Source of the DNA: Paenibacillus sp. UNC499MF
Lineage (GTDB): Bacteria > Bacillota > Bacilli > Paenibacillales > NBRC-103111
NCBI RefSeq assembly: GCF_900107975.1
Contig: NZ_FNVF01000011.1
Coordinates: forward strand, 95,828-159,827
Direction of reading: 5' to 3'
DNA length: 64,000 nt
Below, one piece after another: positions 1 to 64,000 of the stretch. The position numbers were made by a program, and so were the translations under genes. Within the stretch, counting starts at the first letter, position 1; each line of letters starts with the position of its first letter. The notes under the pieces were generated by a model, which was not told the DNA's origin, made no database searches, and was given only the letters and a program-made list of their open reading frames with translations.

Positions 1-1050
1 GCCTTGTACAAAAGCTCCAGCAACGTGACTTTTGCGGTTATGATTGCAGCGTTCCTGATCTCTATCGGATTGGGCTACGCTATCGCGCGGATCATTTCCC
101 GGCCGCTTAACAAGGTGGTCGGCCTGGTAGGTAAAGTTTCCGCAGGCGATCTGACCGAAGTCACGGATATCGACACCCGCGATGAAATCGGACAGTTGGC
201 CAAATCCGTGAACGAGATGGTCTACAGCCTGCGAAGCACGGTAGGCGGCATCCTGACGTCGGCCGAAAGCGTGTCGGCGGCGGCCGAGCAGATTTCGGCG
301 AGCACGCAGGAAATCGCGAGCGGAAGCGTCAGCCAAGCTAACGCCGCGCAGACCATCCACGAGCTGTTCAAAGAGCTGTCGACCGCGATTACGTCGGTCG
401 CGACGAGCGCCGAACAAGCTTCGGAGGTTTCGTCGGATGCGCTGGATATCGCCCAGCAGGGCGGCAAGATCGTGAATTCGTCCATTGAGAGCATGAACCA
501 GGTCAATGAGCAGGTATCCAGACTCGAACAGGATTCCAACAAAATCGGAGAGATTATCGAAGTGATTGACGATATCGCCGAGCAGACCAATCTGCTTGCT
601 CTTAATGCGGCGATCGAAGCGGCACGCGCCGGGGACCAGGGACGCGGGTTCGCGGTCGTGGCCGACGAAGTCCGCAAGCTGGCCGAACGGAGCGGGGAAG
701 CGACGAAGCAGATTACCGCGATTATCAAGGGCATGCAGGAGAATACGCGCCAGAGCGTCAAAGCGGTCGGCGACGGTGTGGTCCTGTCCCGCCAGACGGG
801 CGAATCGTTCCATCACATTATCGGCATGGTGAACGAATCGGCCAATAAGGTGATGGAGATCGCCGCGGCAAGCGAGCAGCAGGCGGCGCAATCCTCCGAG
901 GTCATGTCGTCGATCGAGAGCATTTCCGCCGTAACCGAGCAGTCGGCGGCAAGCAGCGAAGAGACGGCCTCCACGGCCCAGTCGCTCGCCGGATTGGCGG
1001 AAGAGCTTAACCGGACGGTAGCGGTGTTCAAAATCAGCAAATCCGCCTAA
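1..1050 (+). CDS. Methyl-accepting chemotaxis protein, 5' end outside window
   Basis: C-terminal part of a transmembrane chemoreceptor that signals through CheW/CheA. The frame is open from the first base, so the sensor domain and true start lie upstream. Visible in order are one hydrophobic segment (about residues 8-30), a HAMP domain (to about 85) and a long coiled-coil signalling domain. The hairpin tip shows the highly conserved segment [18 protein letters not shown], where CheW and CheA dock. Gln/Glu pairs typical of methylation sites flank it. cheW and cheA follow in the same direction, so this receptor probably feeds that kinase. The ligand cannot be judged because the sensor domain is missing. 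Confidence 0.95.
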
Positions 1051-1060
1051 CGAGGCAGGG

Positions 1061-1094
1061 ACCCCAGTCAGCCTGATTGGGGTTATTCTTTTAA
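1061..1094 (+). terminator. Rho-independent terminator after the receptor gene
   Basis: CCCCAGTCAG (1062-1071) pairs with CTGATTGGGG (1073-1082) with one G-T position, followed by a T-rich stretch. It separates the receptor gene from cheW. Confidence 0.7.
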
Positions 1095-1139
1095 CGGCGG
1101 GAGCCGGATTCCTTACGAATGACAGGGAGGACCTTTTTT

Positions 1140-1568
1140 ATGCAGGGAAGCGGGCACGAGCAATATGTGGCGTTCGGCATCGACCGGGAACAGTACGCCA
1201 TCCGGATTTACGATATTCACGAGATTATTAAAATGCAGGCCGTTACGGCTATTCCGAATGTCAAGCCTTACGTCAAAGGGGTGATCAACCTGCGGGGGCG
1301 GATCGTCCCGGTCATTTCCCTCCGGACTTTGTTCGGTATGGAAGAGGCGGAGCCGACGAAGGCATCCCGGATTGTCGTGGTTCATCACCTGGAGGACACC
1401 GTCGGAATTATGGTGGATTATGTGAGCAAAGTGACGACGTTCACGGACATACAGCCTCCACCGGAGCGGGTGGGCGGCGTACAGGGCGGATTTTTTACGG
1501 GAATCGGGCTTGCGGACAGCGGCCTGGCGGGGATTTTAAAACTGGACGAAGTTCTGCTTCACGAATAG
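1140..1568 (+). CDS. cheW: Chemotaxis coupling protein CheW
   Basis: Adaptor of 142 residues that links chemoreceptors to the CheA kinase. The whole protein is a CheW-like beta-barrel, with the typical stretch VKGVINLRGRIVPVISLR near residues 44-61. ATG at 1140 is preferred over an upstream ATG at 1119 because AGGGAGG lies at about 1122-1128, at normal spacing from 1140. The stop is 12 bases before the cheA start, so the two genes are almost certainly co-transcribed. Confidence 0.93.
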   Translation: MQGSGHEQYVAFGIDREQYAIRIYDIHEIIKMQAVTAIPNVKPYVKGVINLRGRIVPVISLRTLFGMEEAEPTKASRIVVVHHLEDTVGIMVDYVSKVTTFTDIQPPPERVGGVQGGFFTGIGLADSGLAGILKLDEVLLHE

Positions 1569-1580
1569 GAGTTGACTGGC

Positions 1581-3863
1581 ATGTTGTCCGAGTATAGGGA
1601 AATCTTTCTGGAGGAGCTGGAGGAACAGCTTCAGGTCATGGACGGGGAGATTTTGAAGCTGGAGCAGTCCGGTGAGTCCGGTATCGTCATTCAAAGCCTG
1701 TTCCGGGCCGCTCATACGATCAAAGGATCGTCGGCGGCAATGGGCTTCGAAGAGATGAAGCAGTTAACCCATGAGATGGAACATTTGCTGGACCGGGTCA
1801 GAAGCGGGCAGCTTGCCGTGTCCGGCGCTTTGGTCGATCTCCTGTTCACCGCGCTGGATATTCTCAAGCAGCTTAAGCAAGACATCGTTGGCGGGGAGCC
1901 GCCTTCCGCAGATATTTCGGACTGTGTCCGCGCGCTGAGAAGCTTCGGCAGCGAAGATTCTGTTCTCGCCGGAGATAGGCCGGAAACAGCGGAAACGCCC
2001 GCTCGCCGCGGCAAACCGTCTCTTTCGCTTGATTTGGAGCTTCGGGTGCAGGAGCGCATGGAACAAGGGCAAGAGCTGTTCTGGGTGGACATCCGGATCG
2101 CTTCCGAATGCCTCATCCGCGGAGCCCGCGCATACGTTATCCACTCCGCGCTGAATGAGCGCGGCGACGTGCTTTTGGCCGATCCGGAGCCGGAAGGTCT
2201 GGACGAGGAGGGCCCCGGAGATCTGCTTTTCCTGTATGCGGGAAAGCAGTCCCAGGAGGAACTGCAGGCGTTCGCCGACGGCCTCATGGAAGTCGAGCGG
2301 GCCGTGGTGGAGCCGCTTGCGCAGGAAGAAGCGGCGGTAACGGGCGCCCAGGCCGCGCGGGATGCGGCGGATGCAGCGAACAGCGCGGCGGATGCAGACG
2401 CCGGGGGCCGAGCGGGCGGCGGCATGGCCGCAGAGGACTCGGCAGGCCATGCGGGCATGAGCGGCAGCGCAGACGCCAAGGCGCAAGCGGCGGGCCATGC
2501 GGGCGTGAGCGGCAGCACAGACGCCCCGGCGCAAGCGGCGGGCCATGCGGGCGTGAGCGGCAGCACAGACGCCCCGGCGCACAGCACGGGCGGCGCCATG
2601 GCCGCCGCCCCATCGCCGCAAGCCTCCGCACCGCCCTCCCGGGCGGCGGCCGCGGATGCTCCGGCGAAGGCCAAGTCTCCGACGATCCGCGTGAGCGTCG
2701 AGCGGCTGGAGCACCTGATGAATCTGGTCGGGGAACTCGTGATCGACCAGACCCGCATTCATCAGGTGGAACGCACGCAGCGGCGGCGTATCGCCGATGA
2801 GAGCGTTGACGAGCTGGGCCAGATAGCCGACCATCTGTCGCGGATCATCGGCGATCTGCAGGAAAGCGTCATGAAGACGCGGATGCTGCCGATCGAGCAG
2901 CTCTTCAACCGCTTCCCGCGCATGATCCGGGATCTTTCCCGCATGCTGGGCAAGGAAATCGAGCTGGTGCTCGAAGGCAAAGACACGGAGCTGGACCGGA
3001 CGCTCATCGAGGAGATCGCCGACCCGCTTATCCACTTGATCCGCAACGCGGTGGATCACGGGATCGAGAAGCCGGAGATCCGGACGCAGTCCGGCAAAAG
3101 CGCGGGAGGCGTCCTTACGATCCGGGCCGCCCACGAAGACAACCAGGTCGTCATCTACGTGCAGGACGACGGGGCGGGGATCGATCCGGCCCGGATGATC
3201 CGTTCCGCGCTGGAGAAGGGGATCATCTCCCGGGAAGAAGCGGAGCAATTGAGCGAAAGGGAAGCCGTAGAGCTTATTTTCCGCCCCGGCTTTTCAACCG
3301 CCAGCACGGTAAGCGACGTATCCGGCAGAGGTGTCGGAATGGATATCGTCCGCAGCCACATCGAGAAGCTGAACGGGCTGATCGACATCGAAACCCGCCT
3401 CGGCCGCGGAACCTGCTTCAAAATCAAGCTTCCCCTGACGCTGGCGATTATCGTAGGGCTTCAGGTCAAGCTCGGCGGGCGCACCTTTATCGTCCCGATG
3501 AGCAATATAGCCGAGATCGTCCGCGTAAGCCCGGACGACATCCGGAGCATCCGGGGACAGTCGGTCATCGTGCTGCGCAATCAGGTGATTCCGGTGGCCC
3601 GGCTGCATGATTATCTTCAGATCCCGTATACGGAGAATACGCGGAGCCACATTCCGCTCGTTATCGTGGGATCGGCCGAGAAACGCCTCGCTCTGGTGGT
3701 CGACGAGCTGATCGGCAACCAGGAGATCGTCATCAAGTCGCTGGGGCCTTATATCGGAAAAGTCGACGGCATCGCCGGGGCGACCATTCTGGGCGACGGA
3801 AACGTGGCCCTTATCCTGGAGATCGCCTCCATCATCGGCCGGACCGGCGTCCGTCCTCATTAG
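1581..3863 (+). CDS. cheA: Chemotaxis histidine kinase CheA
   Basis: Soluble kinase of 760 residues that autophosphorylates and passes phosphate to CheY/CheB. Domains in order: Hpt (phospho-acceptor His45 in AAHTIKGS), a P2-like region (about 150-245), a long Ala/Gly-rich linker (about 245-365), dimerisation and HATPase (from about 365, with LIRNAVDHG, QDDGAGID and GRGVGMDIV), and a C-terminal CheW-like P5 domain. The start is ATG 1581, preceded by AGGAG at 1567-1571; a TTG at 1572 is rejected. The linker holds three 48-bp tandem repeats, an unusual enlargement of this hinge. All catalytic boxes are intact. Confidence 0.95.
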   Translation: MLSEYREIFLEELEEQLQVMDGEILKLEQSGESGIVIQSLFRAAHTIKGSSAAMGFEEMKQLTHEMEHLLDRVRSGQLAVSGALVDLLFTALDILKQLKQDIVGGEPPSADISDCVRALRSFGSEDSVLAGDRPETAETPARRGKPSLSLDLELRVQERMEQGQELFWVDIRIASECLIRGARAYVIHSALNERGDVLLADPEPEGLDEEGPGDLLFLYAGKQSQEELQAFADGLMEVERAVVEPLAQEEAAVTGAQAARDAADAANSAADADAGGRAGGGMAAEDSAGHAGMSGSADAKAQAAGHAGVSGSTDAPAQAAGHAGVSGSTDAPAHSTGGAMAAAPSPQASAPPSRAAAADAPAKAKSPTIRVSVERLEHLMNLVGELVIDQTRIHQVERTQRRRIADESVDELGQIADHLSRIIGDLQESVMKTRMLPIEQLFNRFPRMIRDLSRMLGKEIELVLEGKDTELDRTLIEEIADPLIHLIRNAVDHGIEKPEIRTQSGKSAGGVLTIRAAHEDNQVVIYVQDDGAGIDPARMIRSALEKGIISREEAEQLSEREAVELIFRPGFSTASTVSDVSGRGVGMDIVRSHIEKLNGLIDIETRLGRGTCFKIKLPLTLAIIVGLQVKLGGRTFIVPMSNIAEIVRVSPDDIRSIRGQSVIVLRNQVIPVARLHDYLQIPYTENTRSHIPLVIVGSAEKRLALVVDELIGNQEIVIKSLGPYIGKVDGIAGATILGDGNVALILEIASIIGRTGVRPH
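2445..2588 (+). repeat. Three 48-bp tandem repeats inside cheA
   Basis: Copies at 2445-2492, 2493-2540 and 2541-2588. Each encodes a 16-residue unit close to GHAGVSGSTDAPAQAA (CheA residues about 289-336). The second and third copies are almost identical at DNA level, the first differs at a few bases, and the third diverges at its end. The 48-bp period keeps the frame. Confidence 0.9.
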
Positions 3864-3935
3864 ACCGGCATTTCCGGCGGTCCTTCTTTTTATAGTCCTT
3901 GCCGGCCTCCTGCCGGTTGAAGGGCTATTTTTGTT
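3863..3935 (+). terminator. Terminator region after cheA
   Basis: A hairpin with GACCG and CGGCGGTC arms ends in CTTCTTTTT (about 3863-3893). A second inverted repeat, AGTCCTTGCCGGC against GCCGGTTGAAGGGCT, is followed by ATTTTTGTTTT (about 3894-3935). Confidence 0.65.
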
Positions 3936-4176
3936 TTCTTTTATCGCCCCTTCGTAAAAACGTATACCTCCCCCGAGTAAAAATTTGTATAATAAAAGGA
4001 TAGCTGTACCGGAAGAGCGTACGAAGGCAGGTTCCTTTGACGTTCTTTTCCTGCATCGGGGGCTTCCGATTTTTTGAAACGGGCCGGGACAGCCGACGTA
4101 TGAAACCGTGTTTCATTTTAACGGTTTCAGGTATACTTACTTACTGCCGGATGATAGAACAGAGGGAGGGAAGACC
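3936..4176 (+). promoter_or_regulatory. Leader of the TPR gene with a -10-like box and a 9-bp inverted repeat
   Basis: A TATAAT hexamer lies near 3987-3992 without a convincing -35 box. A perfect inverted repeat, TGAAACCGT (4101-4109) and ACGGTTTCA (4121-4129) with an 11-base loop, lies between it and the ribosome site at about 4162-4170. No gene is seen in this stretch. Confidence 0.4.
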
Positions 4177-6153
4177 GTGAAGCTTTTTAACGGCTATTAT
4201 ATAAAAAAAGGCAGACAGTACATAAAAGAAGGAAATTTCGCGAAAGCGCTCCAGTATTACGAAAAAGCCGATTACGGCAAGCTGGACACCGCCGAAAAGA
4301 TTCGGGTCGCGGAGGTGTATCACGAATGCGGGCATACGGAACACGCACTGTCTCTCCTGGGGAACATTATCGGGCGGGTCAGTTCGGATAAGGCCCATGA
4401 GCGGCGGGCGCATATTTTGCAGGAAATCGGCCGGGAAGAAGAGGCCATGCGGGATATGGACGAGGCCATCCGGCTCAATCCCGAGCCTTACATGTACTGG
4501 TATACGAGGGGGATATGGCGCAAGGATTTTCAGGATTACGAGGCGGCGGCCGCAGATCTGGAAGAATGCGTCAAGCGCGAGCCCGAAGATTCCGTCGTAT
4601 CGACCTACTACGAGCTGGGCATGTGCTACTGGCGGACGGACGATTACGAACGGGCGGAGCAAACGTTCCGCAAAGTGCTGTCGTATGCCGACCGGGACAT
4701 TCCCATTTTCCATTACAGGCTGGGTAAGACGCTGGAAATTTTGGGCCGCCCGGAGGAAGCCGTCGGTTACATGCGCAAAGCCGTCGACCAGGTGATCGAA
4801 TGGGAATACATTTCGGATAAAGGGCAGCGGCTCGTGCTCAACCGGACCGGATACGGTCCGGGAGCTTTCCGTGTTTTCATGGATGAGACGGAGCGTACGT
4901 GCGGATTCCGCAAAGATCTGGCGGGTCTGTACACGACTTTGAAGCGTTACGAGGAAGCTCTGGAAGAGATCGACCGTGCTCTTGAAGCCTATCCGGACAA
5001 TGACGGTCTGTATCTGCAGCGCGTGGGGATCTACCGCAGCCTGGGGCGCTGGGAGGACGCGGAGCGCGAGCTGGATGTTCTGGAGAAGGAGCGGGACGTG
5101 GAAGAGCGGGTTCTGTGGATGGAAAGAGTCCTTCTCTACCGGGCGCAGAACCGGGATTCGGAAGCGGTGCCTCTGCTGCTCAAACTCTACGGGCAGGATT
5201 CCGCGAACCCCATCGTCTGCTACTGGCTGGCGGACGCTTACCTGGATCTGGGCCAGACCGAGAAAGCGCTGGAGTTCAACAAGCGGCTGCTGGAACTGGA
5301 AGAGGACGATCCTCTCAACGAACAGCAGCGGGGGCTGATTCTGGAAGAGACCGGCGCTTACGGGCAGGCGGCGTCCGCTTACGGCAGGGCGATCGCGATG
5401 CAGGACCGGGCGGATTTCCGCATGAAGCGCAGCTACGCATATTTCATGGACTCCCGCTTTGACGAGGCCCTGATGGATCTGCATCATGCGGCGGAGCTGG
5501 AGCCCGCCATTTCCGAAGGAGCCGGCTACCATCATGCGATGGGGCGGGTGCTTGAGGAGATGGGCCATCTGGACATGGCGATCGCTTCTTTTACGAAAGC
5601 GATCGACATACAGCCGGAGCATGCGGCCTATTACGAGAGCCGGGCGAAATGCTACCTCACGCTGCGCGAGCTGGAGAAAGCGGAGCTGGACTGCATCGTC
5701 GGCTACGATAAGGACGCCTCCTATACGGACCTGATCAGCCTCCGGGGCAATGTGCTGTATTTGAAAAAAGAATACGCCGAGGCCCGCAACCTCGCCAGCC
5801 AGTTTTCCAGACTTCATCCGGACAGTCCGTCGGCTTTTTTCAATCTGGGCATTGTCTGCTTCAAGCTGGAGGGGGAAGAAGATGCGGCGCGCAACGCTTT
5901 CGACCAGGCCTTGGCTCTGGACCCTTCCTACGGCGCCTGTTATATTTACAAGGCTTATCTGGATTACGGACGGCTGGATTTTCCGGAGGCGATCGAGAAC
6001 CTCGCCAATTGGAGCTTGTTCACGTTCCCGGAGCTTTCGCTTGAAGAAAGACTGGAACATCTGGAAGAACTCGACGGGCTGAACGAGACGGTACTGGAAG
6101 GAGCGGCTCGGCGCATTACCGAGCTGTATCAGGGTCACGTATATCTGTCTTAA
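4177..6153 (+). CDS. Large tetratricopeptide-repeat protein
   Basis: Cytoplasmic protein of 658 residues made almost wholly of TPR-type helical pairs, for example EEAMRDMDEAIRLNPEP, MAIASFTKAIDIQPEHAAYY and DAARNAFDQALALDPSYGAC. No signal peptide, membrane segment or enzymatic domain is visible. TPR arrays usually act as protein-binding scaffolds, but the partner is unknown. GTG 4177 is chosen because GAGGGAGGG lies just upstream (4162-4170); an ATG at 4108 lacks such a site and would put the leader inverted repeat in coding sequence. The gene appears monocistronic. Confidence 0.88.
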   Translation: MKLFNGYYIKKGRQYIKEGNFAKALQYYEKADYGKLDTAEKIRVAEVYHECGHTEHALSLLGNIIGRVSSDKAHERRAHILQEIGREEEAMRDMDEAIRLNPEPYMYWYTRGIWRKDFQDYEAAAADLEECVKREPEDSVVSTYYELGMCYWRTDDYERAEQTFRKVLSYADRDIPIFHYRLGKTLEILGRPEEAVGYMRKAVDQVIEWEYISDKGQRLVLNRTGYGPGAFRVFMDETERTCGFRKDLAGLYTTLKRYEEALEEIDRALEAYPDNDGLYLQRVGIYRSLGRWEDAERELDVLEKERDVEERVLWMERVLLYRAQNRDSEAVPLLLKLYGQDSANPIVCYWLADAYLDLGQTEKALEFNKRLLELEEDDPLNEQQRGLILEETGAYGQAASAYGRAIAMQDRADFRMKRSYAYFMDSRFDEALMDLHHAAELEPAISEGAGYHHAMGRVLEEMGHLDMAIASFTKAIDIQPEHAAYYESRAKCYLTLRELEKAELDCIVGYDKDASYTDLISLRGNVLYLKKEYAEARNLASQFSRLHPDSPSAFFNLGIVCFKLEGEEDAARNAFDQALALDPSYGACYIYKAYLDYGRLDFPEAIENLANWSLFTFPELSLEERLEHLEELDGLNETVLEGAARRITELYQGHVYLS

Positions 6154-6226
6154 AGGTGTCTTTGTGTTTCAACTTGCGGACGGCTTGTTATATAACGGAT
6201 AGAGGAAAAAATTAGGGGGGATTGTA

Positions 6227-6766
6227 TTGCTGCCGGTTCATCAGCCTAATGATTTGATCATTTATCCGAGTACCAAAAAAACGATCGGGCTTGTTTTGGC
6301 CGCACTCGTTTTTGTCGTTCTGGGCGTTGTATTCATAGGAGTGGGACAGTCGGAAGAGGAGAATTCCCTGGGACTTGTGGTGATCGGGGGCATCAGCGTT
6401 GTTTTTTTCGGGGCGTGTCTGGTGTATCTGGTTTACCGGCTCTTTAACCGGAAGCCTTCTCTAATCGTAAGCGATGAGGGGATTGTGGACCATTCGTCGG
6501 CTATCGGCGGAGGAGAGCTGAAATGGGCCGACATCGAGGGAATTATGCTGTACGACTATATGGGCCAGCGGTTTATCGGCATCCGTCTGCACGACACGGA
6601 AACGTTCCTCGCCCGCCAGAGCGGGTTCAAGAAAGCGCTTATGAAAGCGAATCAAGGACTGGTGCAGGCTACGGTGAACATTACGCAAACTGCCGTAAAG
6701 ATGCCTCTGGAGGATCTGTACGTGCTGATGATGGAAAAATGGGAGAGCGACCGCGCCAGCGCCTAG
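6227..6766 (+). CDS. Small membrane protein, STM3941-like
   Basis: Protein of 179 residues that starts with a short soluble segment (NDLIIYPSTKKTIG), then two close hydrophobic helices (about residues 20-43 and 50-70) and a basic/acidic cytoplasmic domain. The N-terminal pattern matches my memory of the uncharacterised STM3941 family. The start is TTG 6227 behind AGGGGGG; another TTG lies five bases upstream in a different frame. Function is unknown. It ends at a strong bidirectional terminator shared with the convergent SDR gene. Confidence 0.7.
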   Translation: MLPVHQPNDLIIYPSTKKTIGLVLAALVFVVLGVVFIGVGQSEEENSLGLVVIGGISVVFFGACLVYLVYRLFNRKPSLIVSDEGIVDHSSAIGGGELKWADIEGIMLYDYMGQRFIGIRLHDTETFLARQSGFKKALMKANQGLVQATVNITQTAVKMPLEDLYVLMMEKWESDRASA

Positions 6767-6840
6767 GGAGGCGGGCCGCACCCGTCAGACATTACATAGG
6801 GCACGGCCGACGGCGGACATACGCGGCCGTCCGTGCGCCA

Positions 6841-6877
6841 AAAGGGCGCTCTCCATGTTTCGTGGAGAGCGCCCTTT
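6841..6877. terminator. Bidirectional terminator
   Basis: Perfect 15-bp stem: AAAGGGCGCTCTCCA (6841-6855) pairs with TGGAGAGCGCCCTTT (6863-6877) across a 7-base loop. It lies between convergent genes. Confidence 0.9.
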
Positions 6878-6883
6878 GTTTGA

Positions 6884-7675
6884 TCAGCCGCGCAGAAGCG
6901 ACTCCGCCCCGTCGACGTAGATTTCCGTCCCCGTGACATGGGAGGACTCGTCGGAAGCGAGGAAGAGCACGAGATCGGCCACCTGCTCGGGTTTTCCCGG
7001 CGCGCCCTTGAGCGGGTGATCGCCTTCGGGGAATTCGACCGGGATTTGAACTTCCTTCAAATCGTCGGTCGGATACGTGTTCTCGTCGATATTCGTGTCG
7101 ATTGCGCCCGGACAGATGGCATTCACCCGGATTTTGTACCGGGCAAGCTCCAGGGCCGCCATTTTCATAAAGGCTACCTGGCCGGCCTTTGTCGTCGCAT
7201 ACGTGGAAAATCCGATATTGGAAAAGACGCGGTTGCCGTTAATGGAGCTGGTGATAATAATGCTTCCGCCTTTTTCTTTCAGATGAGGAATCGCGTACTT
7301 GACGGTAGCGAACGTTCCGCGCAGATTAATGTTAATCGTCTGCTCCCATTCGTCGATTTTCAGCGTTTCGATCGGAGCTTTGGTTCCGTTGATGCCCGCA
7401 TTGGCGAACAAGATATCGATGCCTCCGAACTTGCTTACCGCCTGCCGCAATCCCTGTTCGATCATCTCCGGCTTGGAAATGTCGCACTCGATCACGAGAG
7501 CTTCTCCGCCGGCGCTTTCGATCGTCTTTTTCGTTTGCTCCGCTTTATCCGGGGTGCGGTCAAGCATAACGACCTTAGCTCCCTGCTGGGCCAAACGGAT
7601 AGCCGAAGCTTTACCGATTCCGGAGCCGCCGCCGGAGACGACGGCAACTTTACCTTCCAAACGTTTATCCGGCAT
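6884..7675 (-). CDS. SDR-family oxidoreductase of the uxuA operon
   Basis: Short-chain dehydrogenase of 263 residues. Visible are the nucleotide-binding GGGSGIG, NAG in FANAGING, catalytic Ser in TSSING, and YATTK as the Tyr-x-x-x-Lys pair. ATG 7675 is preferred because AAGGAGG precedes it; an in-frame start at 7717 has no such site. It is the last gene of a GntR-uxuA-SDR operon. In Bacillus the fructuronate reductase partner of UxuA (UxuB) is also an SDR, so reduction of D-fructuronate to D-mannonate is a reasonable guess. Sequence alone does not prove the substrate. Confidence 0.87.
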   Translation of the reverse strand: MPDKRLEGKVAVVSGGGSGIGKASAIRLAQQGAKVVMLDRTPDKAEQTKKTIESAGGEALVIECDISKPEMIEQGLRQAVSKFGGIDILFANAGINGTKAPIETLKIDEWEQTININLRGTFATVKYAIPHLKEKGGSIIITSSINGNRVFSNIGFSTYATTKAGQVAFMKMAALELARYKIRVNAICPGAIDTNIDENTYPTDDLKEVQIPVEFPEGDHPLKGAPGKPEQVADLVLFLASDESSHVTGTEIYVDGAESLLRG

Positions 7676-7795
7676 GTGTATGCCCTCCTTGTCAGCGTGA
7701 GTTCCGCCTGCCCGCAAGATCCGAACGGGATACGGGATAGCGGAACGAGATAAGTCCTTTAAGGAATTACCCTTACGCCGGGCGGAGTGAACCAG

Positions 7796-8833
7796 TTAAT
7801 GGTTCAGGGCTTCGCGGATGCCGTTCAGGTAGACGATGCCGAGGGCGCGGTCGTAAAGCCCGTAGCCGGGTTTTCCCGTTTCGCCCCAGATCATGCGGCC
7901 GTGGTCGGGACGCAGGGGGCCGTCGAAGCCGACTTCTTTGAGCGCCTTCATCACTTCCACCATGTCGACGGACCCGTGCTCCGAGAGATGGGAGGTTTCG
8001 CAGAAGCTTTTCTCCCCGATCCGCTTGATATTGCGGGCATGAACGAAGTGGATGCGCTTCTGATGCCCGAAATGACGGAGCATGGCCGGAAAATCGTTGT
8101 CTTTATGAGCGCCGAGCGAACCGCTGCACATGCACAGGCCGTGATTTTGACTGTCGTGGAGCCCGAGAAAACGGTCAAGGTTTTCCCGGTTGGTAATAAT
8201 GCGGGGAAGCCCGAAGATCGGCCACGGCGGGTCGTCCGGATGAATGGCCATTTTGATGCCCTCCTCGTCCGCCACCGGCATGATTTCCCGGATAAAATAA
8301 GCGAGATGCGTCCAGAGCTCCTCTTCGTCGACGTTTTTATAATGGTCGAAAAGGGTTTTGAGCTGGTCGTCGGTATAGCTCGTGTCCCAGCCGGGAAGCT
8401 TAAGCTCGCCTGTAAGCGGATTCATTTTCTGCGCGACTTCTTCCTCGTAGATGAGGGCGTTGGAGCCGTCTTCGAGCTCGTAATGAAGAGAGGTCCGGGT
8501 CCAGTCGAAGATCGGCATGAAATTGTAGCAGACGGTATCGATTCCGGCTTTGGCCAGGTTGCGCAGCGTTGTTTTGTAATTGTCGATATAGGCCTGGCGC
8601 GTAGGAAGACCGAGCTTGATATCCTCGTGAATGGGGACGCTTTCAATGACGTCCAGCCGGAGGCCGTGATCTTCGATCGTCCGCTTCAAGCGGGTAATTT
8701 TGTCGAGCGGCCACGCTTCTCCGACGGGAACGTCGTAAATGGCCGATACGATTCCGGTTACGCCGGGGATTTGCCGGATGTTCGTTAAAGTTACGGGGTC
8801 GTTCTCGCCGAACCAGCGAAAAGTCATTTTCAT
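7796..8833 (-). CDS. uxuA: D-mannonate dehydratase
   Basis: Enzyme of 345 residues that dehydrates D-mannonate to 2-keto-3-deoxy-D-gluconate in glucuronate breakdown. The family signatures FRWFGENDPV at the N-terminus, YNFMPIFDWTRT (about 105-116), AIHPDDPPWPIFGLPRI and CSGSLGAH are all present. ATG 8833 is chosen because AAAGGA precedes it at good spacing; further in-frame starts upstream lie in the preceding regulator gene. It sits 22 bp behind the GntR regulator and 120 bp before the SDR gene, so the three likely form one operon. An acetylxylan esterase nearby fits use of plant xylan side chains. Confidence 0.95.
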   Translation of the reverse strand: MKMTFRWFGENDPVTLTNIRQIPGVTGIVSAIYDVPVGEAWPLDKITRLKRTIEDHGLRLDVIESVPIHEDIKLGLPTRQAYIDNYKTTLRNLAKAGIDTVCYNFMPIFDWTRTSLHYELEDGSNALIYEEEVAQKMNPLTGELKLPGWDTSYTDDQLKTLFDHYKNVDEEELWTHLAYFIREIMPVADEEGIKMAIHPDDPPWPIFGLPRIITNRENLDRFLGLHDSQNHGLCMCSGSLGAHKDNDFPAMLRHFGHQKRIHFVHARNIKRIGEKSFCETSHLSEHGSVDMVEVMKALKEVGFDGPLRPDHGRMIWGETGKPGYGLYDRALGIVYLNGIREALNH

Positions 8834-8855
8834 GGTTTTCATCCTTTCTGTGTGA

Positions 8856-9560
8856 TCAGTCGGTGAAATAGTGGGGAAACTGCTCCCGGAGCTGCGGGAT
8901 CTCATGGTCCAGATTGCCGAGATGCCGTTCCAGCAGTTGTACGGTGCCCGTTTCGTCGTTCTTTTTCAAGCTGTCGAACAGCTCCAGATGTTCTTCGACG
9001 AGTTTTTCCGTCAGCACAAGTTCTTTCATTGCCAGGTATCTGAGACGGTTCAGATGGCCCCGCATATGGTAAACCACTTCCAGCAGAGTCGCGTTGCCGG
9101 TCAGTTCGAGGATGCATTTGTGAAAAGCCTCATCGAGCTGGAGGAACTGAACCACATCCTGATGATCCGCCGCCTCGCTCTGCTCCCGGAGAATACGGCC
9201 GATCTGCCTCTCCGCGTGCACGAACTTCTCCGAACTGTCCCAGCCTCCAGCCGCGAGCTTGAAAGCGCTGCTCTCCAGGCTGAGCCGCACGAAGCTGCTT
9301 TCCTTTACTTTGGATTCCGAAATACGGGCGATCTTCTTATGTCTCTGGGGAAGCACCTCGATCAGGTGTTCCGTTACAAGAAGCTGGAACGCGTCCCGGA
9401 TCGGTGTCCGGCTGATCTTGAACGTATCCGCGATTTCGCTTTCGAAAATCGTTTGGCCGGGTTCCAGTTTTAACGTAATGATGGAATCCCGCAAGGCATC
9501 ATACGCTTGTTCGCCCAAAGACTTGCCGCTCGTTATGCGGGGGACTTGCCGGGTAGACAT
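8856..9560 (-). CDS. GntR-family (FCD) transcriptional regulator of the uxu operon
   Basis: Protein of 234 residues with an N-terminal winged helix (about residues 10-75, motif SRTPIRDAFQLLVTEHLIE) and an all-helical FCD ligand domain. Members of this subfamily often bind metal and sugar acids. ATG 9560 lies behind GGAGGTGAG. It is the first gene of the uxuA operon. A 22-bp palindrome sits between its own -35 and -10 boxes, which is strong evidence for autorepression. The inducer is probably a hexuronate or pathway intermediate (inference). Confidence 0.93.
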   Translation of the reverse strand: MSTRQVPRITSGKSLGEQAYDALRDSIITLKLEPGQTIFESEIADTFKISRTPIRDAFQLLVTEHLIEVLPQRHKKIARISESKVKESSFVRLSLESSAFKLAAGGWDSSEKFVHAERQIGRILREQSEAADHQDVVQFLQLDEAFHKCILELTGNATLLEVVYHMRGHLNRLRYLAMKELVLTEKLVEEHLELFDSLKKNDETGTVQLLERHLGNLDHEIPQLREQFPHYFTD

Positions 9561-9602
9561 CAAATGACTCACCTCCATGTAATTAGCTTTTGATTAAAAA
9601 TA

Positions 9603-9632
9603 AGTATACGTGTATACACGTATACGCGTCAA
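9603..9632 (-). promoter_or_regulatory. Promoter with embedded 22-bp palindromic operator (uxu operon)
   Basis: On the minus strand, -35 TTGACG (forward 9627-9632) and -10 TATACT (forward 9603-9608) are 18 bp apart. A perfect 22-bp palindrome, from GTATACGTGTA to its mirror image, occupies 9604-9625 and so fills the spacer. A repressor bound here would block RNA polymerase. The GntR protein just downstream is the natural candidate. Confidence 0.8.
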
Positions 9633-10003
9633 TGAAAATCAAGCCAGATGCTGGAAGATTACATGATAGCGGCATCTGTCAGATCAAGAAAGGCGGCCGC
9701 CGTGTTCCGATGATCGGTCCGCAGGCAGGAAACGGCTCGGCTGCCGACTGTGACTTCCCGGACACGAAGGATGAACAGGGCCGAGCCTTCGGGAGCGCGG
9801 ATAACCGGACATTTTCCGCACGGCATGCGCTGCTCAGGCCCGGCGTCCCGCAGCTCGTGCCCCCAGCCCGCGTCCCTGCAGCACAGCTGCGTAGTTTCCG
9901 CGTGCGTCCGGACCGCCCACACATAAAGCAGGCCCCGACTTATCGGGCCGCCATGTGCTGCCGGATAAATCGGGGCCTTGCCGGCTGGGCTGCGGGAACG
10001 GCT
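9633..10003. other. Intergenic stretch with one terminator-like hairpin
   Basis: No convincing gene. Short cysteine-containing open frames on the minus strand (9659-9924) lack a good ribosome site or a recognisable family. An inverted repeat, AGGCCCCGA-TTATC (9930-9944) with GGATAA-TCGGGGCCT (9963-9978), probably ends the esterase transcript, although its T-run is weak. Confidence 0.5.
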
Positions 10004-10969
10004 TTACGCCTGCTCCTCGCGGGCCCATTCGGCGAGGTATTTCCTGTGCTCCTGCTGCTGCCGCTCGCTGACTTCATGGCCGGAGAAAGGATGCACGTCG
10101 ATGTGCTTATCCCCTTCGATCCGGTTGTAAGCCGCGAAGATGGTTTCCGGCCAGCACACCATATCCTTGAGCCCGACGGTCATCCGGACAGGCACGCGGA
10201 TGCGGTGGGCCAGGTTCATCATATCGAAATGGGCGAGCGTTTCGAATACAGGCTCCAGCCGGTCGGGATTCCGCTTGATGAAATCGGCGGCTTCCTTCAG
10301 AGAACCGACCGAGTTCAGCACGCCGAAATCCATGTGGCACATATTCGGGATGTCCGCAACGATCAGCGACACTTTCTCGTGGAGCGCGCCCGTGATCAGC
10401 GAGAGGCCGCCGCCTTGGCTGCCACCCGTTACCGCGATTTTGGATGCCTGCACTTCGGGCCGTCCGGTGGCCCACTCGACCGCTTTGTACGCATCCAGCG
10501 TAACCGCCATGTAATAGCAGCGGTCCTTGTCGAGGATGTTCTGCGTCATCCAGCCGGTGCTGGTTCCCGCGTCGTAGTCGAGCCGGTTGCCGGTTTCGCC
10601 ACCCTGGCCCCTCACATCGACGGCAAAAACGGCAAAACCCTGAAGCAGCCAAGCCGCATATCGTTCCGGCAGGCCTTTGTCGGCCGTATACCCCGGGAAC
10701 ATAACGAGACAGGGGTAGCTTTTCTTTTGCAGAAAAGAGGGAACCAGAAACCATCCGTGAACAGGGGTTTCGTCAAAGCCTTCATAAGCAACGTGATACG
10801 TATCGACTCCGTTCATGAGCGAGTCTCTGCGTTCGACACGGGCGTTCAGGGGCTTGTTTTTGAAAAGGTCCAGCTTCTTGTCCCAGAATTGATCGGCTGC
10901 GGACGGGTCAAGCGTCAGCGCGGGCTTGTACTGATGAAGAGTATGAATTCTTTTCTCGACGGCATTCAT
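10004..10969 (-). CDS. Acetylxylan esterase / cephalosporin-C deacetylase family
   Basis: Alpha/beta-hydrolase of 321 residues that removes acetyl groups from xylo-oligosaccharides. The nucleophile Ser lies in GGSQGGG (about residue 181), the acid in GLKD and the base His in FSGHE near the C-terminus. The oxyanion-region motif DVRGQGG is also present. No signal peptide is seen, so it acts inside the cell on imported oligosaccharides, as with Bacillus Cah. The start follows GGAGG at good spacing. The gene stands alone but lies beside the glucuronate genes, which fits breakdown of acetylated glucuronoxylan. Confidence 0.93.
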   Translation of the reverse strand: MNAVEKRIHTLHQYKPALTLDPSAADQFWDKKLDLFKNKPLNARVERRDSLMNGVDTYHVAYEGFDETPVHGWFLVPSFLQKKSYPCLVMFPGYTADKGLPERYAAWLLQGFAVFAVDVRGQGGETGNRLDYDAGTSTGWMTQNILDKDRCYYMAVTLDAYKAVEWATGRPEVQASKIAVTGGSQGGGLSLITGALHEKVSLIVADIPNMCHMDFGVLNSVGSLKEAADFIKRNPDRLEPVFETLAHFDMMNLAHRIRVPVRMTVGLKDMVCWPETIFAAYNRIEGDKHIDVHPFSGHEVSERQQQEHRKYLAEWAREEQA

Positions 10970-11169
10970 TTCCTAATCCTCCAGCAACTATGAAGTTTTA
11001 TTCCATTTATTATAAACTTGCGAAGCGGAAAACACACGATGTTTTTGTACGCGGAAGGACAGGAAGAAACGGATCGGTTCGCAAAATAAGGTTGTAACCG
11101 GGGGCTGCCGTAACTAAAATGATAGAAAAGCATATACCTAATACCGCCCTATAAAGGAGAACGCCTGCC

Positions 11170-11631
11170 ATGACTACGGACCAGGTCCAGATCAGACCCG
11201 CTGCGGCCGAAGATACCCGCCAGCTTCACGATCTTATGATCCAATATATCGTCGACTTCTATAAAAGGCCGCGCCCGGACGAACGCGAACTGGTGAAGCT
11301 CATTGATCATCTGCGGGAGAACCCGTCCGCCGGCCTGCAGTTTGTAGCGGAAAAAGACGGCATGCTCGTCGGCTTCGCGACGCTGTACTTTTCATTCAGC
11401 ACGCTTCAAGTCAAAAGGGCGGCCGTGCTGAACGACCTGTTCGTCGATGCTTCGGCCCGCGGGCATAAAGTCGGAGAGCGGCTGTTCCGCTCGTGCCTCT
11501 CCCATATCCGGGAGCACGGCTTCGCCTACATGACGTGGGAGACGGCCAAGGACAATACGGCCGCCCAATCGCTGTATAACAAAATGGGCGGGCATGTCTC
11601 TACGGAATGGCTCGTATACGAGATGGAGTAA
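11170..11631 (+). CDS. GNAT-family N-acetyltransferase
   Basis: Single-domain acetyltransferase of 153 residues. The acetyl-CoA-binding signature is DASARGHKVGERLF (about residues 96-109), followed by a typical beta-bulge and TAKDNTAAQSLYNKMGG. The start ATG is preceded by AAGGAG at 11154-11159. The substrate is not evident and the gene appears monocistronic. Confidence 0.9.
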   Translation: MTTDQVQIRPAAAEDTRQLHDLMIQYIVDFYKRPRPDERELVKLIDHLRENPSAGLQFVAEKDGMLVGFATLYFSFSTLQVKRAAVLNDLFVDASARGHKVGERLFRSCLSHIREHGFAYMTWETAKDNTAAQSLYNKMGGHVSTEWLVYEME

Positions 11632-11639
11632 AACGGACG

Positions 11640-11667
11640 GCAGCCCGTCCGGGGGCGGACAGGCTGC
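11640..11667. terminator. Hairpin between convergent genes
   Basis: GCAGCCCGTCC (11640-11650) pairs with GGACAGGCTGC (11657-11667) with one mismatch. It lies between the GNAT gene and the convergent oxidoreductase gene. Confidence 0.5.
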
Positions 11668-11694
11668 TTCAGGGGTACGGTGCGGGCTCCCGGT

Positions 11695-12855
11695 TTACCG
11701 CTTCGGCGTACTTTCCGCGGGCGTATCGTACCGGACGGGCCGGAACGTTCCCGATGCGGCGGATTCACGGGCCTGGATGCACATCAAGGCGCTTAACAGG
11801 CCGTCGTCCATTGTAGCGACCGGCGCAGCCGCGCCCCGCATGAGTCCGGCGAAATTGGCCGCAAGGGCGGAATCGCCGCCGAAATGATTGTCGCCCGCTC
11901 CGATCTCGTAAGTTTCCACGCGGGGCGTGTGGTGCATGAACACTTTCACCTGGCTCGTGTAGAAATCGAACTCGACAGTGCCTTTGTACCCGAGGAAACG
12001 CGCTCCTCTGGAAGCGGCCGCCCGGCGGGCGAAGAAATTTTGCGAATACGACACGTGCATGCCCGATTCGTAGCGGATCAGCGCGCTTCCGGAATCCTCG
12101 TTGCCGGTATCCTCGGCGTATACGCAGTATTCCCATGTCTCCGGGATATCCTTGGAGGGGAACGCCGTGCTGTCCGGGCAAGTCCGCTTCTCATCGCATT
12201 CGGCACATTTCAGTCCTGCAGGCTTCGTGCCTTTGAAAATTTGCTTGGACGTCATGGCGGCCACGTCCGTCGGAGCGAGGCGGAGAACCGAATTGATATA
12301 GTCGAAGTCGTGTGTCGCCTTCTGGAGGAACAGCCCGCCCGTCTCGGCCTCGTCCCGGTACCAGTTCTGGTAATACACCGCTCCGTACGGCACGTTATTG
12401 ACGGCCTGCACGTGCTCGACGGTGCCGATTTTGCCGGAGTCGATGATTTCCCGGACCATATTGACGATAGACGTGACCCGCAGGGGGAACGACACTACGA
12501 CCGGCGAACGGGACGCCTCGTAGCCCTGTTTCAGCGTCAGCAGGTCGTCCATCGTCGTCGCGACGGGCTTTTCCAGATACAACGGAAGATTGCGGGAAAG
12601 CACCTTGAGCGCCATGGGCGTATGCAGGGAGCAGCGCGTTCCGATCAGAACGCCATCCAGCTGTTCGTTGTTCAGCATCTCGTCGGCGGATTCATAGAAG
12701 GAGACGTCCTCCCGGCCTTTTTCACGGAACTGTTCCCGCAGTTCTCCGAGACGGATATCCGTGACGGCCGTTATTTTGCAGTCGGGATCCTCCTTCATGA
12801 TCTCCGACGCAACGTGGCGGATGCGGTCGCCATAGCCGATTATACCCAGGTTCAT
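11695..12855 (-). CDS. Gfo/Idh/MocA-family oxidoreductase
   Basis: NAD(P)-dependent sugar-type dehydrogenase of 386 residues. An N-terminal Rossmann fold (MNLGIIGYGDRIRHVASE) is followed by the family signature LYLEKPVATT (about residues 86-95), where Lys is catalytic, and a C-terminal alpha/beta domain with CAEC and CPDS cysteines. ATG 12855 is preceded by AGAGGAG; a longer frame to 12882 is not supported. It is divergent from the AraC regulator at 12998, which may control it. The substrate is unknown; a cyclitol or hexose derivative is typical of the family. Confidence 0.9.
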   Translation of the reverse strand: MNLGIIGYGDRIRHVASEIMKEDPDCKITAVTDIRLGELREQFREKGREDVSFYESADEMLNNEQLDGVLIGTRCSLHTPMALKVLSRNLPLYLEKPVATTMDDLLTLKQGYEASRSPVVVSFPLRVTSIVNMVREIIDSGKIGTVEHVQAVNNVPYGAVYYQNWYRDEAETGGLFLQKATHDFDYINSVLRLAPTDVAAMTSKQIFKGTKPAGLKCAECDEKRTCPDSTAFPSKDIPETWEYCVYAEDTGNEDSGSALIRYESGMHVSYSQNFFARRAAASRGARFLGYKGTVEFDFYTSQVKVFMHHTPRVETYEIGAGDNHFGGDSALAANFAGLMRGAAAPVATMDDGLLSALMCIQARESAASGTFRPVRYDTPAESTPKR

Positions 12856-12997
12856 GGAAGCTCCTCTTTTCTGAAAGCGCATTTGGATAAAATTAACGTC
12901 CTCTACGTTCAGTATAAAAAGGGAAGCCTTCTTTTTCTTTGTCCGAAGGGCCGGATTTTTTGTCCCTTTTAGTTGAAAACGGTGAGGAGGTGACAGA

Positions 12998-14191
12998 GTG
13001 GGGGAAAAGGAATCACGGAAAAAAAACGGTGTCCGGGAAGTTCCGACTGTCGGGGAAAAGCAGGAAAACCGGAAAATTCGGGAAGACCGGGCGAAGCTGG
13101 AGGAGCGAGAGGTGCTAAAGGGAAACCAGGAAGCGCGAGAAGCACAAGAAGCACAAGAAGCACAAGAAGCACAAGAAGCACAAGAAGCTCGTACCTGGGA
13201 ACTTCAAGAAGCTAGGGGGACCGGAGAAACCCGGGAAGCTCGCGAAGGCTGGGAAACCCGAGAAACCCGAGAAACACGAGAAGCCCGGCTTAACCGGATG
13301 CAGAGGACGCATCTGGAGCAGGTAATCGGAATCGGCAGCCTTATTACGATGTACTATTTCGAGCATGGGAAGGACTACGTGTTCCGGGGGGAGCGGCATA
13401 ACTTCTGGGAACTTCTGTACGTGGATAAGGGAGAGATCGAGGTAGTGACCGATGACGCGGGACACGTTCTGAAGCAGGGCATGGCCATTTTCCACGAGCC
13501 GAACGAGTTTCACAGCTTCCGTGCCGCTCCTGGCAGGGCGCCCAATGTCATCGTGCTCACCTTTGACTGCGATTCCCCGGCTATGAACGCTTTCGCGGGC
13601 GGGGTGCTGAGGCTGGAGGACGAAGAAAGGGAGCTGCTGGCCCGGATAATCCAGGAAGGGGAGAACGCGTTCGAATTTCCGTTCGAGTATCCGCTGAAGC
13701 GAAGAGAGAAGGCTCCGCCGGGTTCCGAGCAGCTGCTGCGCTGCTATTTCGAAGCGTTCCTGATCCGGCTGCTGCGGCGGGCGCCGTTTGACCGGGAAGC
13801 TTCGCGGGCTCAGATGTCTTCTCCGGCACGACAGAAAAATCAGGAGGAGCTGGCGGCCAGAGTGATTGCCTACATGGAAGCGAATGTGGAATCACCCGTT
13901 ACGCTGGATGAAATTTCGCGTCATTTTCATATCGGCAAAACGGTGCTCAAAGAGACCTTTAAAGCGCAGACCGGTACAACCGTCATGAAATATTGGAGCC
14001 GGATCAAGATCGGCCAGGCCAAGCTCCTTATCCGGGAAGAAACGTGCAATTTTACGGAAATCGCCGGGAGGCTCGGATTCGGGAGCGTGCATCACTTTTC
14101 CAAAACGTTCAAGAAAGCGTCCGGCATGAGTCCGTCCGAGTATGCCCGTTCCGTGAAGGCGAGAATGGGACCGGCAGACGGCCGGGTGTAA
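12998..14191 (+). CDS. AraC-family regulator with repeat-rich N-terminal extension
   Basis: Transcription factor of 397 residues. Residues about 100-200 form a cupin-like sensing domain (HNFWELLYVDKGEIEV), and the last 105 residues hold two helix-turn-helix motifs (IGKTVLKETFKAQTG and SVHHFSKTFKKASGMSPSEY). The first 100 residues are an odd Glu/Arg/Gln-rich extension containing EAQ and TRE triplets. GTG 12998 has a textbook GAGGAGGTGAC at 12984-12992, so the extension is probably translated. An internal ATG at 13298 would give a family-sized protein. It is divergent from the Gfo/Idh/MocA gene, a common regulator-target layout. Confidence 0.88.
   Translation: MGEKESRKKNGVREVPTVGEKQENRKIREDRAKLEEREVLKGNQEAREAQEAQEAQEAQEAQEARTWELQEARGTGETREAREGWETRETRETREARLNRMQRTHLEQVIGIGSLITMYYFEHGKDYVFRGERHNFWELLYVDKGEIEVVTDDAGHVLKQGMAIFHEPNEFHSFRAAPGRAPNVIVLTFDCDSPAMNAFAGGVLRLEDEERELLARIIQEGENAFEFPFEYPLKRREKAPPGSEQLLRCYFEAFLIRLLRRAPFDREASRAQMSSPARQKNQEELAARVIAYMEANVESPVTLDEISRHFHIGKTVLKETFKAQTGTTVMKYWSRIKIGQAKLLIREETCNFTEIAGRLGFGSVHHFSKTFKKASGMSPSEYARSVKARMGPADGRV
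13139..13183 (+). repeat. Five tandem 9-bp repeats (GAAGCACAA)
   Basis: Five identical copies encode EAQ five times, in frame with the AraC gene (from codon 48). Related 9-base units CGAGAAACC/CGAGAAACA recur near 13257-13290. Such exact short repeats are prone to copy-number change by strand slippage. Confidence 0.95.
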
Positions 14192-14223
14192 TTAAGATCC
14201 AACAAGGCAAGGAGGCCGAAAAG

Positions 14224-14703
14224 ATGGGAACACAAGCCAAAACAAACGCGTGCCGGATGCTCGACAAACTTGCTGTCCCGTATACCCTTCACGAATACGA
14301 GTGGGATGAAGATCAGCTTGATGCCGGAACCGTGGCGGGTAAAGTCGGGATCGGAATCGGCAGCCTGTATAAAACCCTCGTTCTGCGCGGGGACAAAACC
14401 GGGGTTCTGCTGGCGTGCATACCGGGGGACAAAGAGCTTCACTTGAAGGCGCTCGCTTCGGCAAGCGGCAACAAGAAGGTGGATATGGTCCCGGTGAAGG
14501 AGCTGCAGGCGCTGACGGGGTACATACGGGGCGGGGTATCTCCGCTCGGCACAAAAAAGAACTACCCGCTGTATCTGGAACGCGCTGCGCTGGACACCGA
14601 GCCGGTCAGCATTTCGGCCGGACGGCGCGGGCTGCAGATTTTCCTCAGCGGGAGGGATCTTGCGGCGGCGGCGGACGCCATTCCGGCCGATATCACGCAC
14701 TAA
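14224..14703 (+). CDS. ybaK: YbaK/EbsC-type Cys-tRNA(Pro) deacylase
   Basis: Editing enzyme of 159 residues that hydrolyses mischarged Cys-tRNA(Pro) in trans. Family motifs KTLVLRGDK, the conserved K in ASGNKKVDMV, and GYIRGGVSPLGTKK (about residues 99-112) are present. ATG 14224 is preceded by AAGGAGG at 14209-14215. It begins 32 bp after the AraC gene, but a functional link is unlikely. It ends at a strong terminator. Confidence 0.92.
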   Translation: MGTQAKTNACRMLDKLAVPYTLHEYEWDEDQLDAGTVAGKVGIGIGSLYKTLVLRGDKTGVLLACIPGDKELHLKALASASGNKKVDMVPVKELQALTGYIRGGVSPLGTKKNYPLYLERAALDTEPVSISAGRRGLQIFLSGRDLAAAADAIPADITH

Positions 14704-14757
14704 GCGGCGCGAAAAGCCACCGCGTCGTAAGGCTCCGCCGGAGGCCCGCGCACACAC

Positions 14758-14791
14758 AAAAGCCCGCCAGCGTATATGCTGGCGGGCTTTT
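14758..14791. terminator. Bidirectional terminator
   Basis: AAAAGCCCGCCAGC and GCTGGCGGGCTTTT form a perfect stem around a 6-base loop. It is placed between convergent genes. Confidence 0.92.
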
Positions 14792-14860
14792 CCGGCCTCC
14801 ACGCAAGGTGCGGGCCGGGCGGTTTCCGCTGCCGGAAACGGACAGCCTGTGCCGCGGGGC

Positions 14861-15559
14861 TTACTTAACCGTTTTCGGCTCCGGGTAGTCGACTCCGAGC
14901 GTATCCACCGTGACTTTCTTCATCGCCGGCGGAGTTTTCGGACGGTCGTTGGCTTCCGTAGGCTGGTTGACGATCTCGTCGACCGCTTCCATGCCTTCGG
15001 TTACTTTACCGAAGGAAGCGTATTGAGCGTCGAGATGAGGAGCATCCGCGACCATGATGAAGAATTGGGAACCGGCCGAATCCGGGTCCTGGGAGCGGGC
15101 CATCGAGAGGACGCCGCGGGTATGCTTCAGCTCGTTCTTGAAGCCGTTGGAGGTGAACTCACCCTTGATATCGTAGCCCGGACCGCCGGCGCCGGTTCCT
15201 TCGGGATCGCCGCCCTGGACCATGAAACCGGGGATGACCCGGTGAAAAATTTTACCGTCGTAAAATCCTTTTTTGATAAGCGAGATGAAGTTGTTCACCG
15301 TATTCGGAGCCACTTGGGGATAAAGCTCCGCTTTGATGATTTTGCCGTTGTCCATTTCGATGGTCACGACGGGGTTTTTACCGTCCGTCTTCGGCGGTTC
15401 CGAACCGCCCGCGGAGCCGGCTGCCGTCGGGGACGGTGTCGGAGCCGGAGTTGCCGTACCGCTGCTGTCCGTCTTCGCTTTCCCGCATCCCGCGGCGATG
15501 ACCAGAAGAGCCATCACGAGAAGCAGAAGACCTGTAAAACCTTTGCGCTTGCCTGTCAT
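14861..15559 (-). CDS. Cyclophilin-type peptidyl-prolyl isomerase lipoprotein
   Basis: Membrane-anchored proline isomerase of 232 residues that probably helps fold exported proteins. An N-terminal signal ends in the lipobox VIAAGC (lipidated Cys about residue 25), followed by a Thr/Pro/Ser-rich linker. The cyclophilin domain shows FHRVIPGFMVQGGDPEGTG, SQFFIM and FGKVTEGMEAV, including the catalytic Arg in FHRV. Two starts are possible: ATG 15568 lies only a base or two from AAGGTGG, so ATG 15559 at about ten bases is preferred. It is divergent from the glutathione peroxidase gene. Confidence 0.92.
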   Translation of the reverse strand: MTGKRKGFTGLLLLVMALLVIAAGCGKAKTDSSGTATPAPTPSPTAAGSAGGSEPPKTDGKNPVVTIEMDNGKIIKAELYPQVAPNTVNNFISLIKKGFYDGKIFHRVIPGFMVQGGDPEGTGAGGPGYDIKGEFTSNGFKNELKHTRGVLSMARSQDPDSAGSQFFIMVADAPHLDAQYASFGKVTEGMEAVDEIVNQPTEANDRPKTPPAMKKVTVDTLGVDYPEPKTVK

Positions 15560-15649
15560 GTCATTCATACCACCTTATCTGCATGTTTTCGTTTCTATCA
15601 TACCGCGTTTGGGTGCCGGATGGAAATTTTGGGAACCGCGTAAACAGGA

Positions 15650-15673
15650 GTACCCAAGTTTTGACTTGGGTAC
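15650..15673. promoter_or_regulatory. 10-bp inverted repeat in a divergent promoter region
   Basis: GTACCCAAGT (15650-15659) and ACTTGGGTAC (15664-15673) are perfect mirror arms around TTTG. The element lies between the divergent cyclophilin and glutathione peroxidase genes and no T-run follows on either side. It is therefore better read as an operator or RNA structure than as a terminator. Confidence 0.5.
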
Positions 15674-15811
15674 CGGACTGTGCTACATTTAATTCGTACA
15701 TACATTGTGGACAATTTAATTTTTGCAAATCAAAATAAAAGCGGGTACCTGTACCGCGCCGGGCAGCCGCCCCGGGAGTGCAGGACCGCAAGAACACGGA
15801 GGAAGTAGACG

Positions 15812-16357
15812 ATGAGCGTATACCCTTATTCGGCCAGAAGCATTCGAGGAACGGAAACGAAGCTTGAAGAGTACAAAGGCAAGGTGCTGGTGATCGTCAA
15901 TACCGCAAGCCAATGCGGGTTTACGTCGCAGTACGCCGATCTGCAGAAGCTGTATGAAAAATACCGCGATCAGGGACTGGTCGTTCTCGGATTTCCGTGC
16001 AACCAGTTCGGCGGGCAGGAGCCGGGCACGAACGAGGAAGTAGACACCTTCTGCCAGCTCAACTACGGCGTTACGTTCCCACTGTTCGAGAAGATCGACG
16101 TGCGCGGTGAAGAGAAGCACCCGCTTTTCGCTTACTTGACCGAACAAGCTCCTTTCGAAGGCTTTGACCTGAATCATCCGAGCGGTAAAATGCTTAACGC
16201 GTTTCTGTCGGAAAAGCAGCCGCATCTGCTGGAGGGCGACGATGTGAAGTGGAATTTCACCAAGTTCCTCATCGATCGCGAGGGGAATGTGGTGAAGCGC
16301 TTCGAGCCGGGCGTCGATCCTCTGGATATGCAGCCTGCCGTCGAAGCGGTCCTGTAA
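15812..16357 (+). CDS. Glutathione peroxidase-family thiol peroxidase
   Basis: Cytosolic peroxidase of 181 residues that reduces peroxides, in bacteria of this kind usually with thioredoxin or bacillithiol rather than glutathione. The peroxidatic Cys is in NTASQCGFTSQY (about residue 36), with Gln in NQFGGQEPGTNEE and Trp in KWNFTKFLIDREG completing the active site. Cys, not selenocysteine, is encoded. The start follows GGAGGA. It corresponds to Bacillus BsaA-type proteins. Confidence 0.95.
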   Translation: MSVYPYSARSIRGTETKLEEYKGKVLVIVNTASQCGFTSQYADLQKLYEKYRDQGLVVLGFPCNQFGGQEPGTNEEVDTFCQLNYGVTFPLFEKIDVRGEEKHPLFAYLTEQAPFEGFDLNHPSGKMLNAFLSEKQPHLLEGDDVKWNFTKFLIDREGNVVKRFEPGVDPLDMQPAVEAVL

Positions 16358-16431
16358 CAAACGCGGACGCGGGCTTAGGATCGAGCCTGGGAGCACCTTG
16401 ACTGCCGGAGGGATCTTATCCGGCCCAAAAG

Positions 16432-16460
16432 AAAAGGAACCTACGTCGTAGGTTCCTTTT
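16432..16460. terminator. Bidirectional terminator
   Basis: AAAAGGAACCTA (16432-16443) and TAGGTTCCTTTT (16449-16460) are perfect arms around CGTCG. The element overlaps the last codons of the convergent exonuclease gene. Confidence 0.9.
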
Positions 16461-17109
16461 GTGCGAACAGGGCCAGCTTTTCGAACGGGTTGTTCGTGAA
16501 GCTGTCGCCGGTTTTGTACACGACCTCCGTCGTATACAGGGGAAGATCCCCCGCCTGATTCCGCTCCAGCACGAGCCGGTCGTGCAGATGGATGAACAGC
16601 TTGGCGGTATTCATCGCATCGTCCAGGGCCCGGTGATGGGAGCCGTCGAACGGGATATTCCAGTATTCGAGGGCGGTTTTGAGGCCCATCTGCTGCTGCT
16701 TCTCCTGCTGGACGAGTCCGGCCATGAGCTTTTGCAGGTTGTTGTGGTTGCAGATCCAATCGGTTTTGACGCCGTGCATCCGGCAGTCGCTGCCAAGCTG
16801 GATCAGGTCGTCGGGACCCCACGCGCACAGATAGTATTCTCCGTCTCCGATCCACTCCAGCAGACGTTCCAGTACGAGCGGCCAGGACTCCGCCGATTGC
16901 AGATCGCTTTGCTTAATTCCCGTCAGGGCCTGGGTAGAAGCGGAAACAACCGGGGACCGGTCTGGTTTTACAAAAGACTGGAACGTGCCGGTTACGGCAG
17001 GTTTGCCGTCCGTGAATTCAACGGCCGCCGCTCCGATTTCGATAATTTCCGAAACGTGGATCTTTTTGCGGGTAACGGTCATCTCCAGATCATACACAAT
17101 TACTTTCAA
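16441..17109 (-). CDS. DEDDh-type 3'-5' exonuclease
   Basis: Protein of 222 residues with the RNase T/DnaQ exonuclease fold. The first motif is YDLEMT (residues 6-11, Asp and Glu as metal ligands), the middle region has an Asp near WGPDD, and the last motif is HHRALDDAMNTA (catalytic His and Asp). Bacillus KapD, an inhibitor of the sporulation kinase pathway, belongs to this group, but that role cannot be assumed here. The start is TTG 17109 behind AGGAGGTGAG. It lies 13 bp after the MBL gene and is probably co-transcribed. Confidence 0.87.
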   Translation of the reverse strand: MKVIVYDLEMTVTRKKIHVSEIIEIGAAAVEFTDGKPAVTGTFQSFVKPDRSPVVSASTQALTGIKQSDLQSAESWPLVLERLLEWIGDGEYYLCAWGPDDLIQLGSDCRMHGVKTDWICNHNNLQKLMAGLVQQEKQQQMGLKTALEYWNIPFDGSHHRALDDAMNTAKLFIHLHDRLVLERNQAGDLPLYTTEVVYKTGDSFTNNPFEKLALFAQKEPTT

Positions 17110-17122
17110 AGAAACTCACCTC

Positions 17123-17872
17123 CTAGAGAGAAACCCTCATCATATCGTGTGCCAGCTTCACACCGGGTGTGCCGGTTTTTTTATATTGGGCTAAAACCTC
17201 TTCGTAAGGCTCGTCATCCGTAAGATGAATGGCGATCACTTGAGGGATCCGGGCGACCGGATAGTAGGTCAGAATGCCCTCCAGGCTGGTATGGATGCTC
17301 ATATCGCCCCGTGCCTGCGTCGCTTCATGGATCAGAACGTCTATCCGGGGCTGGCTGCGTATCCATTCGCTCGGCGCCGTGTCCGCCGAATAGATAAGCA
17401 CCTTGTCACCGGATTCGACCCGGATGCCGGACGTGGAGCCCGCATGCAGGCTCGTGAAGGCGGAGACGGTCATGTCGCCCTGCGCGAACAGGGTTCCGGG
17501 CTCTGCGCAGTCGAAAGGCCGCACCGTGATTTCGAAGCCGATCGGCCATTCGTCCGTCCGGTACGCGCGGAGAATGTCGCCGAGCTGGTCCCGGTGATCC
17601 TGCGGGCAGCAGATGATGAGCGGCTCTTTTCTTTTGCCGAGCCACATGCCCCAGAGCAGAGAAGGGAGACCGAAAATATGGTCGATGTGGAAATGGGTAA
17701 GAATGACCCCCCGGATGGACTGCAGCGGAATTTCAGCCTGCTTCAGTTTGCCGAGCGGATTGCCGCCCACGTCTATCATCCAATTGCCTTCCTCATGCTG
17801 AAGAAGCAGGTAAGTGTTGTCCCTTTCTCTGCTTCCCGAAGCGCTGGCACTTCCTAATATAAGAACGTCCAC
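17123..17872 (-). CDS. MBL-fold metallohydrolase, RNase Z-like
   Basis: Zinc hydrolase of 249 residues. The metal-binding HxHxDH appears as THFHIDHIFGL (about residues 60-70). Further ligands are His in SLHAG, Asp in YSADTAP and His in AIHLTDDE. The fold is that of RNase Z/ElaC and arylsulfatase-like enzymes, but the long RNase Z exosite arm is not evident, so the substrate is open. The start is GTG 17872 after GGAGGA. It is the first gene of a two-gene unit with the exonuclease. Confidence 0.88.
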   Translation of the reverse strand: MDVLILGSASASGSRERDNTYLLLQHEEGNWMIDVGGNPLGKLKQAEIPLQSIRGVILTHFHIDHIFGLPSLLWGMWLGKRKEPLIICCPQDHRDQLGDILRAYRTDEWPIGFEITVRPFDCAEPGTLFAQGDMTVSAFTSLHAGSTSGIRVESGDKVLIYSADTAPSEWIRSQPRIDVLIHEATQARGDMSIHTSLEGILTYYPVARIPQVIAIHLTDDEPYEEVLAQYKKTGTPGVKLAHDMMRVSL

Positions 17873-18091
17873 GGTGTTTTCCTCCGATCTGTTTGTCCCA
17901 AGTACTTATTAATGTATCGGCAATCGGCGGAATGTGCAAGAAAATCCTTGAAGGGGCGCCGTTTTCGGCTCTTCGGCCCTTGCAGCGGATTTTCAGGAAG
18001 AAAATTTGCGCTTTCTGCCCTCCGGTGTTTTGACGCCTCTTGCAAAATGGTAAGCTTAGAACAAACGGAACCGTTATAACGGAGGCTGCGT

Positions 18092-18424
18092 ATGACCATT
18101 TATAACAAACTCGTTCGGGATCAAATACCGGCAATCATCCGGGAAAACGGACAAAACTGCCGCACGCGTGTGCTCGGCGAAAAAGAATACAGACTTGAAC
18201 TGAGGCGGAAGCTCGGGGAAGAGTTAAAGGAATATCTGGAAGCCGGAGACGATGCTCATGCCGTGGAAGAGCTGGCCGATCTGCTGGAGCTTTTGCATGC
18301 CTTGGCGGATATGCACGGTACCTCCCCGGAAGAACTGGAGGCTGTACGCAGGCGGAAAGCGGACAAGCGCGGAGGGTTCCGTGATAGGATCTATCTGCTG
18401 GAAACCGAAGAGCAGGAGAAATAG
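18092..18424 (+). CDS. MazG/HisE-like pyrophosphohydrolase
   Basis: Small all-alpha protein of 110 residues with the start MTIYNKLVRDQIPAII and the acidic motifs EELKEYLEA and EELADLLELLHAL, which bind Mg2+ in the MazG/HisE superfamily. Such enzymes cleave nucleoside triphosphates or phosphoribosyl-ATP. The isolated context, with no his genes nearby, suggests a house-cleaning role. The start follows GGAGG. Confidence 0.82.
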   Translation: MTIYNKLVRDQIPAIIRENGQNCRTRVLGEKEYRLELRRKLGEELKEYLEAGDDAHAVEELADLLELLHALADMHGTSPEELEAVRRRKADKRGGFRDRIYLLETEEQEK

Positions 18425-18571
18425 AAGGCCATACAGCGATATTTGTCGAATGAAATCATGCTTTGTCATTTATTTTTCCAAAGAGGCAGGAAATATAAGT
18501 GTATTTGGCGAATTTTGTCATATCAGGTAAAAGTCTATTCTTTTCCATTTCTCTTCAGAGGTGCATACATA

Positions 18572-20476
18572 ATGACCAAATCAAGAGCAACGGCGGTCCT
18601 GGCGTCCGTCTATATCGGGATCGTGCTGCTTGCCCTGCTGTTCGTCCCGGCCACGGCGCGGGGGCAATCTCCCCTGGATACGATCAAGATTACCGAATGG
18701 GCATATAAATGGGACAGTCAGGGGACTGGCTTTGACGAGACACAGGCTCCTGCCAACACTGACGGATGGATGACCGCCAACGAGAAGGGAGACATGCCGG
18801 TCAAGCCGGAAGGCGTTTCCGCACTCTGGTTGAAAATCGAGCTGCCCCGCCTGGAGTGGGACGAGCCGGGCATGCTGATCGGAAAACTGTACGGCCACCG
18901 CATTGAAGTTTTTACGGATGAACGTAAAATCTACAAAGCGGGACACACGTACGTGTACGATAAGAACCGGCTGCTGATTCCGCTCAGTGCCAAAGACTCG
19001 GGCAAAACGGTTTATATTCATATCGAAACGAACAGCGACCGGATCGGGCTCCAGAAAAACGTGAAAGTCGGAGACTATCAGGCCCTGCTTCCAGGCTATG
19101 TCAAAACGAATCTGACCGATGTTTTACTGGGCTGCGCCTTCGTGTTCATTGCCGTTCTGATGCTGATCTGCACCGTATTTCTGAACCGCGGGCAGCTTGC
19201 CAAATGGCTCTCGCTCAGTCTCGTCATTCTGGCCATCGGAATGCTCATGATCGGGTCTTCCCAGTTTACGTATACGTTTTTTGAAGATCAGGGCAAGTGG
19301 ATCGAAAGCTTGTTCGACCTTGCGCTGTTTGTATTTTTGCCGACTCTGACGGTATATTTCGAACAAATATTAGGCCACGGTACCTGGTCGATGCTGACGA
19401 AATACCGCTGGTTCCAGATCGGATTCTCGGTTCTCTGTATTTTGTTCCTGCTGGTCAACCATTTGGCTTCCTACCGGTATGACAAAGTTTATTATTTCGT
19501 AACGGTTACGATGCTGGGGGTTACGATGCTGATCCAATTCGTACTGCTGATCGGAATGGCCATCGCTCACGCGGCCAAGGGCAGCAAGGACGGGGTGACT
19601 TTAACGACGGGAATCGGCCTGTTCGCGGCATCCGGAATCGTCGATCTGCTCGTATTTTATGCCAAGAACGAACAGTACGAATTTGTTTACTGGAAGTTTG
19701 GGATCGTGTGCTTCGTGACGTCGCTGATCATTATTCTCGGGAGAGGATTTGCCCGCGATCACGAGAAAATCGTGAGATATTCCAAGGAGCTGGTGATGTA
19801 CAATAATGAGCTTCAGCGAGCGGAGAAAATGGAGATCATAAGCGACCTCGCCGCCTCCGTGGCTCATGAGGTGCGCAACCCTCTGCAGGTGACGAGAGGT
19901 TTCCTTCAATTGGCCGCAGAGAAGCTGGATCAGAAGGAAAAAGGGTACATGAACATGGCGATCGAGGAACTCGACAGGGCCTCCAACATCATTACGGACT
20001 TCCTTACGTTCGCGAAGCCGCAGCTGGAACATATCACGTCTCTTAATGTCTGTCAGGAACTGAAGCAAATCGAGGGCATTCTGGTTCCATTGGCTAATCT
20101 GCAAGGCGGTGAAATCACGCTGGAGGTGCCGGAGGATCTGTACATTGAGGGCAATTCTTCGAAATTCAAGCAGGCGTTTATTAATATCATTAAGAATAGT
20201 ATCGAAGCGCTGGACGGACAGGGTCAGATCCGGATCTGGGCGTATAAAGAGAAAAATGAAGTGTGGATTCATATCCGGGATAACGGAGAGGGGATGGAAA
20301 CAAAAGAGCTCTCCAAACTTGGAGAGCCGTACTTTTCAACGAAAACCAAGGGGACTGGCCTGGGTCTTATGGTCACCTTCCGAATCATCGAGGTCATGCA
20401 TGGCCGTCTGGAATTTAAGAGCGAGAAAGGTGTCGGCACTGAAGCGATCGTCCGGTTTCCTTTGATACTGGGCTAG
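18572..20476 (+). CDS. 7TM-type orphan sensor histidine kinase
   Basis: Membrane kinase of 634 residues. A signal helix (about 10-30) is followed by an extracellular beta-rich domain (about 35-180, 7TMR-DISM-like), seven hydrophobic helices (about 182-390) and a cytoplasmic kinase. The phospho-acceptor is His432 in SVAHEVRNPLQV, with N-box IINIIKNSIEALDG, G1 IRDNGEGM and G2 TKGTGLGLMV. The HisKA type resembles KinB/KinC sporulation kinases. No response regulator is adjacent, so phosphate may go to a distant one such as Spo0F (inference). ATG 18572 follows AGAGGTG. The stop lies 15 bp from the stop of the convergent NHLP-like peptide gene. Confidence 0.9.
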   Translation: MTKSRATAVLASVYIGIVLLALLFVPATARGQSPLDTIKITEWAYKWDSQGTGFDETQAPANTDGWMTANEKGDMPVKPEGVSALWLKIELPRLEWDEPGMLIGKLYGHRIEVFTDERKIYKAGHTYVYDKNRLLIPLSAKDSGKTVYIHIETNSDRIGLQKNVKVGDYQALLPGYVKTNLTDVLLGCAFVFIAVLMLICTVFLNRGQLAKWLSLSLVILAIGMLMIGSSQFTYTFFEDQGKWIESLFDLALFVFLPTLTVYFEQILGHGTWSMLTKYRWFQIGFSVLCILFLLVNHLASYRYDKVYYFVTVTMLGVTMLIQFVLLIGMAIAHAAKGSKDGVTLTTGIGLFAASGIVDLLVFYAKNEQYEFVYWKFGIVCFVTSLIIILGRGFARDHEKIVRYSKELVMYNNELQRAEKMEIISDLAASVAHEVRNPLQVTRGFLQLAAEKLDQKEKGYMNMAIEELDRASNIITDFLTFAKPQLEHITSLNVCQELKQIEGILVPLANLQGGEITLEVPEDLYIEGNSSKFKQAFINIIKNSIEALDGQGQIRIWAYKEKNEVWIHIRDNGEGMETKELSKLGEPYFSTKTKGTGLGLMVTFRIIEVMHGRLEFKSEKGVGTEAIVRFPLILG

Positions 20477-20491
20477 CCGGTTTGTAGGCGA

Positions 20492-20740
20492 TTACCAGAC
20501 GCTGTTCGGGTCGGAATCGGCGCTGAGTACTTCAGCCGGATTGGGAGGAATTACGAGAAAGTAACGGCCCGGAGCTTCGTCCAGAACCTTTACGTCCGCC
20601 GCTTCCGGCAGCTCGATGTCAAAGGCTTGCTTTAAGGCTCCCTTAGGGTCGTTCAGCAACGCTTTCTTGAATTCGGGGTCCGCCCAAGCTTTCTCAATGA
20701 TTTGATTTTTTAAAATCTCTTCTGCTGACACAAGGCTCAT
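20492..20740 (-). CDS. NHLP-leader-like peptide, candidate RiPP or signal precursor
   Basis: Peptide of 82 residues. Residues about 6-66 follow the pattern of nitrile-hydratase-alpha-like (NHLP) leader peptides: helical IIEKAWADPEFKKALLNDP, then LPEAADVKVLDEAPG and FLVIPP. Only 16 residues remain after that, ending in ADSDPNSVW, so the last residue is Trp. NHLP leaders guide modification of a short C-terminal core. The gene directly follows a class I isoprenoid synthase-like gene on the same strand, the order of comQ-comX, where ComX Trp is prenylated. ATG 20740 abuts GAGAGG; GTG 20731 has better spacing and may be the real start. The family match is from memory of its motif pattern; the product is inference. 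Confidence 0.75.
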   Translation of the reverse strand: MSLVSAEEILKNQIIEKAWADPEFKKALLNDPKGALKQAFDIELPEAADVKVLDEAPGRYFLVIPPNPAEVLSADSDPNSVW

Positions 20741-20773
20741 CCTCTCAAAGTAAAGGGTTCATATTCCGCCCTG

Positions 20774-20803
20774 AGTATAGCATGTGCATAGGTCTAATGT
20801 CAT
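20774..20803 (-). promoter_or_regulatory. Candidate own promoter of the NHLP-like peptide gene
   Basis: On the minus strand, -35 ATGACA (forward 20798-20803) and -10 TATACT (forward 20774-20779) are separated by 18 bp. The -35 box overlaps the stop of the upstream isoprenoid synthase gene. The peptide could thus be made in excess over the enzyme, as usual for modified-peptide precursors. Confidence 0.55.
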
Positions 20804-21747
20804 TAAGATTTGTTTCTTTTTGACAGAAGGTAGGTAAATCCTCCTAGTTCCAAAAGTCCCCTTTCTTTGTCAATCCGGGAGGCTTCGGACAGAAGGTCAT
20901 CCAATAGGGATTGATGAAAGGCGTCCATATGCGGGGCATGGAACAAGCCCGTCGGGGCACCGCCGAACCAGGCCGATGCAGCCTCGGCATAATCGCGCAG
21001 GCAGCCGTGAACGAACACGGCTTGTTTGACGTTGTCTTCCGTAAGCGGCTCATCCGCCTTCAAGCCTCTTCGTGTCCGGATCAGGGAGAGGAGGCAGTTG
21101 TAGCTGCCCGTCTCCAGGTCTTCCCGCCAGTCGGCCCAGTCATCGGCCATTTGCAGGGCCAGCAGCGTATGATCGGTCTGCCGTGAGAACGGCCCAATCA
21201 GCTCCTCCTGACCGCTTAGCAGCAGGGCGCCCGTACTTGCCAGCTTAACGGGAGCGGCTTTATGCGCGATGCGAACGGGATCATCGCGGAAATAATCCGC
21301 TTCGTTCTCCCGGGTTACACATTCCGCCCACTGCCCCAGCCAGGTGTCCGCGTGCGCCCAGAACGGGGAATCGGAAGAGAAGTACCCCCGGTAGAGACGG
21401 GAATATTCGGCCTGGAACAGATTCGAGAGGGGCAGCATCGTCCGGCGCTCTTCCGCTCCCGTATCGGTGTCCATGAGATCGTCCTGGACGAAAAAATGAA
21501 GCATCACGAACACATTGGCTAACGAAAGCGTTCTGTACGTACCGGCGGGGAGTTTGGTCTGTTCCCTCAGCCAGAACGGCAGCAGATAGCAGATGTAGTT
21601 TTTCGTGCTGTTTTTTTTCAGGGGATGAAACTTGTCCAGAAAGTCCAGTCCTGCCTTGTTCAGCGGGGCGGGAAATGCGGAAATCCGGCGCACCGCCTCA
21701 TCGAAAACAAGCTCCAGCTCTTCTTTGTAGTCCGTGAACCATTTCAT
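20803..21747 (-). CDS. Class I isoprenoid synthase-fold enzyme
   Basis: All-helical protein of 314 residues with both Asp-rich motifs of prenyl-diphosphate synthases: DDLMD (89-93) and DDWAD (202-206). These bind Mg-diphosphate. Overall divergence from housekeeping FPP/GGPP synthases is high, and the short length and peptide-gene neighbour recall ComQ, which prenylates ComX. The enzyme may transfer or make a prenyl chain for the downstream peptide (inference). ATG 21747 is chosen because AGGTG precedes it; a longer frame to 21834 lacks support. A lone terpene cyclase or polyprenyl synthase is the main alternative. Confidence 0.82.
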   Translation of the reverse strand: MKWFTDYKEELELVFDEAVRRISAFPAPLNKAGLDFLDKFHPLKKNSTKNYICYLLPFWLREQTKLPAGTYRTLSLANVFVMLHFFVQDDLMDTDTGAEERRTMLPLSNLFQAEYSRLYRGYFSSDSPFWAHADTWLGQWAECVTRENEADYFRDDPVRIAHKAAPVKLASTGALLLSGQEELIGPFSRQTDHTLLALQMADDWADWREDLETGSYNCLLSLIRTRRGLKADEPLTEDNVKQAVFVHGCLRDYAEAASAWFGGAPTGLFHAPHMDAFHQSLLDDLLSEASRIDKERGLLELGGFTYLLSKRNKS

Positions 21748-21843
21748 GCGGACACCTGCCTCTTCTTCGTTCTTTTCCAAGTATAGGCCACAGGAACTAG
21801 ACCGGCAAGATACGCCGGATTCTCTTTTGTGCAAAAAATGAAC

Positions 21844-21871
21844 TCAACTCTTGCCCGTCTTCCTCCGATAA
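21844..21871 (+). promoter_or_regulatory. Sigma-D-like (motility) promoter
   Basis: TCAA (21844-21847), a 16-base gap and TCCGATAA (21864-21871) resemble the flagellar sigma pattern TAAA-N15-GCCGATAT. It lies just upstream of a chemoreceptor gene, where such promoters are common. Confidence 0.4.
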
Positions 21872-21907
21872 ATAAAAGGCTGACATACATAACTGGAGGA
21901 GAAGCAG

Positions 21908-23911
21908 ATGAATCAGGTGTGGAAGAAAATGAAGCTGAAAAATTCCCTGAAAACAAAGCTGATCGCCGCTTTTCTGCTGCTTTCGCTTGTGCCGCTGGTC
22001 GTGACATCCATCGTTCTTCTGAATATGGCGAAAACCAACACGGAGAACGAGATTGCCTACAACATGAAAAACCTGGCGAAGTCCAATGCCGATAGCGTAG
22101 ATTACTGGGTGCGCCAGCGAATATCGCTGGTCGAAGAGATGATACAGAAGCATCCCGAGATGGCTAAAGGGGAAAAGACCCAAATTTTGAGCGTGCTCAA
22201 GACGGTAGGAGAAATCGACAAAGAATTCGAGTACTACGCCTACGTGGAGAAGGATGGTACCAGTACAAACACCGCGGGCCTCGTATCGAAAGTCGGGGAA
22301 CGCGATTATTTCAAAAAAATGGCCGAGACAAAAAAAACGGTCGTCAGCGACATGCTGATCAATTCCAAAACGGGAAAACCGGTTATCGTCATCGCCGTGC
22401 CGATCGTAGAGGGAGGCGAGTTCCTCGGCGCCATTCATGCGGTCATTAACCCCGACATTCTTCAAAAGCTCATAGCAGGAGTCAAGGTGGGCGAGAACGG
22501 CTTCGGTTACCTGATCTCCGGTGAGGGGACGTATTTGACTCATCCGGAAAAAGAACGGATCGGGAAGAAGCTTGATGAGGTCATGCAGCCGACCGAGCTG
22601 AAGAAATTCAAAGAACAGGTACTGGTGCAAAATGACGGAGAAGTCGATTACAAGTCGGTCGACAACATAGCCCGTACGGCTTCCTATCATACCGTATCGG
22701 CCACCGGCTGGAAGATGATTGTTCTGACCAATGACGTCGAGGTTTTGGAGACACTCCAGAAGTTCGTCCGGACGACTACTCTCATCATTCTGATCGTGTG
22801 CATACTGGTTCTGCTCATTTCCTGGCAGATCGGCAGGGTGGCCGTTGCGCCTATGCTGCATCTTTCGGAAGTATTGAAGAAGGTTGCGGGAGGAGATCTG
22901 ACTCCCCGCTTGAAGGTAACTTCGAAAGACGAGATCGGGGATATCGCCCAAAATACGAACAAGATGCTCGAATCGATGAGTACGATCATCGGGGACGTGA
23001 GCCTCATGGCGGAGCAGGTTGCCGCTTCCTCGGAAGAGCTGACGGCTTCGTCGGCCGAATCGGTCGAAGCATCCAAGCACGTGGGCCAGTCGATCGAGGA
23101 TATCGTCCGCGGCTCGGAAACGCAGGTCCAGAGCGCCGAGCAGAGCTCACAGGCGATGGAGGAGATGGCCGGAGGCATCCAGCGGATCGCAGAATCCTCG
23201 TCGACGGTTGCCGATACGACCAACCGGACGGCCGCCGAAGCGAAGCAGGGGAACAACGCTATCCAGATGGCCGTCCGTCAGATGGATTCTATCCGCGATT
23301 CCGTAACCCTGACCTCCGGAGAGCTTAAGACGCTCGGCGAGCATTCGCGGCAAATCGGCGACATCGTCGACGCGATCACGCAAATCGCGAGCCAGACCCA
23401 GATGCTCTCGCTCAACGCCTCCATCGAGGCGGCCAGAGCGGGCGAGCATGGGCGGGGCTTCGCGGTCGTCGCGGGCGAAGTGAAGAAGCTCGCGGAGCAG
23501 TCCGCGAAATCGGCCGCGCATATTACGGAGCTGATCGCGCACATCCGCACGTCCACGGACAATGCCATCACGACGATGGACCGGGGCGTCGCTGAAGTCG
23601 GCAAAGGTGCGGAAATTATCCATATTGCCGGGATCGTCTTTCAGGATATTTACACGGCCGTTCAGAACGTATCGGATCAGATCCGCGAGGTTTCCGCGGC
23701 AACGGAGCAAATGTCCGCCGGCTCCGAGGAAGTGAGCGCTTCGATGATGGAAATGCTGCAAATCTCTCAAGGGTCGGCCGACAATGCCCAGATGATTTCC
23801 GCGGCATCCGAGCAGCAGCTTGCTTCTATGGAGGAGGTTTCCTCCGCAAGCGAGTCTTTGAGCCGGATGGCTCAGAATTTGCAGGAGAGCCTTTCCAAAT
23901 TCAAAATTTGA
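21908..23911 (+). CDS. Methyl-accepting chemotaxis protein with double-Cache sensor
   Basis: Full chemoreceptor of 667 residues. Domains in order: TM1 (about 17-37), an extracellular dCache domain (about 40-285, with [15 protein letters not shown] and [13 protein letters not shown]), TM2 (about 292-315), HAMP (to about 365) and a signalling domain whose tip reads [20 protein letters not shown]. Cache domains often sense amino acids or organic acids. The start follows GGAGGAG. It is divergent from the isoprenoid synthase gene; a shared role in peptide sensing is possible but unsupported. Confidence 0.95.
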
Positions 23912-23925
23912 CCGTATTTAGAATG

Positions 23926-23961
23926 AGACCTGCTTTCTCTCCGGAGAAGCGGGTCTTTTCC
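23926..23961 (+). terminator. Terminator after the Cache receptor gene
   Basis: AGACCTGCTT (23926-23935) pairs with AAGCGGGTCT (23947-23956) with one mismatch, followed by TTTTCCTT. Confidence 0.75.
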
Positions 23962-24100
23962 TTATACGGCGAGACGGACCACGGCGCGGCGCCGCAGGAC
24001 GCGCCTGGGTTTTGCGGGCCAAATTAACCGGTCCTGATGGATTTGGTTATGTAACTGTGTTAATTTTATATAGAGATTATTAACGAGAGGATACACATTC

Positions 24101-25813
24101 ATGTTCGGTCTTGAACACCTTGAACTGGATACCTCTTTCCTTACTTTGGAAGGGGATTGTCCGGTATCGCAAGCCAAGGCTCTGCTGGAACAGGTCCGTT
24201 TTGTGATCGTGGACACGGCCCCCGGCGCAGCTTATATTATTTCTTATCAGGAAGCCAAATTTCTGGATGTCTTTCATCCGGATATGACTATAGAGGAGTG
24301 GGTCCGCCGTACAGGCTGGCCCTGCTCGGCCGTACTGCCGATGTCCAGGCTGGGCGGGCTTCAAACCGATTGGCAGAAACCTGTTCTGATTCTCGGCGAA
24401 GATTCGGAAAAGCTCGGCATCGTTACGGCCGAAGCGATGATGAATTGCCTGCTCCAGGAGAAAAGGCAGCTGGTGTCTTATCTGGACACCCTCGTGGAAA
24501 CCGTCAACGACGCGGTGACGGCCGTGGATCGCGAAGGCCGTGTGATTTACTGGAACCGGACGGCGGAGCAGGTGTACGGGATCGGCAAGCAGGACATTAT
24601 CGGCCGGACGATCGGCGAGCATTTTGAGAAAGAATCGATCATGCTTCATCAAATATTGGACGAGGGCCGTACGATCCGCCAAGTCTATCACCAGCCGGCT
24701 CCGGACACTCATGTCCTGATCAGCGCTTCTCCGATTGTGGAGAACAATCAGATTATCGGCGGAATCGCCACGGAGCAGGATATTACGAGGATCGTGCGCT
24801 TGAACGAAGAGCTGTATTCGGCCATACCGCTGCGGATCGAGCAGGACAAACCCTTCTCGTCCATTATCGGAATGGGCCACGACATTAAACGCTCCCTGGA
24901 GGTCGCCCGCAAATTCGCCCGTTTCAGCACCCCCGTGCTGCTTGTCGGGGAACCCGGCTCGGGCAAGGAGATGCTCGCCCAGGCCATACACTACAGCAGC
25001 GAGCGCAAAGACGCCGCTTTCGTTTCCCTGCACTGCGGAGCCATTCCGGGCGGTCTGCTGGAAACGGAGCTTTTCGGCTACCAGGGAGGCGCTTTTACAA
25101 GCGGGGAAGATCACGGGAAGGAAGGGAAGCTGGAGCTTGCCGACGGCGGCACTCTGTTTCTGGAGGAAGTAGGGGAGATGCCTCTGGATATCCAGCTCAA
25201 GCTTTCCCAGTACTTAAGAGACAAGTCGTTCCAGCGCTCAGGCGGGGAAGAGAGCATCCGTACGGATGCGCGGATTATCGCCACGACGCATACCTCGCTG
25301 CAGCCGCTTATGGAGCAGGGGCTTTTTCTGGAAGATTTGTTTTATCAGCTCAATGTGATGAGCATTGAAATCCCGCCCCTGCGCGAGCGGAGAGAAGATA
25401 TCCCCGAGCTGGTACAGGCTTTTATCCGGGAATTTACCGAGCACTATCACAAGCCAGTTCCCAGGATCGATCCGGACGTGCTGAACGTACTTATGAACCA
25501 TGACTGGCCCGGCAATATCCGGGAGCTGCGGAATGTTATGGAGCGCGCGGTCATTCTTTGTGAAGGGGATACGATTACGGGCATCCACCTGCCGCCGGGT
25601 CTTTCCTCCAAAATGCAGCATGCCGAGTCTTTCCCGGAAAGGGAGGAGACGGGTACGGCGAAGCCTCATTCCTCTTTTCAACAGGAGGATCATCTGATCG
25701 AAGAAGCTTTGCGCAGGGCGTACGGCAACAAAAGCGCGGCCGCCAAGCTGCTCGGTATTTCCCGGGGAACTCTCTACAAGAAAATGAGAGAATACGATAT
25801 TCAGACGGAATAG
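24101..25813 (+). CDS. PAS-AAA+ regulator with altered GAFTGA motif
   Basis: Regulator of 570 residues. An N-terminal sensory part of unclear family (1-125) is followed by a PAS domain (about 126-245), an AAA+ domain with Walker A GEPGSGKE (about 286-293) and Walker B LFLEEVGE, and a C-terminal Fis-type helix-turn-helix (SAAAKLLGISRGTLYKKM). The overall layout is RocR/sigma-54 activator. However, the sigma-54-contacting GAFTGA reads GAFTSG, and the usual Asp of LFLDE is Glu. TyrR-like members without GAFTGA work with the housekeeping sigma factor. Adjacent proline-degradation genes are the likely target. Confidence 0.88.
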   Translation: MFGLEHLELDTSFLTLEGDCPVSQAKALLEQVRFVIVDTAPGAAYIISYQEAKFLDVFHPDMTIEEWVRRTGWPCSAVLPMSRLGGLQTDWQKPVLILGEDSEKLGIVTAEAMMNCLLQEKRQLVSYLDTLVETVNDAVTAVDREGRVIYWNRTAEQVYGIGKQDIIGRTIGEHFEKESIMLHQILDEGRTIRQVYHQPAPDTHVLISASPIVENNQIIGGIATEQDITRIVRLNEELYSAIPLRIEQDKPFSSIIGMGHDIKRSLEVARKFARFSTPVLLVGEPGSGKEMLAQAIHYSSERKDAAFVSLHCGAIPGGLLETELFGYQGGAFTSGEDHGKEGKLELADGGTLFLEEVGEMPLDIQLKLSQYLRDKSFQRSGGEESIRTDARIIATTHTSLQPLMEQGLFLEDLFYQLNVMSIEIPPLRERREDIPELVQAFIREFTEHYHKPVPRIDPDVLNVLMNHDWPGNIRELRNVMERAVILCEGDTITGIHLPPGLSSKMQHAESFPEREETGTAKPHSSFQQEDHLIEEALRRAYGNKSAAAKLLGISRGTLYKKMREYDIQTE

Positions 25814-25852
25814 CGGCAGTTCCCGGATGCGGACATAGCAACCTATATAAGG

Positions 25853-25889
25853 CACCTCAGGACAGAAAACTGTTCAGAGGTGTTTTTTT
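25853..25889 (+). terminator. Terminator after the AAA+ regulator
   Basis: CACCTC and ACAG arms pair with CTGT and GAGGTG (25853-25882), followed by seven T. Confidence 0.85.
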
Positions 25890-25890
25890 G

Positions 25891-25919
25891 TTGGCTGAAA
25901 TTAGAAGAAAGTGTATACA
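25891..25919 (+). promoter_or_regulatory. Sigma-A promoter of the proline catabolic operon
   Basis: TTGGCT (25891-25896), 17 bp, TATACA (25914-25919). No GG/GC pair at sigma-54 spacing is evident upstream of the operon. Confidence 0.55.
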
Positions 25920-25962
25920 AGTGATGAACATTACTGTATTATTGGACATATATTAAACATAT

Positions 25963-25982
25963 GTGTTCATTTAAGTGAACAC
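25963..25982 (+). promoter_or_regulatory. TyrR-box-like inverted repeat before proline dehydrogenase
   Basis: GTGTTCA (25963-25969), six bases, TGAACAC (25976-25982), a perfect inverted repeat. A further TGAACA half-site is at 25925-25930. Six-base arms with six-base spacing match the geometry of TyrR boxes. Confidence 0.55.
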
Positions 25983-26016
25983 AATATTCTATAATTTGGA
26001 ATATGGAGGCATCTTT

Positions 26017-26931
26017 ATGGAAGCCATCATGAGAAATATGTTCCAAGCGCTGGGTAAAAGCCATTCGGCGAACAAAATGGCCAAAAGATTCGGTCTCCGG
26101 TTTGGCGCAGCCCGGTTTGTGGCGGGAGAATCCATTCAGCAGGCGATTGAAGCTGTCCGCGGATTGAACAGCGACGGCCGTCTGGCCACGCTGGATCATT
26201 TGGGCGAATTTGTATTCAGCGAGGAAGAAGCCAACGAATCGGCCGAAATGTGTATCAAGACTTTGGAAGCGATTGCAGCGTCCGGTGTCCAATCGAACCT
26301 TTCGCTTAAAATGACATCGCTGGGGCTGGATATCAGCAAAGATCTGTGCCTGCAGAACATGCGCCGGATTCTGGACTGCGCCCGGAAGCACGGGAATTTC
26401 GTCCGCATCGATATGGAGGATTACGAGCACTGCCAGATCACGCTCGATATTCTGCACGAGCTGCGCGACGAATACGATAACGTCGGTACCGTCATCCAGG
26501 CTTACTTGTACCGCTCGGAGCAGGATATCCGCGATCTGAACAGCATCCGCGCGAATTTGCGCCTGGTCAAAGGAGCCTACAAGGAATCGCCGAAGGTTGC
26601 TTTTCCCGAGAAGAAAGACGTCGACGACAATTATAAAAAGATCATTAAACAGCACTTGTTAAACGGCAATTATGCCGCTATCGCCAGCCACGACGAAGCA
26701 GTCATTAATGAGATGAAAGCTTTTATCCGCGATATGAAGATTTCGGGGGATCAATTCGAATTCCAGATGCTTTACGGAATCCGCGAGGATCTCCAGAAGC
26801 AGCTGGTCGCGGAAGGATACCGGGTGCGCGCTTACGTGCCTTACGGAATCGACTGGTTCGGGTATTTTATGAGGCGGCTTGCCGAGCGCCCGGCCAACGT
26901 CTGGTTTGTTTTGAAAAACTTTTTTAAATAA
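26017..26931 (+). CDS. putB: Proline dehydrogenase
   Basis: Flavoenzyme of 304 residues that oxidises L-proline to pyrroline-5-carboxylate at the membrane. The TIM-barrel motifs LSLKMTSLGLD, VRIDMEDYEH, VIQAYLYRSEQD, LRLVKGAYKE and the C-terminal YGIDWFGYFMRRLAERPAN are all present. ATG 26017 is preceded by TGGAGG (26004-26009). The next gene encodes the second enzyme of the pathway, 45 bp downstream, so the two form an operon. Regulation probably runs through the inverted repeat upstream and the adjacent AAA+ regulator. Confidence 0.95.
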   Translation: MEAIMRNMFQALGKSHSANKMAKRFGLRFGAARFVAGESIQQAIEAVRGLNSDGRLATLDHLGEFVFSEEEANESAEMCIKTLEAIAASGVQSNLSLKMTSLGLDISKDLCLQNMRRILDCARKHGNFVRIDMEDYEHCQITLDILHELRDEYDNVGTVIQAYLYRSEQDIRDLNSIRANLRLVKGAYKESPKVAFPEKKDVDDNYKKIIKQHLLNGNYAAIASHDEAVINEMKAFIRDMKISGDQFEFQMLYGIREDLQKQLVAEGYRVRAYVPYGIDWFGYFMRRLAERPANVWFVLKNFFK

Positions 26932-26976
26932 TTTTTTTAGATAACCTATCTTATTCTCTAGGAAGAGGTGCCTACT

Positions 26977-28548
26977 ATGTCTACGAACCAAACGACAATT
27001 GCCCCATTTAAAAACGAGCCGTTTACGGATTTCACGCAAGAGGATAACAAAAAAGCGATGCAGGAAGCTCTGGCTAAAGTTAAGCAGGAACTTGGCCGGG
27101 AGTACCCTCTTCACATCGGCGCGGATAAAGTAACGACCGAGGACAAAATTGTCTCGATCAATCCCGGGAACATCGACCAGGTAATCGGCCGTGTCAGCAA
27201 AGCCACTCAGGAGCTCGCCGAGCGCGCAATGCAGACGGCTTTGACTACCTTTGAAACGTGGAAAAGAGTGCCTGCGCGCGAGCGCGCCGAGTATTTGCTG
27301 AAAGCGGCGGAACTGATGCGCCAGCGCAAACATGAATTTTCGGCCTGGATGATCCTGGAGTCCGGAAAGAACTGGGCGGAAGCCGATGCGGATACGGCGG
27401 AAGCGATCGACTTTATGGAATTCTACGCGAGAGAAGCGATCCGTCTGAGCGAGACGAACACGCATCAGCCGCTGACGAAGCTCGACGGTGAAGATAACCG
27501 CGTGACCTACATTCCGCTGGGAGTAGGCGTGGTGATTCCGCCGTGGAACTTCCCGCTGGCGATTTGCGCCGGTATGGCTACGGCGGCTGTCGTGTCGGGC
27601 AACACGGTGCTTGTGAAGCCGGCATCCACTACTCCCGTCATCGCCCACAAGTTCGTGGCACTCATGGAAGAAGTCGGCCTGCCTGCCGGCGTAATCAATT
27701 ACATTCCGGGCAGCGGCGCCGAAGTCGGCGACTACTTAACGACGCATCCGAAAACCCGGTTCGTCAGCTTCACCGGCTCCAAGGAAATCGGTCTGCGCAT
27801 CAACCGTCTTGCCGCCGAAACGGCTGAGGGTCAGATCTGGATCAAGCGCGTTATCGCCGAAATGGGCGGCAAGGACGGGATCGTCGTCGATGAAACCGCC
27901 GATCTTGAGGCGGCTGCCGCAGCCATTACCGCTTCGGCTTTCGGCTTCCAGGGACAGAAATGCTCGGCCGGTTCCCGCGCCGTTATTGTGGAATCCGTCT
28001 ACGACGAGATCGTGGAGAAGGTTGCGGAGCTGACCAAGAAGCTGGAGATCGGTGTCCAGGATGAAAACTACGCCGCAGGTCCCGTAATCGACGAGAACTC
28101 GTACAATAAAATCCTCGAATATATTGAAATCGGCAAAAAAGAAGGCCGTCTCGTTACGGGCGGCGGCAAAGCCGAAGGAAACGGCTATTACATCCAGCCG
28201 ACTGTTTTTGCCGATGTGGACGGGAAAGCGCGCATCATGCAGGAGGAGATTTTCGGTCCCGTTCTGGCCATCGCGAAAGCGAAAGACTGGAAAGAAGCGA
28301 TCGCCATGTACAACGATACCGAATTCGGCTTGACCGGCGCCTTCTTCTCCAAAGACGAAAGCCGTATCGAGACGGCACTTCAAGATATGCACTGCGGCAA
28401 TCTTTACATTAACCGCAAATGTACGGGCGCACTGGTCGGCGTGCATCCTTTCGGAGGCTTCAATATGTCCGGTACGGATTCCAAAGCCGGCGGCTACGAC
28501 TATCTGCTTCTGTTCACACAGGCTAAATTGACTTCCAGAAAACTGTAA
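26977..28548 (+). CDS. rocA: 1-Pyrroline-5-carboxylate dehydrogenase (RocA type)
   Basis: NAD-dependent aldehyde dehydrogenase of 523 residues that converts glutamate semialdehyde to glutamate. Conserved features are [10 protein letters not shown], the cofactor loop FTGSKEIG, catalytic Glu in AEMGGKDGI, and catalytic Cys in [14 protein letters not shown] 26977 follows AGAGGTG; the frame opens nine bases earlier at 26968 without support. It is the second gene of the proline operon, and a strong hairpin follows at 28663. Confidence 0.95.
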
Positions 28549-28662
28549 GATTGCTCTAGAAAACTTACGGCAGCGGAAGATTTACGTCCAACGATTATGT
28601 TCAGTCGAATCGCGAAAAGTGCAAGGACTCTTCTATAGAAGGCTGCTTTAAGGATATAGGGC

Positions 28663-28694
28663 GGAAAGGAACGAAAGTTCCTTTCCGTCTTTTT
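28663..28694 (+). terminator. Terminator after the proline operon
   Basis: GGAAAGGAAC (28663-28672), a GAAA loop, GTTCCTTTCC (28677-28686), then GTCTTTTT. Nothing else is recognised between 28549 and 28791. Confidence 0.92.
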
Positions 28695-28791
28695 GTTATT
28701 CATGAGGTGAATTAAATCTTTCCCCTTTGGGTTAAACATCATATGATTGCTGTAACGCCTATTATGTTTTTGCAGGAAGAGAGGACCTATT

Positions 28792-31080
28792 ATGCTTACT
28801 TCACTAAATGCGATCGAAGCATACCGCCGGGGGGATGAAACTCCGGTTTCTGTTTATTCGTGGCTCCGTTTTCTCGTTTCGGCGGAAGAGCGGATCGTCA
28901 ATCTGGAGCGGATCCGGTCCATTCATGAGCTGGCTGAAGCCAACCCGGTACTGGATTATGTGGAAAGAACGCTGCGTATTCTGGACGGGCTCGGGCTTTC
29001 TTTCTGGGTGAAAGAAATTTTGGAAACCGTCCTCGTCTGGTCCGAAACGGCCAAAGGCGGAACGGTCCGGCAGCGGATGCAGTGGCAGGCCGACGGAATC
29101 AATTTGTTCGTTCATAATATCGGGTCCGCCCAGCTCTTTGACCGTTTTAACGAAACGGGTGAGACGGAGACGGATAAGATTCGCGTAATCCGTACCTTGA
29201 TCGAAACTCACGGCTTGATCGGCCAGTACATACGGGGTGAAGTCCCGTTCGAAGGAAACGGACCTTTGACGGAAATCGTGAAGCGGGGGCTTCTAACCCC
29301 GGGAGAGCTCCAGAGTCTTTTGCTTCCTTTGAATCAGTGTGTCATCGGCGCCGTTTCGCCCGAATTATGGAACACGGTGCACAGCGAAGTGGAGAAACTG
29401 GCCGAGCATATCTCAAAGGGGCAGCACCCCGGGGGATGGTCGGTCCGTGAACGGCTGCGTAAACTGAGAAGCAGATCTATCCGGCGGGGGGAGAACTTCG
29501 AGGCCGAATACGAGCGGGTAGCGGAAGCGCTGGAAGCGGTTGAACGCGCTCGGGGGGAAAAACCGGGAGAAGGGGAATCCCGGAACCGGGACGTATTGAG
29601 CGGCGTAGTGCTTGACGCTGGGGCCGGACAAGCCGGGCAAGCTGCGAAGACTGGACAAGCCGTGAACGGACAGACCGGGCAATCCGCGGAGACTGCCCGG
29701 CACACTGCACACATTCTCGAAAGAGCACTGGAGCCTCTGGCCGGGAAAACACTGTGGTACGTGGAATCCGCACTTCAGGACTTCAGCCTGGAGGAAGTCG
29801 TGAAGATCTTTATGCTCGCTTTGCAAACGGAGGCAAACACCGTCATGCCGGAGGAGCCGGTCCATCATATCAGCTTCGAAAGGCTGATGAACGCCATGTA
29901 TTATGATTACAAGGGCGTTAAGAAAATCAACGTCTACAAGAAGCGTATCATCGAGAAGTTTCTGCGGGAGTTTGCTTTCGAACATATCGGAACCGACGGG
30001 GCACCTGTAAACCCCCACCTGGCTTATAAAGTGGAACGCAGCCCTTCGTCTGCGGATACGGTCTTCTTCACCTTCGAGTTTTCCGCAGCCGCCGAAAAAC
30101 TCATTGAATTTTGTATGGAAGCGGAGAAATCTCCGCTCTACGAGAAAGCGGTATTGCTTTTGTTCGATCTTTTCGAGCTGCGGCGCGACGCCTACGACCG
30201 GTTTCATAACGAGGACGAGTATCTGGAGACGATGAACCGGACCGCAGACTACAAGAGCGTGATGCTGGATTTCATCACGGGAGAAAAAGTGCTCGATATC
30301 GGGCCGGGCGGCGGAGTTATGCTGGACCTGATCGAGCAAAGGCTGCCGGATAAACAGCCGGTCGGGATTGACATCTCCACCAATGTCATTGAGGCGTTAA
30401 ACCGCAAAAAGCAGTTGGAAGGACACCGCTGGGAGGTTCTGAAGGGCGATGCGCTCAACCTGAAAGATTACGTGCATCCGGGAACCGTCGGAACTGTCAT
30501 TTTCTCCTCCATTCTGCATGAATTGTACTCGTATATCGAATGGAACGGGTCCAAGTTCAACCGGGACACGATTGCAGCCGCTCTGCGCAGTGCTTTCGAC
30601 GTCCTGGCCGTGGGAGGGAGAATCATTATCCGTGACGGCATCATGACGGAACCCGTAGAAACAAAACGGCGCATCCGGTTTCTGGCCCGAGAGGACAAGG
30701 AGTGGCTGAAGCGGTACGCGGGCGATTTTGCCGGCAGGCAGATACAAGTTGAGTACATGGGAGATGGCGATGCGGTAATGCCGGTGAATGATGCGATGGA
30801 ATTTCTCTATACGTATACGTGGGGAGAGGAAGCCTACGTTCACGAAGTGCAGGAGCAGTTCGGTTACTTTACGCCTTCTGACTATGCCGACTTTATTGGA
30901 AAGGTGCTGGGTCCGGAAGCCGTTATTGTGGAGTTCCGGCACTTCCTGCAGGAAGGTTACACGGACGCGCTTGCGGACAAAGTCGTTTTTATGGACGAGG
31001 CCGGCGATCCGGTTCCCCTTCCGGACAGCACTTGTCTCATTGTTATAGAAAAAAGAGGAGAAACCCACCTTGACAATTAG
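28792..31080 (+). CDS. Large class I SAM methyltransferase of unknown target
   Basis: Protein of 762 residues. The C-terminal third is a Rossmann methyltransferase with motif I VLDIGPGGGVMLDLI (about 502-516), GIDIS, KGDALNL and the motif-IV-like FSSILHELYSY. The first 490 residues are mainly helical and match no family I can name. A Gly/Gln/Ala-rich insert (about 275-310, GQAGQAAKTGQAVNGQTGQ) interrupts them. The start follows GAGAGGACC. It lies directly upstream of, and in the same direction as, a nicotinamide riboside salvage group, but that group has its own promoter. A link to NAD metabolism is only contextual. Confidence 0.82.
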   Translation: MLTSLNAIEAYRRGDETPVSVYSWLRFLVSAEERIVNLERIRSIHELAEANPVLDYVERTLRILDGLGLSFWVKEILETVLVWSETAKGGTVRQRMQWQADGINLFVHNIGSAQLFDRFNETGETETDKIRVIRTLIETHGLIGQYIRGEVPFEGNGPLTEIVKRGLLTPGELQSLLLPLNQCVIGAVSPELWNTVHSEVEKLAEHISKGQHPGGWSVRERLRKLRSRSIRRGENFEAEYERVAEALEAVERARGEKPGEGESRNRDVLSGVVLDAGAGQAGQAAKTGQAVNGQTGQSAETARHTAHILERALEPLAGKTLWYVESALQDFSLEEVVKIFMLALQTEANTVMPEEPVHHISFERLMNAMYYDYKGVKKINVYKKRIIEKFLREFAFEHIGTDGAPVNPHLAYKVERSPSSADTVFFTFEFSAAAEKLIEFCMEAEKSPLYEKAVLLLFDLFELRRDAYDRFHNEDEYLETMNRTADYKSVMLDFITGEKVLDIGPGGGVMLDLIEQRLPDKQPVGIDISTNVIEALNRKKQLEGHRWEVLKGDALNLKDYVHPGTVGTVIFSSILHELYSYIEWNGSKFNRDTIAAALRSAFDVLAVGGRIIIRDGIMTEPVETKRRIRFLAREDKEWLKRYAGDFAGRQIQVEYMGDGDAVMPVNDAMEFLYTYTWGEEAYVHEVQEQFGYFTPSDYADFIGKVLGPEAVIVEFRHFLQEGYTDALADKVVFMDEAGDPVPLPDSTCLIVIEKRGETHLDN

Positions 31081-31098
31081 TTTTAATGTGTCATAATG
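31070..31098 (+). promoter_or_regulatory. Strong promoter of the Nudix-pnuC-nadR group
   Basis: TTGACA (31070-31075) starts within the last codons of the methyltransferase gene. CATAAT/ATAATG follows at 16-17 bp. The AT-rich imperfect inverted repeat TAATATCAA-TTGATTATA lies just downstream (about 31100-31122) and could bind a regulator. Confidence 0.7.
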
Positions 31099-31153
31099 AT
31101 AATATCAAATTGATTATATAAATCTTTTTCTCTAGGAAACGGCAGGTGAAAAC

Positions 31154-31924
31154 ATGGACACGAATTCCGAAGCCCTGAATTACTCGGCGGACAAATACAG
31201 AACACCGGACGGCGCTCCCGCGGATATCGTGATTTTTACGATCACTTCGACCGAGCGCGGCACGGTCAAAAAATCGCTCCCCCACCGGGAGCTGCAGGTT
31301 CTGCTTATCCAGCGTAAAGCCTGGCCGTTCGCCGGCCAGTGGGCGCTTCCCGGGGGCTTCTGCAAGGACACGGAGACGGTCTACGATTGCGCAAAGCGTG
31401 AGCTGCAAGAGGAAACCGGAGTCGAGGAAGTGCACATTCAATACTTCAATGTGTACAGTACGCCCGGACGTGACCCGCGGGGCTGGATCATCTCGCATGC
31501 TTTCTTCGCGCTGGTGCATGAACAATACTTGGCCGGCAGGCAGGCGGCGGACGATGCAGCCGACGTTAAGCTTTTCTCCGTGGAAGAGGCGCTGGAGATG
31601 GAGCTCGCTTTCGATCATAAGCAGATTCTCCAGGACGCCTTGGATCAGGTTCGCAGGCAGATGCTGACAACGATTATCGCCAAGGAATTTCTGCCCGATG
31701 AATTCACGATCAGCGAATTGTACCAGGTTATCCGGACGCTGGTGCCAGAGTTTGAGGAGAAAAATTTCATCCGTAAAATTACTTCCACTCAAAGCCGCAG
31801 AGGCATTATAGAGGAAGTGAGGGATTCACGGGGTGAGCGCAAGTTCTCCAACCGCTATTCCCAGCGCGCGGCCCAGCTTTACCGGTTTACCGGAGATGTG
31901 CCTCAGCTGTCACTGTACAGCTAG
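31154..31924 (+). CDS. Nudix-domain protein, NrtR-like regulator or hydrolase
   Basis: Protein of 256 residues. The N-terminal Nudix domain has an intact box: G-x5-E-x7-REL-QEETGV (about residues 72-94), so it may hydrolyse ADP-ribose-type substrates. The C-terminal 100 residues look like a winged helix (FTISELYQVIRTLV and FIRKITSTQSRRGII), the layout of NrtR regulators that sense ADP-ribose and control NAD salvage. The gene leads pnuC and nadR, supporting that role. Whether it binds DNA, hydrolyses, or does both cannot be told. Confidence 0.87.
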   Translation: MDTNSEALNYSADKYRTPDGAPADIVIFTITSTERGTVKKSLPHRELQVLLIQRKAWPFAGQWALPGGFCKDTETVYDCAKRELQEETGVEEVHIQYFNVYSTPGRDPRGWIISHAFFALVHEQYLAGRQAADDAADVKLFSVEEALEMELAFDHKQILQDALDQVRRQMLTTIIAKEFLPDEFTISELYQVIRTLVPEFEEKNFIRKITSTQSRRGIIEEVRDSRGERKFSNRYSQRAAQLYRFTGDVPQLSLYS

Positions 31925-31952
31925 GCTTTTCTTTTAAAACTTAATATTGTCG

Positions 31953-31969
31953 TTTTAATATTATTAAAA
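31953..31969 (+). promoter_or_regulatory. 17-bp AT-rich palindrome before pnuC
   Basis: TTTTAATA (31953-31960), T, TATTAAAA (31962-31969). This perfect palindrome lies in the 66-bp gap between the Nudix gene and pnuC, with no terminator-like T-run after a GC stem. It could be a regulator site for the NAD salvage genes. Confidence 0.45.
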
Positions 31970-31990
31970 TAATTATTTGGAGGGAACGAA

Positions 31991-32689
31991 ATGAAGAAAA
32001 CGGGAACTATGCTTGTGCTGCTGGCCGCTATGCTGACGGTCGCATGGTTGACATCATCGTCGGCGCTGGAAATTGCCGCTACTACGACAGGACTGCTTTG
32101 CGTCTGGCTGACGGCCAGGGAAAACATATGGTCGTGGCCGATTTCCCTGATTAATGTGGCCTGCTTTTTCTATATGTTCTGGGAGGTAAAGCTCTACGCG
32201 GATATGGCGCTTCAAGTTTTCTTTTTCCTGTTGAGCATCTATGGCTGGATCGTCTGGCTCACAAAAAGGGGAGGCGCGGAAGTGCGTCCGACGAGGAAAA
32301 TAGCGCCGTGGCTGATCCTTCCTCTGATTCTGTTTCTGATCGGCGCGACGGCAGGCTGGGGGTATGTTCTGCACAAGTATACCGACGCTTCCATCCCTTA
32401 CGCGGATGCGTTCATCGCTACGCTCAGCATCATTGCCCAGCTGCTCTTATCGGCTAAGATTCTGGAAAACTGGACGGTCTGGATAGCGGTGGATGTGCTG
32501 TCGATCGGCATGTACGCCTATAAGGGGCTGGATGCGATTGCGTTCTTGTATTTGATCTACCTGGGCATCGCGATATCCGGACTGATTACATGGAAAAGAA
32601 ACTATGCCGCAGCGGGACAGGAAAGGTTTCGGTTCCCACAGAGGCCCGCAGGAGCTCCAAATGACACGGAGGAAGGTGTATGCAAATGA
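31991..32689 (+). CDS. pnuC: Nicotinamide riboside transporter PnuC
   Basis: Integral membrane protein of 232 residues with about seven hydrophobic helices that carries nicotinamide riboside into the cell. Family motifs are ENIWSWPISLINVACFFYMF (about 44-63) and the C-terminal WIAVDVLSIGMYAYKGL. The tail after about residue 207 is hydrophilic. The start follows GGAGGG. The last ten bases overlap nadR, whose product traps the imported riboside by phosphorylation. Confidence 0.95.
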   Translation: MKKTGTMLVLLAAMLTVAWLTSSSALEIAATTTGLLCVWLTARENIWSWPISLINVACFFYMFWEVKLYADMALQVFFFLLSIYGWIVWLTKRGGAEVRPTRKIAPWLILPLILFLIGATAGWGYVLHKYTDASIPYADAFIATLSIIAQLLLSAKILENWTVWIAVDVLSIGMYAYKGLDAIAFLYLIYLGIAISGLITWKRNYAAAGQERFRFPQRPAGAPNDTEEGVCK

Positions 32690-33744
32690 AAACGGATAAG
32701 AGGACTGTGCACGATCCGGAACTGAAAAAGGGACCTGTAACCACGGGCTTTACTCTGGGGAAATTCGCACCCCTTCATAGAGGGCATCAATTGATGATCG
32801 AGACGGCGATTGAGGAGAACGACGAAGTGATCGTGCTCATCTATGACAGCCCGGAAGTCACGGATGTTCCGCTACCCGTAAGGGCGGGCTGGATACGAAA
32901 ACTGTATCCCGGCGTAGAAGTTATCGAAGCTTGGGACGGACCGGCGGAAAGCGGATATACCCCCGAAATTCAGAAAATGCATGAGGAACATATTCTTGCC
33001 CTGCTTGGCGGAAGGAAGATTACGCGTTTCTATTCCAGCGAAAGATACGGAGAGCATGTAAGCGCGGCGCTGGGGGCGCAGAACAGACAGGTAGATCCCG
33101 GCCGGCTGAAGGTGCCTGTCTCCGGTACCCGGGTTCGTCACGATCCGTACGGCCGGCGCGGGTATGTTGATCCTGTCGTCTATCGGGATTTAATTACGAA
33201 GGTTGTGTTCCTGGGAGCTCCTTCGACGGGAAAAACGACGCTCGCCAGTTACTTGGCGGATCTCCACGGAACGAGCTGGATGCCTGAATACGGAAGGGAA
33301 TATTGGGCGGAGCACCAGACCGGCCGCCGTTTGTCGAAGGAGCAGCTCCTGGAAATCGCCGAGGGCCACGTGCAGAGGGAGGAGAGGCTGACGGAGGAAG
33401 CCGACAAGTTTGTATTCGTCGATACCGATGCCCGCACAACGCTGCGGTTCTCGATGTATTATCACGGCGAGGCGCTGCCGCGGCTTCACGAATTGGCGGA
33501 GGCTGCCGCGGCACGCTACGATTTGGTCTTCGTATGCGACACGGACATCCCTTACGATGACACGTGGGACCGGTCGGGCGACGCCCAGCGGAATCTGTTT
33601 CAGAAACAGATTCTGGCGGATCTGAACGTGCGCCGTATCCCTTATTTTGTGCTCAGGGGTACGCTGGAGGAGCGAGCGGCCCGGGTTAATGCCGTTCTGG
33701 CCCGCTACCGGAAATACCGCAGCCTCGCCGAAATGCTGGTATAA
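32680..33744 (+). CDS. nadR: NadR-type NMN adenylyltransferase / ribosylnicotinamide kinase
   Basis: Bifunctional protein of 354 residues. The N-terminal nucleotidyltransferase shows GKFAPLHRGHQLMI (about 27-40, HxGH family) and SGTRVRHDP, which makes NAD from NMN. The C-terminal kinase shows Walker A GAPSTGKTTL (about 178-187) and acts on nicotinamide riboside. It lacks the N-terminal DNA-binding domain of enterobacterial NadR, so regulation probably falls to the Nudix protein. It overlaps pnuC by ten bases behind GGAGG. Confidence 0.94.
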   Translation: MQMKTDKRTVHDPELKKGPVTTGFTLGKFAPLHRGHQLMIETAIEENDEVIVLIYDSPEVTDVPLPVRAGWIRKLYPGVEVIEAWDGPAESGYTPEIQKMHEEHILALLGGRKITRFYSSERYGEHVSAALGAQNRQVDPGRLKVPVSGTRVRHDPYGRRGYVDPVVYRDLITKVVFLGAPSTGKTTLASYLADLHGTSWMPEYGREYWAEHQTGRRLSKEQLLEIAEGHVQREERLTEEADKFVFVDTDARTTLRFSMYYHGEALPRLHELAEAAAARYDLVFVCDTDIPYDDTWDRSGDAQRNLFQKQILADLNVRRIPYFVLRGTLEERAARVNAVLARYRKYRSLAEMLV

Positions 33745-33791
33745 ATACCCAGCGGAAGAGGAAGAGGGGGAAACGAAAAGGAAAAGTCAGA

Positions 33792-33820
33792 GGAGAGTCC
33801 TGCCGGGGCTCTCTTTTTTC
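33792..33820 (+). terminator. Terminator after nadR
   Basis: GAGAG-T-CC pairs with GG-G-CTCTC around a short loop, then six T. Confidence 0.75.
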
Positions 33821-33892
33821 GCGGGTAGAGAAGTTTCTCCTTATTGTAATCCGTGAGAGACACTCGTACTGCCTAACAGAGCCGGCACCCCG

Positions 33893-34282
33893 TTAAACGC
33901 CGGGAGCAACCACTTCCACCTTGATCCGGTCGGGATCTTCAAAATAGACGGCATAATGCCGGGGGCCACCCGCATGAGGATGATCTTCCCGGTACAAGAC
34001 ACGGACACCTTTTGCAGTCAGTGCTTCCGTCAGCTTGTCTACCTGTTCTCTGGATTCCGCGTGAAAGGCAAGGTGGTTCAAGCCGGTACGCCGCCTGTGG
34101 TAAGGAAGGTCCAGAAAACGGTCTTCGGTCTGGACAAAAACGAGATACGTGTCCCCGTGCTTCCAGCTGATTCCTTGGTCCCAGCGCTGGAACCTCTCGT
34201 ATCCGAGCTGACTCAGCAGCCATTCCCAGAACAGAGCCGATTCGTTCAAATCGGATACATTGATTTCGACGTGATGAAGCAT
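33893..34282 (-). CDS. VOC-superfamily (glyoxalase-like) protein
   Basis: Single vicinal-oxygen-chelate domain of 129 residues: MLHHVEINVSDLNES at the start with a metal-ligand His, LNHLAFHAES in the middle and HYAVYFEDPDRIKVEVVAP at the end (Glu ligand). Members include glyoxalases, dioxygenases and drug-binding proteins; the substrate here is unknown. The start follows GGGAGG. It is monocistronic. Confidence 0.88.
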   Translation of the reverse strand: MLHHVEINVSDLNESALFWEWLLSQLGYERFQRWDQGISWKHGDTYLVFVQTEDRFLDLPYHRRRTGLNHLAFHAESREQVDKLTEALTAKGVRVLYREDHPHAGGPRHYAVYFEDPDRIKVEVVAPGV

Positions 34283-34402
34283 AAAAAAACCTCCCGGGAG
34301 CTGTTGTAAACAGTATAAATAAGAACGCTTGTTCCTGTCAATTCCTTTTTAAGTCGGAAATGAAACGAATGCAAGAAAACGTTCATTTTTCCAAAAAAAG
34401 AT

Positions 34403-34421
34403 ATTGATAATGATTCTCAAT
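34403..34421. promoter_or_regulatory. Fur box before efeO
   Basis: The 19-base sequence ATTGATAATGATTCTCAAT is a near-perfect palindrome close to the Fur consensus. It lies about 105 bp before efeO, so iron repression of the efe operon is expected. Confidence 0.85.
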
Positions 34422-34526
34422 GTTGATATACTCGTTTTGGGATTTTGTGATGAACGGACATGAGAACCATGCTTTTATCATCCTGTTTTAGCTAAATCAG
34501 CCAAAAGAACTCGAGGAGTTGTCTTT

Positions 34527-35414
34527 ATGAAGATTCGTTATGTCGCGCTGTTTGCAGCGTGTACGGTGCTTTTTACGGGATGTGGTTCCAAAAACAATGA
34601 AAAAGCGGGTGCTCCCGCAACTCCGGATGCCAAAGCGGCTCCGGTCGCGGCTTCGACTTCCCCGGCTCCGGCAGGCGACGAATCGTGGAAACCGATTCTC
34701 GACGCTTACCGCACGTACGCCACGGAACAATCCGATCTGTTCGTCAAAGAGACGGAGAAGTTCGTGAACGCCGTTAAATCCGGTAAGGTTGAAGAAGCCA
34801 AGAAACTGTACGCGCCGACCCGGATGTATTATGAAAGAATCGAACCGATCGCCGAAGCGCTCGGTGATCTGGACCCGAATATCGATGCCCGCGAGAACGA
34901 TGTCGAAGAGAAAGACTGGCGCGGATTTCACCGTATCGAGCAGGCGCTCTGGCAGAAAAACACGACGAGTGGCCAGGAAGAATATGCGGACCGTCTGTTA
35001 AACGACGCGAAGCAGCTTCGTGCCCTGATCGAAACGGTCGAGGTGGATTCGGCTCTGCTCGTAACCGGTGCGGTTGAGCTCCTGAACGAAGTTTCCGCCT
35101 CCAAAGTGACGGGGGAAGAGGAGCGTTATTCGCACACCGATCTGTATGATTTCGTAGCGAATGTCGAGGGAGCCAGGAAGATTTATACCCTCTTACAGCC
35201 TAAGCTCAAGAGCAAGGACGCGGCGCTCGAAGAAACGATCGGAGCGAAATTCAAGGACCTGGAACAAGCGCTTGCCGTCTACAAAGAAGGAGACGGGTAC
35301 GTCTCTTACGAGAAATTGACACAGGATGATACGAAAAAATTGAGCCGTCTGCTGGATGCGCTGGCCGAGCCCCTTTCTCAAATGGGAACGATTCTGGGAG
35401 CGGCTGCGAAATGA
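34527..35414 (+). CDS. efeO: EfeO-type iron-uptake lipoprotein (M75/imelysin)
   Basis: Extracellular iron-binding lipoprotein of 295 residues. The signal ends in the lipobox LFTGC (Cys19), followed by an Ala/Pro-rich spacer. The all-helical imelysin domain has the HxxE metal motif at His135 (FHRIEQALW). There is no N-terminal cupredoxin domain, so it is the short, EfeM-like form. It is the first gene of efeO-efeB-efeU behind a Fur box, and its stop overlaps the next start by four bases (ATGA). Confidence 0.93.
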   Translation: MKIRYVALFAACTVLFTGCGSKNNEKAGAPATPDAKAAPVAASTSPAPAGDESWKPILDAYRTYATEQSDLFVKETEKFVNAVKSGKVEEAKKLYAPTRMYYERIEPIAEALGDLDPNIDARENDVEEKDWRGFHRIEQALWQKNTTSGQEEYADRLLNDAKQLRALIETVEVDSALLVTGAVELLNEVSASKVTGEEERYSHTDLYDFVANVEGARKIYTLLQPKLKSKDAALEETIGAKFKDLEQALAVYKEGDGYVSYEKLTQDDTKKLSRLLDALAEPLSQMGTILGAAAK

Positions 35415-36709
35415 GCGGGAACGACAGCGAACGGAAAAAAGGGATTTTCGATAAACCGGTCAGCCGAAGAGATATTCTGAAGCTGGCCGGAGTTGGCGGC
35501 GCCGGGCTTCTGCTTGGCGCCGGCGGCGTCGGCAGCCTCGTTGCGGCGCAGGCTTCCAAAGCGGAAAAGGCGTTTTCCGCCTCGGGGGCCGAAACGGATC
35601 CCCAGGGCGCGGTGCCTTTCTATGGCGGCCACCAGGCTGGGATCGTTACGCCCGTGCAGGATTTTATCTGCTTTGCGGCGTTTGATGTGACGGCTTCTTC
35701 CGCCGCGGAATTACGCAAGCTGTTCCAGGCATGGACGGCCGCCGCGGCTAATATGGCCCAGGGCAAAATGGTCGGCCGGGACGACGGAAATGAGCTGCTG
35801 CCTCCCGCGGATACGGGTGAGGCGGCAGGGCTTACGCCGTCCCGGACTACGATTACCTTCGGGGCGGGTCCGTCGTTGTTTGACGGCCGCTTCGGTTTCG
35901 CCGGCAAGAAGCCGGAAGCGCTCCAGGATCTTCCCGCTTTCGGCGGCGACGAGCTGCGGCCCGAATGGTGCGGCGGCGATCTGTGCGTGCAGGTGTGCGC
36001 CAACGATATGCAGATCGCGTTCCACGCGATCCGCAATCTGGCCCGCATCGCACGGGGCAAGGCCGTTCTGCGCTGGACGCAGGAAGGCTTCCAGCGGACG
36101 GGATATTCGGACCCGGCCAAGGCGACTCCGCGCAACCTGATGGGCTTCAAGGACGGCACCGGCAATCCGGATGTGAAGGATGAGCGGGAGATGAAGAAGG
36201 TCGTGTGGGCGGACGGCGCGGACGGAAGCGGCTGGATGCACGGCGGGAGCTATATGGTTGTTCGCCGGATCCGGATGCGGATCGAGGTCTGGGACCGGTC
36301 GAGTCTGGCGGATCAGGAGGCGACCTTCGGCCGCCACAGGGACAGCGGCGCCCCGCTCGGCGCGGCGGGCGAGTTCGATACGCCCGATATGGAGAAGAAG
36401 GATGCCTCCGGCAAGCCGGTCATCCCGGATACTTCCCATATGAAGCTGGCCCGGGGAGACGGCTCCGTCAAAATTCTCCGCCGCTCTTACTCCTACTCCA
36501 GCGGAATCGATCACAAAACAGGCCAGCTGGATGCGGGTCTTTTGTTCGTTTGCTACCAGCGCGATCCGCGCAAGCAGTTTGTTCCCATCCAGAAGGCGCT
36601 GGGCAAGAGCGATAAGCTTAACGAATATATCGTGCATATCGGCAGTGCGGTTTTTGCCTGCTTTCCCGGCGTAAAGGAGGGCGGTTATATTGGCGACACC
36701 CTTTTTTAA
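35411..36709 (+). CDS. efeB: EfeB, Tat-exported Dyp-type haem peroxidase
   Basis: Haem protein of 432 residues exported by the Tat path: SRRDILKLAGVGGAGLLLGAG near residues 17-37, with paired Arg. The Dyp fold shows GFKDGTGNP (about 250-258, distal Asp) and the basic/His-rich proximal region. EfeB oxidises ferrous iron or removes iron from haem outside the membrane to feed EfeU. It is translationally coupled with efeO upstream and overlaps efeU by 20 bp. Confidence 0.94.
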   Translation: MSGNDSERKKGIFDKPVSRRDILKLAGVGGAGLLLGAGGVGSLVAAQASKAEKAFSASGAETDPQGAVPFYGGHQAGIVTPVQDFICFAAFDVTASSAAELRKLFQAWTAAAANMAQGKMVGRDDGNELLPPADTGEAAGLTPSRTTITFGAGPSLFDGRFGFAGKKPEALQDLPAFGGDELRPEWCGGDLCVQVCANDMQIAFHAIRNLARIARGKAVLRWTQEGFQRTGYSDPAKATPRNLMGFKDGTGNPDVKDEREMKKVVWADGADGSGWMHGGSYMVVRRIRMRIEVWDRSSLADQEATFGRHRDSGAPLGAAGEFDTPDMEKKDASGKPVIPDTSHMKLARGDGSVKILRRSYSYSSGIDHKTGQLDAGLLFVCYQRDPRKQFVPIQKALGKSDKLNEYIVHIGSAVFACFPGVKEGGYIGDTLF

Positions 36710-38540
36710 ACGGAAAAAAAGCAGCCTTTCTTCGGCCGCAAGCCGGGGCGTTTTCAAAATCGGCCTGGCCGCGCTCCTGCTGCTGATCAGCGTAACGGCC
36801 GGCCCTGCAGGGTACACTCCCGCTTATGCCGCCGGCGAAAGCAAGGCGTCGGGCGCCGACGCTATGCTTCCCGTTGTAGGGGGAGCGCTCGTTGAAGCCG
36901 GCCAGGGAAGCTGGGCCAAAGCCGCCGGGCATCTGGCGGAGGCCGACCAGCTTTGGCAGGCTGACGCCGCCAAGTCCTCCGCTGCCGCGGCGGACGTCAA
37001 TTCGGCCTTGGCGCATGCGAAGAAAGCGGTGGCCGACGGGGAGAAGGATCCTAAGGCCGCTACCGCGGCCTTGTCCGAGCTTGCCAAGGCCGTGAACAAG
37101 TATGCGAAAGAAGGCCGGCAGGACGCAAAAACGGGCAAGTCCGGACAGGACACGGCGGCAAGTCTTCTTCCCGTCATGACCAAGCTTGCCGGGAGCATCC
37201 GGTCAGGTGACTTGACCCGGGCCTACAACGATTATAAAACCTTGAACAACGGCTGGCTCAAAGTCGAGCAGGCCATCCGGAGCGACAATTTTACCGTATA
37301 CAGCGGGATGGAGACGCAGATGAGCATGATCCGCGTGGCGCTGCAGGCCGAGCCCAAACAGCCGGAGCAGGCGGCGGAAGAAACCGCGGCTCTCATTCAG
37401 CTTGTGAACGATTATACGGCAGGCAAAATCGTATCCAAAGCCCCGGAACCTGCCGACATGTCCGTTGCGGAGCTTATCGGAATTCTCGACCAGGCTTCTT
37501 CGGACATTGCGGCCGGGCATCATTCGGAAGCCGCCGGGCAGATGCAGGCATTTATTCGGAAGTGGCCTTCAGCCGAAGGCCAGGTCAGAATCCGTTCCGC
37601 AGATGTCTACACGCAGGTCGAAAACCAGATGACGGAAGCTTCGCGTTATCTGCTGTCGGTTCCCCCCGCCGGCGATAAAGCGGAGCAAGTTATCACGGCC
37701 ATGCGGGAACAGCTTCAGCCGATGACGGGCGAGAAGCGGTACACGGCCGTAGACGCCGGGCTTATTCTGCTGCGCGAGGGACTCGAAGCGATTCTCGTTA
37801 TCTCGGCGCTGCTCGCTTATTTAAAGCGCACCGGCAACGGGAATAAGCGCGGATGGATCTGGTCGGGCGTCGCAAGCGGACTGCTTCTGAGCGGAGCGAT
37901 GGCATTCCTGCTTTCCTATACGATTTCCCAGGCCGCCTCGGGCAGTACACGGGAATTCATAGAAGGCGGAACGGGGCTGCTTTCCGTTGTTCTTATGCTG
38001 ACCGTAGGCAACTGGCTCCACGCCAAGTCCAATGTGAAAGCGTGGAACAGCTACATTGACCGGCAGATGGGCAGCGCTCTGGCCGGCGGAAGCTTATGGT
38101 CGCTGTTCGCGGTCTCTCTTCTCGCCATTTTGCGGGAAGGGGCCGAAACGACGATCTTTTACGCGGGTATGGCGCCTTCGATTGCTCCGTCCCAGCTGTT
38201 TCTCGGTATCGGAGTGACGCTGCTATTGCTGATCGGTATCGGTTTCGCCATCATCCGGCTGAGTGTCAGACTGCCGATCCGGCCCTTTTTTATGACGGCG
38301 TCGGCGCTTATTTATTACCTCGTTTTCCGCTTCCTCGGAGAAAGTATCCACTCCCTCCAGGTGGCATCGGTGATACCCGCTCATTCGGCTTCCGGCCTCC
38401 CGTCCGTGGGCTGGCTTGGAATTTATCCGACCTGGGAAACGCTGCTCCCACAATCGGCCCTGCTTGCCTATATAGCGTTCAGGCTGCTTAAAAAAAGATC
38501 CGGTAAGGCGTCTTCAGAGCCCGCTCTTACCGAACGTTAA
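36690..38540 (+). CDS. efeU: EfeU/FTR1-family ferric iron permease
   Basis: Membrane protein of 616 residues. A signal-like helix (about 20-48) leads to a large extracellular helical domain (about 50-350), followed by seven hydrophobic helices. Two REXXE iron motifs appear: REGLEAILVI (about 360) and REGAETTIFY (about 482). The N-terminal domain is longer than in E. coli EfeU but usual in Firmicutes. The start is TTG 36690 behind AAAGGAGGGCGG, within the end of efeB. Two terminators follow. Confidence 0.93.
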   Translation: MATPFFKRKKSSLSSAASRGVFKIGLAALLLLISVTAGPAGYTPAYAAGESKASGADAMLPVVGGALVEAGQGSWAKAAGHLAEADQLWQADAAKSSAAAADVNSALAHAKKAVADGEKDPKAATAALSELAKAVNKYAKEGRQDAKTGKSGQDTAASLLPVMTKLAGSIRSGDLTRAYNDYKTLNNGWLKVEQAIRSDNFTVYSGMETQMSMIRVALQAEPKQPEQAAEETAALIQLVNDYTAGKIVSKAPEPADMSVAELIGILDQASSDIAAGHHSEAAGQMQAFIRKWPSAEGQVRIRSADVYTQVENQMTEASRYLLSVPPAGDKAEQVITAMREQLQPMTGEKRYTAVDAGLILLREGLEAILVISALLAYLKRTGNGNKRGWIWSGVASGLLLSGAMAFLLSYTISQAASGSTREFIEGGTGLLSVVLMLTVGNWLHAKSNVKAWNSYIDRQMGSALAGGSLWSLFAVSLLAILREGAETTIFYAGMAPSIAPSQLFLGIGVTLLLLIGIGFAIIRLSVRLPIRPFFMTASALIYYLVFRFLGESIHSLQVASVIPAHSASGLPSVGWLGIYPTWETLLPQSALLAYIAFRLLKKRSGKASSEPALTER

Positions 38541-38550
38541 CTTACCGTAA

Positions 38551-38590
38551 AGAACCTTGCTCCATTCTAATGGGGAAGGTTCTTTTTTTC
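38551..38590 (+). terminator. Terminator after efeU
   Basis: AGAACCTT (38552-38559) with inner CCAT/ATGG pairs with AAGGTTCT (38577-38584), then a T-run. Confidence 0.88.
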
Positions 38591-38604
38591 GGCGTTAGGA
38601 ACTG

Positions 38605-38630
38605 CGCCGGGGCACAGGCGCTTTTTTTCT
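38605..38630 (+). terminator. Second hairpin after efeU
   Basis: GCGCC (38605-38609) pairs with GGCGC (38618-38622), then seven T. Confidence 0.6.
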
Positions 38631-38690
38631 TTTAAAAGGAGTCTGCCATAGAAAGATAAAAGATTAGGCACCGGCACGCTTGGGCCAGCC

Positions 38691-38740
38691 AAAAAACTCC
38701 CCTATACAAGGGGCCGTTATAAGGCGCTCGTGTATAGGAG
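38691..38740 (-). terminator. Terminator of the siderophore-binding protein gene
   Basis: CTCCCCTATACA (38697-38708) pairs with TGTATAGGAG (38731-38740). On the minus strand the stem is followed by six T (forward A-run at 38691-38696). Confidence 0.75.
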
Positions 38741-38813
38741 AGCTAGGGGGGCAAGACCTTGGCAGGTCCCGCAGTTTGAAGGCGGAAATCGCGAAGGCCG
38801 GAGCCTTGCCTGC

Positions 38814-39809
38814 TTACAGCTTATCCGCGTACTTGACCAGATCGTCCAGCATCAGGTTGGCGGCTTTGATCCCGCCTGAAGTATTCCAGATGATTTCATC
38901 GATTTGGAAGGCTTTGTTGTTTTTGGCCGCGTTAAGATTTTTGTAGAGCGGGTCCGACATCCATTCCTGCTGGGTTTTCGTGCCGCCTTTAGAATCATCG
39001 TAATCGGAATTGAAGTAGAAGAGGATATCCCCGTCCATGTCGACCATGCGTTCTTTTGTAATGACCTCCATGAAGGCGTTCTTGTTCTGGGCCGCTGGCC
39101 GTGCGAAGCCCAAATCCTTCAGAATAATGCCGGAGAACGTATCGTTCTGGTAAATACGGACGGCTCCCGGGAGGAAGCGGACGATGGATACTTTGGCCGA
39201 TGTTTTGGTGCCGAATTTCGCTTTCACATCCGCCACATGCTTGTCGTAAGCGGCGAGTGCTTGTTCGCCCTCTGCTTTTTTATTCAAGGCTTCGGCATAG
39301 AGCTTGAAGTTTTGTTTCCACTGCCCGGTTAACGTTTCGGCGAAAACGGTCGGGGCGATCTGCTGGAGCTGGCTGTATATTTTCTCGTGTCTGACTTTGT
39401 TTCCGATGATGAGGTCGGGCTTGAGAGTCACGATCAGCTCCAGGTTCGGCTGGACTTCCTCTCCAAGCTCCGTGACGCCCTGCATCGCATCTTTAATGTG
39501 GGGATACCACGTCTTACCGACGCCCGATTTAACCGCGCCGACAGGTTTGACGCCGAGTTCCAGAAGAGCCTCGGTTCCTTCGTTGGTCAGAATCACGACG
39601 CGCTGCGGAGTGCCTTTGATCTCGGTGTCTCCCATCGCATGCTTTACTTTACGCGCGGTATCCGCCGCCGCAGGGGCAGGTGATGACGTGTTCGGTGCCG
39701 CTGAACCGGCGGGAGCCGTTTCCGTTTTGCCGCACCCGGATGCAGCAAGGGCAAAAATCGTGAAAATCAAAAGAGCCAGTGTAGACAAGGACCGTTTACG
39801 ACGGTTCAT
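38814..39809 (-). CDS. Iron-siderophore ABC transporter substrate-binding lipoprotein
   Basis: Lipoprotein of 331 residues: lipobox ALAASGC near residue 26, Ala/Pro linker, then a two-lobed FecB/FhuD-type binding domain (ELGVKPVGAVKSG, PDLIIGNKVRHEKIY, IDEIIWNTSGGIKAANLML). Such proteins hand ferric siderophores to a permease. No permease or ATPase gene is nearby, so it must use a transporter encoded elsewhere. ATG 39809 follows GAGGGGG; the longer frame to 39920 would run over the Fur-like box and is rejected. Confidence 0.92.
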   Translation of the reverse strand: MNRRKRSLSTLALLIFTIFALAASGCGKTETAPAGSAAPNTSSPAPAAADTARKVKHAMGDTEIKGTPQRVVILTNEGTEALLELGVKPVGAVKSGVGKTWYPHIKDAMQGVTELGEEVQPNLELIVTLKPDLIIGNKVRHEKIYSQLQQIAPTVFAETLTGQWKQNFKLYAEALNKKAEGEQALAAYDKHVADVKAKFGTKTSAKVSIVRFLPGAVRIYQNDTFSGIILKDLGFARPAAQNKNAFMEVITKERMVDMDGDILFYFNSDYDDSKGGTKTQQEWMSDPLYKNLNAAKNNKAFQIDEIIWNTSGGIKAANLMLDDLVKYADKL

Positions 39810-39864
39810 TTCTTGGTTCCCCCTCAAGATTATGTAGGTACGGAGAATGCTTGTATGTTTTATG

Positions 39865-39887
39865 TTGATTATGATTCTCATTCTCAA
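39865..39887. promoter_or_regulatory. Fur box before the siderophore-binding protein gene
   Basis: On the minus strand TGAGAATGAGAATCATAATCA closely matches overlapping Fur hexamers. It lies about 60 bp upstream of the start. Confidence 0.85.
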
Positions 39888-39960
39888 CGTTATTAAAAAG
39901 CATTTCACGCCTTCTGTCAATACTTTCCTTTGGAGGCTGCCATTATAAATGAAATGCGTT

Positions 39961-40000
39961 TTAACAAAACGTTAATGCCTTCCGTGATCTCCTCTAATAT
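39961..40000 (+). promoter_or_regulatory. PhoP-box-like repeats and promoter before phytase
   Basis: TTAACA (39961-39966) and TTAATG (39972-39977) are spaced 11 bp apart like PhoP half-sites. TTAATG also stands 17 bp before a -10-like TAATAT (39995-40000). Phosphate-starvation control is plausible for a phytase. Confidence 0.4.
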
Positions 40001-40058
40001 TCACCCTACATAATGAAGGCAGAAGCTCATTCGGGTAAATACCGGGAGGACCTTAACG

Positions 40059-41447
40059 ATGAAACTGTTCAAAAGCTTAAGCGTACTGCTGATCGCCGCA
40101 AGTTTTTACAGCCAGGCTGCCTGGGCTTCGGTCGAGGAAGGCTATGAACCGCTGAGGGATATGCTGGAACAGGCAGGAGCGCACGTGTCGTGGAATCAAA
40201 GCACCCAGACGGCCCATTTTGCTCTGCAGAGCGGTCTTGAAGGTTCGGTCACCATCGGGAACGACGGATATAAGCTAAACGGAACGGACGGAAAATTGAA
40301 CGGGCGCGTGAAGCTGATCGGGGACAAAACATATGTGCCGCCGGGCTTCGTCGAGCTCGTGCTCAGCAAGCTGCGCAGCGGCGGCGGGGATCAGACGGCT
40401 GCCGGCGAGGAGCTTGTCCGGGTAACGGCGGACGGTGAAACGGAAGCGGTTGACACGGGGGAAGATGCGGCCGATGATCCTGCCATCTGGGTCCATCCGG
40501 ACGATCCTGCCAAGAGCAGGCTGATTGCGACCAACAAGGGCGGCGGCATTCTGGTCTATGACCTGAACGGCAAGCAGGTCCAGTCCTACAAGCTCGGCAA
40601 AATGAACAACATTGACGTGCGCTACGGATATGAGCTCGGCGGCAAGCCAATAGACATTGCGGCGGCGACGAACCGGACGAGCAACACGATCGACGTGTTC
40701 TCGATCTCCCCGGAGACGGGGGCGCTCACGAATATCGCGGCCAAGCCGATCAAACCGGACATGGGCGAGGTATACGGCTTCAGCCTGTATCACAGCCTTA
40801 AAACCGGCAAGTATTACGCGCTTGTACTCGGCAAAGAAGGGGAATTTGAACAAATCGAGCTGATACCCGGACCGGCCGGTGTGGAAGGCAAGCTTGTACG
40901 CCACTTTAAACTGGCGTCCCAAGCGGAAGGAATTGTCGCGGACGACGAGTACGGGACGATCTATATTGCGGAAGAAGATAAGGCCATCTGGAAAATCAGC
41001 GCCGAGCCGGACAGCGGCCTGAAGCCTTACGCCAAGGTGGATGAGGCGGGTAAAGGGCATTTAACTGCGGATATCGAAGGATTAACGCTCTATTACGGGG
41101 CGGACGGCAAAGGCTATCTCCTGGCTTCCAGCCAGGGTAACAGCACTTACGCGGTTTACAACCGCCAAGGCACAAACCGCTATTTGGGCAGCTTCGCCGT
41201 CAAGGACGGGCTTATCGACGGGACAACGGAGACGGACGGAATCGATGTCGTCGGATTCGGTCTGGGTCCGGCCTATCCTAACGGGATTTTCGTGGCGCAG
41301 GACGATGAGAATGTGGATAACGGAAACAAACGCAACCAGAACTTTAAAATCGTGTCGTGGGATAAGCTGGCGAAGTCGTTCCACGCTCCTCTCCGTATCG
41401 ACAACGGCGTGGATCCCCGCAAGCTCACCCCGCGTAAAGACGGTTGA
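40059..41447 (+). CDS. phy: Secreted beta-propeller phytase
   Basis: Exported 3-phytase of 462 residues that releases phosphate from phytate in a Ca2+-dependent way. A signal peptide (about 1-24) is followed by a domain resembling the copper-amine-oxidase N-terminal module (about 26-105), then the six-bladed propeller. Typical motifs are DDPAIWVHPDDPAKS, YGFSLYHS, AEGIVADDEYGTIYIAEED and IEGLTLYY. The acidic residues that bind Ca2+ are retained. The added N-terminal module is larger than in Bacillus PhyC. A PhoP-like site lies upstream and a terminator downstream. Confidence 0.93.
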   Translation: MKLFKSLSVLLIAASFYSQAAWASVEEGYEPLRDMLEQAGAHVSWNQSTQTAHFALQSGLEGSVTIGNDGYKLNGTDGKLNGRVKLIGDKTYVPPGFVELVLSKLRSGGGDQTAAGEELVRVTADGETEAVDTGEDAADDPAIWVHPDDPAKSRLIATNKGGGILVYDLNGKQVQSYKLGKMNNIDVRYGYELGGKPIDIAAATNRTSNTIDVFSISPETGALTNIAAKPIKPDMGEVYGFSLYHSLKTGKYYALVLGKEGEFEQIELIPGPAGVEGKLVRHFKLASQAEGIVADDEYGTIYIAEEDKAIWKISAEPDSGLKPYAKVDEAGKGHLTADIEGLTLYYGADGKGYLLASSQGNSTYAVYNRQGTNRYLGSFAVKDGLIDGTTETDGIDVVGFGLGPAYPNGIFVAQDDENVDNGNKRNQNFKIVSWDKLAKSFHAPLRIDNGVDPRKLTPRKDG

Positions 41448-41460
41448 CGGTTTAGACAGG

Positions 41461-41517
41461 CAGACAGGTTCGGAAGGCGCAGGAAAGCATGGGCCGGCCG
41501 GAACTGTCTGTTTTTTG
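41461..41517 (+). terminator. Terminator after phytase
   Basis: CAGACAGGTTC (41461-41471) pairs with GAACTGTCTG (41501-41510) with a bulge, followed by six T. Confidence 0.75.
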
Positions 41518-41648
41518 CGTCCTTATCCCTGATTTTTGAAAAGCCGGCCTTTGCTTTCTGGCGGTTAATCTTTTATCATGAAAACTAATTTAGTTTACTG
41601 TTCTGTTCCCGTATGCGCGGGTGCGGTTATATAAAAGGAGTGGATAGA

Positions 41649-42422
41649 ATGTATTTGCCGTCTTTTCAGCTGGAAGGCAAAACGGCTCTGGTGACCGGGG
41701 CGGGAAGAGGCATCGGCCGGGCGCTGGCTATCGGTCTGGCGGAAGCCGGAGCGGATGTCGTGCTGCTTTCGCGGACACAGAGCGATCTGGACGCGGTAGC
41801 GGCGGAAATTGCCGAAGCGACCGGGCGCAAAGCCTACGCGATAGCGGCCGATGCGGGGACGCGCGAAGGCGTGACGGAGGCTGTCGGCCGTGCCGTACGC
41901 GAAGCGGGACGTCTCGATATTCTCGTCAACAACGCGGGCATGAACATCCGTACGCCGGCGCTCGAAGTAACGGATGAGGAGTGGGACGCGATCGTGCAGA
42001 CGAATCTCAAGTCCGCATTTCTGATGTCGCAGACCGTCGGGCGCCACATGAAGGAGAACGGGGGCGGACGGATCGTGAATGTCGCCTCCGTTGCGGGCCA
42101 TATGGCGCTGCGCACGGGAGTCGTGTACGGCTCGACCAAGGCGGCACTCATTCAAATGACCAAAATCCTGGCGCTGGAATGGGCGAAATACGATATCCTG
42201 GTCAACGCCATCGGTCCCTGGTATTTCCCGACGCCGCTTACGGAAAAGCTGCTGGCCGACGAGTCCTTCGTGGCCGAGGTGACGGGCCGCACGCCGCTGA
42301 AGCGGGTAGGCAGGCTGGAGGAGCTGGTCGGGCCGGTCGTGTTCCTCTCTTCGGATGCGGCCAGCTATGTGACGGGTCAGACGCTTTATGTGGACGGCGG
42401 CATGACCATTTACGGATTCTGA
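41649..42422 (+). CDS. SDR-family oxidoreductase, FabG/gluconate-dehydrogenase-like
   Basis: Short-chain dehydrogenase of 257 residues with TGAGRGIGRA (about residues 14-23), NNAGM, catalytic Ser in VASVAG, and YGSTK. The last segment, VTGQTLYVDGGMTIYGF, is typical of the family. ATG 41649 is preceded by AAAGGAG; an earlier in-frame ATG at 41613 has none. It is followed after 25 bp by a luciferase-like oxidoreductase gene, so the two may act on one substrate or share only transcription. The substrate is unknown. Confidence 0.88.
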   Translation: MYLPSFQLEGKTALVTGAGRGIGRALAIGLAEAGADVVLLSRTQSDLDAVAAEIAEATGRKAYAIAADAGTREGVTEAVGRAVREAGRLDILVNNAGMNIRTPALEVTDEEWDAIVQTNLKSAFLMSQTVGRHMKENGGGRIVNVASVAGHMALRTGVVYGSTKAALIQMTKILALEWAKYDILVNAIGPWYFPTPLTEKLLADESFVAEVTGRTPLKRVGRLEELVGPVVFLSSDAASYVTGQTLYVDGGMTIYGF

Positions 42423-42447
42423 CGACAGACGTGAAGGAGGAAGACAG

Positions 42448-43500
42448 ATGAAACCGTTGCCGCTGCGTCTCAGCGTGCTGGATCTCGTACCGGTCATGCA
42501 AAAAGCGGATTCCTACACGGCGCTTGGACAGGCCGTCACGCTGGCGCGGACAGCCGAGAAGCTCGGCTATACGCGCTACTGGGTATCCGAGCATCACGAC
42601 ATGAAGCAGCTTGCCTCCGCGTGTCCGGAAGTGCTTCTGGCCCATATCGGGGCCCACACGGAGCATATCCGGATCGGATCGGGCGCCGTTCTGCTGCCGC
42701 ACTACCAGCCGGTTAAAGTCGCGGAAGCGTTCCATCTTCTCGCGACGCTGCACCCCGGGCGCATCGACCTCGGCATCGGCCGGGCTCCGGGCGGTTCCGC
42801 GCATGTCACGCTTGCCCTGAGCGGCAATTTCCTGGAGAATGTGCGGCAGATGCCGGACAAAATCCGCGATCTGACGGCGCTGATCGAAGGCGAATTTACC
42901 GTGGAAGGGGAGCGGGTAACAGCCCGCCCGGTTCCCGCCGATTCGCCGGAGCTGTGGCTGCTCGGCACGAATGCCAAAAGCGCCGCTTACGCGGCCGAAT
43001 ACGGGACAGGCTACGTATTCGGCCGGTTCATGAGCGACAACGACGGCGCCGCCGTGCTCGGAGAGTACCGCAGCGCTTTCCGGCCTTCCCGCCTGCTGGC
43101 GGAGCCGAAAGCCATCGTCGCCGTCGGCGCGGTCTGCGCCGAGACGGAGGAGCAGGCCCGCGAGCTGGCCGCAGAGGCGGCGGGCTGGCTGAACGCCGGG
43201 CTTCCGGCCGCGGAGGAGGCTGCCGGAAGCGAAGCCGCTCATGCGCCGGGCCGGGAAGGGCAGCGGGATGCCGCTCCGGCGGAGGACGGGGCCGCTGCGG
43301 CCGGCACGCGGCCGGAGAAAGCGGAAGCGCCCGACGGGCGCACGCTGGTCGGCACGGCCGGCCAGATCAAGGAGCAGCTGCGCGAGCTGCAGAGAACGTG
43401 CGGGGCGGATGAGTTCCTCATCGTGACGCAGGTGCCGGATTACGCGCAGCGTCTGAAATCTTACGAGCTGCTCGCATCGGGCATCATCGGGCGGGAATAA
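42448..43500 (+). CDS. Luciferase-like flavin oxidoreductase
   Basis: LLM-class enzyme of 350 residues with a TIM-barrel signature: LSVLDLVPV, YWVSEHHDM, IRIGSGAVLLPHYQPVKVAE and RIDLGIGRAPGG. The pattern fits the MsnO8/YceB-type group that uses FMN or F420. Residues about 245-290 form an Ala/Glu/Gly-rich insert (EEAAGSEAAHAPGREG and following) not needed by the fold. It forms a probable operon with the upstream SDR. Confidence 0.88.
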   Translation: MKPLPLRLSVLDLVPVMQKADSYTALGQAVTLARTAEKLGYTRYWVSEHHDMKQLASACPEVLLAHIGAHTEHIRIGSGAVLLPHYQPVKVAEAFHLLATLHPGRIDLGIGRAPGGSAHVTLALSGNFLENVRQMPDKIRDLTALIEGEFTVEGERVTARPVPADSPELWLLGTNAKSAAYAAEYGTGYVFGRFMSDNDGAAVLGEYRSAFRPSRLLAEPKAIVAVGAVCAETEEQARELAAEAAGWLNAGLPAAEEAAGSEAAHAPGREGQRDAAPAEDGAAAAGTRPEKAEAPDGRTLVGTAGQIKEQLRELQRTCGADEFLIVTQVPDYAQRLKSYELLASGIIGRE

Positions 43501-43665
43501 AGGGCCGCAGCTCCGGATAACCTGGAGACGGGCGGCGGAGCATTTTCGGCTTCTATCCGCCTGAGACCTCCGCTCTATCCCGCAGACGATTCTTCCTGTA
43601 CAATATAAACCAACGCATAGGAACAAGCCGATTTACTACGAAATCTAATTTAAGCAGGTGACATA

Positions 43666-43977
43666 ATGGGTGAAATGGACGGACAAACGATTCAAGTATT
43701 GAACGCAAGCATGATTCACGATGCGGAGAACGGATATATCGGCAAAGTGGAATTTAAACTGGCGGAAGGCAAGACCGCTTATGAAGTGGCCCTTTTCAGC
43801 AAAAAGGGGAAAGAATGGATGTACAGCTTGAACTTTACCGCCGAATCCGGCACGGAAGAAGAAATTGTCGCCATCGAGCAGCAGCTGGAGGAAGATGACG
43901 ATCTTTTTGATTTTCTTGTGGACACGGCGCTCAGCCGTATGGAACAGGATCCTTCCGGAGGCGTGGAGGGGGAATAG
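43666..43977 (+). CDS. Small conserved-looking protein of unknown function
   Basis: Acidic protein of 103 residues with a central beta-rich stretch (GKVEFKLAEGKTAYEVALFSK) and an acidic helical C-terminus (EEIVAIEQQLEEDDDLFDFLV). No signal peptide or membrane segment. AGGTG lies before ATG 43666; a second ATG three codons later is possible. I do not recognise the family. Codon use fits the neighbours, so it is probably real. Confidence 0.7.
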   Translation: MGEMDGQTIQVLNASMIHDAENGYIGKVEFKLAEGKTAYEVALFSKKGKEWMYSLNFTAESGTEEEIVAIEQQLEEDDDLFDFLVDTALSRMEQDPSGGVEGE

Positions 43978-44023
43978 TCTCCTTTATGCAGGCCGTGTTT
44001 CCGCCGCATTTCCAGAAGCGATG

Positions 44024-44047
44024 CCCGCAATTCCGGTTGCGGGTATT
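44024..44047 (+). terminator. Hairpin after the small protein gene
   Basis: CCCGCAA (44024-44030) and TTGCGGG (44037-44043) around a 6-base loop, followed by TATTTATG. Confidence 0.6.
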
Positions 44048-44155
44048 TATGCTGGGCGAAACCGTCGCGAAACTTGCCATAGCGGCTGGAGCCGTGCTAT
44101 TTTTAGGCCATGCGGGACACATTTTAACCTGGACGGTTAGACGGGAGGAATATAG

Positions 44156-44701
44156 ATGACAGAATTCGAAAAAAAGGCGCCTGCAGAAGAACTGGCTACC
44201 TTTGCCGGAGGCTGCTTCTGGTGCATGGTGACTCCTTTCGAGGAACTGCCGGGCATTCATGGCATCGTATCGGGGTATACGGGCGGCAGCGAGACCGATC
44301 CGACCTACGAGCAGGTGAAGGCGGGAGAGACCGGCCATGCGGAAGCGGTGCAAATCCGGTTCGACCCAGACGTTTTTCCTTATGAAAAGCTGTTGGAGCT
44401 GTTCTGGCAGCAGATCGATCCGACGGATGCGTTCGGGCAGTTTCAGGACCGGGGGCTTTCCTACCGGGCGGCTATTTTTACTCACACGGAAAAACAGCGG
44501 GATCTTGCGGAGCAGTCCAAGCTTGAGCTGGCGCAAAGCGGCCGTTTCGACAAGCCGATCGTGACGGAAATCGTGCCGGCGGGACCTTTCTACGCAGCCG
44601 AGGAGTATCATCAGGATTACCACCGTAAAAATCCGAAGCATTATAAAGAAGACCGTGCCCAATCCGGGCGGGACGAATTTATCGGCAGCCACTGGAAATA
44701 A
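44156..44701 (+). CDS. msrA: Peptide methionine-S-sulfoxide reductase MsrA
   Basis: Repair enzyme of 181 residues that reduces Met-S-sulfoxide in proteins. The catalytic motif GGCFWC (about residues 18-23), GYTGG, and [16 protein letters not shown] are present, as is [15 protein letters not shown]. No MsrB domain is fused. It precedes deoD by about 96 bp without an obvious link. Confidence 0.95.
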
Positions 44702-44797
44702 CCGCGGTACCGTACCGTTAAAAGGAAGCCGGCGGACGTGCCGGTACCGGCGAGATGATCAACAAATGCGAAAGAAGTTGAGAGGAGCCTGTCAATC

Positions 44798-45508
44798 ATG
44801 AGTGTACATATCGGAGCGAAGGAAAACGAAATCGCGGAACGTATTTTGCTGCCGGGAGACCCGCTGCGGGCGAAGTTTATCGCCGAGAATTTCCTGGAGG
44901 ATGTCGTATGTTATAACGAAGTGCGGGGGATGTACGGATTTACCGGAACCTATAAAGGCCAGCGCGTCTCTGTTCAAGGGACGGGCATGGGCGTGCCGAC
45001 CATTTCGATCTACGTGCACGAGCTGCTGGAAAGCTACGGCGTGAAGACGCTGGTGCGCGTCGGTACGTGCGGAGCCTTCCATGAAGACGTCAAGGTGCGC
45101 GATCTTGTGCTTGCGATGACTTCGCATACGGATTCCGCGGTTAACCGCATCCGCTTCAACGGGCTGGATTTTGCCCCGGCCGCTGATTTCGGGCTGCTGA
45201 AGAGCGCGTACGAAGCCGCCGAAGCCGCAGGCATGCCCGTACACGTGGGCAGCGTCTTCACGAGCGACACGTTCTACCGCGACGACGAAGGGGCGACAGC
45301 GGCTCTGCTGACGAAGTACGGCACTTTGGCGGTAGAGATGGAAACCGCCGCGCTGTACACGCTGGCCGCCAAGCGTAAAGCCCGCGCGCTGTCCATTCTG
45401 ACCGTCAGCGATCACCTCGTGACCGGCGAGGAAACGACGGCGGAAGAGCGCCAGACGACGTTCCGCCAGATGATCGAAGTCGCGCTCGATACGGTGATCC
45501 GGTATTAA
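44798..45508 (+). CDS. deoD: Purine nucleoside phosphorylase DeoD
   Basis: Trimeric/hexameric-type phosphorylase of 236 residues that splits purine (deoxy)nucleosides for salvage. Motifs: [13 protein letters not shown] (phosphate and nucleoside site), [34 protein letters not shown] and catalytic Asp in VSDHL. It is close to Bacillus DeoD in length. Confidence 0.96.
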
Positions 45509-45544
45509 AATGTCGGATTCAACTAACTTGCCCGCTAGTTCAAT

Positions 45545-45586
45545 AAAAAAGACGCTCCCGGGATTTCGCTCGGGCTGCGTCTTCCT
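45545..45586. terminator. Terminator after deoD
   Basis: AAGACGC-CCCG pairs with CGGG-GCGTCTT, flanked by A- and T-rich tracts. Confidence 0.8.
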
Positions 45587-45610
45587 CCCCTGCTCCGAAC
45601 GGAACAGGCC

Positions 45611-45641
45611 GAATCCCTGACCCGGTGTCGGGGATTTTTTG
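45611..45641 (+). terminator. Second terminator-like hairpin after deoD
   Basis: AATCCC-GAC pairs with GTC-GGGATT, followed by TTTT. Confidence 0.7.
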
Positions 45642-45727
45642 TTGCGGCAGGAGACGGAAAGACCTTATGCTGCCTGCCGCATGTCTTAACAAGGCGTGTC
45701 TTTTAAGTAGGAGCCTGGTACGTGCAT

Positions 45728-45757
45728 AAAAAAAGAATCCGAAGTTAAACCGGATTC
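45728..45757 (-). terminator. Terminator of the royal-jelly-family gene
   Basis: GAATCCG (45735-45741) and CGGATTC (45751-45757). On the minus strand the stem is followed by seven T. Confidence 0.75.
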
Positions 45758-45913
45758 CGCCTGTGCTATTAGGTTTCTAATTAAAGTGCCTTCTATTTCC
45801 ACCTTCTGCTATACCACCATTTGTGATGCGGTTCAGCTTGACGGGATCAGTCGCGAAAAATGCGAAAAGAGCTGGTAGATGGCCGGCTCCCTGATGAGGG
45901 ATAGCTACCTTCC

Positions 45914-47011
45914 TTATGAAAAGGTAGGAGCAGGGAATTCATCAATTCTCATACGAAGTAAACTATACGGTTTTTCCCGCTGGTCTCTTCCATAATGAAA
46001 TCTCGCCTGCCGATGTAATTGATTCACAATGACATATAAGTATTGATCGGGGCCAATCGAAAAAGTATCCGGCCATAAAATTCTCGGGTCATGTGCGATG
46101 GTTTCCATAGTGCCATTCGGCAATATCTTCCGGATACTGTTGTTTTCATAGTCTCCCGCATAAACGGTTCCTTTTGCGCCGGTGATCATTCCATCAGACG
46201 CGCCTTTTTCCCCCCAATACCGCACATAGTGGGATAAATCCATGTCCTGTATCCTTCTGTCTCTTAGGGCTTCTGTTGAGATCGAGAACAGCTGACGGCT
46301 GGTTAGCGGAGCATAAAATAAAATCTTTCCATCAGGAGAAATCGCTAAACTATCGGAAGCCAATCTGAATGGGGACGTCGAGCCGTCCGGGTTTCGATTC
46401 ATCAAAATTCGACCTTCTACTTTCGGTAAAAAATAGGGGTCAGGTGAAGTTGATAGGGCCCCATTTAACCGTCTGAACGCGTTCCCATTTTCTAAATCTA
46501 CGACGATAACAGCCCCCGGCCCTTTGGAAGAAGAATCCGTTATATAGGCATAGCCTGCTCTTCCAACCCGAAAATCCAAACGGACATCATTCAGATAAGT
46601 TGTCGGCAGGACAACATCTTCGGCAAAGGTATATACTCTCCTTATTGTATTCCTGCTTAAATCAACAGCAACTAATTTTGCTCCCCCTTGAATAGGTTCA
46701 GAAAAATTTGGTGCACCTGTATCCAGTACCCAAAGGGTTCCTCTTCCATCAGCAACGATACTTTGGACACTGACGAAAGACATTGTAATATTTCCGGTAT
46801 TAACCAAATTGGTTTCTAAACTGGGATAAGGCTGCAATTCACCCTCAACAATTTCCGCCACAGTAAATTGAACGTCGTCTCCCCATTTCGGAAAGCAAAC
46901 AAAAATACGACCGGTTTCGGAAACGCTGACACCTGTAGGCATAGCCCCATAAAAAGCATGCACCAGTTCAAACTGCCCAAAATATTTTTCTATAGGTAAC
47001 CTAGGATGCAT
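45914..47011 (-). CDS. Major royal jelly/yellow-family beta-propeller protein
   Basis: Protein of 365 residues with the family features VQSIVADGRGTLWVLDTG, YAYITDSSSKGPGAVIVVDL and SDSLAISPDGKILFYAPLTS. The MRJP/yellow family forms six-bladed propellers; bacterial members are uncharacterised and may act as lactonases or ligand-binding proteins. No signal peptide is seen. The start is ATG 47011 behind GAGGAGG. Base and codon use is clearly more AT-rich than in the neighbours (many AAA, ATT, TTT), which suggests acquisition by transfer. It is monocistronic with its own terminator. Confidence 0.85.
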   Translation of the reverse strand: MHPRLPIEKYFGQFELVHAFYGAMPTGVSVSETGRIFVCFPKWGDDVQFTVAEIVEGELQPYPSLETNLVNTGNITMSFVSVQSIVADGRGTLWVLDTGAPNFSEPIQGGAKLVAVDLSRNTIRRVYTFAEDVVLPTTYLNDVRLDFRVGRAGYAYITDSSSKGPGAVIVVDLENGNAFRRLNGALSTSPDPYFLPKVEGRILMNRNPDGSTSPFRLASDSLAISPDGKILFYAPLTSRQLFSISTEALRDRRIQDMDLSHYVRYWGEKGASDGMITGAKGTVYAGDYENNSIRKILPNGTMETIAHDPRILWPDTFSIGPDQYLYVIVNQLHRQARFHYGRDQREKPYSLLRMRIDEFPAPTFS

Positions 47012-47293
47012 GATATCCTCCTCATCAAATCCGAACGTATATCACCTATATATGATGAAAAATTTTTGTAATGCCTAGTTCTTGATAAATTTTTCTATCC
47101 GGTTACGTGCACCTACTACGAGTTCCTCTCTGGGGTTCTAATGCTCCGGAGAAGCGGAAAGCGAAGGTATGGATGCGGGAGTTTATTCATCGGAAGCATT
47201 TTAACGTGGGAGCAAAGCCGCTTGTAGACGCAGACCGGGGTATCCGATAAAATACGGGGATACCAGTCACTCAACAGCAAGGAAGGGATCTTG

Positions 47294-48262
47294 ATGAACT
47301 TATCCGCAGACGGCCGGCCTATGTCGTCTTTTGTATACAGCTTCGCCTGCCACGAAGATGAAAAGGAGCTCTGCATGCTGGAGCTGCGCACCCTCCTGGG
47401 CGTCCGGCCGCAGGACGGTTGGGCCGAGAGCCCGCTGGACCTCGACCCGAGCCGGAGCCCGTTTATCCGGCACCGGCTGGAGGTCCGGCTCCAGGCGGCC
47501 AGCCTGGACGAGCTGGCCGAGGAGGCCGAGTCGCTCGATTTGAACGGGGACACGTTCAAGCTGCTCTATGTGGAGGCCGAAGGGAAGGCCTCCTACGACG
47601 AGCGGCGCGCCATCGAGCGCCTGATCGGCCGGCATGTCCGGGGCAAAGCGGACATGAAGCAGCCCCGGCACCTGCTCGGCGCGGCTTACGCCGGCGGCCG
47701 CTGGGTGCTGGGCCCGTGCCGCCGGAGCGAAGCTCTCTGGCTGGCGCACAACAGCAAGCCGCGGCACTACTCCACGGCCCTGAGCACGCGCGTGGCCCGC
47801 GCCGCGGTTAACATCGCGGTGCCGGACCCGGCCGGCATCCGCGCAGTCGATCCGTGCTGCGGCATCGGCACGGTGCTGGTGGAGGCGTTGTCGATGGGCA
47901 TCGACATCGTCGGCCGCGACCTCAACCCGCTTGCCGTCCGCGGCGCGCGGGAAAATCTCGCCCACTTCGGGTATCCCGATGTGGTGAAGATCTGCGACAT
48001 CCGCGATCTGGATGGCGCTTACGATGCGCTGCTTCTCGATATGCCGTACAATCTGTGCTCGGTCCTGAGCACGGAGGAGCAGCTCGAGATGCTGCGCAGC
48101 GCCCGCAGGCTGTCTCCGCGGGCGGTCGTCATTTCGGCGGAGCCGGTAGACGCCGCTCTGGAGCGGGCGGGCTTCGCCGTGAAGGACCGCTGCGTCGTCC
48201 GCAAAGGGAACTTCGAGCGGCAGATTATCGTGTGCGAGCGGCGGGAAGACGAGGCGGAATAG
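47294..48262 (+). CDS. Trm11/UPF0020-type RNA methyltransferase
   Basis: SAM-dependent methyltransferase of 322 residues. The N-terminal 170 residues are a variable RNA-binding-like region. The catalytic half shows motif I AVDPCCGIGTVLVEAL (about 193-208), GRDLNPLAVRGARENLA, and motif IV DMPYN in place of the common DPPY. Family members make N2-methylguanosine in tRNA or rRNA. ATG 47294 is chosen next to an in-frame TTG at 47291. The gene is very GC-rich compared with the AT-rich gene upstream. Confidence 0.87.
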   Translation: MNLSADGRPMSSFVYSFACHEDEKELCMLELRTLLGVRPQDGWAESPLDLDPSRSPFIRHRLEVRLQAASLDELAEEAESLDLNGDTFKLLYVEAEGKASYDERRAIERLIGRHVRGKADMKQPRHLLGAAYAGGRWVLGPCRRSEALWLAHNSKPRHYSTALSTRVARAAVNIAVPDPAGIRAVDPCCGIGTVLVEALSMGIDIVGRDLNPLAVRGARENLAHFGYPDVVKICDIRDLDGAYDALLLDMPYNLCSVLSTEEQLEMLRSARRLSPRAVVISAEPVDAALERAGFAVKDRCVVRKGNFERQIIVCERREDEAE

Positions 48263-48652
48263 GACGACGAAAGGGAGGCGGATATCTAAAAAGCTGTGTA
48301 ATACGCAGTTAAAACGGTATTGTCAGCAGCAAAAATAAATCTAAGATGGGCGGACCATCTAAGGACTCTGGCTCTGGTGCACAACGTCTATATATAGAGC
48401 GGACAGGCCCGGTAAAAATCTTTAACCACGACAATTAAGTGATGGATCCTGCCTTGGCGGGCGGTCTATCGCTTTTTTTATTTACCTTTCACATGATAAC
48501 AACAGCAATCAGGCCCCAACCCGTCGGTAAAGCACGGGTTTCCAGGTTATAGGTTTGAGCCGGAAATCCTCCGGCTAACTCTTGTTATTTGCAAGCCGAT
48601 GTTTTATATTGACATAATAGTAGGTCAAAAATAAAAGAGGTGAACGGACGGG
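48263..48652 (+). other. Intergenic stretch with several hairpins upstream of the TetR gene
   Basis: No gene is seen. A T-tailed hairpin at 48437-48480 (AAGTGATGGATC with GGTCTATCGCTT, using G-U pairs) probably ends the methyltransferase transcript. Two more hairpins follow: AACCCGT/ACGGGTT near 48518-48542 and AGCCGGA/TCCGGCT near 48558-48577. A TTGAC-N10-GTCAA inverted repeat lies at 48609-48628. Confidence 0.5.
48609..48628 (+). promoter_or_regulatory. Candidate TetR operator
   Basis: TTGAC (48609-48613), ten bases, GTCAA (48624-48628), about 25 bp before the TetR start. The position suits autorepression. Confidence 0.4.
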
Positions 48653-49435
48653 ATGACTCCACGCACGAAGGAACAAAACGAAGAGATCCGGCTGAGGCGT
48701 CTGGCACAAATCCGGAAAGCCGCTGCCGATGTGTTTTTGAATAAAGGGCTTTTACTGGAAATCCGCGATGTGGCTGCGCAGGCGGGACTCGGCTATGGCA
48801 CGGTATACCATTATTACAGCAATAAGGGTGATTTGCTCCACGATTTGCTGTGGGACGCGTTGGAGCGGGCAGGGGGATGGCTGGAGGCCCCTCTGGAGGC
48901 TCTGCCGAAGGTCCCGCTGGAGGCTCAACTGAAGGCCCCGTCGGAGGTCCGGCGCGCTTCGGCTTCAGGGCAGGCGCCGACGGGTGGGCTTTTCGGCTCC
49001 GCTGCCGAGCCGGACGCCGAGAGCTCGGCTGCCGCGGATTCCCGAAGCGGAGGCCGCGAAACGGCCGCTGCCGCAGAGCTTGGCCCCGTCGCCGCAGCCG
49101 GCGTCCGGCTGCTGCAGCTATGGGCGGAGGACCACGCCCTGTATCTGCTGCACAAGCAGGCCGGTGAGGGCTTTGCCTGGCTGCCTGAAGCGCGCTCGGC
49201 CCCTCTCGCGTCCGCCTTTCGCCGGGAAGTGCTCGCGCCGCTTTCCGCGCTGCTGGAAACCGGGCGTGCGGCGGACGGGGCTGCCGTTTCCGGTATAAAC
49301 GGTGCGGAACCGCCGTATCGGCGGCAGCACGCGGAAATGCTGCTGGCCGCCTTGGTCGGCTGCGCCTCGGTTTCGCTTCGCCGCGGAAAGCTGCACGAGG
49401 AGGCCGGGGATATCGCCCGTTTTTTAAAATTATAG
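48653..49435 (+). CDS. TetR-family regulator with low-complexity insert
   Basis: Regulator of 260 residues. The N-terminal helix-turn-helix (about 15-60) reads IRDVAAQAGLGYGTVYHYYSNKGDLLHDLLW, split here only for function: recognition helix YGTVYHYY. Residues about 78-145 are Pro/Leu/Glu then Ala/Ser/Gly-rich, interrupting the usual ligand domain; the C-terminal helices resume after that. Family members are usually 190-210 residues, so this is enlarged. The start follows AGAGGTGA. map follows after 26 bp and may be co-transcribed. Confidence 0.83.
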   Translation: MTPRTKEQNEEIRLRRLAQIRKAAADVFLNKGLLLEIRDVAAQAGLGYGTVYHYYSNKGDLLHDLLWDALERAGGWLEAPLEALPKVPLEAQLKAPSEVRRASASGQAPTGGLFGSAAEPDAESSAAADSRSGGRETAAAAELGPVAAAGVRLLQLWAEDHALYLLHKQAGEGFAWLPEARSAPLASAFRREVLAPLSALLETGRAADGAAVSGINGAEPPYRRQHAEMLLAALVGCASVSLRRGKLHEEAGDIARFLKL

Positions 49436-49461
49436 TAGAAATAAGGGGGGAATAAACCAAG

Positions 49462-50208
49462 ATGATCATTTTAAAATCACCCAGGGAAATCGAAGAGATG
49501 AAGCCGGCGGGCCAAATCATTGCGGACTGTTACCGCGAGGCGGCCAAACTGATCGAGCCTGGGATCACTACCCGGGAAATCAATGACTTTGTTGCCAGAC
49601 ACATCACCAAGCTGGGCGGCAGGCAGTTTACGAAAGGGTACAACGGTTTCCCCGCCGAAACCTGCACCTCGGTCAACGATGTGGTGGCCCACGGCATTCC
49701 TTCCAACCGGGCGCTTAAGGACGGCGACTTGCTCAAGCTTGACATCGTCGTGGAATACGGGGGATGGTTCGGCGATTCGTGCCATTGCTATGCGGTGGGC
49801 AATATCCGGCCGGAGGCGCAAAAATTAATGAAGGTGACCAAAGAATGCTTGGATCTGGGGATCGCCCGGGCGATCCCCGGGGGCAGGCTCGGAGACATAA
49901 CGTCGGCGATTCAACAGCATGCGGAAGCGAACGGGTTTTCGGTCGTACGCGATCTGCTGGCGCACGGGATCGGGCGGAGCCTGCACGAGGAACCGAGCTA
50001 CGAGCATATCGGCGCAGCCGGCAAAGGCATTCGGTTAAAGGAAGGCATGGTGTTTACGATTGAACCGATGCTCAACGAAGGTACATTCCGTATCATGATC
50101 GACGACGATCAGTGGACGGCGAGAACAGCCGACGGCAAATTGTCCGCGCAGTATGAGCATACGGTCGCAATCACGCCGGATGGGCCGTTGATTTTGACGG
50201 CGCAGTAA
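49462..50208 (+). CDS. map: Type I methionine aminopeptidase
   Basis: Removes the initiator Met from nascent proteins; 248 residues. Metal ligands are visible: Asp in LKLDIVVEYGG, Asp in GWFGDSC, His in LAHGIGRSLHEEP, Glu in FTIEPML and Glu in YEHTVAIT. The ribosomal-protein operon normally holds the main map gene, so this isolated copy is probably a second paralogue. Confidence 0.93.
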   Translation: MIILKSPREIEEMKPAGQIIADCYREAAKLIEPGITTREINDFVARHITKLGGRQFTKGYNGFPAETCTSVNDVVAHGIPSNRALKDGDLLKLDIVVEYGGWFGDSCHCYAVGNIRPEAQKLMKVTKECLDLGIARAIPGGRLGDITSAIQQHAEANGFSVVRDLLAHGIGRSLHEEPSYEHIGAAGKGIRLKEGMVFTIEPMLNEGTFRIMIDDDQWTARTADGKLSAQYEHTVAITPDGPLILTAQ

Positions 50209-50285
50209 GAAGTGGCGAATGTACGGGAAAATGCGTCCTAATGGAAAATAATTTTGCCGCTTCGGGTGGAAAAAGGTGCAAATTC

Positions 50286-50322
50286 AAAAAGGAGAACAGT
50301 GAATCCCTGTTCTCCTTTTTTT
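50286..50322. terminator. Bidirectional terminator
   Basis: AAAAAGGAGAACAG (50286-50299) and CTGTTCTCCTTTTT (50307-50320) around a 7-base loop, between convergent genes. Confidence 0.93.
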
Positions 50323-50336
50323 GTTCTGCGTGGAGG

Positions 50337-50588
50337 TTATTCCTGGCCCGAAGATGATCTGTTTTTATTTCCATGGCCCGACTGCTTATCATTGTCGCCC
50401 AGTCCTTCACCGGCTTTGTTGCCTAATGCGGCGCCCGCAACCCCGCCTGCCAATGTGCCCAAAGGGCCTAGAATGGAGCCAACGGCAGCGCCTGCCGCAG
50501 CACCTCCGACGGTTCCCACAGCTTCACCGGCATTAATACCGTCTTGGCCGTTGCTGTTGCGGTTCTGTTTATTGTTATTCTCGGACAT
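50337..50588 (-). CDS. Small glycine-zipper protein
   Basis: Protein of 83 residues. A polar Asn/Gln-rich N-terminus is followed by GTVGGAAAGAAVGSILGPL and LAGGVAGAALGNKAGEG, a Gly/Ala-zipper membrane-associated segment, and a hydrophilic tail. Such proteins may insert in membranes or spore layers; function is unknown. ATG 50588 follows AAGGAGG; the frame to 50684 is not supported. Confidence 0.75.
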   Translation of the reverse strand: MSENNNKQNRNSNGQDGINAGEAVGTVGGAAAGAAVGSILGPLGTLAGGVAGAALGNKAGEGLGDNDKQSGHGNKNRSSSGQE

Positions 50589-50762
50589 GTTGTTTCCCTC
50601 CTTGTACGTACGTGATACGGAAGCACAGCTTGTTTGGATCAGCGATGGTCCCAACCTAGTGTACCCGTCCTTCAGGAAAGACATCCCATGATTTCTGTAA
50701 CGGTTTTAAATCAAATGAGCTGGTCGAGGTTTGTTAATCAAGCTAAAATTAATCCCCAAAAG

Positions 50763-50801
50763 AGCAAGCAGAGCGGGCAGCACCGCCAAGCTTGCTTTTT
50801 T
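50763..50801 (+). terminator. Orphan intrinsic terminator
   Basis: AGCAAGC (50763-50769) pairs with GCTTGCT (50790-50796), with an inner GCGG/CCGC stem, followed by a T-run. Confidence 0.75.
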
Positions 50802-50881
50802 GTGTTCTGTTAAACGAACTGAAAGTAGGATCGTACTTTTAAGACGAGACACCGGAATTTTTACCCTTTTAAAAAAAGGCA

Positions 50882-50910
50882 TTGAAATCAATGTAACTCT
50901 TAGTTATAAT
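50882..50910 (+). promoter_or_regulatory. Promoter of the frl operon
   Basis: TTGAAA (50882-50887), 17 bp, TATAAT (50905-50910). The -10 box is part of a 25-bp block repeated before frlB. Confidence 0.85.
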
Positions 50911-50928
50911 ACAAAGCATAACAAATAA
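50904..50928 (+). promoter_or_regulatory. Repeated 25-bp operator-like block, copy 1
   Basis: TTATAATACAA-AG-CATAACAAATAA. It matches the block at 53181-53205 at 23 of 25 bases. It includes the -10 box and a GTTAT-N10-ATAAC inverted repeat (the leading G is at 50903). FrlR is the likely ligand. Confidence 0.65.
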
Positions 50929-50941
50929 TAAAACGCTTTCA
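50928..50941 (+). promoter_or_regulatory. cre-like site (CcpA)
   Basis: ATAAAACGCTTTCA is close to the catabolite-responsive element TGWAARCGYTWWCA. It is about 18 bp downstream of the -10 box, where CcpA would block transcription. Confidence 0.55.
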
Positions 50942-50959
50942 TTAAGAGAGGGTGAAGCA

Positions 50960-53147
<2,188 letters not shown>

Positions 53148-53180
53148 TCAAAAAAATGTTGTTTTAATTGTAATGTTAAT

Positions 53181-53205
53181 TTATAATACAAGACATAACA
53201 AATAA
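53181..53205 (+). promoter_or_regulatory. Repeated 25-bp operator-like block, copy 2, with internal promoter
   Basis: TTATAATACAA-GA-CATAACAAATAA. With -35 TTGTTT (53159-53164), 17 bp and -10 TATAAT (53182-53187) it forms a second promoter before frlB. Confidence 0.65.
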
Positions 53206-53252
53206 AATTGGATCATATTGGAGATCGTCTCTAATATGGGGAGGGAACGAAC

Positions 53253-54266
53253 ATGTTGAACTTTGATGAACAGTTATTCCTTAAGCTTGTGGAACAAGAG
53301 GGCCTTGCCTTCAGAGGGCAGATTGAAGAGATTGTGGACGGAATTTGCAAACAAGGGTACAGCAACCTCTTTCTGATCGGAGCGGGCGGTACGATCGCCA
53401 TGATGTATCCTTACGAATATATTTTGAAATCGAACTCGACGATTGACGTGCATGCGGAGATCGCCGCTGAGTTCATGGTCATGAACAACCGCCATTTCAG
53501 CAAAGATTCGGTATGTATCTTCACCTCCGTATCCGGGACCACTCAGGAGACTGTGGCCGCAGCCGAGTTCTGTAAAGAGCGGGGCGCGACCACCATTGCC
53601 CTCGTAGCTGAACCGGACACACCGCTGACGAAGATTGTGGATCACTGCATCACCACCGGCTCGGAGAAGCATTCCTTCGATACATTCTTCATGCTGCTGC
53701 ACATGGTCGTATTCCGCTTCATGTATAACAACAACGAGTTCCCTCAATATGATCAATTCGTCAAGGAAGTCTCCCTGCTGCCGCGTGCGATTCTGGATGC
53801 GGTCAAGACATTCGATCCGAAAGCGGAAGCCTTCGCTAAGGAGCATAAGGATACCGACTACCACATGATGGTCGGCTCCGGAAATCTGTGGGGGAATACG
53901 TACTCCTACGCGATGTGCATTCTGGAAGAGATGCAGTGGATTCACGCCAAATCGATCCATGCGGCGGAATTCTTCCACGGCACGCTTGAGCTGGTGGTTG
54001 AGGATACCAGCGTGATTTTGCTGAAAGGTGAAGACGAAACCCGTCCGCTTATGGACCGTGTAGAACGTTTTGCCGAGAAAATTACGAAGAAGCTGACCCT
54101 TATTGATACCAAAGAATTCAAAATGGAAGGCATCAGCGAAGAGTTCAGAAAGCATTTTTCCGTTAATATCAACTGGTCCGTGCTCAGCCGCATCAGCGTC
54201 CACCTGGAGCGCGAGAGAAACCATCCGTTAACGCTTAGAAGATACTATCGTCAAATGGAATATTAA
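53253..54266 (+). CDS. frlB: FrlB, fructoselysine-6-phosphate deglycase
   Basis: SIS-domain enzyme of 337 residues that splits fructoselysine 6-phosphate into glucose 6-phosphate and lysine. Two SIS domains are seen: LFLIGAGGTIAMMYPYEYIL with FTSVSGTTQETV (phosphosugar Ser/Thr), and HMMVGSGNLWG with SIHAAEFFHGTLELV. Length equals E. coli FrlB. The start follows GGGAGG. It has its own promoter copy within the operon. Confidence 0.93.
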   Translation: MLNFDEQLFLKLVEQEGLAFRGQIEEIVDGICKQGYSNLFLIGAGGTIAMMYPYEYILKSNSTIDVHAEIAAEFMVMNNRHFSKDSVCIFTSVSGTTQETVAAAEFCKERGATTIALVAEPDTPLTKIVDHCITTGSEKHSFDTFFMLLHMVVFRFMYNNNEFPQYDQFVKEVSLLPRAILDAVKTFDPKAEAFAKEHKDTDYHMMVGSGNLWGNTYSYAMCILEEMQWIHAKSIHAAEFFHGTLELVVEDTSVILLKGEDETRPLMDRVERFAEKITKKLTLIDTKEFKMEGISEEFRKHFSVNINWSVLSRISVHLERERNHPLTLRRYYRQMEY

Positions 54267-54274
54267 AATGTCGT

Positions 54275-54302
54275 GAGCACTACTTTGTAGTGCTCCTCTT
54301 TT
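54275..54302 (+). terminator. Hairpin between frlB and frlD
   Basis: GAGCACTAC (54275-54283), TTT, GTAGTGCTC (54287-54295), then CTCTTTT. A perfect stem but a weak T-run: a partial terminator or mRNA-processing element. Confidence 0.6.
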
Positions 54303-54326
54303 AATCGCAGGGAAGGCGGGAGCAAG

Positions 54327-55109
54327 ATGAGAATTGTTACAGTCGGAGATAACTGCATGGATGTCTATCAGGCCAGCGGCAAAGCTTATCCGGGCGGCAA
54401 CCCGGTGAATGTGGCCGTTTATTTGACCGAGCTAGGCGCAGAGGCCGCTTATATCGGCTGGGTAGGTACCGACATGTATGGGGAGATTATGATTCAGGCG
54501 ATTCGGGATAAAGGTGTGGACACTTCCCGGATATCCAAAAAGCCTGGAAAAACAGCGGTAACCCACGTCGAGATGATGGGAAACGACCGCAAGTTTGGCG
54601 ATTACGACGAAGGAGTTATGGCACAGTTCTCCCTTACTCCGGAAGAGCTCGGCTTTGCGGGAAATTACCAGCTTGTACATTCGGGAATATGGGGGCATGC
54701 GGATAAATATTTTGCCGCGTTTAAGGAAAAGGGGCTGGTAACCTCCTTTGATTTCTCGGATCAGCTTGGCGACGAGCTCGTACAGACCTTAACGCCTCAC
54801 GTGGATTATCCGTTCTTCTCGTATACCCGGGACGATGACTATATCCGGGGACTGCTGACCGAAGTGAAGCAGAGAGGTTCTCAGATTGCCGTAGCTACCC
54901 TGGGTGAGAACGGTTCACTTGCCTATGACGGAGAGCGGTTCTATACGTGCGGTGTCGGTAAGGTGGATGTGGTGGATACGATGGGTGCGGGAGATTCGTT
55001 CATTGCCGGGTTCATCTACGGCAGATTGAAAGGGATTTCGATAGAAGCGTGCCTGGAGCTTGGTGCGGCCACAGCGGCCAAGACCATAGGATATTTCGGG
55101 GCATGGTGA
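54327..55109 (+). CDS. frlD: FrlD, fructoselysine 6-kinase
   Basis: PfkB/ribokinase-family kinase of 260 residues. The start MRIVTVGDNCMDVY, GGNPVNVAVYLTELG, and the catalytic signature VDTMGAGDSFIAGF (Asp as base) are present. It phosphorylates fructoselysine before FrlB cleavage. The start is preceded by GGAAGGCGGGAG. Confidence 0.93.
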   Translation: MRIVTVGDNCMDVYQASGKAYPGGNPVNVAVYLTELGAEAAYIGWVGTDMYGEIMIQAIRDKGVDTSRISKKPGKTAVTHVEMMGNDRKFGDYDEGVMAQFSLTPEELGFAGNYQLVHSGIWGHADKYFAAFKEKGLVTSFDFSDQLGDELVQTLTPHVDYPFFSYTRDDDYIRGLLTEVKQRGSQIAVATLGENGSLAYDGERFYTCGVGKVDVVDTMGAGDSFIAGFIYGRLKGISIEACLELGAATAAKTIGYFGAW

Positions 55110-55120
55110 CTGATGCAGGC

Positions 55121-55156
55121 CATCAATGTATAATACGTAGTATATAATCATTGATG
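55121..55156 (+). promoter_or_regulatory. Inverted-repeat operator before frlR
   Basis: CATCAATG (55121-55128) and CATTGATG (55149-55156) are perfect arms. Between them TATAATAC-GTA-GTATATAAT carries a second, smaller symmetry and a -10-like box, and shares TATAATAC with the two 25-bp blocks. Confidence 0.65.
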
Positions 55157-55174
55157 GATAAGGATGAATGAACG

Positions 55175-55903
55175 ATGAATTTAAATCCTTCAACCCCCCA
55201 GCCGCTGTATATGCAGATCCGGCAAATGTTGAAGAATGATATCCAGGACGGAAGATATAAACCGGATGAACAGATCCCGACCGAAGCGGAGCTCTGCGAT
55301 ACGTATAAGGTAAGCCGGATTACGATCAGGAAAGCGATCGAGGAACTGGTGCGGGACGGCACGCTGACGCGGATTCCCCGCAGAGGCACTTTCGTGGCCT
55401 CGAACAAGTTCCACAATGAGCTGTTATCTGTAAGCGGATTCTCGGAGTTCAGCCATCAGCTCGGCATGATCCCCAACTCCCGGATTCTCCGGAGCGAGGT
55501 CATTCAGGCCTCGGAGGAGGTGGCCGGGCATCTTCAGATTGAGGAAGGCAGTCCCGTGCTGGAGCTTGAGCGGCTGATGTACGTGGATGACCGCCCTCTT
55601 TTCTATGATATTGCCCACTATTCACTCACCCGGTTCCCCGATCTGGAGAAGAAGATTGCGATGAACGAATCGACCTACAAGATTCTGTCGGAGGACTATC
55701 ATACCGAAATCGTAAGCAATGATAAGATCATCGATGTCATTGGGGCGACCAAAGATTACGCGAAGCTTCTTGAATGTGATATCGGGGCGAATCTGTTCCG
55801 CATCTTAAAAATTGCTTTCGACTCGAACGATGAGCCGGTCCACCTCTCCAGCTTCATGTGTGAGACCAACCGGGTCAATTTGACCGTTCATCGAGCCAAA
55901 TAA
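55175..55903 (+). CDS. frlR: FrlR, GntR/HutC-family regulator
   Basis: Regulator of 242 residues: an N-terminal winged helix (PLYMQIRQMLKND, TEAELCDTYKVSRITIRKAI) and a C-terminal UTRA ligand domain (LELERLMYVDDRPLFYDIAHY). It probably represses the frl operon and itself and senses a fructosamine phosphate. It is the last gene of the operon, followed by a terminator. Confidence 0.9.
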   Translation: MNLNPSTPQPLYMQIRQMLKNDIQDGRYKPDEQIPTEAELCDTYKVSRITIRKAIEELVRDGTLTRIPRRGTFVASNKFHNELLSVSGFSEFSHQLGMIPNSRILRSEVIQASEEVAGHLQIEEGSPVLELERLMYVDDRPLFYDIAHYSLTRFPDLEKKIAMNESTYKILSEDYHTEIVSNDKIIDVIGATKDYAKLLECDIGANLFRILKIAFDSNDEPVHLSSFMCETNRVNLTVHRAK

Positions 55904-55922
55904 GGTCATGCCTAGCGGAATG

Positions 55923-55948
55923 AAGACCCCAAAAGAAGGGGTCTTTTG
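55923..55948. terminator. Terminator after frlR
   Basis: AAGACCCC (55923-55930) and GGGGTCTT (55938-55945) with T-run; it can serve the convergent nitroreductase gene as well. Confidence 0.9.
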
Positions 55949-55966
55949 TTTATTCGGGGGATTGAA

Positions 55967-56701
55967 CTATTCCAGCCTGAACCCCTGCTTTTCCAGAAAC
56001 GGCTTCAAATGAGCGCGTACAGGCTGGCGGTACTTGTCCGCCATGCTCCGGGACCAGGTGATGCTCTGTTTGCCTCCGGTCCGTTCCTCGTAATATTTCC
56101 GTGTCGTTTCGTCGTACAGGCGGACACCTTCGTCCGAGCGTTCGCTCTGATAGCCGTTCTCGTGCAGAACGGCCGTCTGGGGAAGCCGGGGGCGGAGAGA
56201 AGGCTCCTGATCCGGCACGCCTACGCACATTCCGAACACCGGATAAACGAGCTCCGGAAGGTTCAGCGCTTCGGCGACGCCGTCCGGGTTGTTGCGGATG
56301 CCTCCGATATAGCAGATGCCGAGGCCGAGGGATTCGGCCGCTATCGCGGCATTCTGGGCGGCCAGGGCGGCGTCCATCGAAGCGACGAGAAAGCTTTCGG
56401 TGTTCTGGTGGAACACTTCCCCGGACTGCTCGGTCGCTTTGCGGAGCCGGTTCAGGTCGGCGCAGAACACGAGGAACAGTCCGCACTGCTCGACATAGGC
56501 CTGGTTGCCGGCGAGCCGGGCCAGTTCTTTTTTGAGCGCGGGATCGCTAGCGGCGATGATGGTATAGGCCTGAACGCTGCTTGACGTGGAAGCCATTTGT
56601 GCGGAAGCGACAATCGCTTGCAATTGATCGGCCGGAATCGGGTCCGGTTTAAACTTGCGGATGGAGCGGTGCCGGGTCAGCAGATCGATAACGGAATTCA
56701 T
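55967..56701 (-). CDS. NfsA-type NADPH-dependent nitroreductase
   Basis: FMN-dependent oxidoreductase of 244 residues that reduces nitro compounds, quinones or flavins. FMN-site residues are seen in TRHRSIRKFKPDPIP (about 9-23), ASTSSSVQAY and LGICYIGGIRNNP. The C-terminal extension SDEGVRLYDETTRKYYEERT is characteristic of the NfsA/NfrA group. The start follows AAGGAG. Confidence 0.92.
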   Translation of the reverse strand: MNSVIDLLTRHRSIRKFKPDPIPADQLQAIVASAQMASTSSSVQAYTIIAASDPALKKELARLAGNQAYVEQCGLFLVFCADLNRLRKATEQSGEVFHQNTESFLVASMDAALAAQNAAIAAESLGLGICYIGGIRNNPDGVAEALNLPELVYPVFGMCVGVPDQEPSLRPRLPQTAVLHENGYQSERSDEGVRLYDETTRKYYEERTGGKQSITWSRSMADKYRQPVRAHLKPFLEKQGFRLE

Positions 56702-56925
56702 GGTCGCAGTCTCCTTTTTCAGAACATAAGATAAATGTTGATCGTGTTGTTACAGTTAGTTCTATTATAAGCGAAAACTTGGTAAGATCGTACTTGTGGC
56801 AGGAAATATAAGGAAGTGGAGGAAGCCGGAAAAAAGGGCCTCAGAGCAGCGGCGGGGTGCCGGTGAGCCAATTGCGGCGGGACGGGAAGCGGGAACGGAA
56901 GTTAAAACGACGCGGGAGGCCGAAT

Positions 56926-57525
56926 ATGGACGAACGGATGGAACGGACCGAAAGGACCGAAAGGACCGAAAGGACCGAAAGGACCGAACAGACCCGACGG
57001 GATGTTGTCCCGCCGATTGCCGGGAGAATTCCGCTGAAAAAGCGGTCTATTATACTATGGGGCGTCCTTGTGCTGCCGCTTGTCGCGGCGCTGTCCGCAT
57101 GCAGTGTGACCCACGGTGTGAAAACGGAGACCATCCGGGCTGCCGCCAAGTCCATGAAAAAGAACCTGAAGGGGTATAAAGGGCTCTATTGCACGTTTAC
57201 CCGGCCCGATGTAACCTGCAGGATCGACTGGAAAGGGGAACCGGACCCGGATACGCATGCGGCCGTCCTTACTGCCGTGAAGGCGTTCGTCACGCCCGAG
57301 CATATGCGGGAAATCGCCCGCAGTGTAAACTGGAATCCGGAAATTTCCGAATTCCATTTACTGCTCAATACGGATGATAACAAAACGGACGCGGAGCACG
57401 CATATTTCGCCCGGTATTACAAAACGTCGGATGCGAGCGACGATTCCGAAGCCAACATAGACGCTTACAGAACCTGGACGGAAGAAGGAACGAAGGCAGG
57501 CCCTCTTGAAACCGGGTCTGACTGA
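56926..57525 (+). CDS. Lipoprotein-like protein with N-terminal ERT repeats
   Basis: Protein of 199 residues. A cytoplasmic N-terminus made of ERT triplets (residues 6-23) is followed by a basic stretch, one hydrophobic segment (about 43-58, IILWGVLVLPLVAALSAC) ending in a lipobox-like LSAC, and a soluble extracellular domain of unknown family. The long pre-signal segment is unusual for a lipoprotein. ATG 56926 follows GGGAGG; a GTG at 56857 lacks a good site. It precedes an ECF sigma gene but is separated from it by a terminator. Confidence 0.7.
   Translation: MDERMERTERTERTERTERTEQTRRDVVPPIAGRIPLKKRSIILWGVLVLPLVAALSACSVTHGVKTETIRAAAKSMKKNLKGYKGLYCTFTRPDVTCRIDWKGEPDPDTHAAVLTAVKAFVTPEHMREIARSVNWNPEISEFHLLLNTDDNKTDAEHAYFARYYKTSDASDDSEANIDAYRTWTEEGTKAGPLETGSD
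56941..56994 (+). repeat. Six tandem 9-bp repeats (GAAAGGACC type)
   Basis: Four identical GAAAGGACC copies (56950-56985) are flanked by GAACGGACC and GAACAGACC. They encode ERT five times and then EQT, in frame. Confidence 0.95.
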
Positions 57526-57551
57526 AAGGCTGCCTTGGCGGCCTTTTTTTT
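57526..57551 (+). terminator. Terminator after the ERT-repeat gene
   Basis: AAGGC-GCC pairs with GGC-GCCTT around a short loop, then an uninterrupted T-run. Confidence 0.8.
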
Positions 57552-57718
57552 GGCTGGATGGCAGGGGCAAGCCGTTTCCGTCGTCCGCTTGGTATACCGC
57601 GTCATGTCTGGGTTGGAAGCGCCGGGAGCGGTCCGGCCGCTACGGGCTTTTTATAAAAAAATCCCAAAGCGGGAACGGTTTCGCGGTTTCTGTTGTCTAA
57701 TGGGTGGAGGTGAAGGCG

Positions 57719-58264
57719 TTGGGGGCTCAGCAGGTGAACGAAGAGGGAAAACCGGCCAAAGAACAGTTTCGGACGGTGATGCTGGATTACGGGCAGGACG
57801 TGTGGAACTACGCCTTCTTCCTGACCGGGCGCAGGGAACTGGCGGACGATATTTCACAGGATGTTTTTTTGAGTGTCTTCCGTCACCTGGATACGTTCGA
57901 AGGAAAAGCTTCCGTCAAAACGTGGCTGTTTGCCATAACCCGCAACACGGCGCGCAATCATATGCGGACGGCTTTCATGCGCAGGGTGATTCTGGTCGGC
58001 CGTGCGAGGTCCGGCAGCACCCATCCGTCGGCGGAGAGCGAAGTGATGGAGGCGGCTTTTACGGACGAGATTTGGGAAGTAGTCATGAAGCTTCCCGCTA
58101 AATTCAGGGAAGTGCTCGTGCTGGATGCCAAATACGACATGACGATGGGGGAAATCGCCCAGGTGCTGGGCGTGTCGGAGGGAACCGTAAAATCGCGGCT
58201 GTCGCGCGCACGCAAAAAGGTGTCGGAAGTATGGAAGGAGGAGTCTGCTTATGAACGGGCCTAA
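57719..58264 (+). CDS. ECF-type RNA polymerase sigma factor
   Basis: Sigma-70-family factor of 181 residues. Region 2 (about 20-85) includes ELADDISQDVFLSVFRHLDTF and KTWLFAITRN; region 4 (about 120-175) includes MTMGEIAQVLGVSEGTVKSRLSRARKK. TTG 57719 is chosen because GGAGGTGA precedes it; a GTG at 57704 overlaps that site. The gene overlaps the next by 14 bp, the usual coupling of an ECF factor with its membrane-bound anti-sigma factor. Confidence 0.9.
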   Translation: MGAQQVNEEGKPAKEQFRTVMLDYGQDVWNYAFFLTGRRELADDISQDVFLSVFRHLDTFEGKASVKTWLFAITRNTARNHMRTAFMRRVILVGRARSGSTHPSAESEVMEAAFTDEIWEVVMKLPAKFREVLVLDAKYDMTMGEIAQVLGVSEGTVKSRLSRARKKVSEVWKEESAYERA

Positions 58265-59657
58265 ACCGGAATGGTACGATAAGCTGAAATCGGGGCCATT
58301 TCCGAGAAAAACCTTCACGATGGACGATATTTACCGCATCGAGCAAAAGGCGTCGGAATCCGCTGCGGGCGGCCGTGTGCGTAAGCCGGGCTTCCCAAGA
58401 AGAAAGAGAACGCTGCCCGTACTGGCGGCTGTGCTTCTGTGCCTGGCGGCGGCCACGTTCCTGTTCCGCGGAGAATTGGCTCCCGCCGTTACCAAGGCAT
58501 GGTCCGGGTTCGTGAAGCCGACGGAGCCGCCGCAGGCGACCGCTCCTCCTTTGCAGCAGGAAACGGGAACCTTCTATCTCAAAGGAGACGCGACAGTCGT
58601 GTCCGAGCCGGAAGCTTTCGGCGGCGAGGAAGTCGGTACCGTAAATTCAGAGCAGCCGGTTACGGTTCTGGAGAAGCGGAACAGATTCGTGAAAATCGGC
58701 GAAAAGCGCTGGATTCCCGAGTGGTACCTGAACAAAGACGCGGAGAAGCGGCTTAAAGAAGTGCGGCTCAGTCAATTTTTGAGGGAGAGGCCTGTCGTGA
58801 CGACGAATCCTTATTACGGCCTTATTGTAGAAGGCGTTAATTTTTCGCTGTATCCGGAAGAACCGAATCCTTCCGGCGGGGTTTTGAAGAACGGCAGGGT
58901 TGTTCAGGTTATAAAGGATTATCGGGATTGGGTTTGCGTCAATGTCTTCTCCTATGACGGCCGCCAATATGCGGGAGATAAGTGGGTGCCCAAAAAAAAC
59001 GTGGGAGTCTACGATTCCAGCCTTGCACAAGAAGGATTGCTCAAAAATCCGGTGGAAGCTAAAGCCCCCGCCGGAACAAAGCCGTACCCGACTCCCGGTG
59101 CGAAAATACTGATCGATGAGGAAGTGGACGGGTTTTACATGATCCGGACAGATACCGAGTACAGGGGAAGAATCGGTAAATCGGATTTTCTTCCGAACCC
59201 GTTCCTGGGGCTGGACCGCAAGGAGGATACAGACCCTCAGTGGTACTTCACTCAGCAAGAAATGTCGGACCGCTATGAAGACTTCGCCAAAACCCGGACG
59301 GACGACTCCCTCAAGGGGCTGGAGCCGATCGATATTTTCCGCTATTACGTGACGGCTTCGGAAAAAGGGGACTGGGAGACGGTCTACGCCCTTCTGGTAA
59401 AAGGCAGCGATTACGCCACGCCGAGCCGGGAACAATACTTGACCGAAATCGGCAGGGAACCGGATGCGGACAAACAGGCGAAACAGAAATGGGACGCTTT
59501 GCGCAAGGACTACATGCTGTACCAGGAAATCAGCGGAGATTCCGCTTCTATTGTCATGACGAAGCGGGGATCCGTTTCGGCGGAGGATAAAAAAGGCTTC
59601 AGCCTGACCCGGAATAAAGCCGGGATCTGGAAAGTGAGCTGGCTGCCTATGCAGTAA
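58251..59657 (+). CDS. Membrane protein with SH3-like domains, candidate anti-sigma factor
   Basis: Protein of 468 residues. The first 55 residues are cytoplasmic and charged, followed by one membrane helix (about 56-72, LPVLAAVLLCLAAATFLF) and an extracellular part. That part holds bacterial SH3-like units (about 100-165 with GTFYLKGDATVVSEPEA and RWIPEWYLNK, and 180-260) and a C-terminal domain of unknown type. Overlap with the sigma gene suggests it controls that factor. No zinc-binding HxxxCxxC anti-sigma motif is seen, so a different mechanism would be needed. Confidence 0.78.
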   Translation: MNGPKPEWYDKLKSGPFPRKTFTMDDIYRIEQKASESAAGGRVRKPGFPRRKRTLPVLAAVLLCLAAATFLFRGELAPAVTKAWSGFVKPTEPPQATAPPLQQETGTFYLKGDATVVSEPEAFGGEEVGTVNSEQPVTVLEKRNRFVKIGEKRWIPEWYLNKDAEKRLKEVRLSQFLRERPVVTTNPYYGLIVEGVNFSLYPEEPNPSGGVLKNGRVVQVIKDYRDWVCVNVFSYDGRQYAGDKWVPKKNVGVYDSSLAQEGLLKNPVEAKAPAGTKPYPTPGAKILIDEEVDGFYMIRTDTEYRGRIGKSDFLPNPFLGLDRKEDTDPQWYFTQQEMSDRYEDFAKTRTDDSLKGLEPIDIFRYYVTASEKGDWETVYALLVKGSDYATPSREQYLTEIGREPDADKQAKQKWDALRKDYMLYQEISGDSASIVMTKRGSVSAEDKKGFSLTRNKAGIWKVSWLPMQ

Positions 59658-59678
59658 AGGCGGATGGAAAAGGAAAGA

Positions 59679-59714
59679 GCCAACTTTGCGTGGTCGGGGC
59701 AAAGTTGGCTTTTT
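59679..59714. terminator. Bidirectional terminator
   Basis: GCCAACTTTGC (59679-59689) and GCAAAGTTGGC (59699-59709) form a perfect stem, followed by five T. Confidence 0.92.
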
Positions 59715-59762
59715 AGCGTGCGGGGACCTGTGTAGGTGATGCCCTTTATGATGAAAGCTCGA

Positions 59763-60404
59763 TCAGTTCGTGAAAACGTGGTTCCCGATCACGGCCGTTC
59801 TCGGACGCGATTTGCTCCAGGACGAAGTGGCGACGTCGGGATTGTAGTAAAACAGCGCGCCCCCGGTCGGATCGGAGCCGTTAAGGGCGGCGCGTGCCGC
59901 TTTGTAAGCCGTTTCGTTAGGCTTCAGCCAGTACTGGCCGTCACGGATGGCGGAAAACTGTCCCGGCTGGTGAATGACGCCCGGAATGGAATCCGGGAAC
60001 TGGTTGGACTGCACGCGGTTGATAACGACGGCGCCGATCGCAACCTGCCCCTGGTAAGACTCGCCGCGGGCTTCGGAATAAATGATGCGCGCCATTTGAT
60101 CCAGAGCGTTCTGCTTCGGAACCGCCGCTTTCTCCAGCTTGCCGAGAGTCTTGGAGTCGGCTTCGCCGTCGACGGGAAGGCCGTAGGCGCGCTGGAACTT
60201 TTTCACGGACTCCGCCGTTTTCATTCCGAAATAACCGGTGACGCCCGCGTCAAAGTACCCGAGCGTGTCAAGCCGCTCCTGAAGGTCCAGAACGTGCTCG
60301 CTCTGGGTTCCCGTGGACAGGGACATGGCCGAGGCCGGAGGGGCCGCGCTGACAAGGCCGATGGCGCATGCGGCGGCGGATAAAAATATAGGCAATTTTT
60401 TCAT
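59763..60404 (-). CDS. sleB: SleB-type cell-wall hydrolase with peptidoglycan-binding domain
   Basis: Exported protein of 213 residues: signal peptide (about 1-26), peptidoglycan-binding helices (VLDLQERLDTLGYFDAGVTG, about 38-57) and a SleB/CwlJ lytic domain with catalytic Glu in IIYSEARGESYQGQVAIG. In spore formers such enzymes degrade cortex or vegetative wall. ATG 60404 is preferred, although GGAGG is 13 bases away; the GTG at 60440 would place that site in coding sequence. A several-hundred-base structured region lies upstream. Confidence 0.9.
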   Translation of the reverse strand: MKKLPIFLSAAACAIGLVSAAPPASAMSLSTGTQSEHVLDLQERLDTLGYFDAGVTGYFGMKTAESVKKFQRAYGLPVDGEADSKTLGKLEKAAVPKQNALDQMARIIYSEARGESYQGQVAIGAVVINRVQSNQFPDSIPGVIHQPGQFSAIRDGQYWLKPNETAYKAARAALNGSDPTGGALFYYNPDVATSSWSKSRPRTAVIGNHVFTN

Positions 60405-60501
60405 GGTTAAAGGAAAACCTCCTCTTGTTTTTATGACCACGTTTTGTGTACGTGCGATAGGGACTTAAGGGCCTACGATGGTCATCAAAAGCTTCCGCCC
60501 A

Positions 60502-60672
60502 CGCTTATCGGCGGCTGCAGGGGAGTGACGGAGGGCCGGCTCGATTCCGGCTCGTCCTTTATACTGTTCGGGGAGCACCGCCGAATTGTTTCCGTAGGAA
60601 CGAAAAAAATGGATAGGCGATCCAGTTTTGAAAAGAAAGAGACCCGCAGCAACGGGCTGCGGGTCTTAAGAT
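60502..60672 (+). ncRNA. Candidate structured RNA with terminator, unknown class
   Basis: Three nested stems: CGCTTATC (60502-60509) with GATAGGCG (60612-60619); CGGCGG-TGC (60509-60518) with GCA-CCGCCG (60575-60583); GACG-GCCGG (60527-60539) with CCGGC-CGTC (60547-60556). The first stem needs one U-G pair on the plus strand but an A-C mismatch on the minus strand, which favours plus orientation. A perfect GC-rich hairpin (60649-60672) follows. It matches no RNA family that I recognise. Confidence 0.4.
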
Positions 60673-60680
60673 TTATTTAT
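60649..60680. terminator. GC-rich hairpin after the structured region
   Basis: AGACCCGCAGC and GCTGCGGGTCT flank a short AACGG loop. T-richness follows on both strands, stronger on the minus strand. Confidence 0.6.
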
Positions 60681-60877
60681 TAAAAGGGGGTCGAGTTTTA
60701 GTATAGGGCTTTTATATTAAAGGAAGATGAAAACTGGATTGCAGTTATGTTACAAATTGTTATCGGAATGTATTCTCTTCGTCCGGGGAGTGGTATAGTT
60801 CTAGGGTGAGCTTTCAAACCAGGCTTGCACAGGGCAGCACAGAGAATAAAAAAGACAGAAGTTGAAGGTGAACGGTT

Positions 60878-63217
60878 TTGAGTCAGGCCCCTTTTTACAC
60901 CGTGCCTCCGGGTACGGGTCATACGAACATTCCGCAAGCCGCCATGGCTTCCGCACATACAAGCAGGGAACTGGTTCCGGACGGAGACCGGGACGCTTTT
61001 TACTTCCGCCGGCTGGAGGAACGGGGCATCGCCCTGAACGAGCCTCAGATCCGGGCGGTGAGACATTCCGAAGGACCGCTGCTGACGCTCGCGGGCGCCG
61101 GTTCGGGCAAAACGTCCGTGCTCGTCTGCCGGACGGGCTATCTGCTCGCGGTGCGCGGGATCCGGGCGGCGAGCATTCTGCTTGTCACGTTTTCCAGCAA
61201 AGCCGCCGCCGAAATGAGAGAACGAATCGCCGCGCTGCCGGGAATAACGGCCCAGGAAGCCTCCGGGCTTCAAGCGCGGACGTTTCATTCTTTTTTTCTG
61301 CGGATCATCAGGAGTCAGGGCGTTCAGGAAGAGATCTTTAACGAGACGCGCAGGCAGCATATCCTGCTTAAACAGATTATGCGGGAGCTGGGAATTCCCG
61401 ATACGTATCAGCCCGAAACGCTTTTAACGCTGCTTTCCTCCTATAAAATGAACCGGACGGAGCTGCAGGATCTCCCACAGCAGACGAATGAAGAGAAAGA
61501 AATCCGGAGTATTCTGATCCGTTATGAAGACTGGAAACGGGCCAACGCCAAAATTGATTTCGACGATGTGCTTCTCCGGGCGTACCGGATGCTCAAGGAG
61601 AACGAGAGCCTGCTGCGCTCGCTGCAAAACCGTTTCCAGTATGTCATGGTGGACGAGTTCCAGGATACGAACGGCATCCAGTACGAGCTTATCCGCATGA
61701 TTGCGGCGCCGCAGAACCATTTGATGGTGGTTGGGGACGACGACCAGACGATTTATTCGTTTAACGGGGCGCGCAGCGAATTTATTCTCCATTTTGAAAA
61801 AGAGTTCCCGTCCGCCAAGGTGATCACGCTGGCGATTAATTACCGCTCGGGGGCGTCCATCGTCGGGCTCGGGAACGAGATCATCCGGCACAACAAGATG
61901 CGGCGGGTGAAGACGCTGAAAGCTGCGAACGCGGGCAGCGCCCGGCCCCAGTATATCCGGCCGCTTACGACCGACGAAGAGGCGGAAATCGTTCTCTCCC
62001 GTATCCGCCAGGATGTGGAGGGCGGGAGACGAAGTTACGGGGATTTCGCCGTGCTCTACCGCTCCGCAAGCAACAACCGCGCTCTGCTGGAGCAGCTCGT
62101 TCTGCGGGAAATCCCCTATATCGATTACGGGGACGGGCAGCTGCTGTACGAGCATTGGCTGATTAAACCCGTTCTCGATCATATGCGCCTGTCGCTGAAC
62201 CGCCGCGACTTCGAGGCGATGGAGGGAGTGCTGCCGTCGCTGTACATCAACCGCGAGCACGGGATGGCCTATATCCGCCAGCAGGAGGCCCGGCAGCCGA
62301 AGAAAGGGCCCCTGGTCCATTTGCTGGCGATGCCGGACCGGAAGGACTTTCAGAGAGAGAAGATCCAGGCCAGACTGGAACTGATTCGTGAGCTGAAAAA
62401 GCTGGAGCCTCTGGATGCGATCCGCAAAATGAGGGTGCATTTCTACGACGCCTACGTCGAGACGGACGGGCGGAAGCAGCCCACCCAGCACAAGGAAATG
62501 CTGAAGGAGATGTTGGACGAGCTGGAAACGTCGGCGCAGCGGTTCCGCTCCACGGCCGAGTTCATCCTGTTCGTGGACGACGTGCTGTCCCGGAGCAGAC
62601 AGAGCGGCCGCCATCTCTCCGAGGAGCAGGGCAACCGGGTCGCTTTGATGACCATTCACCGCTCCAAAGGGCTGGAGTTTCCGGTAGTCGTCCTGCTCGG
62701 TGCCTGCGAGGGAAGCCTGCCCCACAGCTCCGCTTTGGACCCGAAAGCGGAGGGTGGCGCCGCCGACCTGGAAGAGGAGCGGCGACTTGCCTACGTGGCC
62801 GTAACCCGGGCCCGCGAGGAGCTTATCGTAAGCTCGCCTTCCCTCTACCGGGGAAGAAAAGCGGGCGTCTCGCGGTTCGTCGTGTCCGCTTTTACGGGGC
62901 GGAGCGGCGACTCGCCGGTTTCCGGCCGCCGCGCGCAGTCGGCCTCCGGCAAGCGGACGGTGACGGCGGTCACCCGCACCGCACCGGCGTCCGGCAGGTC
63001 ACCGGAGCGGAGCGCACCGGCCGCGCCGGTACGCACCGAGACGGTGCCCGCGTGGCTCTGCACCGGACCCGGCTGCAACGCCTGGGTGCGGATTGCCGCG
63101 GGCGAACCCGCCGCCCTCGGCAAAGCTTCCGGTGCGCCCGCCAAGGCCTGCCCGCTGTGCGGGGCGCCGATGACGGCGGGCCGCCGGGAAGCGGCCGTGC
63201 GCACGGCAGGCCGGTGA
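60878..63217 (+). CDS. UvrD/PcrA-family DNA helicase with zinc-ribbon tail
   Basis: Superfamily 1A helicase of 779 residues. Motif Ia/I LAGAGSGKTSVLVCR (about 70-84), II VDEFQDTNG (about 259-267), III GDDDQTIYSFNGA (about 285-297), IV INYRSG, V VALMTIHRSKGLEFPVV (about 589-605) and VI YVAVTRARE are all present. After about residue 660 comes an Ala/Pro/Ser/Arg-rich linker and a terminal Cys cluster (LCTGPGC and CPLCGAPM) that looks like a zinc ribbon. The start is TTG 60878 after AAGGTGA. It is probably a DNA-repair helicase, monocistronic. Confidence 0.92.
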   Translation: MSQAPFYTVPPGTGHTNIPQAAMASAHTSRELVPDGDRDAFYFRRLEERGIALNEPQIRAVRHSEGPLLTLAGAGSGKTSVLVCRTGYLLAVRGIRAASILLVTFSSKAAAEMRERIAALPGITAQEASGLQARTFHSFFLRIIRSQGVQEEIFNETRRQHILLKQIMRELGIPDTYQPETLLTLLSSYKMNRTELQDLPQQTNEEKEIRSILIRYEDWKRANAKIDFDDVLLRAYRMLKENESLLRSLQNRFQYVMVDEFQDTNGIQYELIRMIAAPQNHLMVVGDDDQTIYSFNGARSEFILHFEKEFPSAKVITLAINYRSGASIVGLGNEIIRHNKMRRVKTLKAANAGSARPQYIRPLTTDEEAEIVLSRIRQDVEGGRRSYGDFAVLYRSASNNRALLEQLVLREIPYIDYGDGQLLYEHWLIKPVLDHMRLSLNRRDFEAMEGVLPSLYINREHGMAYIRQQEARQPKKGPLVHLLAMPDRKDFQREKIQARLELIRELKKLEPLDAIRKMRVHFYDAYVETDGRKQPTQHKEMLKEMLDELETSAQRFRSTAEFILFVDDVLSRSRQSGRHLSEEQGNRVALMTIHRSKGLEFPVVVLLGACEGSLPHSSALDPKAEGGAADLEEERRLAYVAVTRAREELIVSSPSLYRGRKAGVSRFVVSAFTGRSGDSPVSGRRAQSASGKRTVTAVTRTAPASGRSPERSAPAAPVRTETVPAWLCTGPGCNAWVRIAAGEPAALGKASGAPAKACPLCGAPMTAGRREAAVRTAGR

Positions 63218-63421
63218 GAGCCCGGCGTGAGGGCCGCAGACGGGCCGGCTTGCCGTCGGGGGCGCGGCTTGAAGCGCGTCCGAGGCTTTCCCGCTCGGCG
63301 GTCGCCGTACATGCCGCCCGTGCTCCGGCGGGGTCGCTCATGCCGGAGAGCGTCATTGCGCTGCGTCGTCCCGCCCGCCTCAGGATATTCAGGCGTTATG
63401 CACTTGCCCGCATACCCGTAT

Positions 63422-63464
63422 AAAAAGAACGGACCGGCACTCATTGCCCGGTCCGTTCTTTTTT
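63422..63464. terminator. Bidirectional terminator
   Basis: AAAAAGAACGGACCGG (63422-63437) pairs with CCGGTCCGTTCTTTTT (63448 onward). The very GC-rich 63218-63421 between the helicase stop and this hairpin shows no gene. Confidence 0.92.
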
Positions 63465-63969
63465 ATTTCCATAAGCGGAGGAGCGGCCCGTCCTCACCGA
63501 ATACGGGATCGGTGTCGGGTACGGGAACGCCGCCGATCTTTACCCGGATGGCGGGTGTTACGCTTTCGCTCTCCTTGTGAAGATCAGGCTCCATGCCGCC
63601 CGGATAGGCCCCTACGATCTTGAAATCGGAGCTGCCGGACAGCTTTTTGTGTCCGGTTCCGGCGGGAAGCACGACCACATCGCCGGTCTTCAGCTCTATC
63701 TCTTCCCCGTGCTCGCCGCCGAGCCGGACTACCGCGCTTCCGCTAATGACCCCGAGCACTTCGTGCGCGTTGCTGTGGTAATGATGGTAGTCGAACACCC
63801 CGTTGGTCCAGCTGTTCAGCCAGTTGTGCCGGTTAAACAGCTTTTCCGTCTGTTCCGTATTTTCCGAAAAAGCTCCCCTGTACAGAAGCACGGGCAACCG
63901 GGGGTGGTTCGGAATTCCACCGTCTTCCTTGAAAAACCAGGTTTTCACGTTCGCCTCTGCCGAACTCAT
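63463..63969 (-). CDS. Cupin protein, YjlB-like
   Basis: Single-domain cupin of 168 residues. Metal-site motif HHYHSNAHEVLGVISGSA (about 62-79) and the second motif TGDVVVLPAGTGHKKL (about 94-109) are present. N- and C-terminal arms match the uncharacterised YjlB group. No catalytic role is known. The start follows AGGAGGG; the gene's promoter region leaves the window at the right edge. Confidence 0.88.
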   Translation of the reverse strand: MSSAEANVKTWFFKEDGGIPNHPRLPVLLYRGAFSENTEQTEKLFNRHNWLNSWTNGVFDYHHYHSNAHEVLGVISGSAVVRLGGEHGEEIELKTGDVVVLPAGTGHKKLSGSSDFKIVGAYPGGMEPDLHKESESVTPAIRVKIGGVPVPDTDPVFGEDGPLLRLWK

Positions 63970-64000
63970 TTTAAATCCCTCCTAAATCGACCCCCAAAAT

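Follow-up and report, generated by a model that had tools for sequence, protein, structure and literature searches.

The window (the whole stretch of 64,000 nucleotides analysed here), which comes from a soil Paenibacillus, harbors a gene trio that is best read as an orthologue of PalQXP, an assignment resting on the make-up of the locus and the numbering of the enzyme motifs. PalQXP in turn probably represents a prenyl-peptide signalling system, whose receptor kinase PalP would feed the Spo0F/Spo0A phosphorelay. If this is true, a private lipopeptide signal in parallel to ComQXPA gates the onset of sporulation, and the ComX principle has been invented a second time, on a different output. What is at stake is the role of the prenylated peptide, since most Paenibacillus, agricultural strains included, may use the signal to decide on sporulation.

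Organization of the locus and its known counterparts

The gene palQ (20803..21747, minus strand) encodes a putative peptide prenyltransferase of 314 aa that resembles trans-isoprenyl-diphosphate synthases (trans-IDS), as judged from ORFs, alignment, AlphaFold modelling and motif numbering against PMC10853753. Its ATG is located at 21747, the coding sequence extends down to 20806 and the stop codon to 20803; an alternative in-frame TTG would give 343 aa. The gene palX (20492..20740, minus strand) encodes an NHLP-type precursor of 82 aa (ORF, TIGR03793), and palP (18572..20476, plus strand) a membrane histidine kinase of 634 aa (ORF, domain search, PDB sequence search, AlphaFold). palX and palP are convergent, with their stop codons 15 bp apart. 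The original prediction of a 314-aa enzyme with DDLMD and DDWAD motifs, followed on the same strand by an 82-aa peptide with an NHLP leader and a terminal Trp, is borne out by the minus-strand ORFs and by a TIGR03793 score of 63.8 bits, which exceeds the curated cut-off of 50.9. Its general idea of a ComQ-like prenyltransferase and an NHLP precursor beside a KinB-like kinase is compatible with every test made, but the system is not new as had been claimed, because the trio has been published for Paenibacillus alvei (PMC10853753).

The P. alvei cluster comprises the histidine kinase PalP, the NHLP precursor PalX and the isoprenoid-synthase-like PalQ (UniProt K4ZRG6; Miyata, Ito and Fujinami 2023, PMC10853753). 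In vitro, the C-terminal Trp of PalX is the prenylation target of this PalQ, which transfers C5, C10 and C15 but not C20 units; the C5 product was mapped to C3 of the C-terminal Trp, and C-terminal specificity, leader-enhanced binding and release of an octapeptide by lysate were also reported (PMC10853753). Both loci share the gene trio, the positions of the enzyme motifs, an NHLP precursor with C-terminal Trp and the histidine kinase, whereas the core is DNVRRFFW in P. alvei and, by position, DSDPNSVW in the window. As far as its main text was available, PMC10853753 deals with the enzyme only and does not cover the role of the kinase, the promoter or the order-wide distribution; the distribution, the co-occurrence of the genes, the KinB-like core and the sigma-H-like palP promoter described below go beyond it. 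A search of two draws of genomes with the P. alvei core-peptide pattern retrieved no P. alvei locus, and its two matches are due to chance, neither of them lying beside an enzyme, NHLP or kinase gene.

ComQXPA of Bacillus subtilis likewise combines an enzyme of the isoprenoid-synthase fold, Trp prenylation of a small precursor and a neighboring multi-TM histidine kinase. The window locus differs by its convergent kinase gene, the lack of a response regulator gene, the NHLP leader, the position of the Trp at the extreme C-terminus and a kinase with a KinB-like core and an extracellular beta domain. The comQXPA locus consists of four genes on one strand and ComQ matches PF00348 (PMC4008528); neither this gene order nor a PF00348 match of the enzyme was found in the window. 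Two further members of the superfamily, the P domain of ChrPC and Ord1, share with PalQ the Trp acceptor and a Gln that precedes the second Asp motif, but ChrPC falls into another similarity cluster and the substrate of Ord1 is free Trp; in the accessible part of the source neither is described as NHLP-linked (PMC13290415).

The predicted prenyltransferase, its precursor and their distribution

The family alignment places the motifs of the window PalQ at K39, D89-D93 (FARM) and D202-D206 (SARM) with Q199, compared with K39, D89, D93, Q197, D200 and D204 in P. alvei (PMC10853753). The shift of Q199, D202 and D206 corresponds to a 2-residue insertion that is absent from most family members. Searches of Pfam and NCBIfam yielded no family match for this PalQ at E-values up to 1, the PF00348 polyprenyl synthases of the genome sit at other loci, and GGKR-type and RRGxP motifs are not present in the family alignment. 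These are motifs of chain-elongating enzymes, and their lack sets the putative prenyltransferase family apart from chain-elongating synthases. A Gln ahead of the second Asp motif occurs in such synthases too, so the Gln of PalQ is consistent with the assignment without being discriminating. The nearest named relatives are found in Paenibacillus chitinolyticus (85% identical) and Paenibacillus sp. HGH0039 (88%). An AlphaFold model built from 19 relatives (pLDDT 87.6) has a predicted trans-IDS fold and superimposes on solved polyprenyl synthases with Z 22.9 and 3.0 A over 276 residues at 13% identity. Given the weak Foldseek E-values (best 1e-3), this fold assignment is based on the second aligner and the full-length coverage.

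The precursor of the window terminates in DSDPNSVW, and prenylation would be expected at its C-terminal Trp. Across the 77 compared loci, all of which carry the three genes, the Trp always lies within the last three residues (it is the last residue of 57 precursors, the second-last of 17 and the third-last of 3). Addition of Ala after the Trp abolished the activity of P. alvei PalQ (PMC10853753); the 20 of 77 precursors with one or two residues beyond the Trp are thus either trimmed first, or their enzymes differ. The mean pairwise identity of PalX is 0.25 in the core and 0.52 in the leader.

The enzyme is present in 273 of the 395 sampled Paenibacillales genomes. Within the GTDB family of the window strain it was detected in 42 of 104 genomes with a total of 48 genes, and each of the 48 lies no more than 2.5 kb from an NHLP gene, which shows that the pairing is not due to chance; rare adjacency of enzyme and peptide genes, named beforehand as a possible refutation, was not observed. 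The kinase occurs in all 42 enzyme-containing genomes and in two others of the 104, and the corresponding Fisher value of 4e-27 overstates independence because the genomes share ancestry. The gene order palQ>palX><palP is conserved in 74 of the 77 loci; the kinase lies across palQ in two of the others, and palQ is turned in one.

Some arrangements deviate from this standard. Six loci (L052-L057; G043:C5, G048:C25, G032:C40, G041:C49, G038:C74, G044:C1) represent a divergent enzyme branch with 35-38% identity, two to four tandem NHLP precursors in which a single final residue (N, S or T) follows the Trp, and a convergent kinase of their own; their host genomes also hold a standard palQXP locus. 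Two palP-like kinases in tandem accompany one palX at eleven loci (L093, L094, L098, L101, L103, L104, L106, L112, L118, L122, L131). In genomes G052 and G037 a palX-palP pair without local palQ (L058:2484-4760, L059:625-2900) is found together with a single palQ elsewhere and a solo palP-like kinase (L062, L063). A single enzyme that serves two channels would fit these genomes, which have an additional palX-palP pair but no additional enzyme.

The kinase PalP and its promoter

PalP contains HisKA and HATPase_c domains (Pfam). The predicted convergent 7TM kinase was thus confirmed with respect to its kinase domains, and an AlphaFold model (mean pLDDT 77) supports the seven helices, but the Pfam match to 7TMR-DISM_7TM stays below the cut-off (20.6 versus 29 bits). 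In the model, an N-terminal helix is followed by a beta-rich domain (about residues 38-168) and then by seven long helices, of which the last continues into the DHp. Among PDB sequences, the catalytic core matches sporulation kinase B best (3d36; E 5.7e-54, 186 bits), with about 44% identity in the aligned part of the DHp/CA core and a runner-up at 106 bits. The core is accordingly KinB-like at the sequence level, a statement that is limited to solved structures, as few sporulation kinases are in the PDB. A Foldseek search with the model is dominated by the catalytic core and hence uninformative about the beta domain; in it, the E-value of ZraS is slightly better than that of KinB. PalP shares with KinB-type kinases such as the Geobacillus KinB of 3d36 the DHp/CA core and a sigma-H-type promoter as in sporulation-initiation genes, whereas KinB has no prenyl-peptide gene pair. 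KinB is also not known to have a large extracellular beta domain.

The KinB likeness of PalP is no proof of Spo0F as its partner. No response regulator gene adjoins palP, and among the matches listed for the contig the nearest receiver domain lies at a distance of about 20 kb; the genome does encode Spo0A, and the phosphorelay is conserved across 1,460 surveyed Paenibacillus genomes (PMC12826061). A literature search retrieved no functional study of PalP. The mean pairwise identity of the kinase amounts to 0.75 around the phosphorylated His and the DHp, which are nearly invariant, and 0.28 in the extracellular part, and a sensor domain that varies more than the kinase core is usual. Distances based on pairwise identity correlate between all parts of the system; the values for the PalP sensor and the PalX core (0.58-0.60) are no higher than those for sensor and enzyme (0.80-0.83), and a specific co-evolution of PalP and PalX is therefore not supported.

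A predicted sigma-H-type promoter, GCAGGAAAT-N12-GGCGAATTT (18486..18515, plus strand), precedes palP and is the sole exact match in the window to RNAGGAWWW and RNNGAATWW, the consensus of sigma-H (PMC8510167). A second, looser sigma-H-like element (18424..18451, plus strand) is situated upstream of it, and its -10 overlaps the Spo0A-box-like TTGTCGAA (18443-18450). The ribosome-binding-site-like AGAGGTGC (18556..18563, plus strand) belongs to a GAGGTGC motif that recurs 5' of palP across loci. When all 7-mers upstream of palP were counted, TGTCGAA ranked top, being found in 37 of 77 loci against an expectation of 5.8; its orientation is almost always the same, and its distance to the palP start is similar. 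The spacing variants AGG-N18-GAA and AGG-N19-GAA are present in 30 and 42 loci, respectively, where about 5 are expected. A loose sigma-H-like pattern was detected upstream of palP in 66 of the 77 loci; this pattern was written after viewing the aligned sites, and the controls hence weigh more than the count. They amount to 5.8 +- 2.2 in random windows and 6.8 +- 2.2 in shuffles, the reverse strand of the palP regions has 0, and the pattern occurs upstream of only 21 of 248 other flanking genes and in 6 of 77 regions upstream of palQ. It remains in 37 of 46 loci once enzymes more than 65% identical are removed. It is hence palP, and not palQ, that has a sigma-H-like promoter. A Spo0A box was first considered as the main upstream element of palP, but the spacing of TGTCGAA to AGG suits a sigma-H -10 better; a Spo0A box may overlap the sigma-H-like -10.

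As a positive control, spo0A of the same genome (L169) has a sigma-H-like element of the palP type (GAAGGAATTTGATTAGGCGTGTCGAAA) with a TGTCGAA -10, which is located on the sense strand, 89 bases upstream of the start of the spo0A match. Genome-wide, the consensus has 67 matches, compared with 17 for the reversed pattern, and known sigma-H genes did not stand out clearly when the genes downstream of 30 matches were inspected by eye.

Proposed signalling route and alternative explanations

In the first step of the proposed route, the Asp-rich site of PalQ would bind a prenyl diphosphate, which is probably a C10 or C15 compound, and PalX would dock partly via its NHLP leader. PalQ would then alkylate the indole C3 of the C-terminal Trp and generate a pyrroloindole, as its P. 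alvei counterpart does in vitro, and we regard it as very likely that this chemistry also operates in the window strain. A protease of the cell would free a short C-terminal peptide, which is an octapeptide in P. alvei and by position would be about DSDPNSVW here. The flanks of palQXP contain no constant exporter or protease gene, which, like the residues beyond the Trp in 20 of the 77 precursors, weighs against the route. The lipophilic product would signal to PalP, with the divergent extracellular and seven-helix part acting as its sensor, and the KinB-like core would hand the phosphate to Spo0F and then to Spo0A. Sensing of the product by PalP appears reasonably probable, and we place the same degree of trust in a connection of PalP to the phosphorelay; PalP signalling is supported by the resemblance to KinB and the sigma-H-like palP promoter. 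Transcription from this promoter would bring up the receptor as cells pass into stationary phase, like spo0A. The wider proposal that PalQXP represents an order-wide quorum sensing of Paenibacillales, with diverse C-terminally prenylated peptides, cognate 7TM kinases acting directly on Spo0F/Spo0A, sigma-H control and gated sporulation, is tentative and somewhat less probable than its negation.

Of the competing explanations, a conventional polyprenyl synthase or terpene cyclase that is incidentally located beside a peptide gene is highly improbable: the trans-IDS fold and the DDxxD/QxxDDxxD motifs of PalQ would suit it, but such a housekeeping identity was checked and conflicts with the missing PF00348 match and the absent GGKR-type and RRGxP motifs as well as with the invariable NHLP linkage and the peptide prenylation by the described P. 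alvei relative. A more serious competitor, although still unlikely, is that PalQX synthesizes a prenylated RiPP with antibiotic or membrane activity, and that PalP senses the product or envelope stress outside a quorum-sensing or sporulation circuit, with a role in autoregulation or protection. RiPP natural products are indeed the known context of other NHLP precursors (TIGR03793), and the available part of PMC13290415 reports that prenylation by PalQ increases the membrane activity of peptides. However, no immunity, transporter or further biosynthesis gene recurs across lineages in the flanks of palQXP; the widest recurring family reaches nine loci, and other genes recur solely among close relatives. 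The constant company of a kinase with KinB-like core and sigma-H-like promoter also argues against an antibiotic cluster, for which a presence in 273 of 395 genomes would be unusually common.

It is less probable still that PalQX and PalP share a history while PalP senses another ligand, such as a sugar or an envelope component bound by the beta domain, and the peptide acts elsewhere. 7TMR-DISM sensors are often thought to bind small molecules. The beta domain and the seven helices of PalP resemble these sensors according to the weak Pfam match and the AlphaFold model, and solo palP-like kinases (L060, L062, L063) lack palX and palQ in their vicinity. The strict co-occurrence of enzyme and kinase speaks against such a separation, and so do the palX-palP pairs of L058 and L059, whose lack of a local enzyme suggests that the peptide and kinase genes move together. 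We accordingly retain the prenyl-peptide signal as the preferred reading.

Two congeners (G059:C8, G061:C16) retain the left flank of the locus (about 15800-17900 of the window) without palQXP and the right flank at this place, which is indicative of a gain or loss of the palQXP locus within the genus. Further to the left, the frame of an AraC-like regulator (12998-14191, plus strand) begins with long N-terminal EAQ/EAR/ETR repeats of low complexity, and its start may be located further in.
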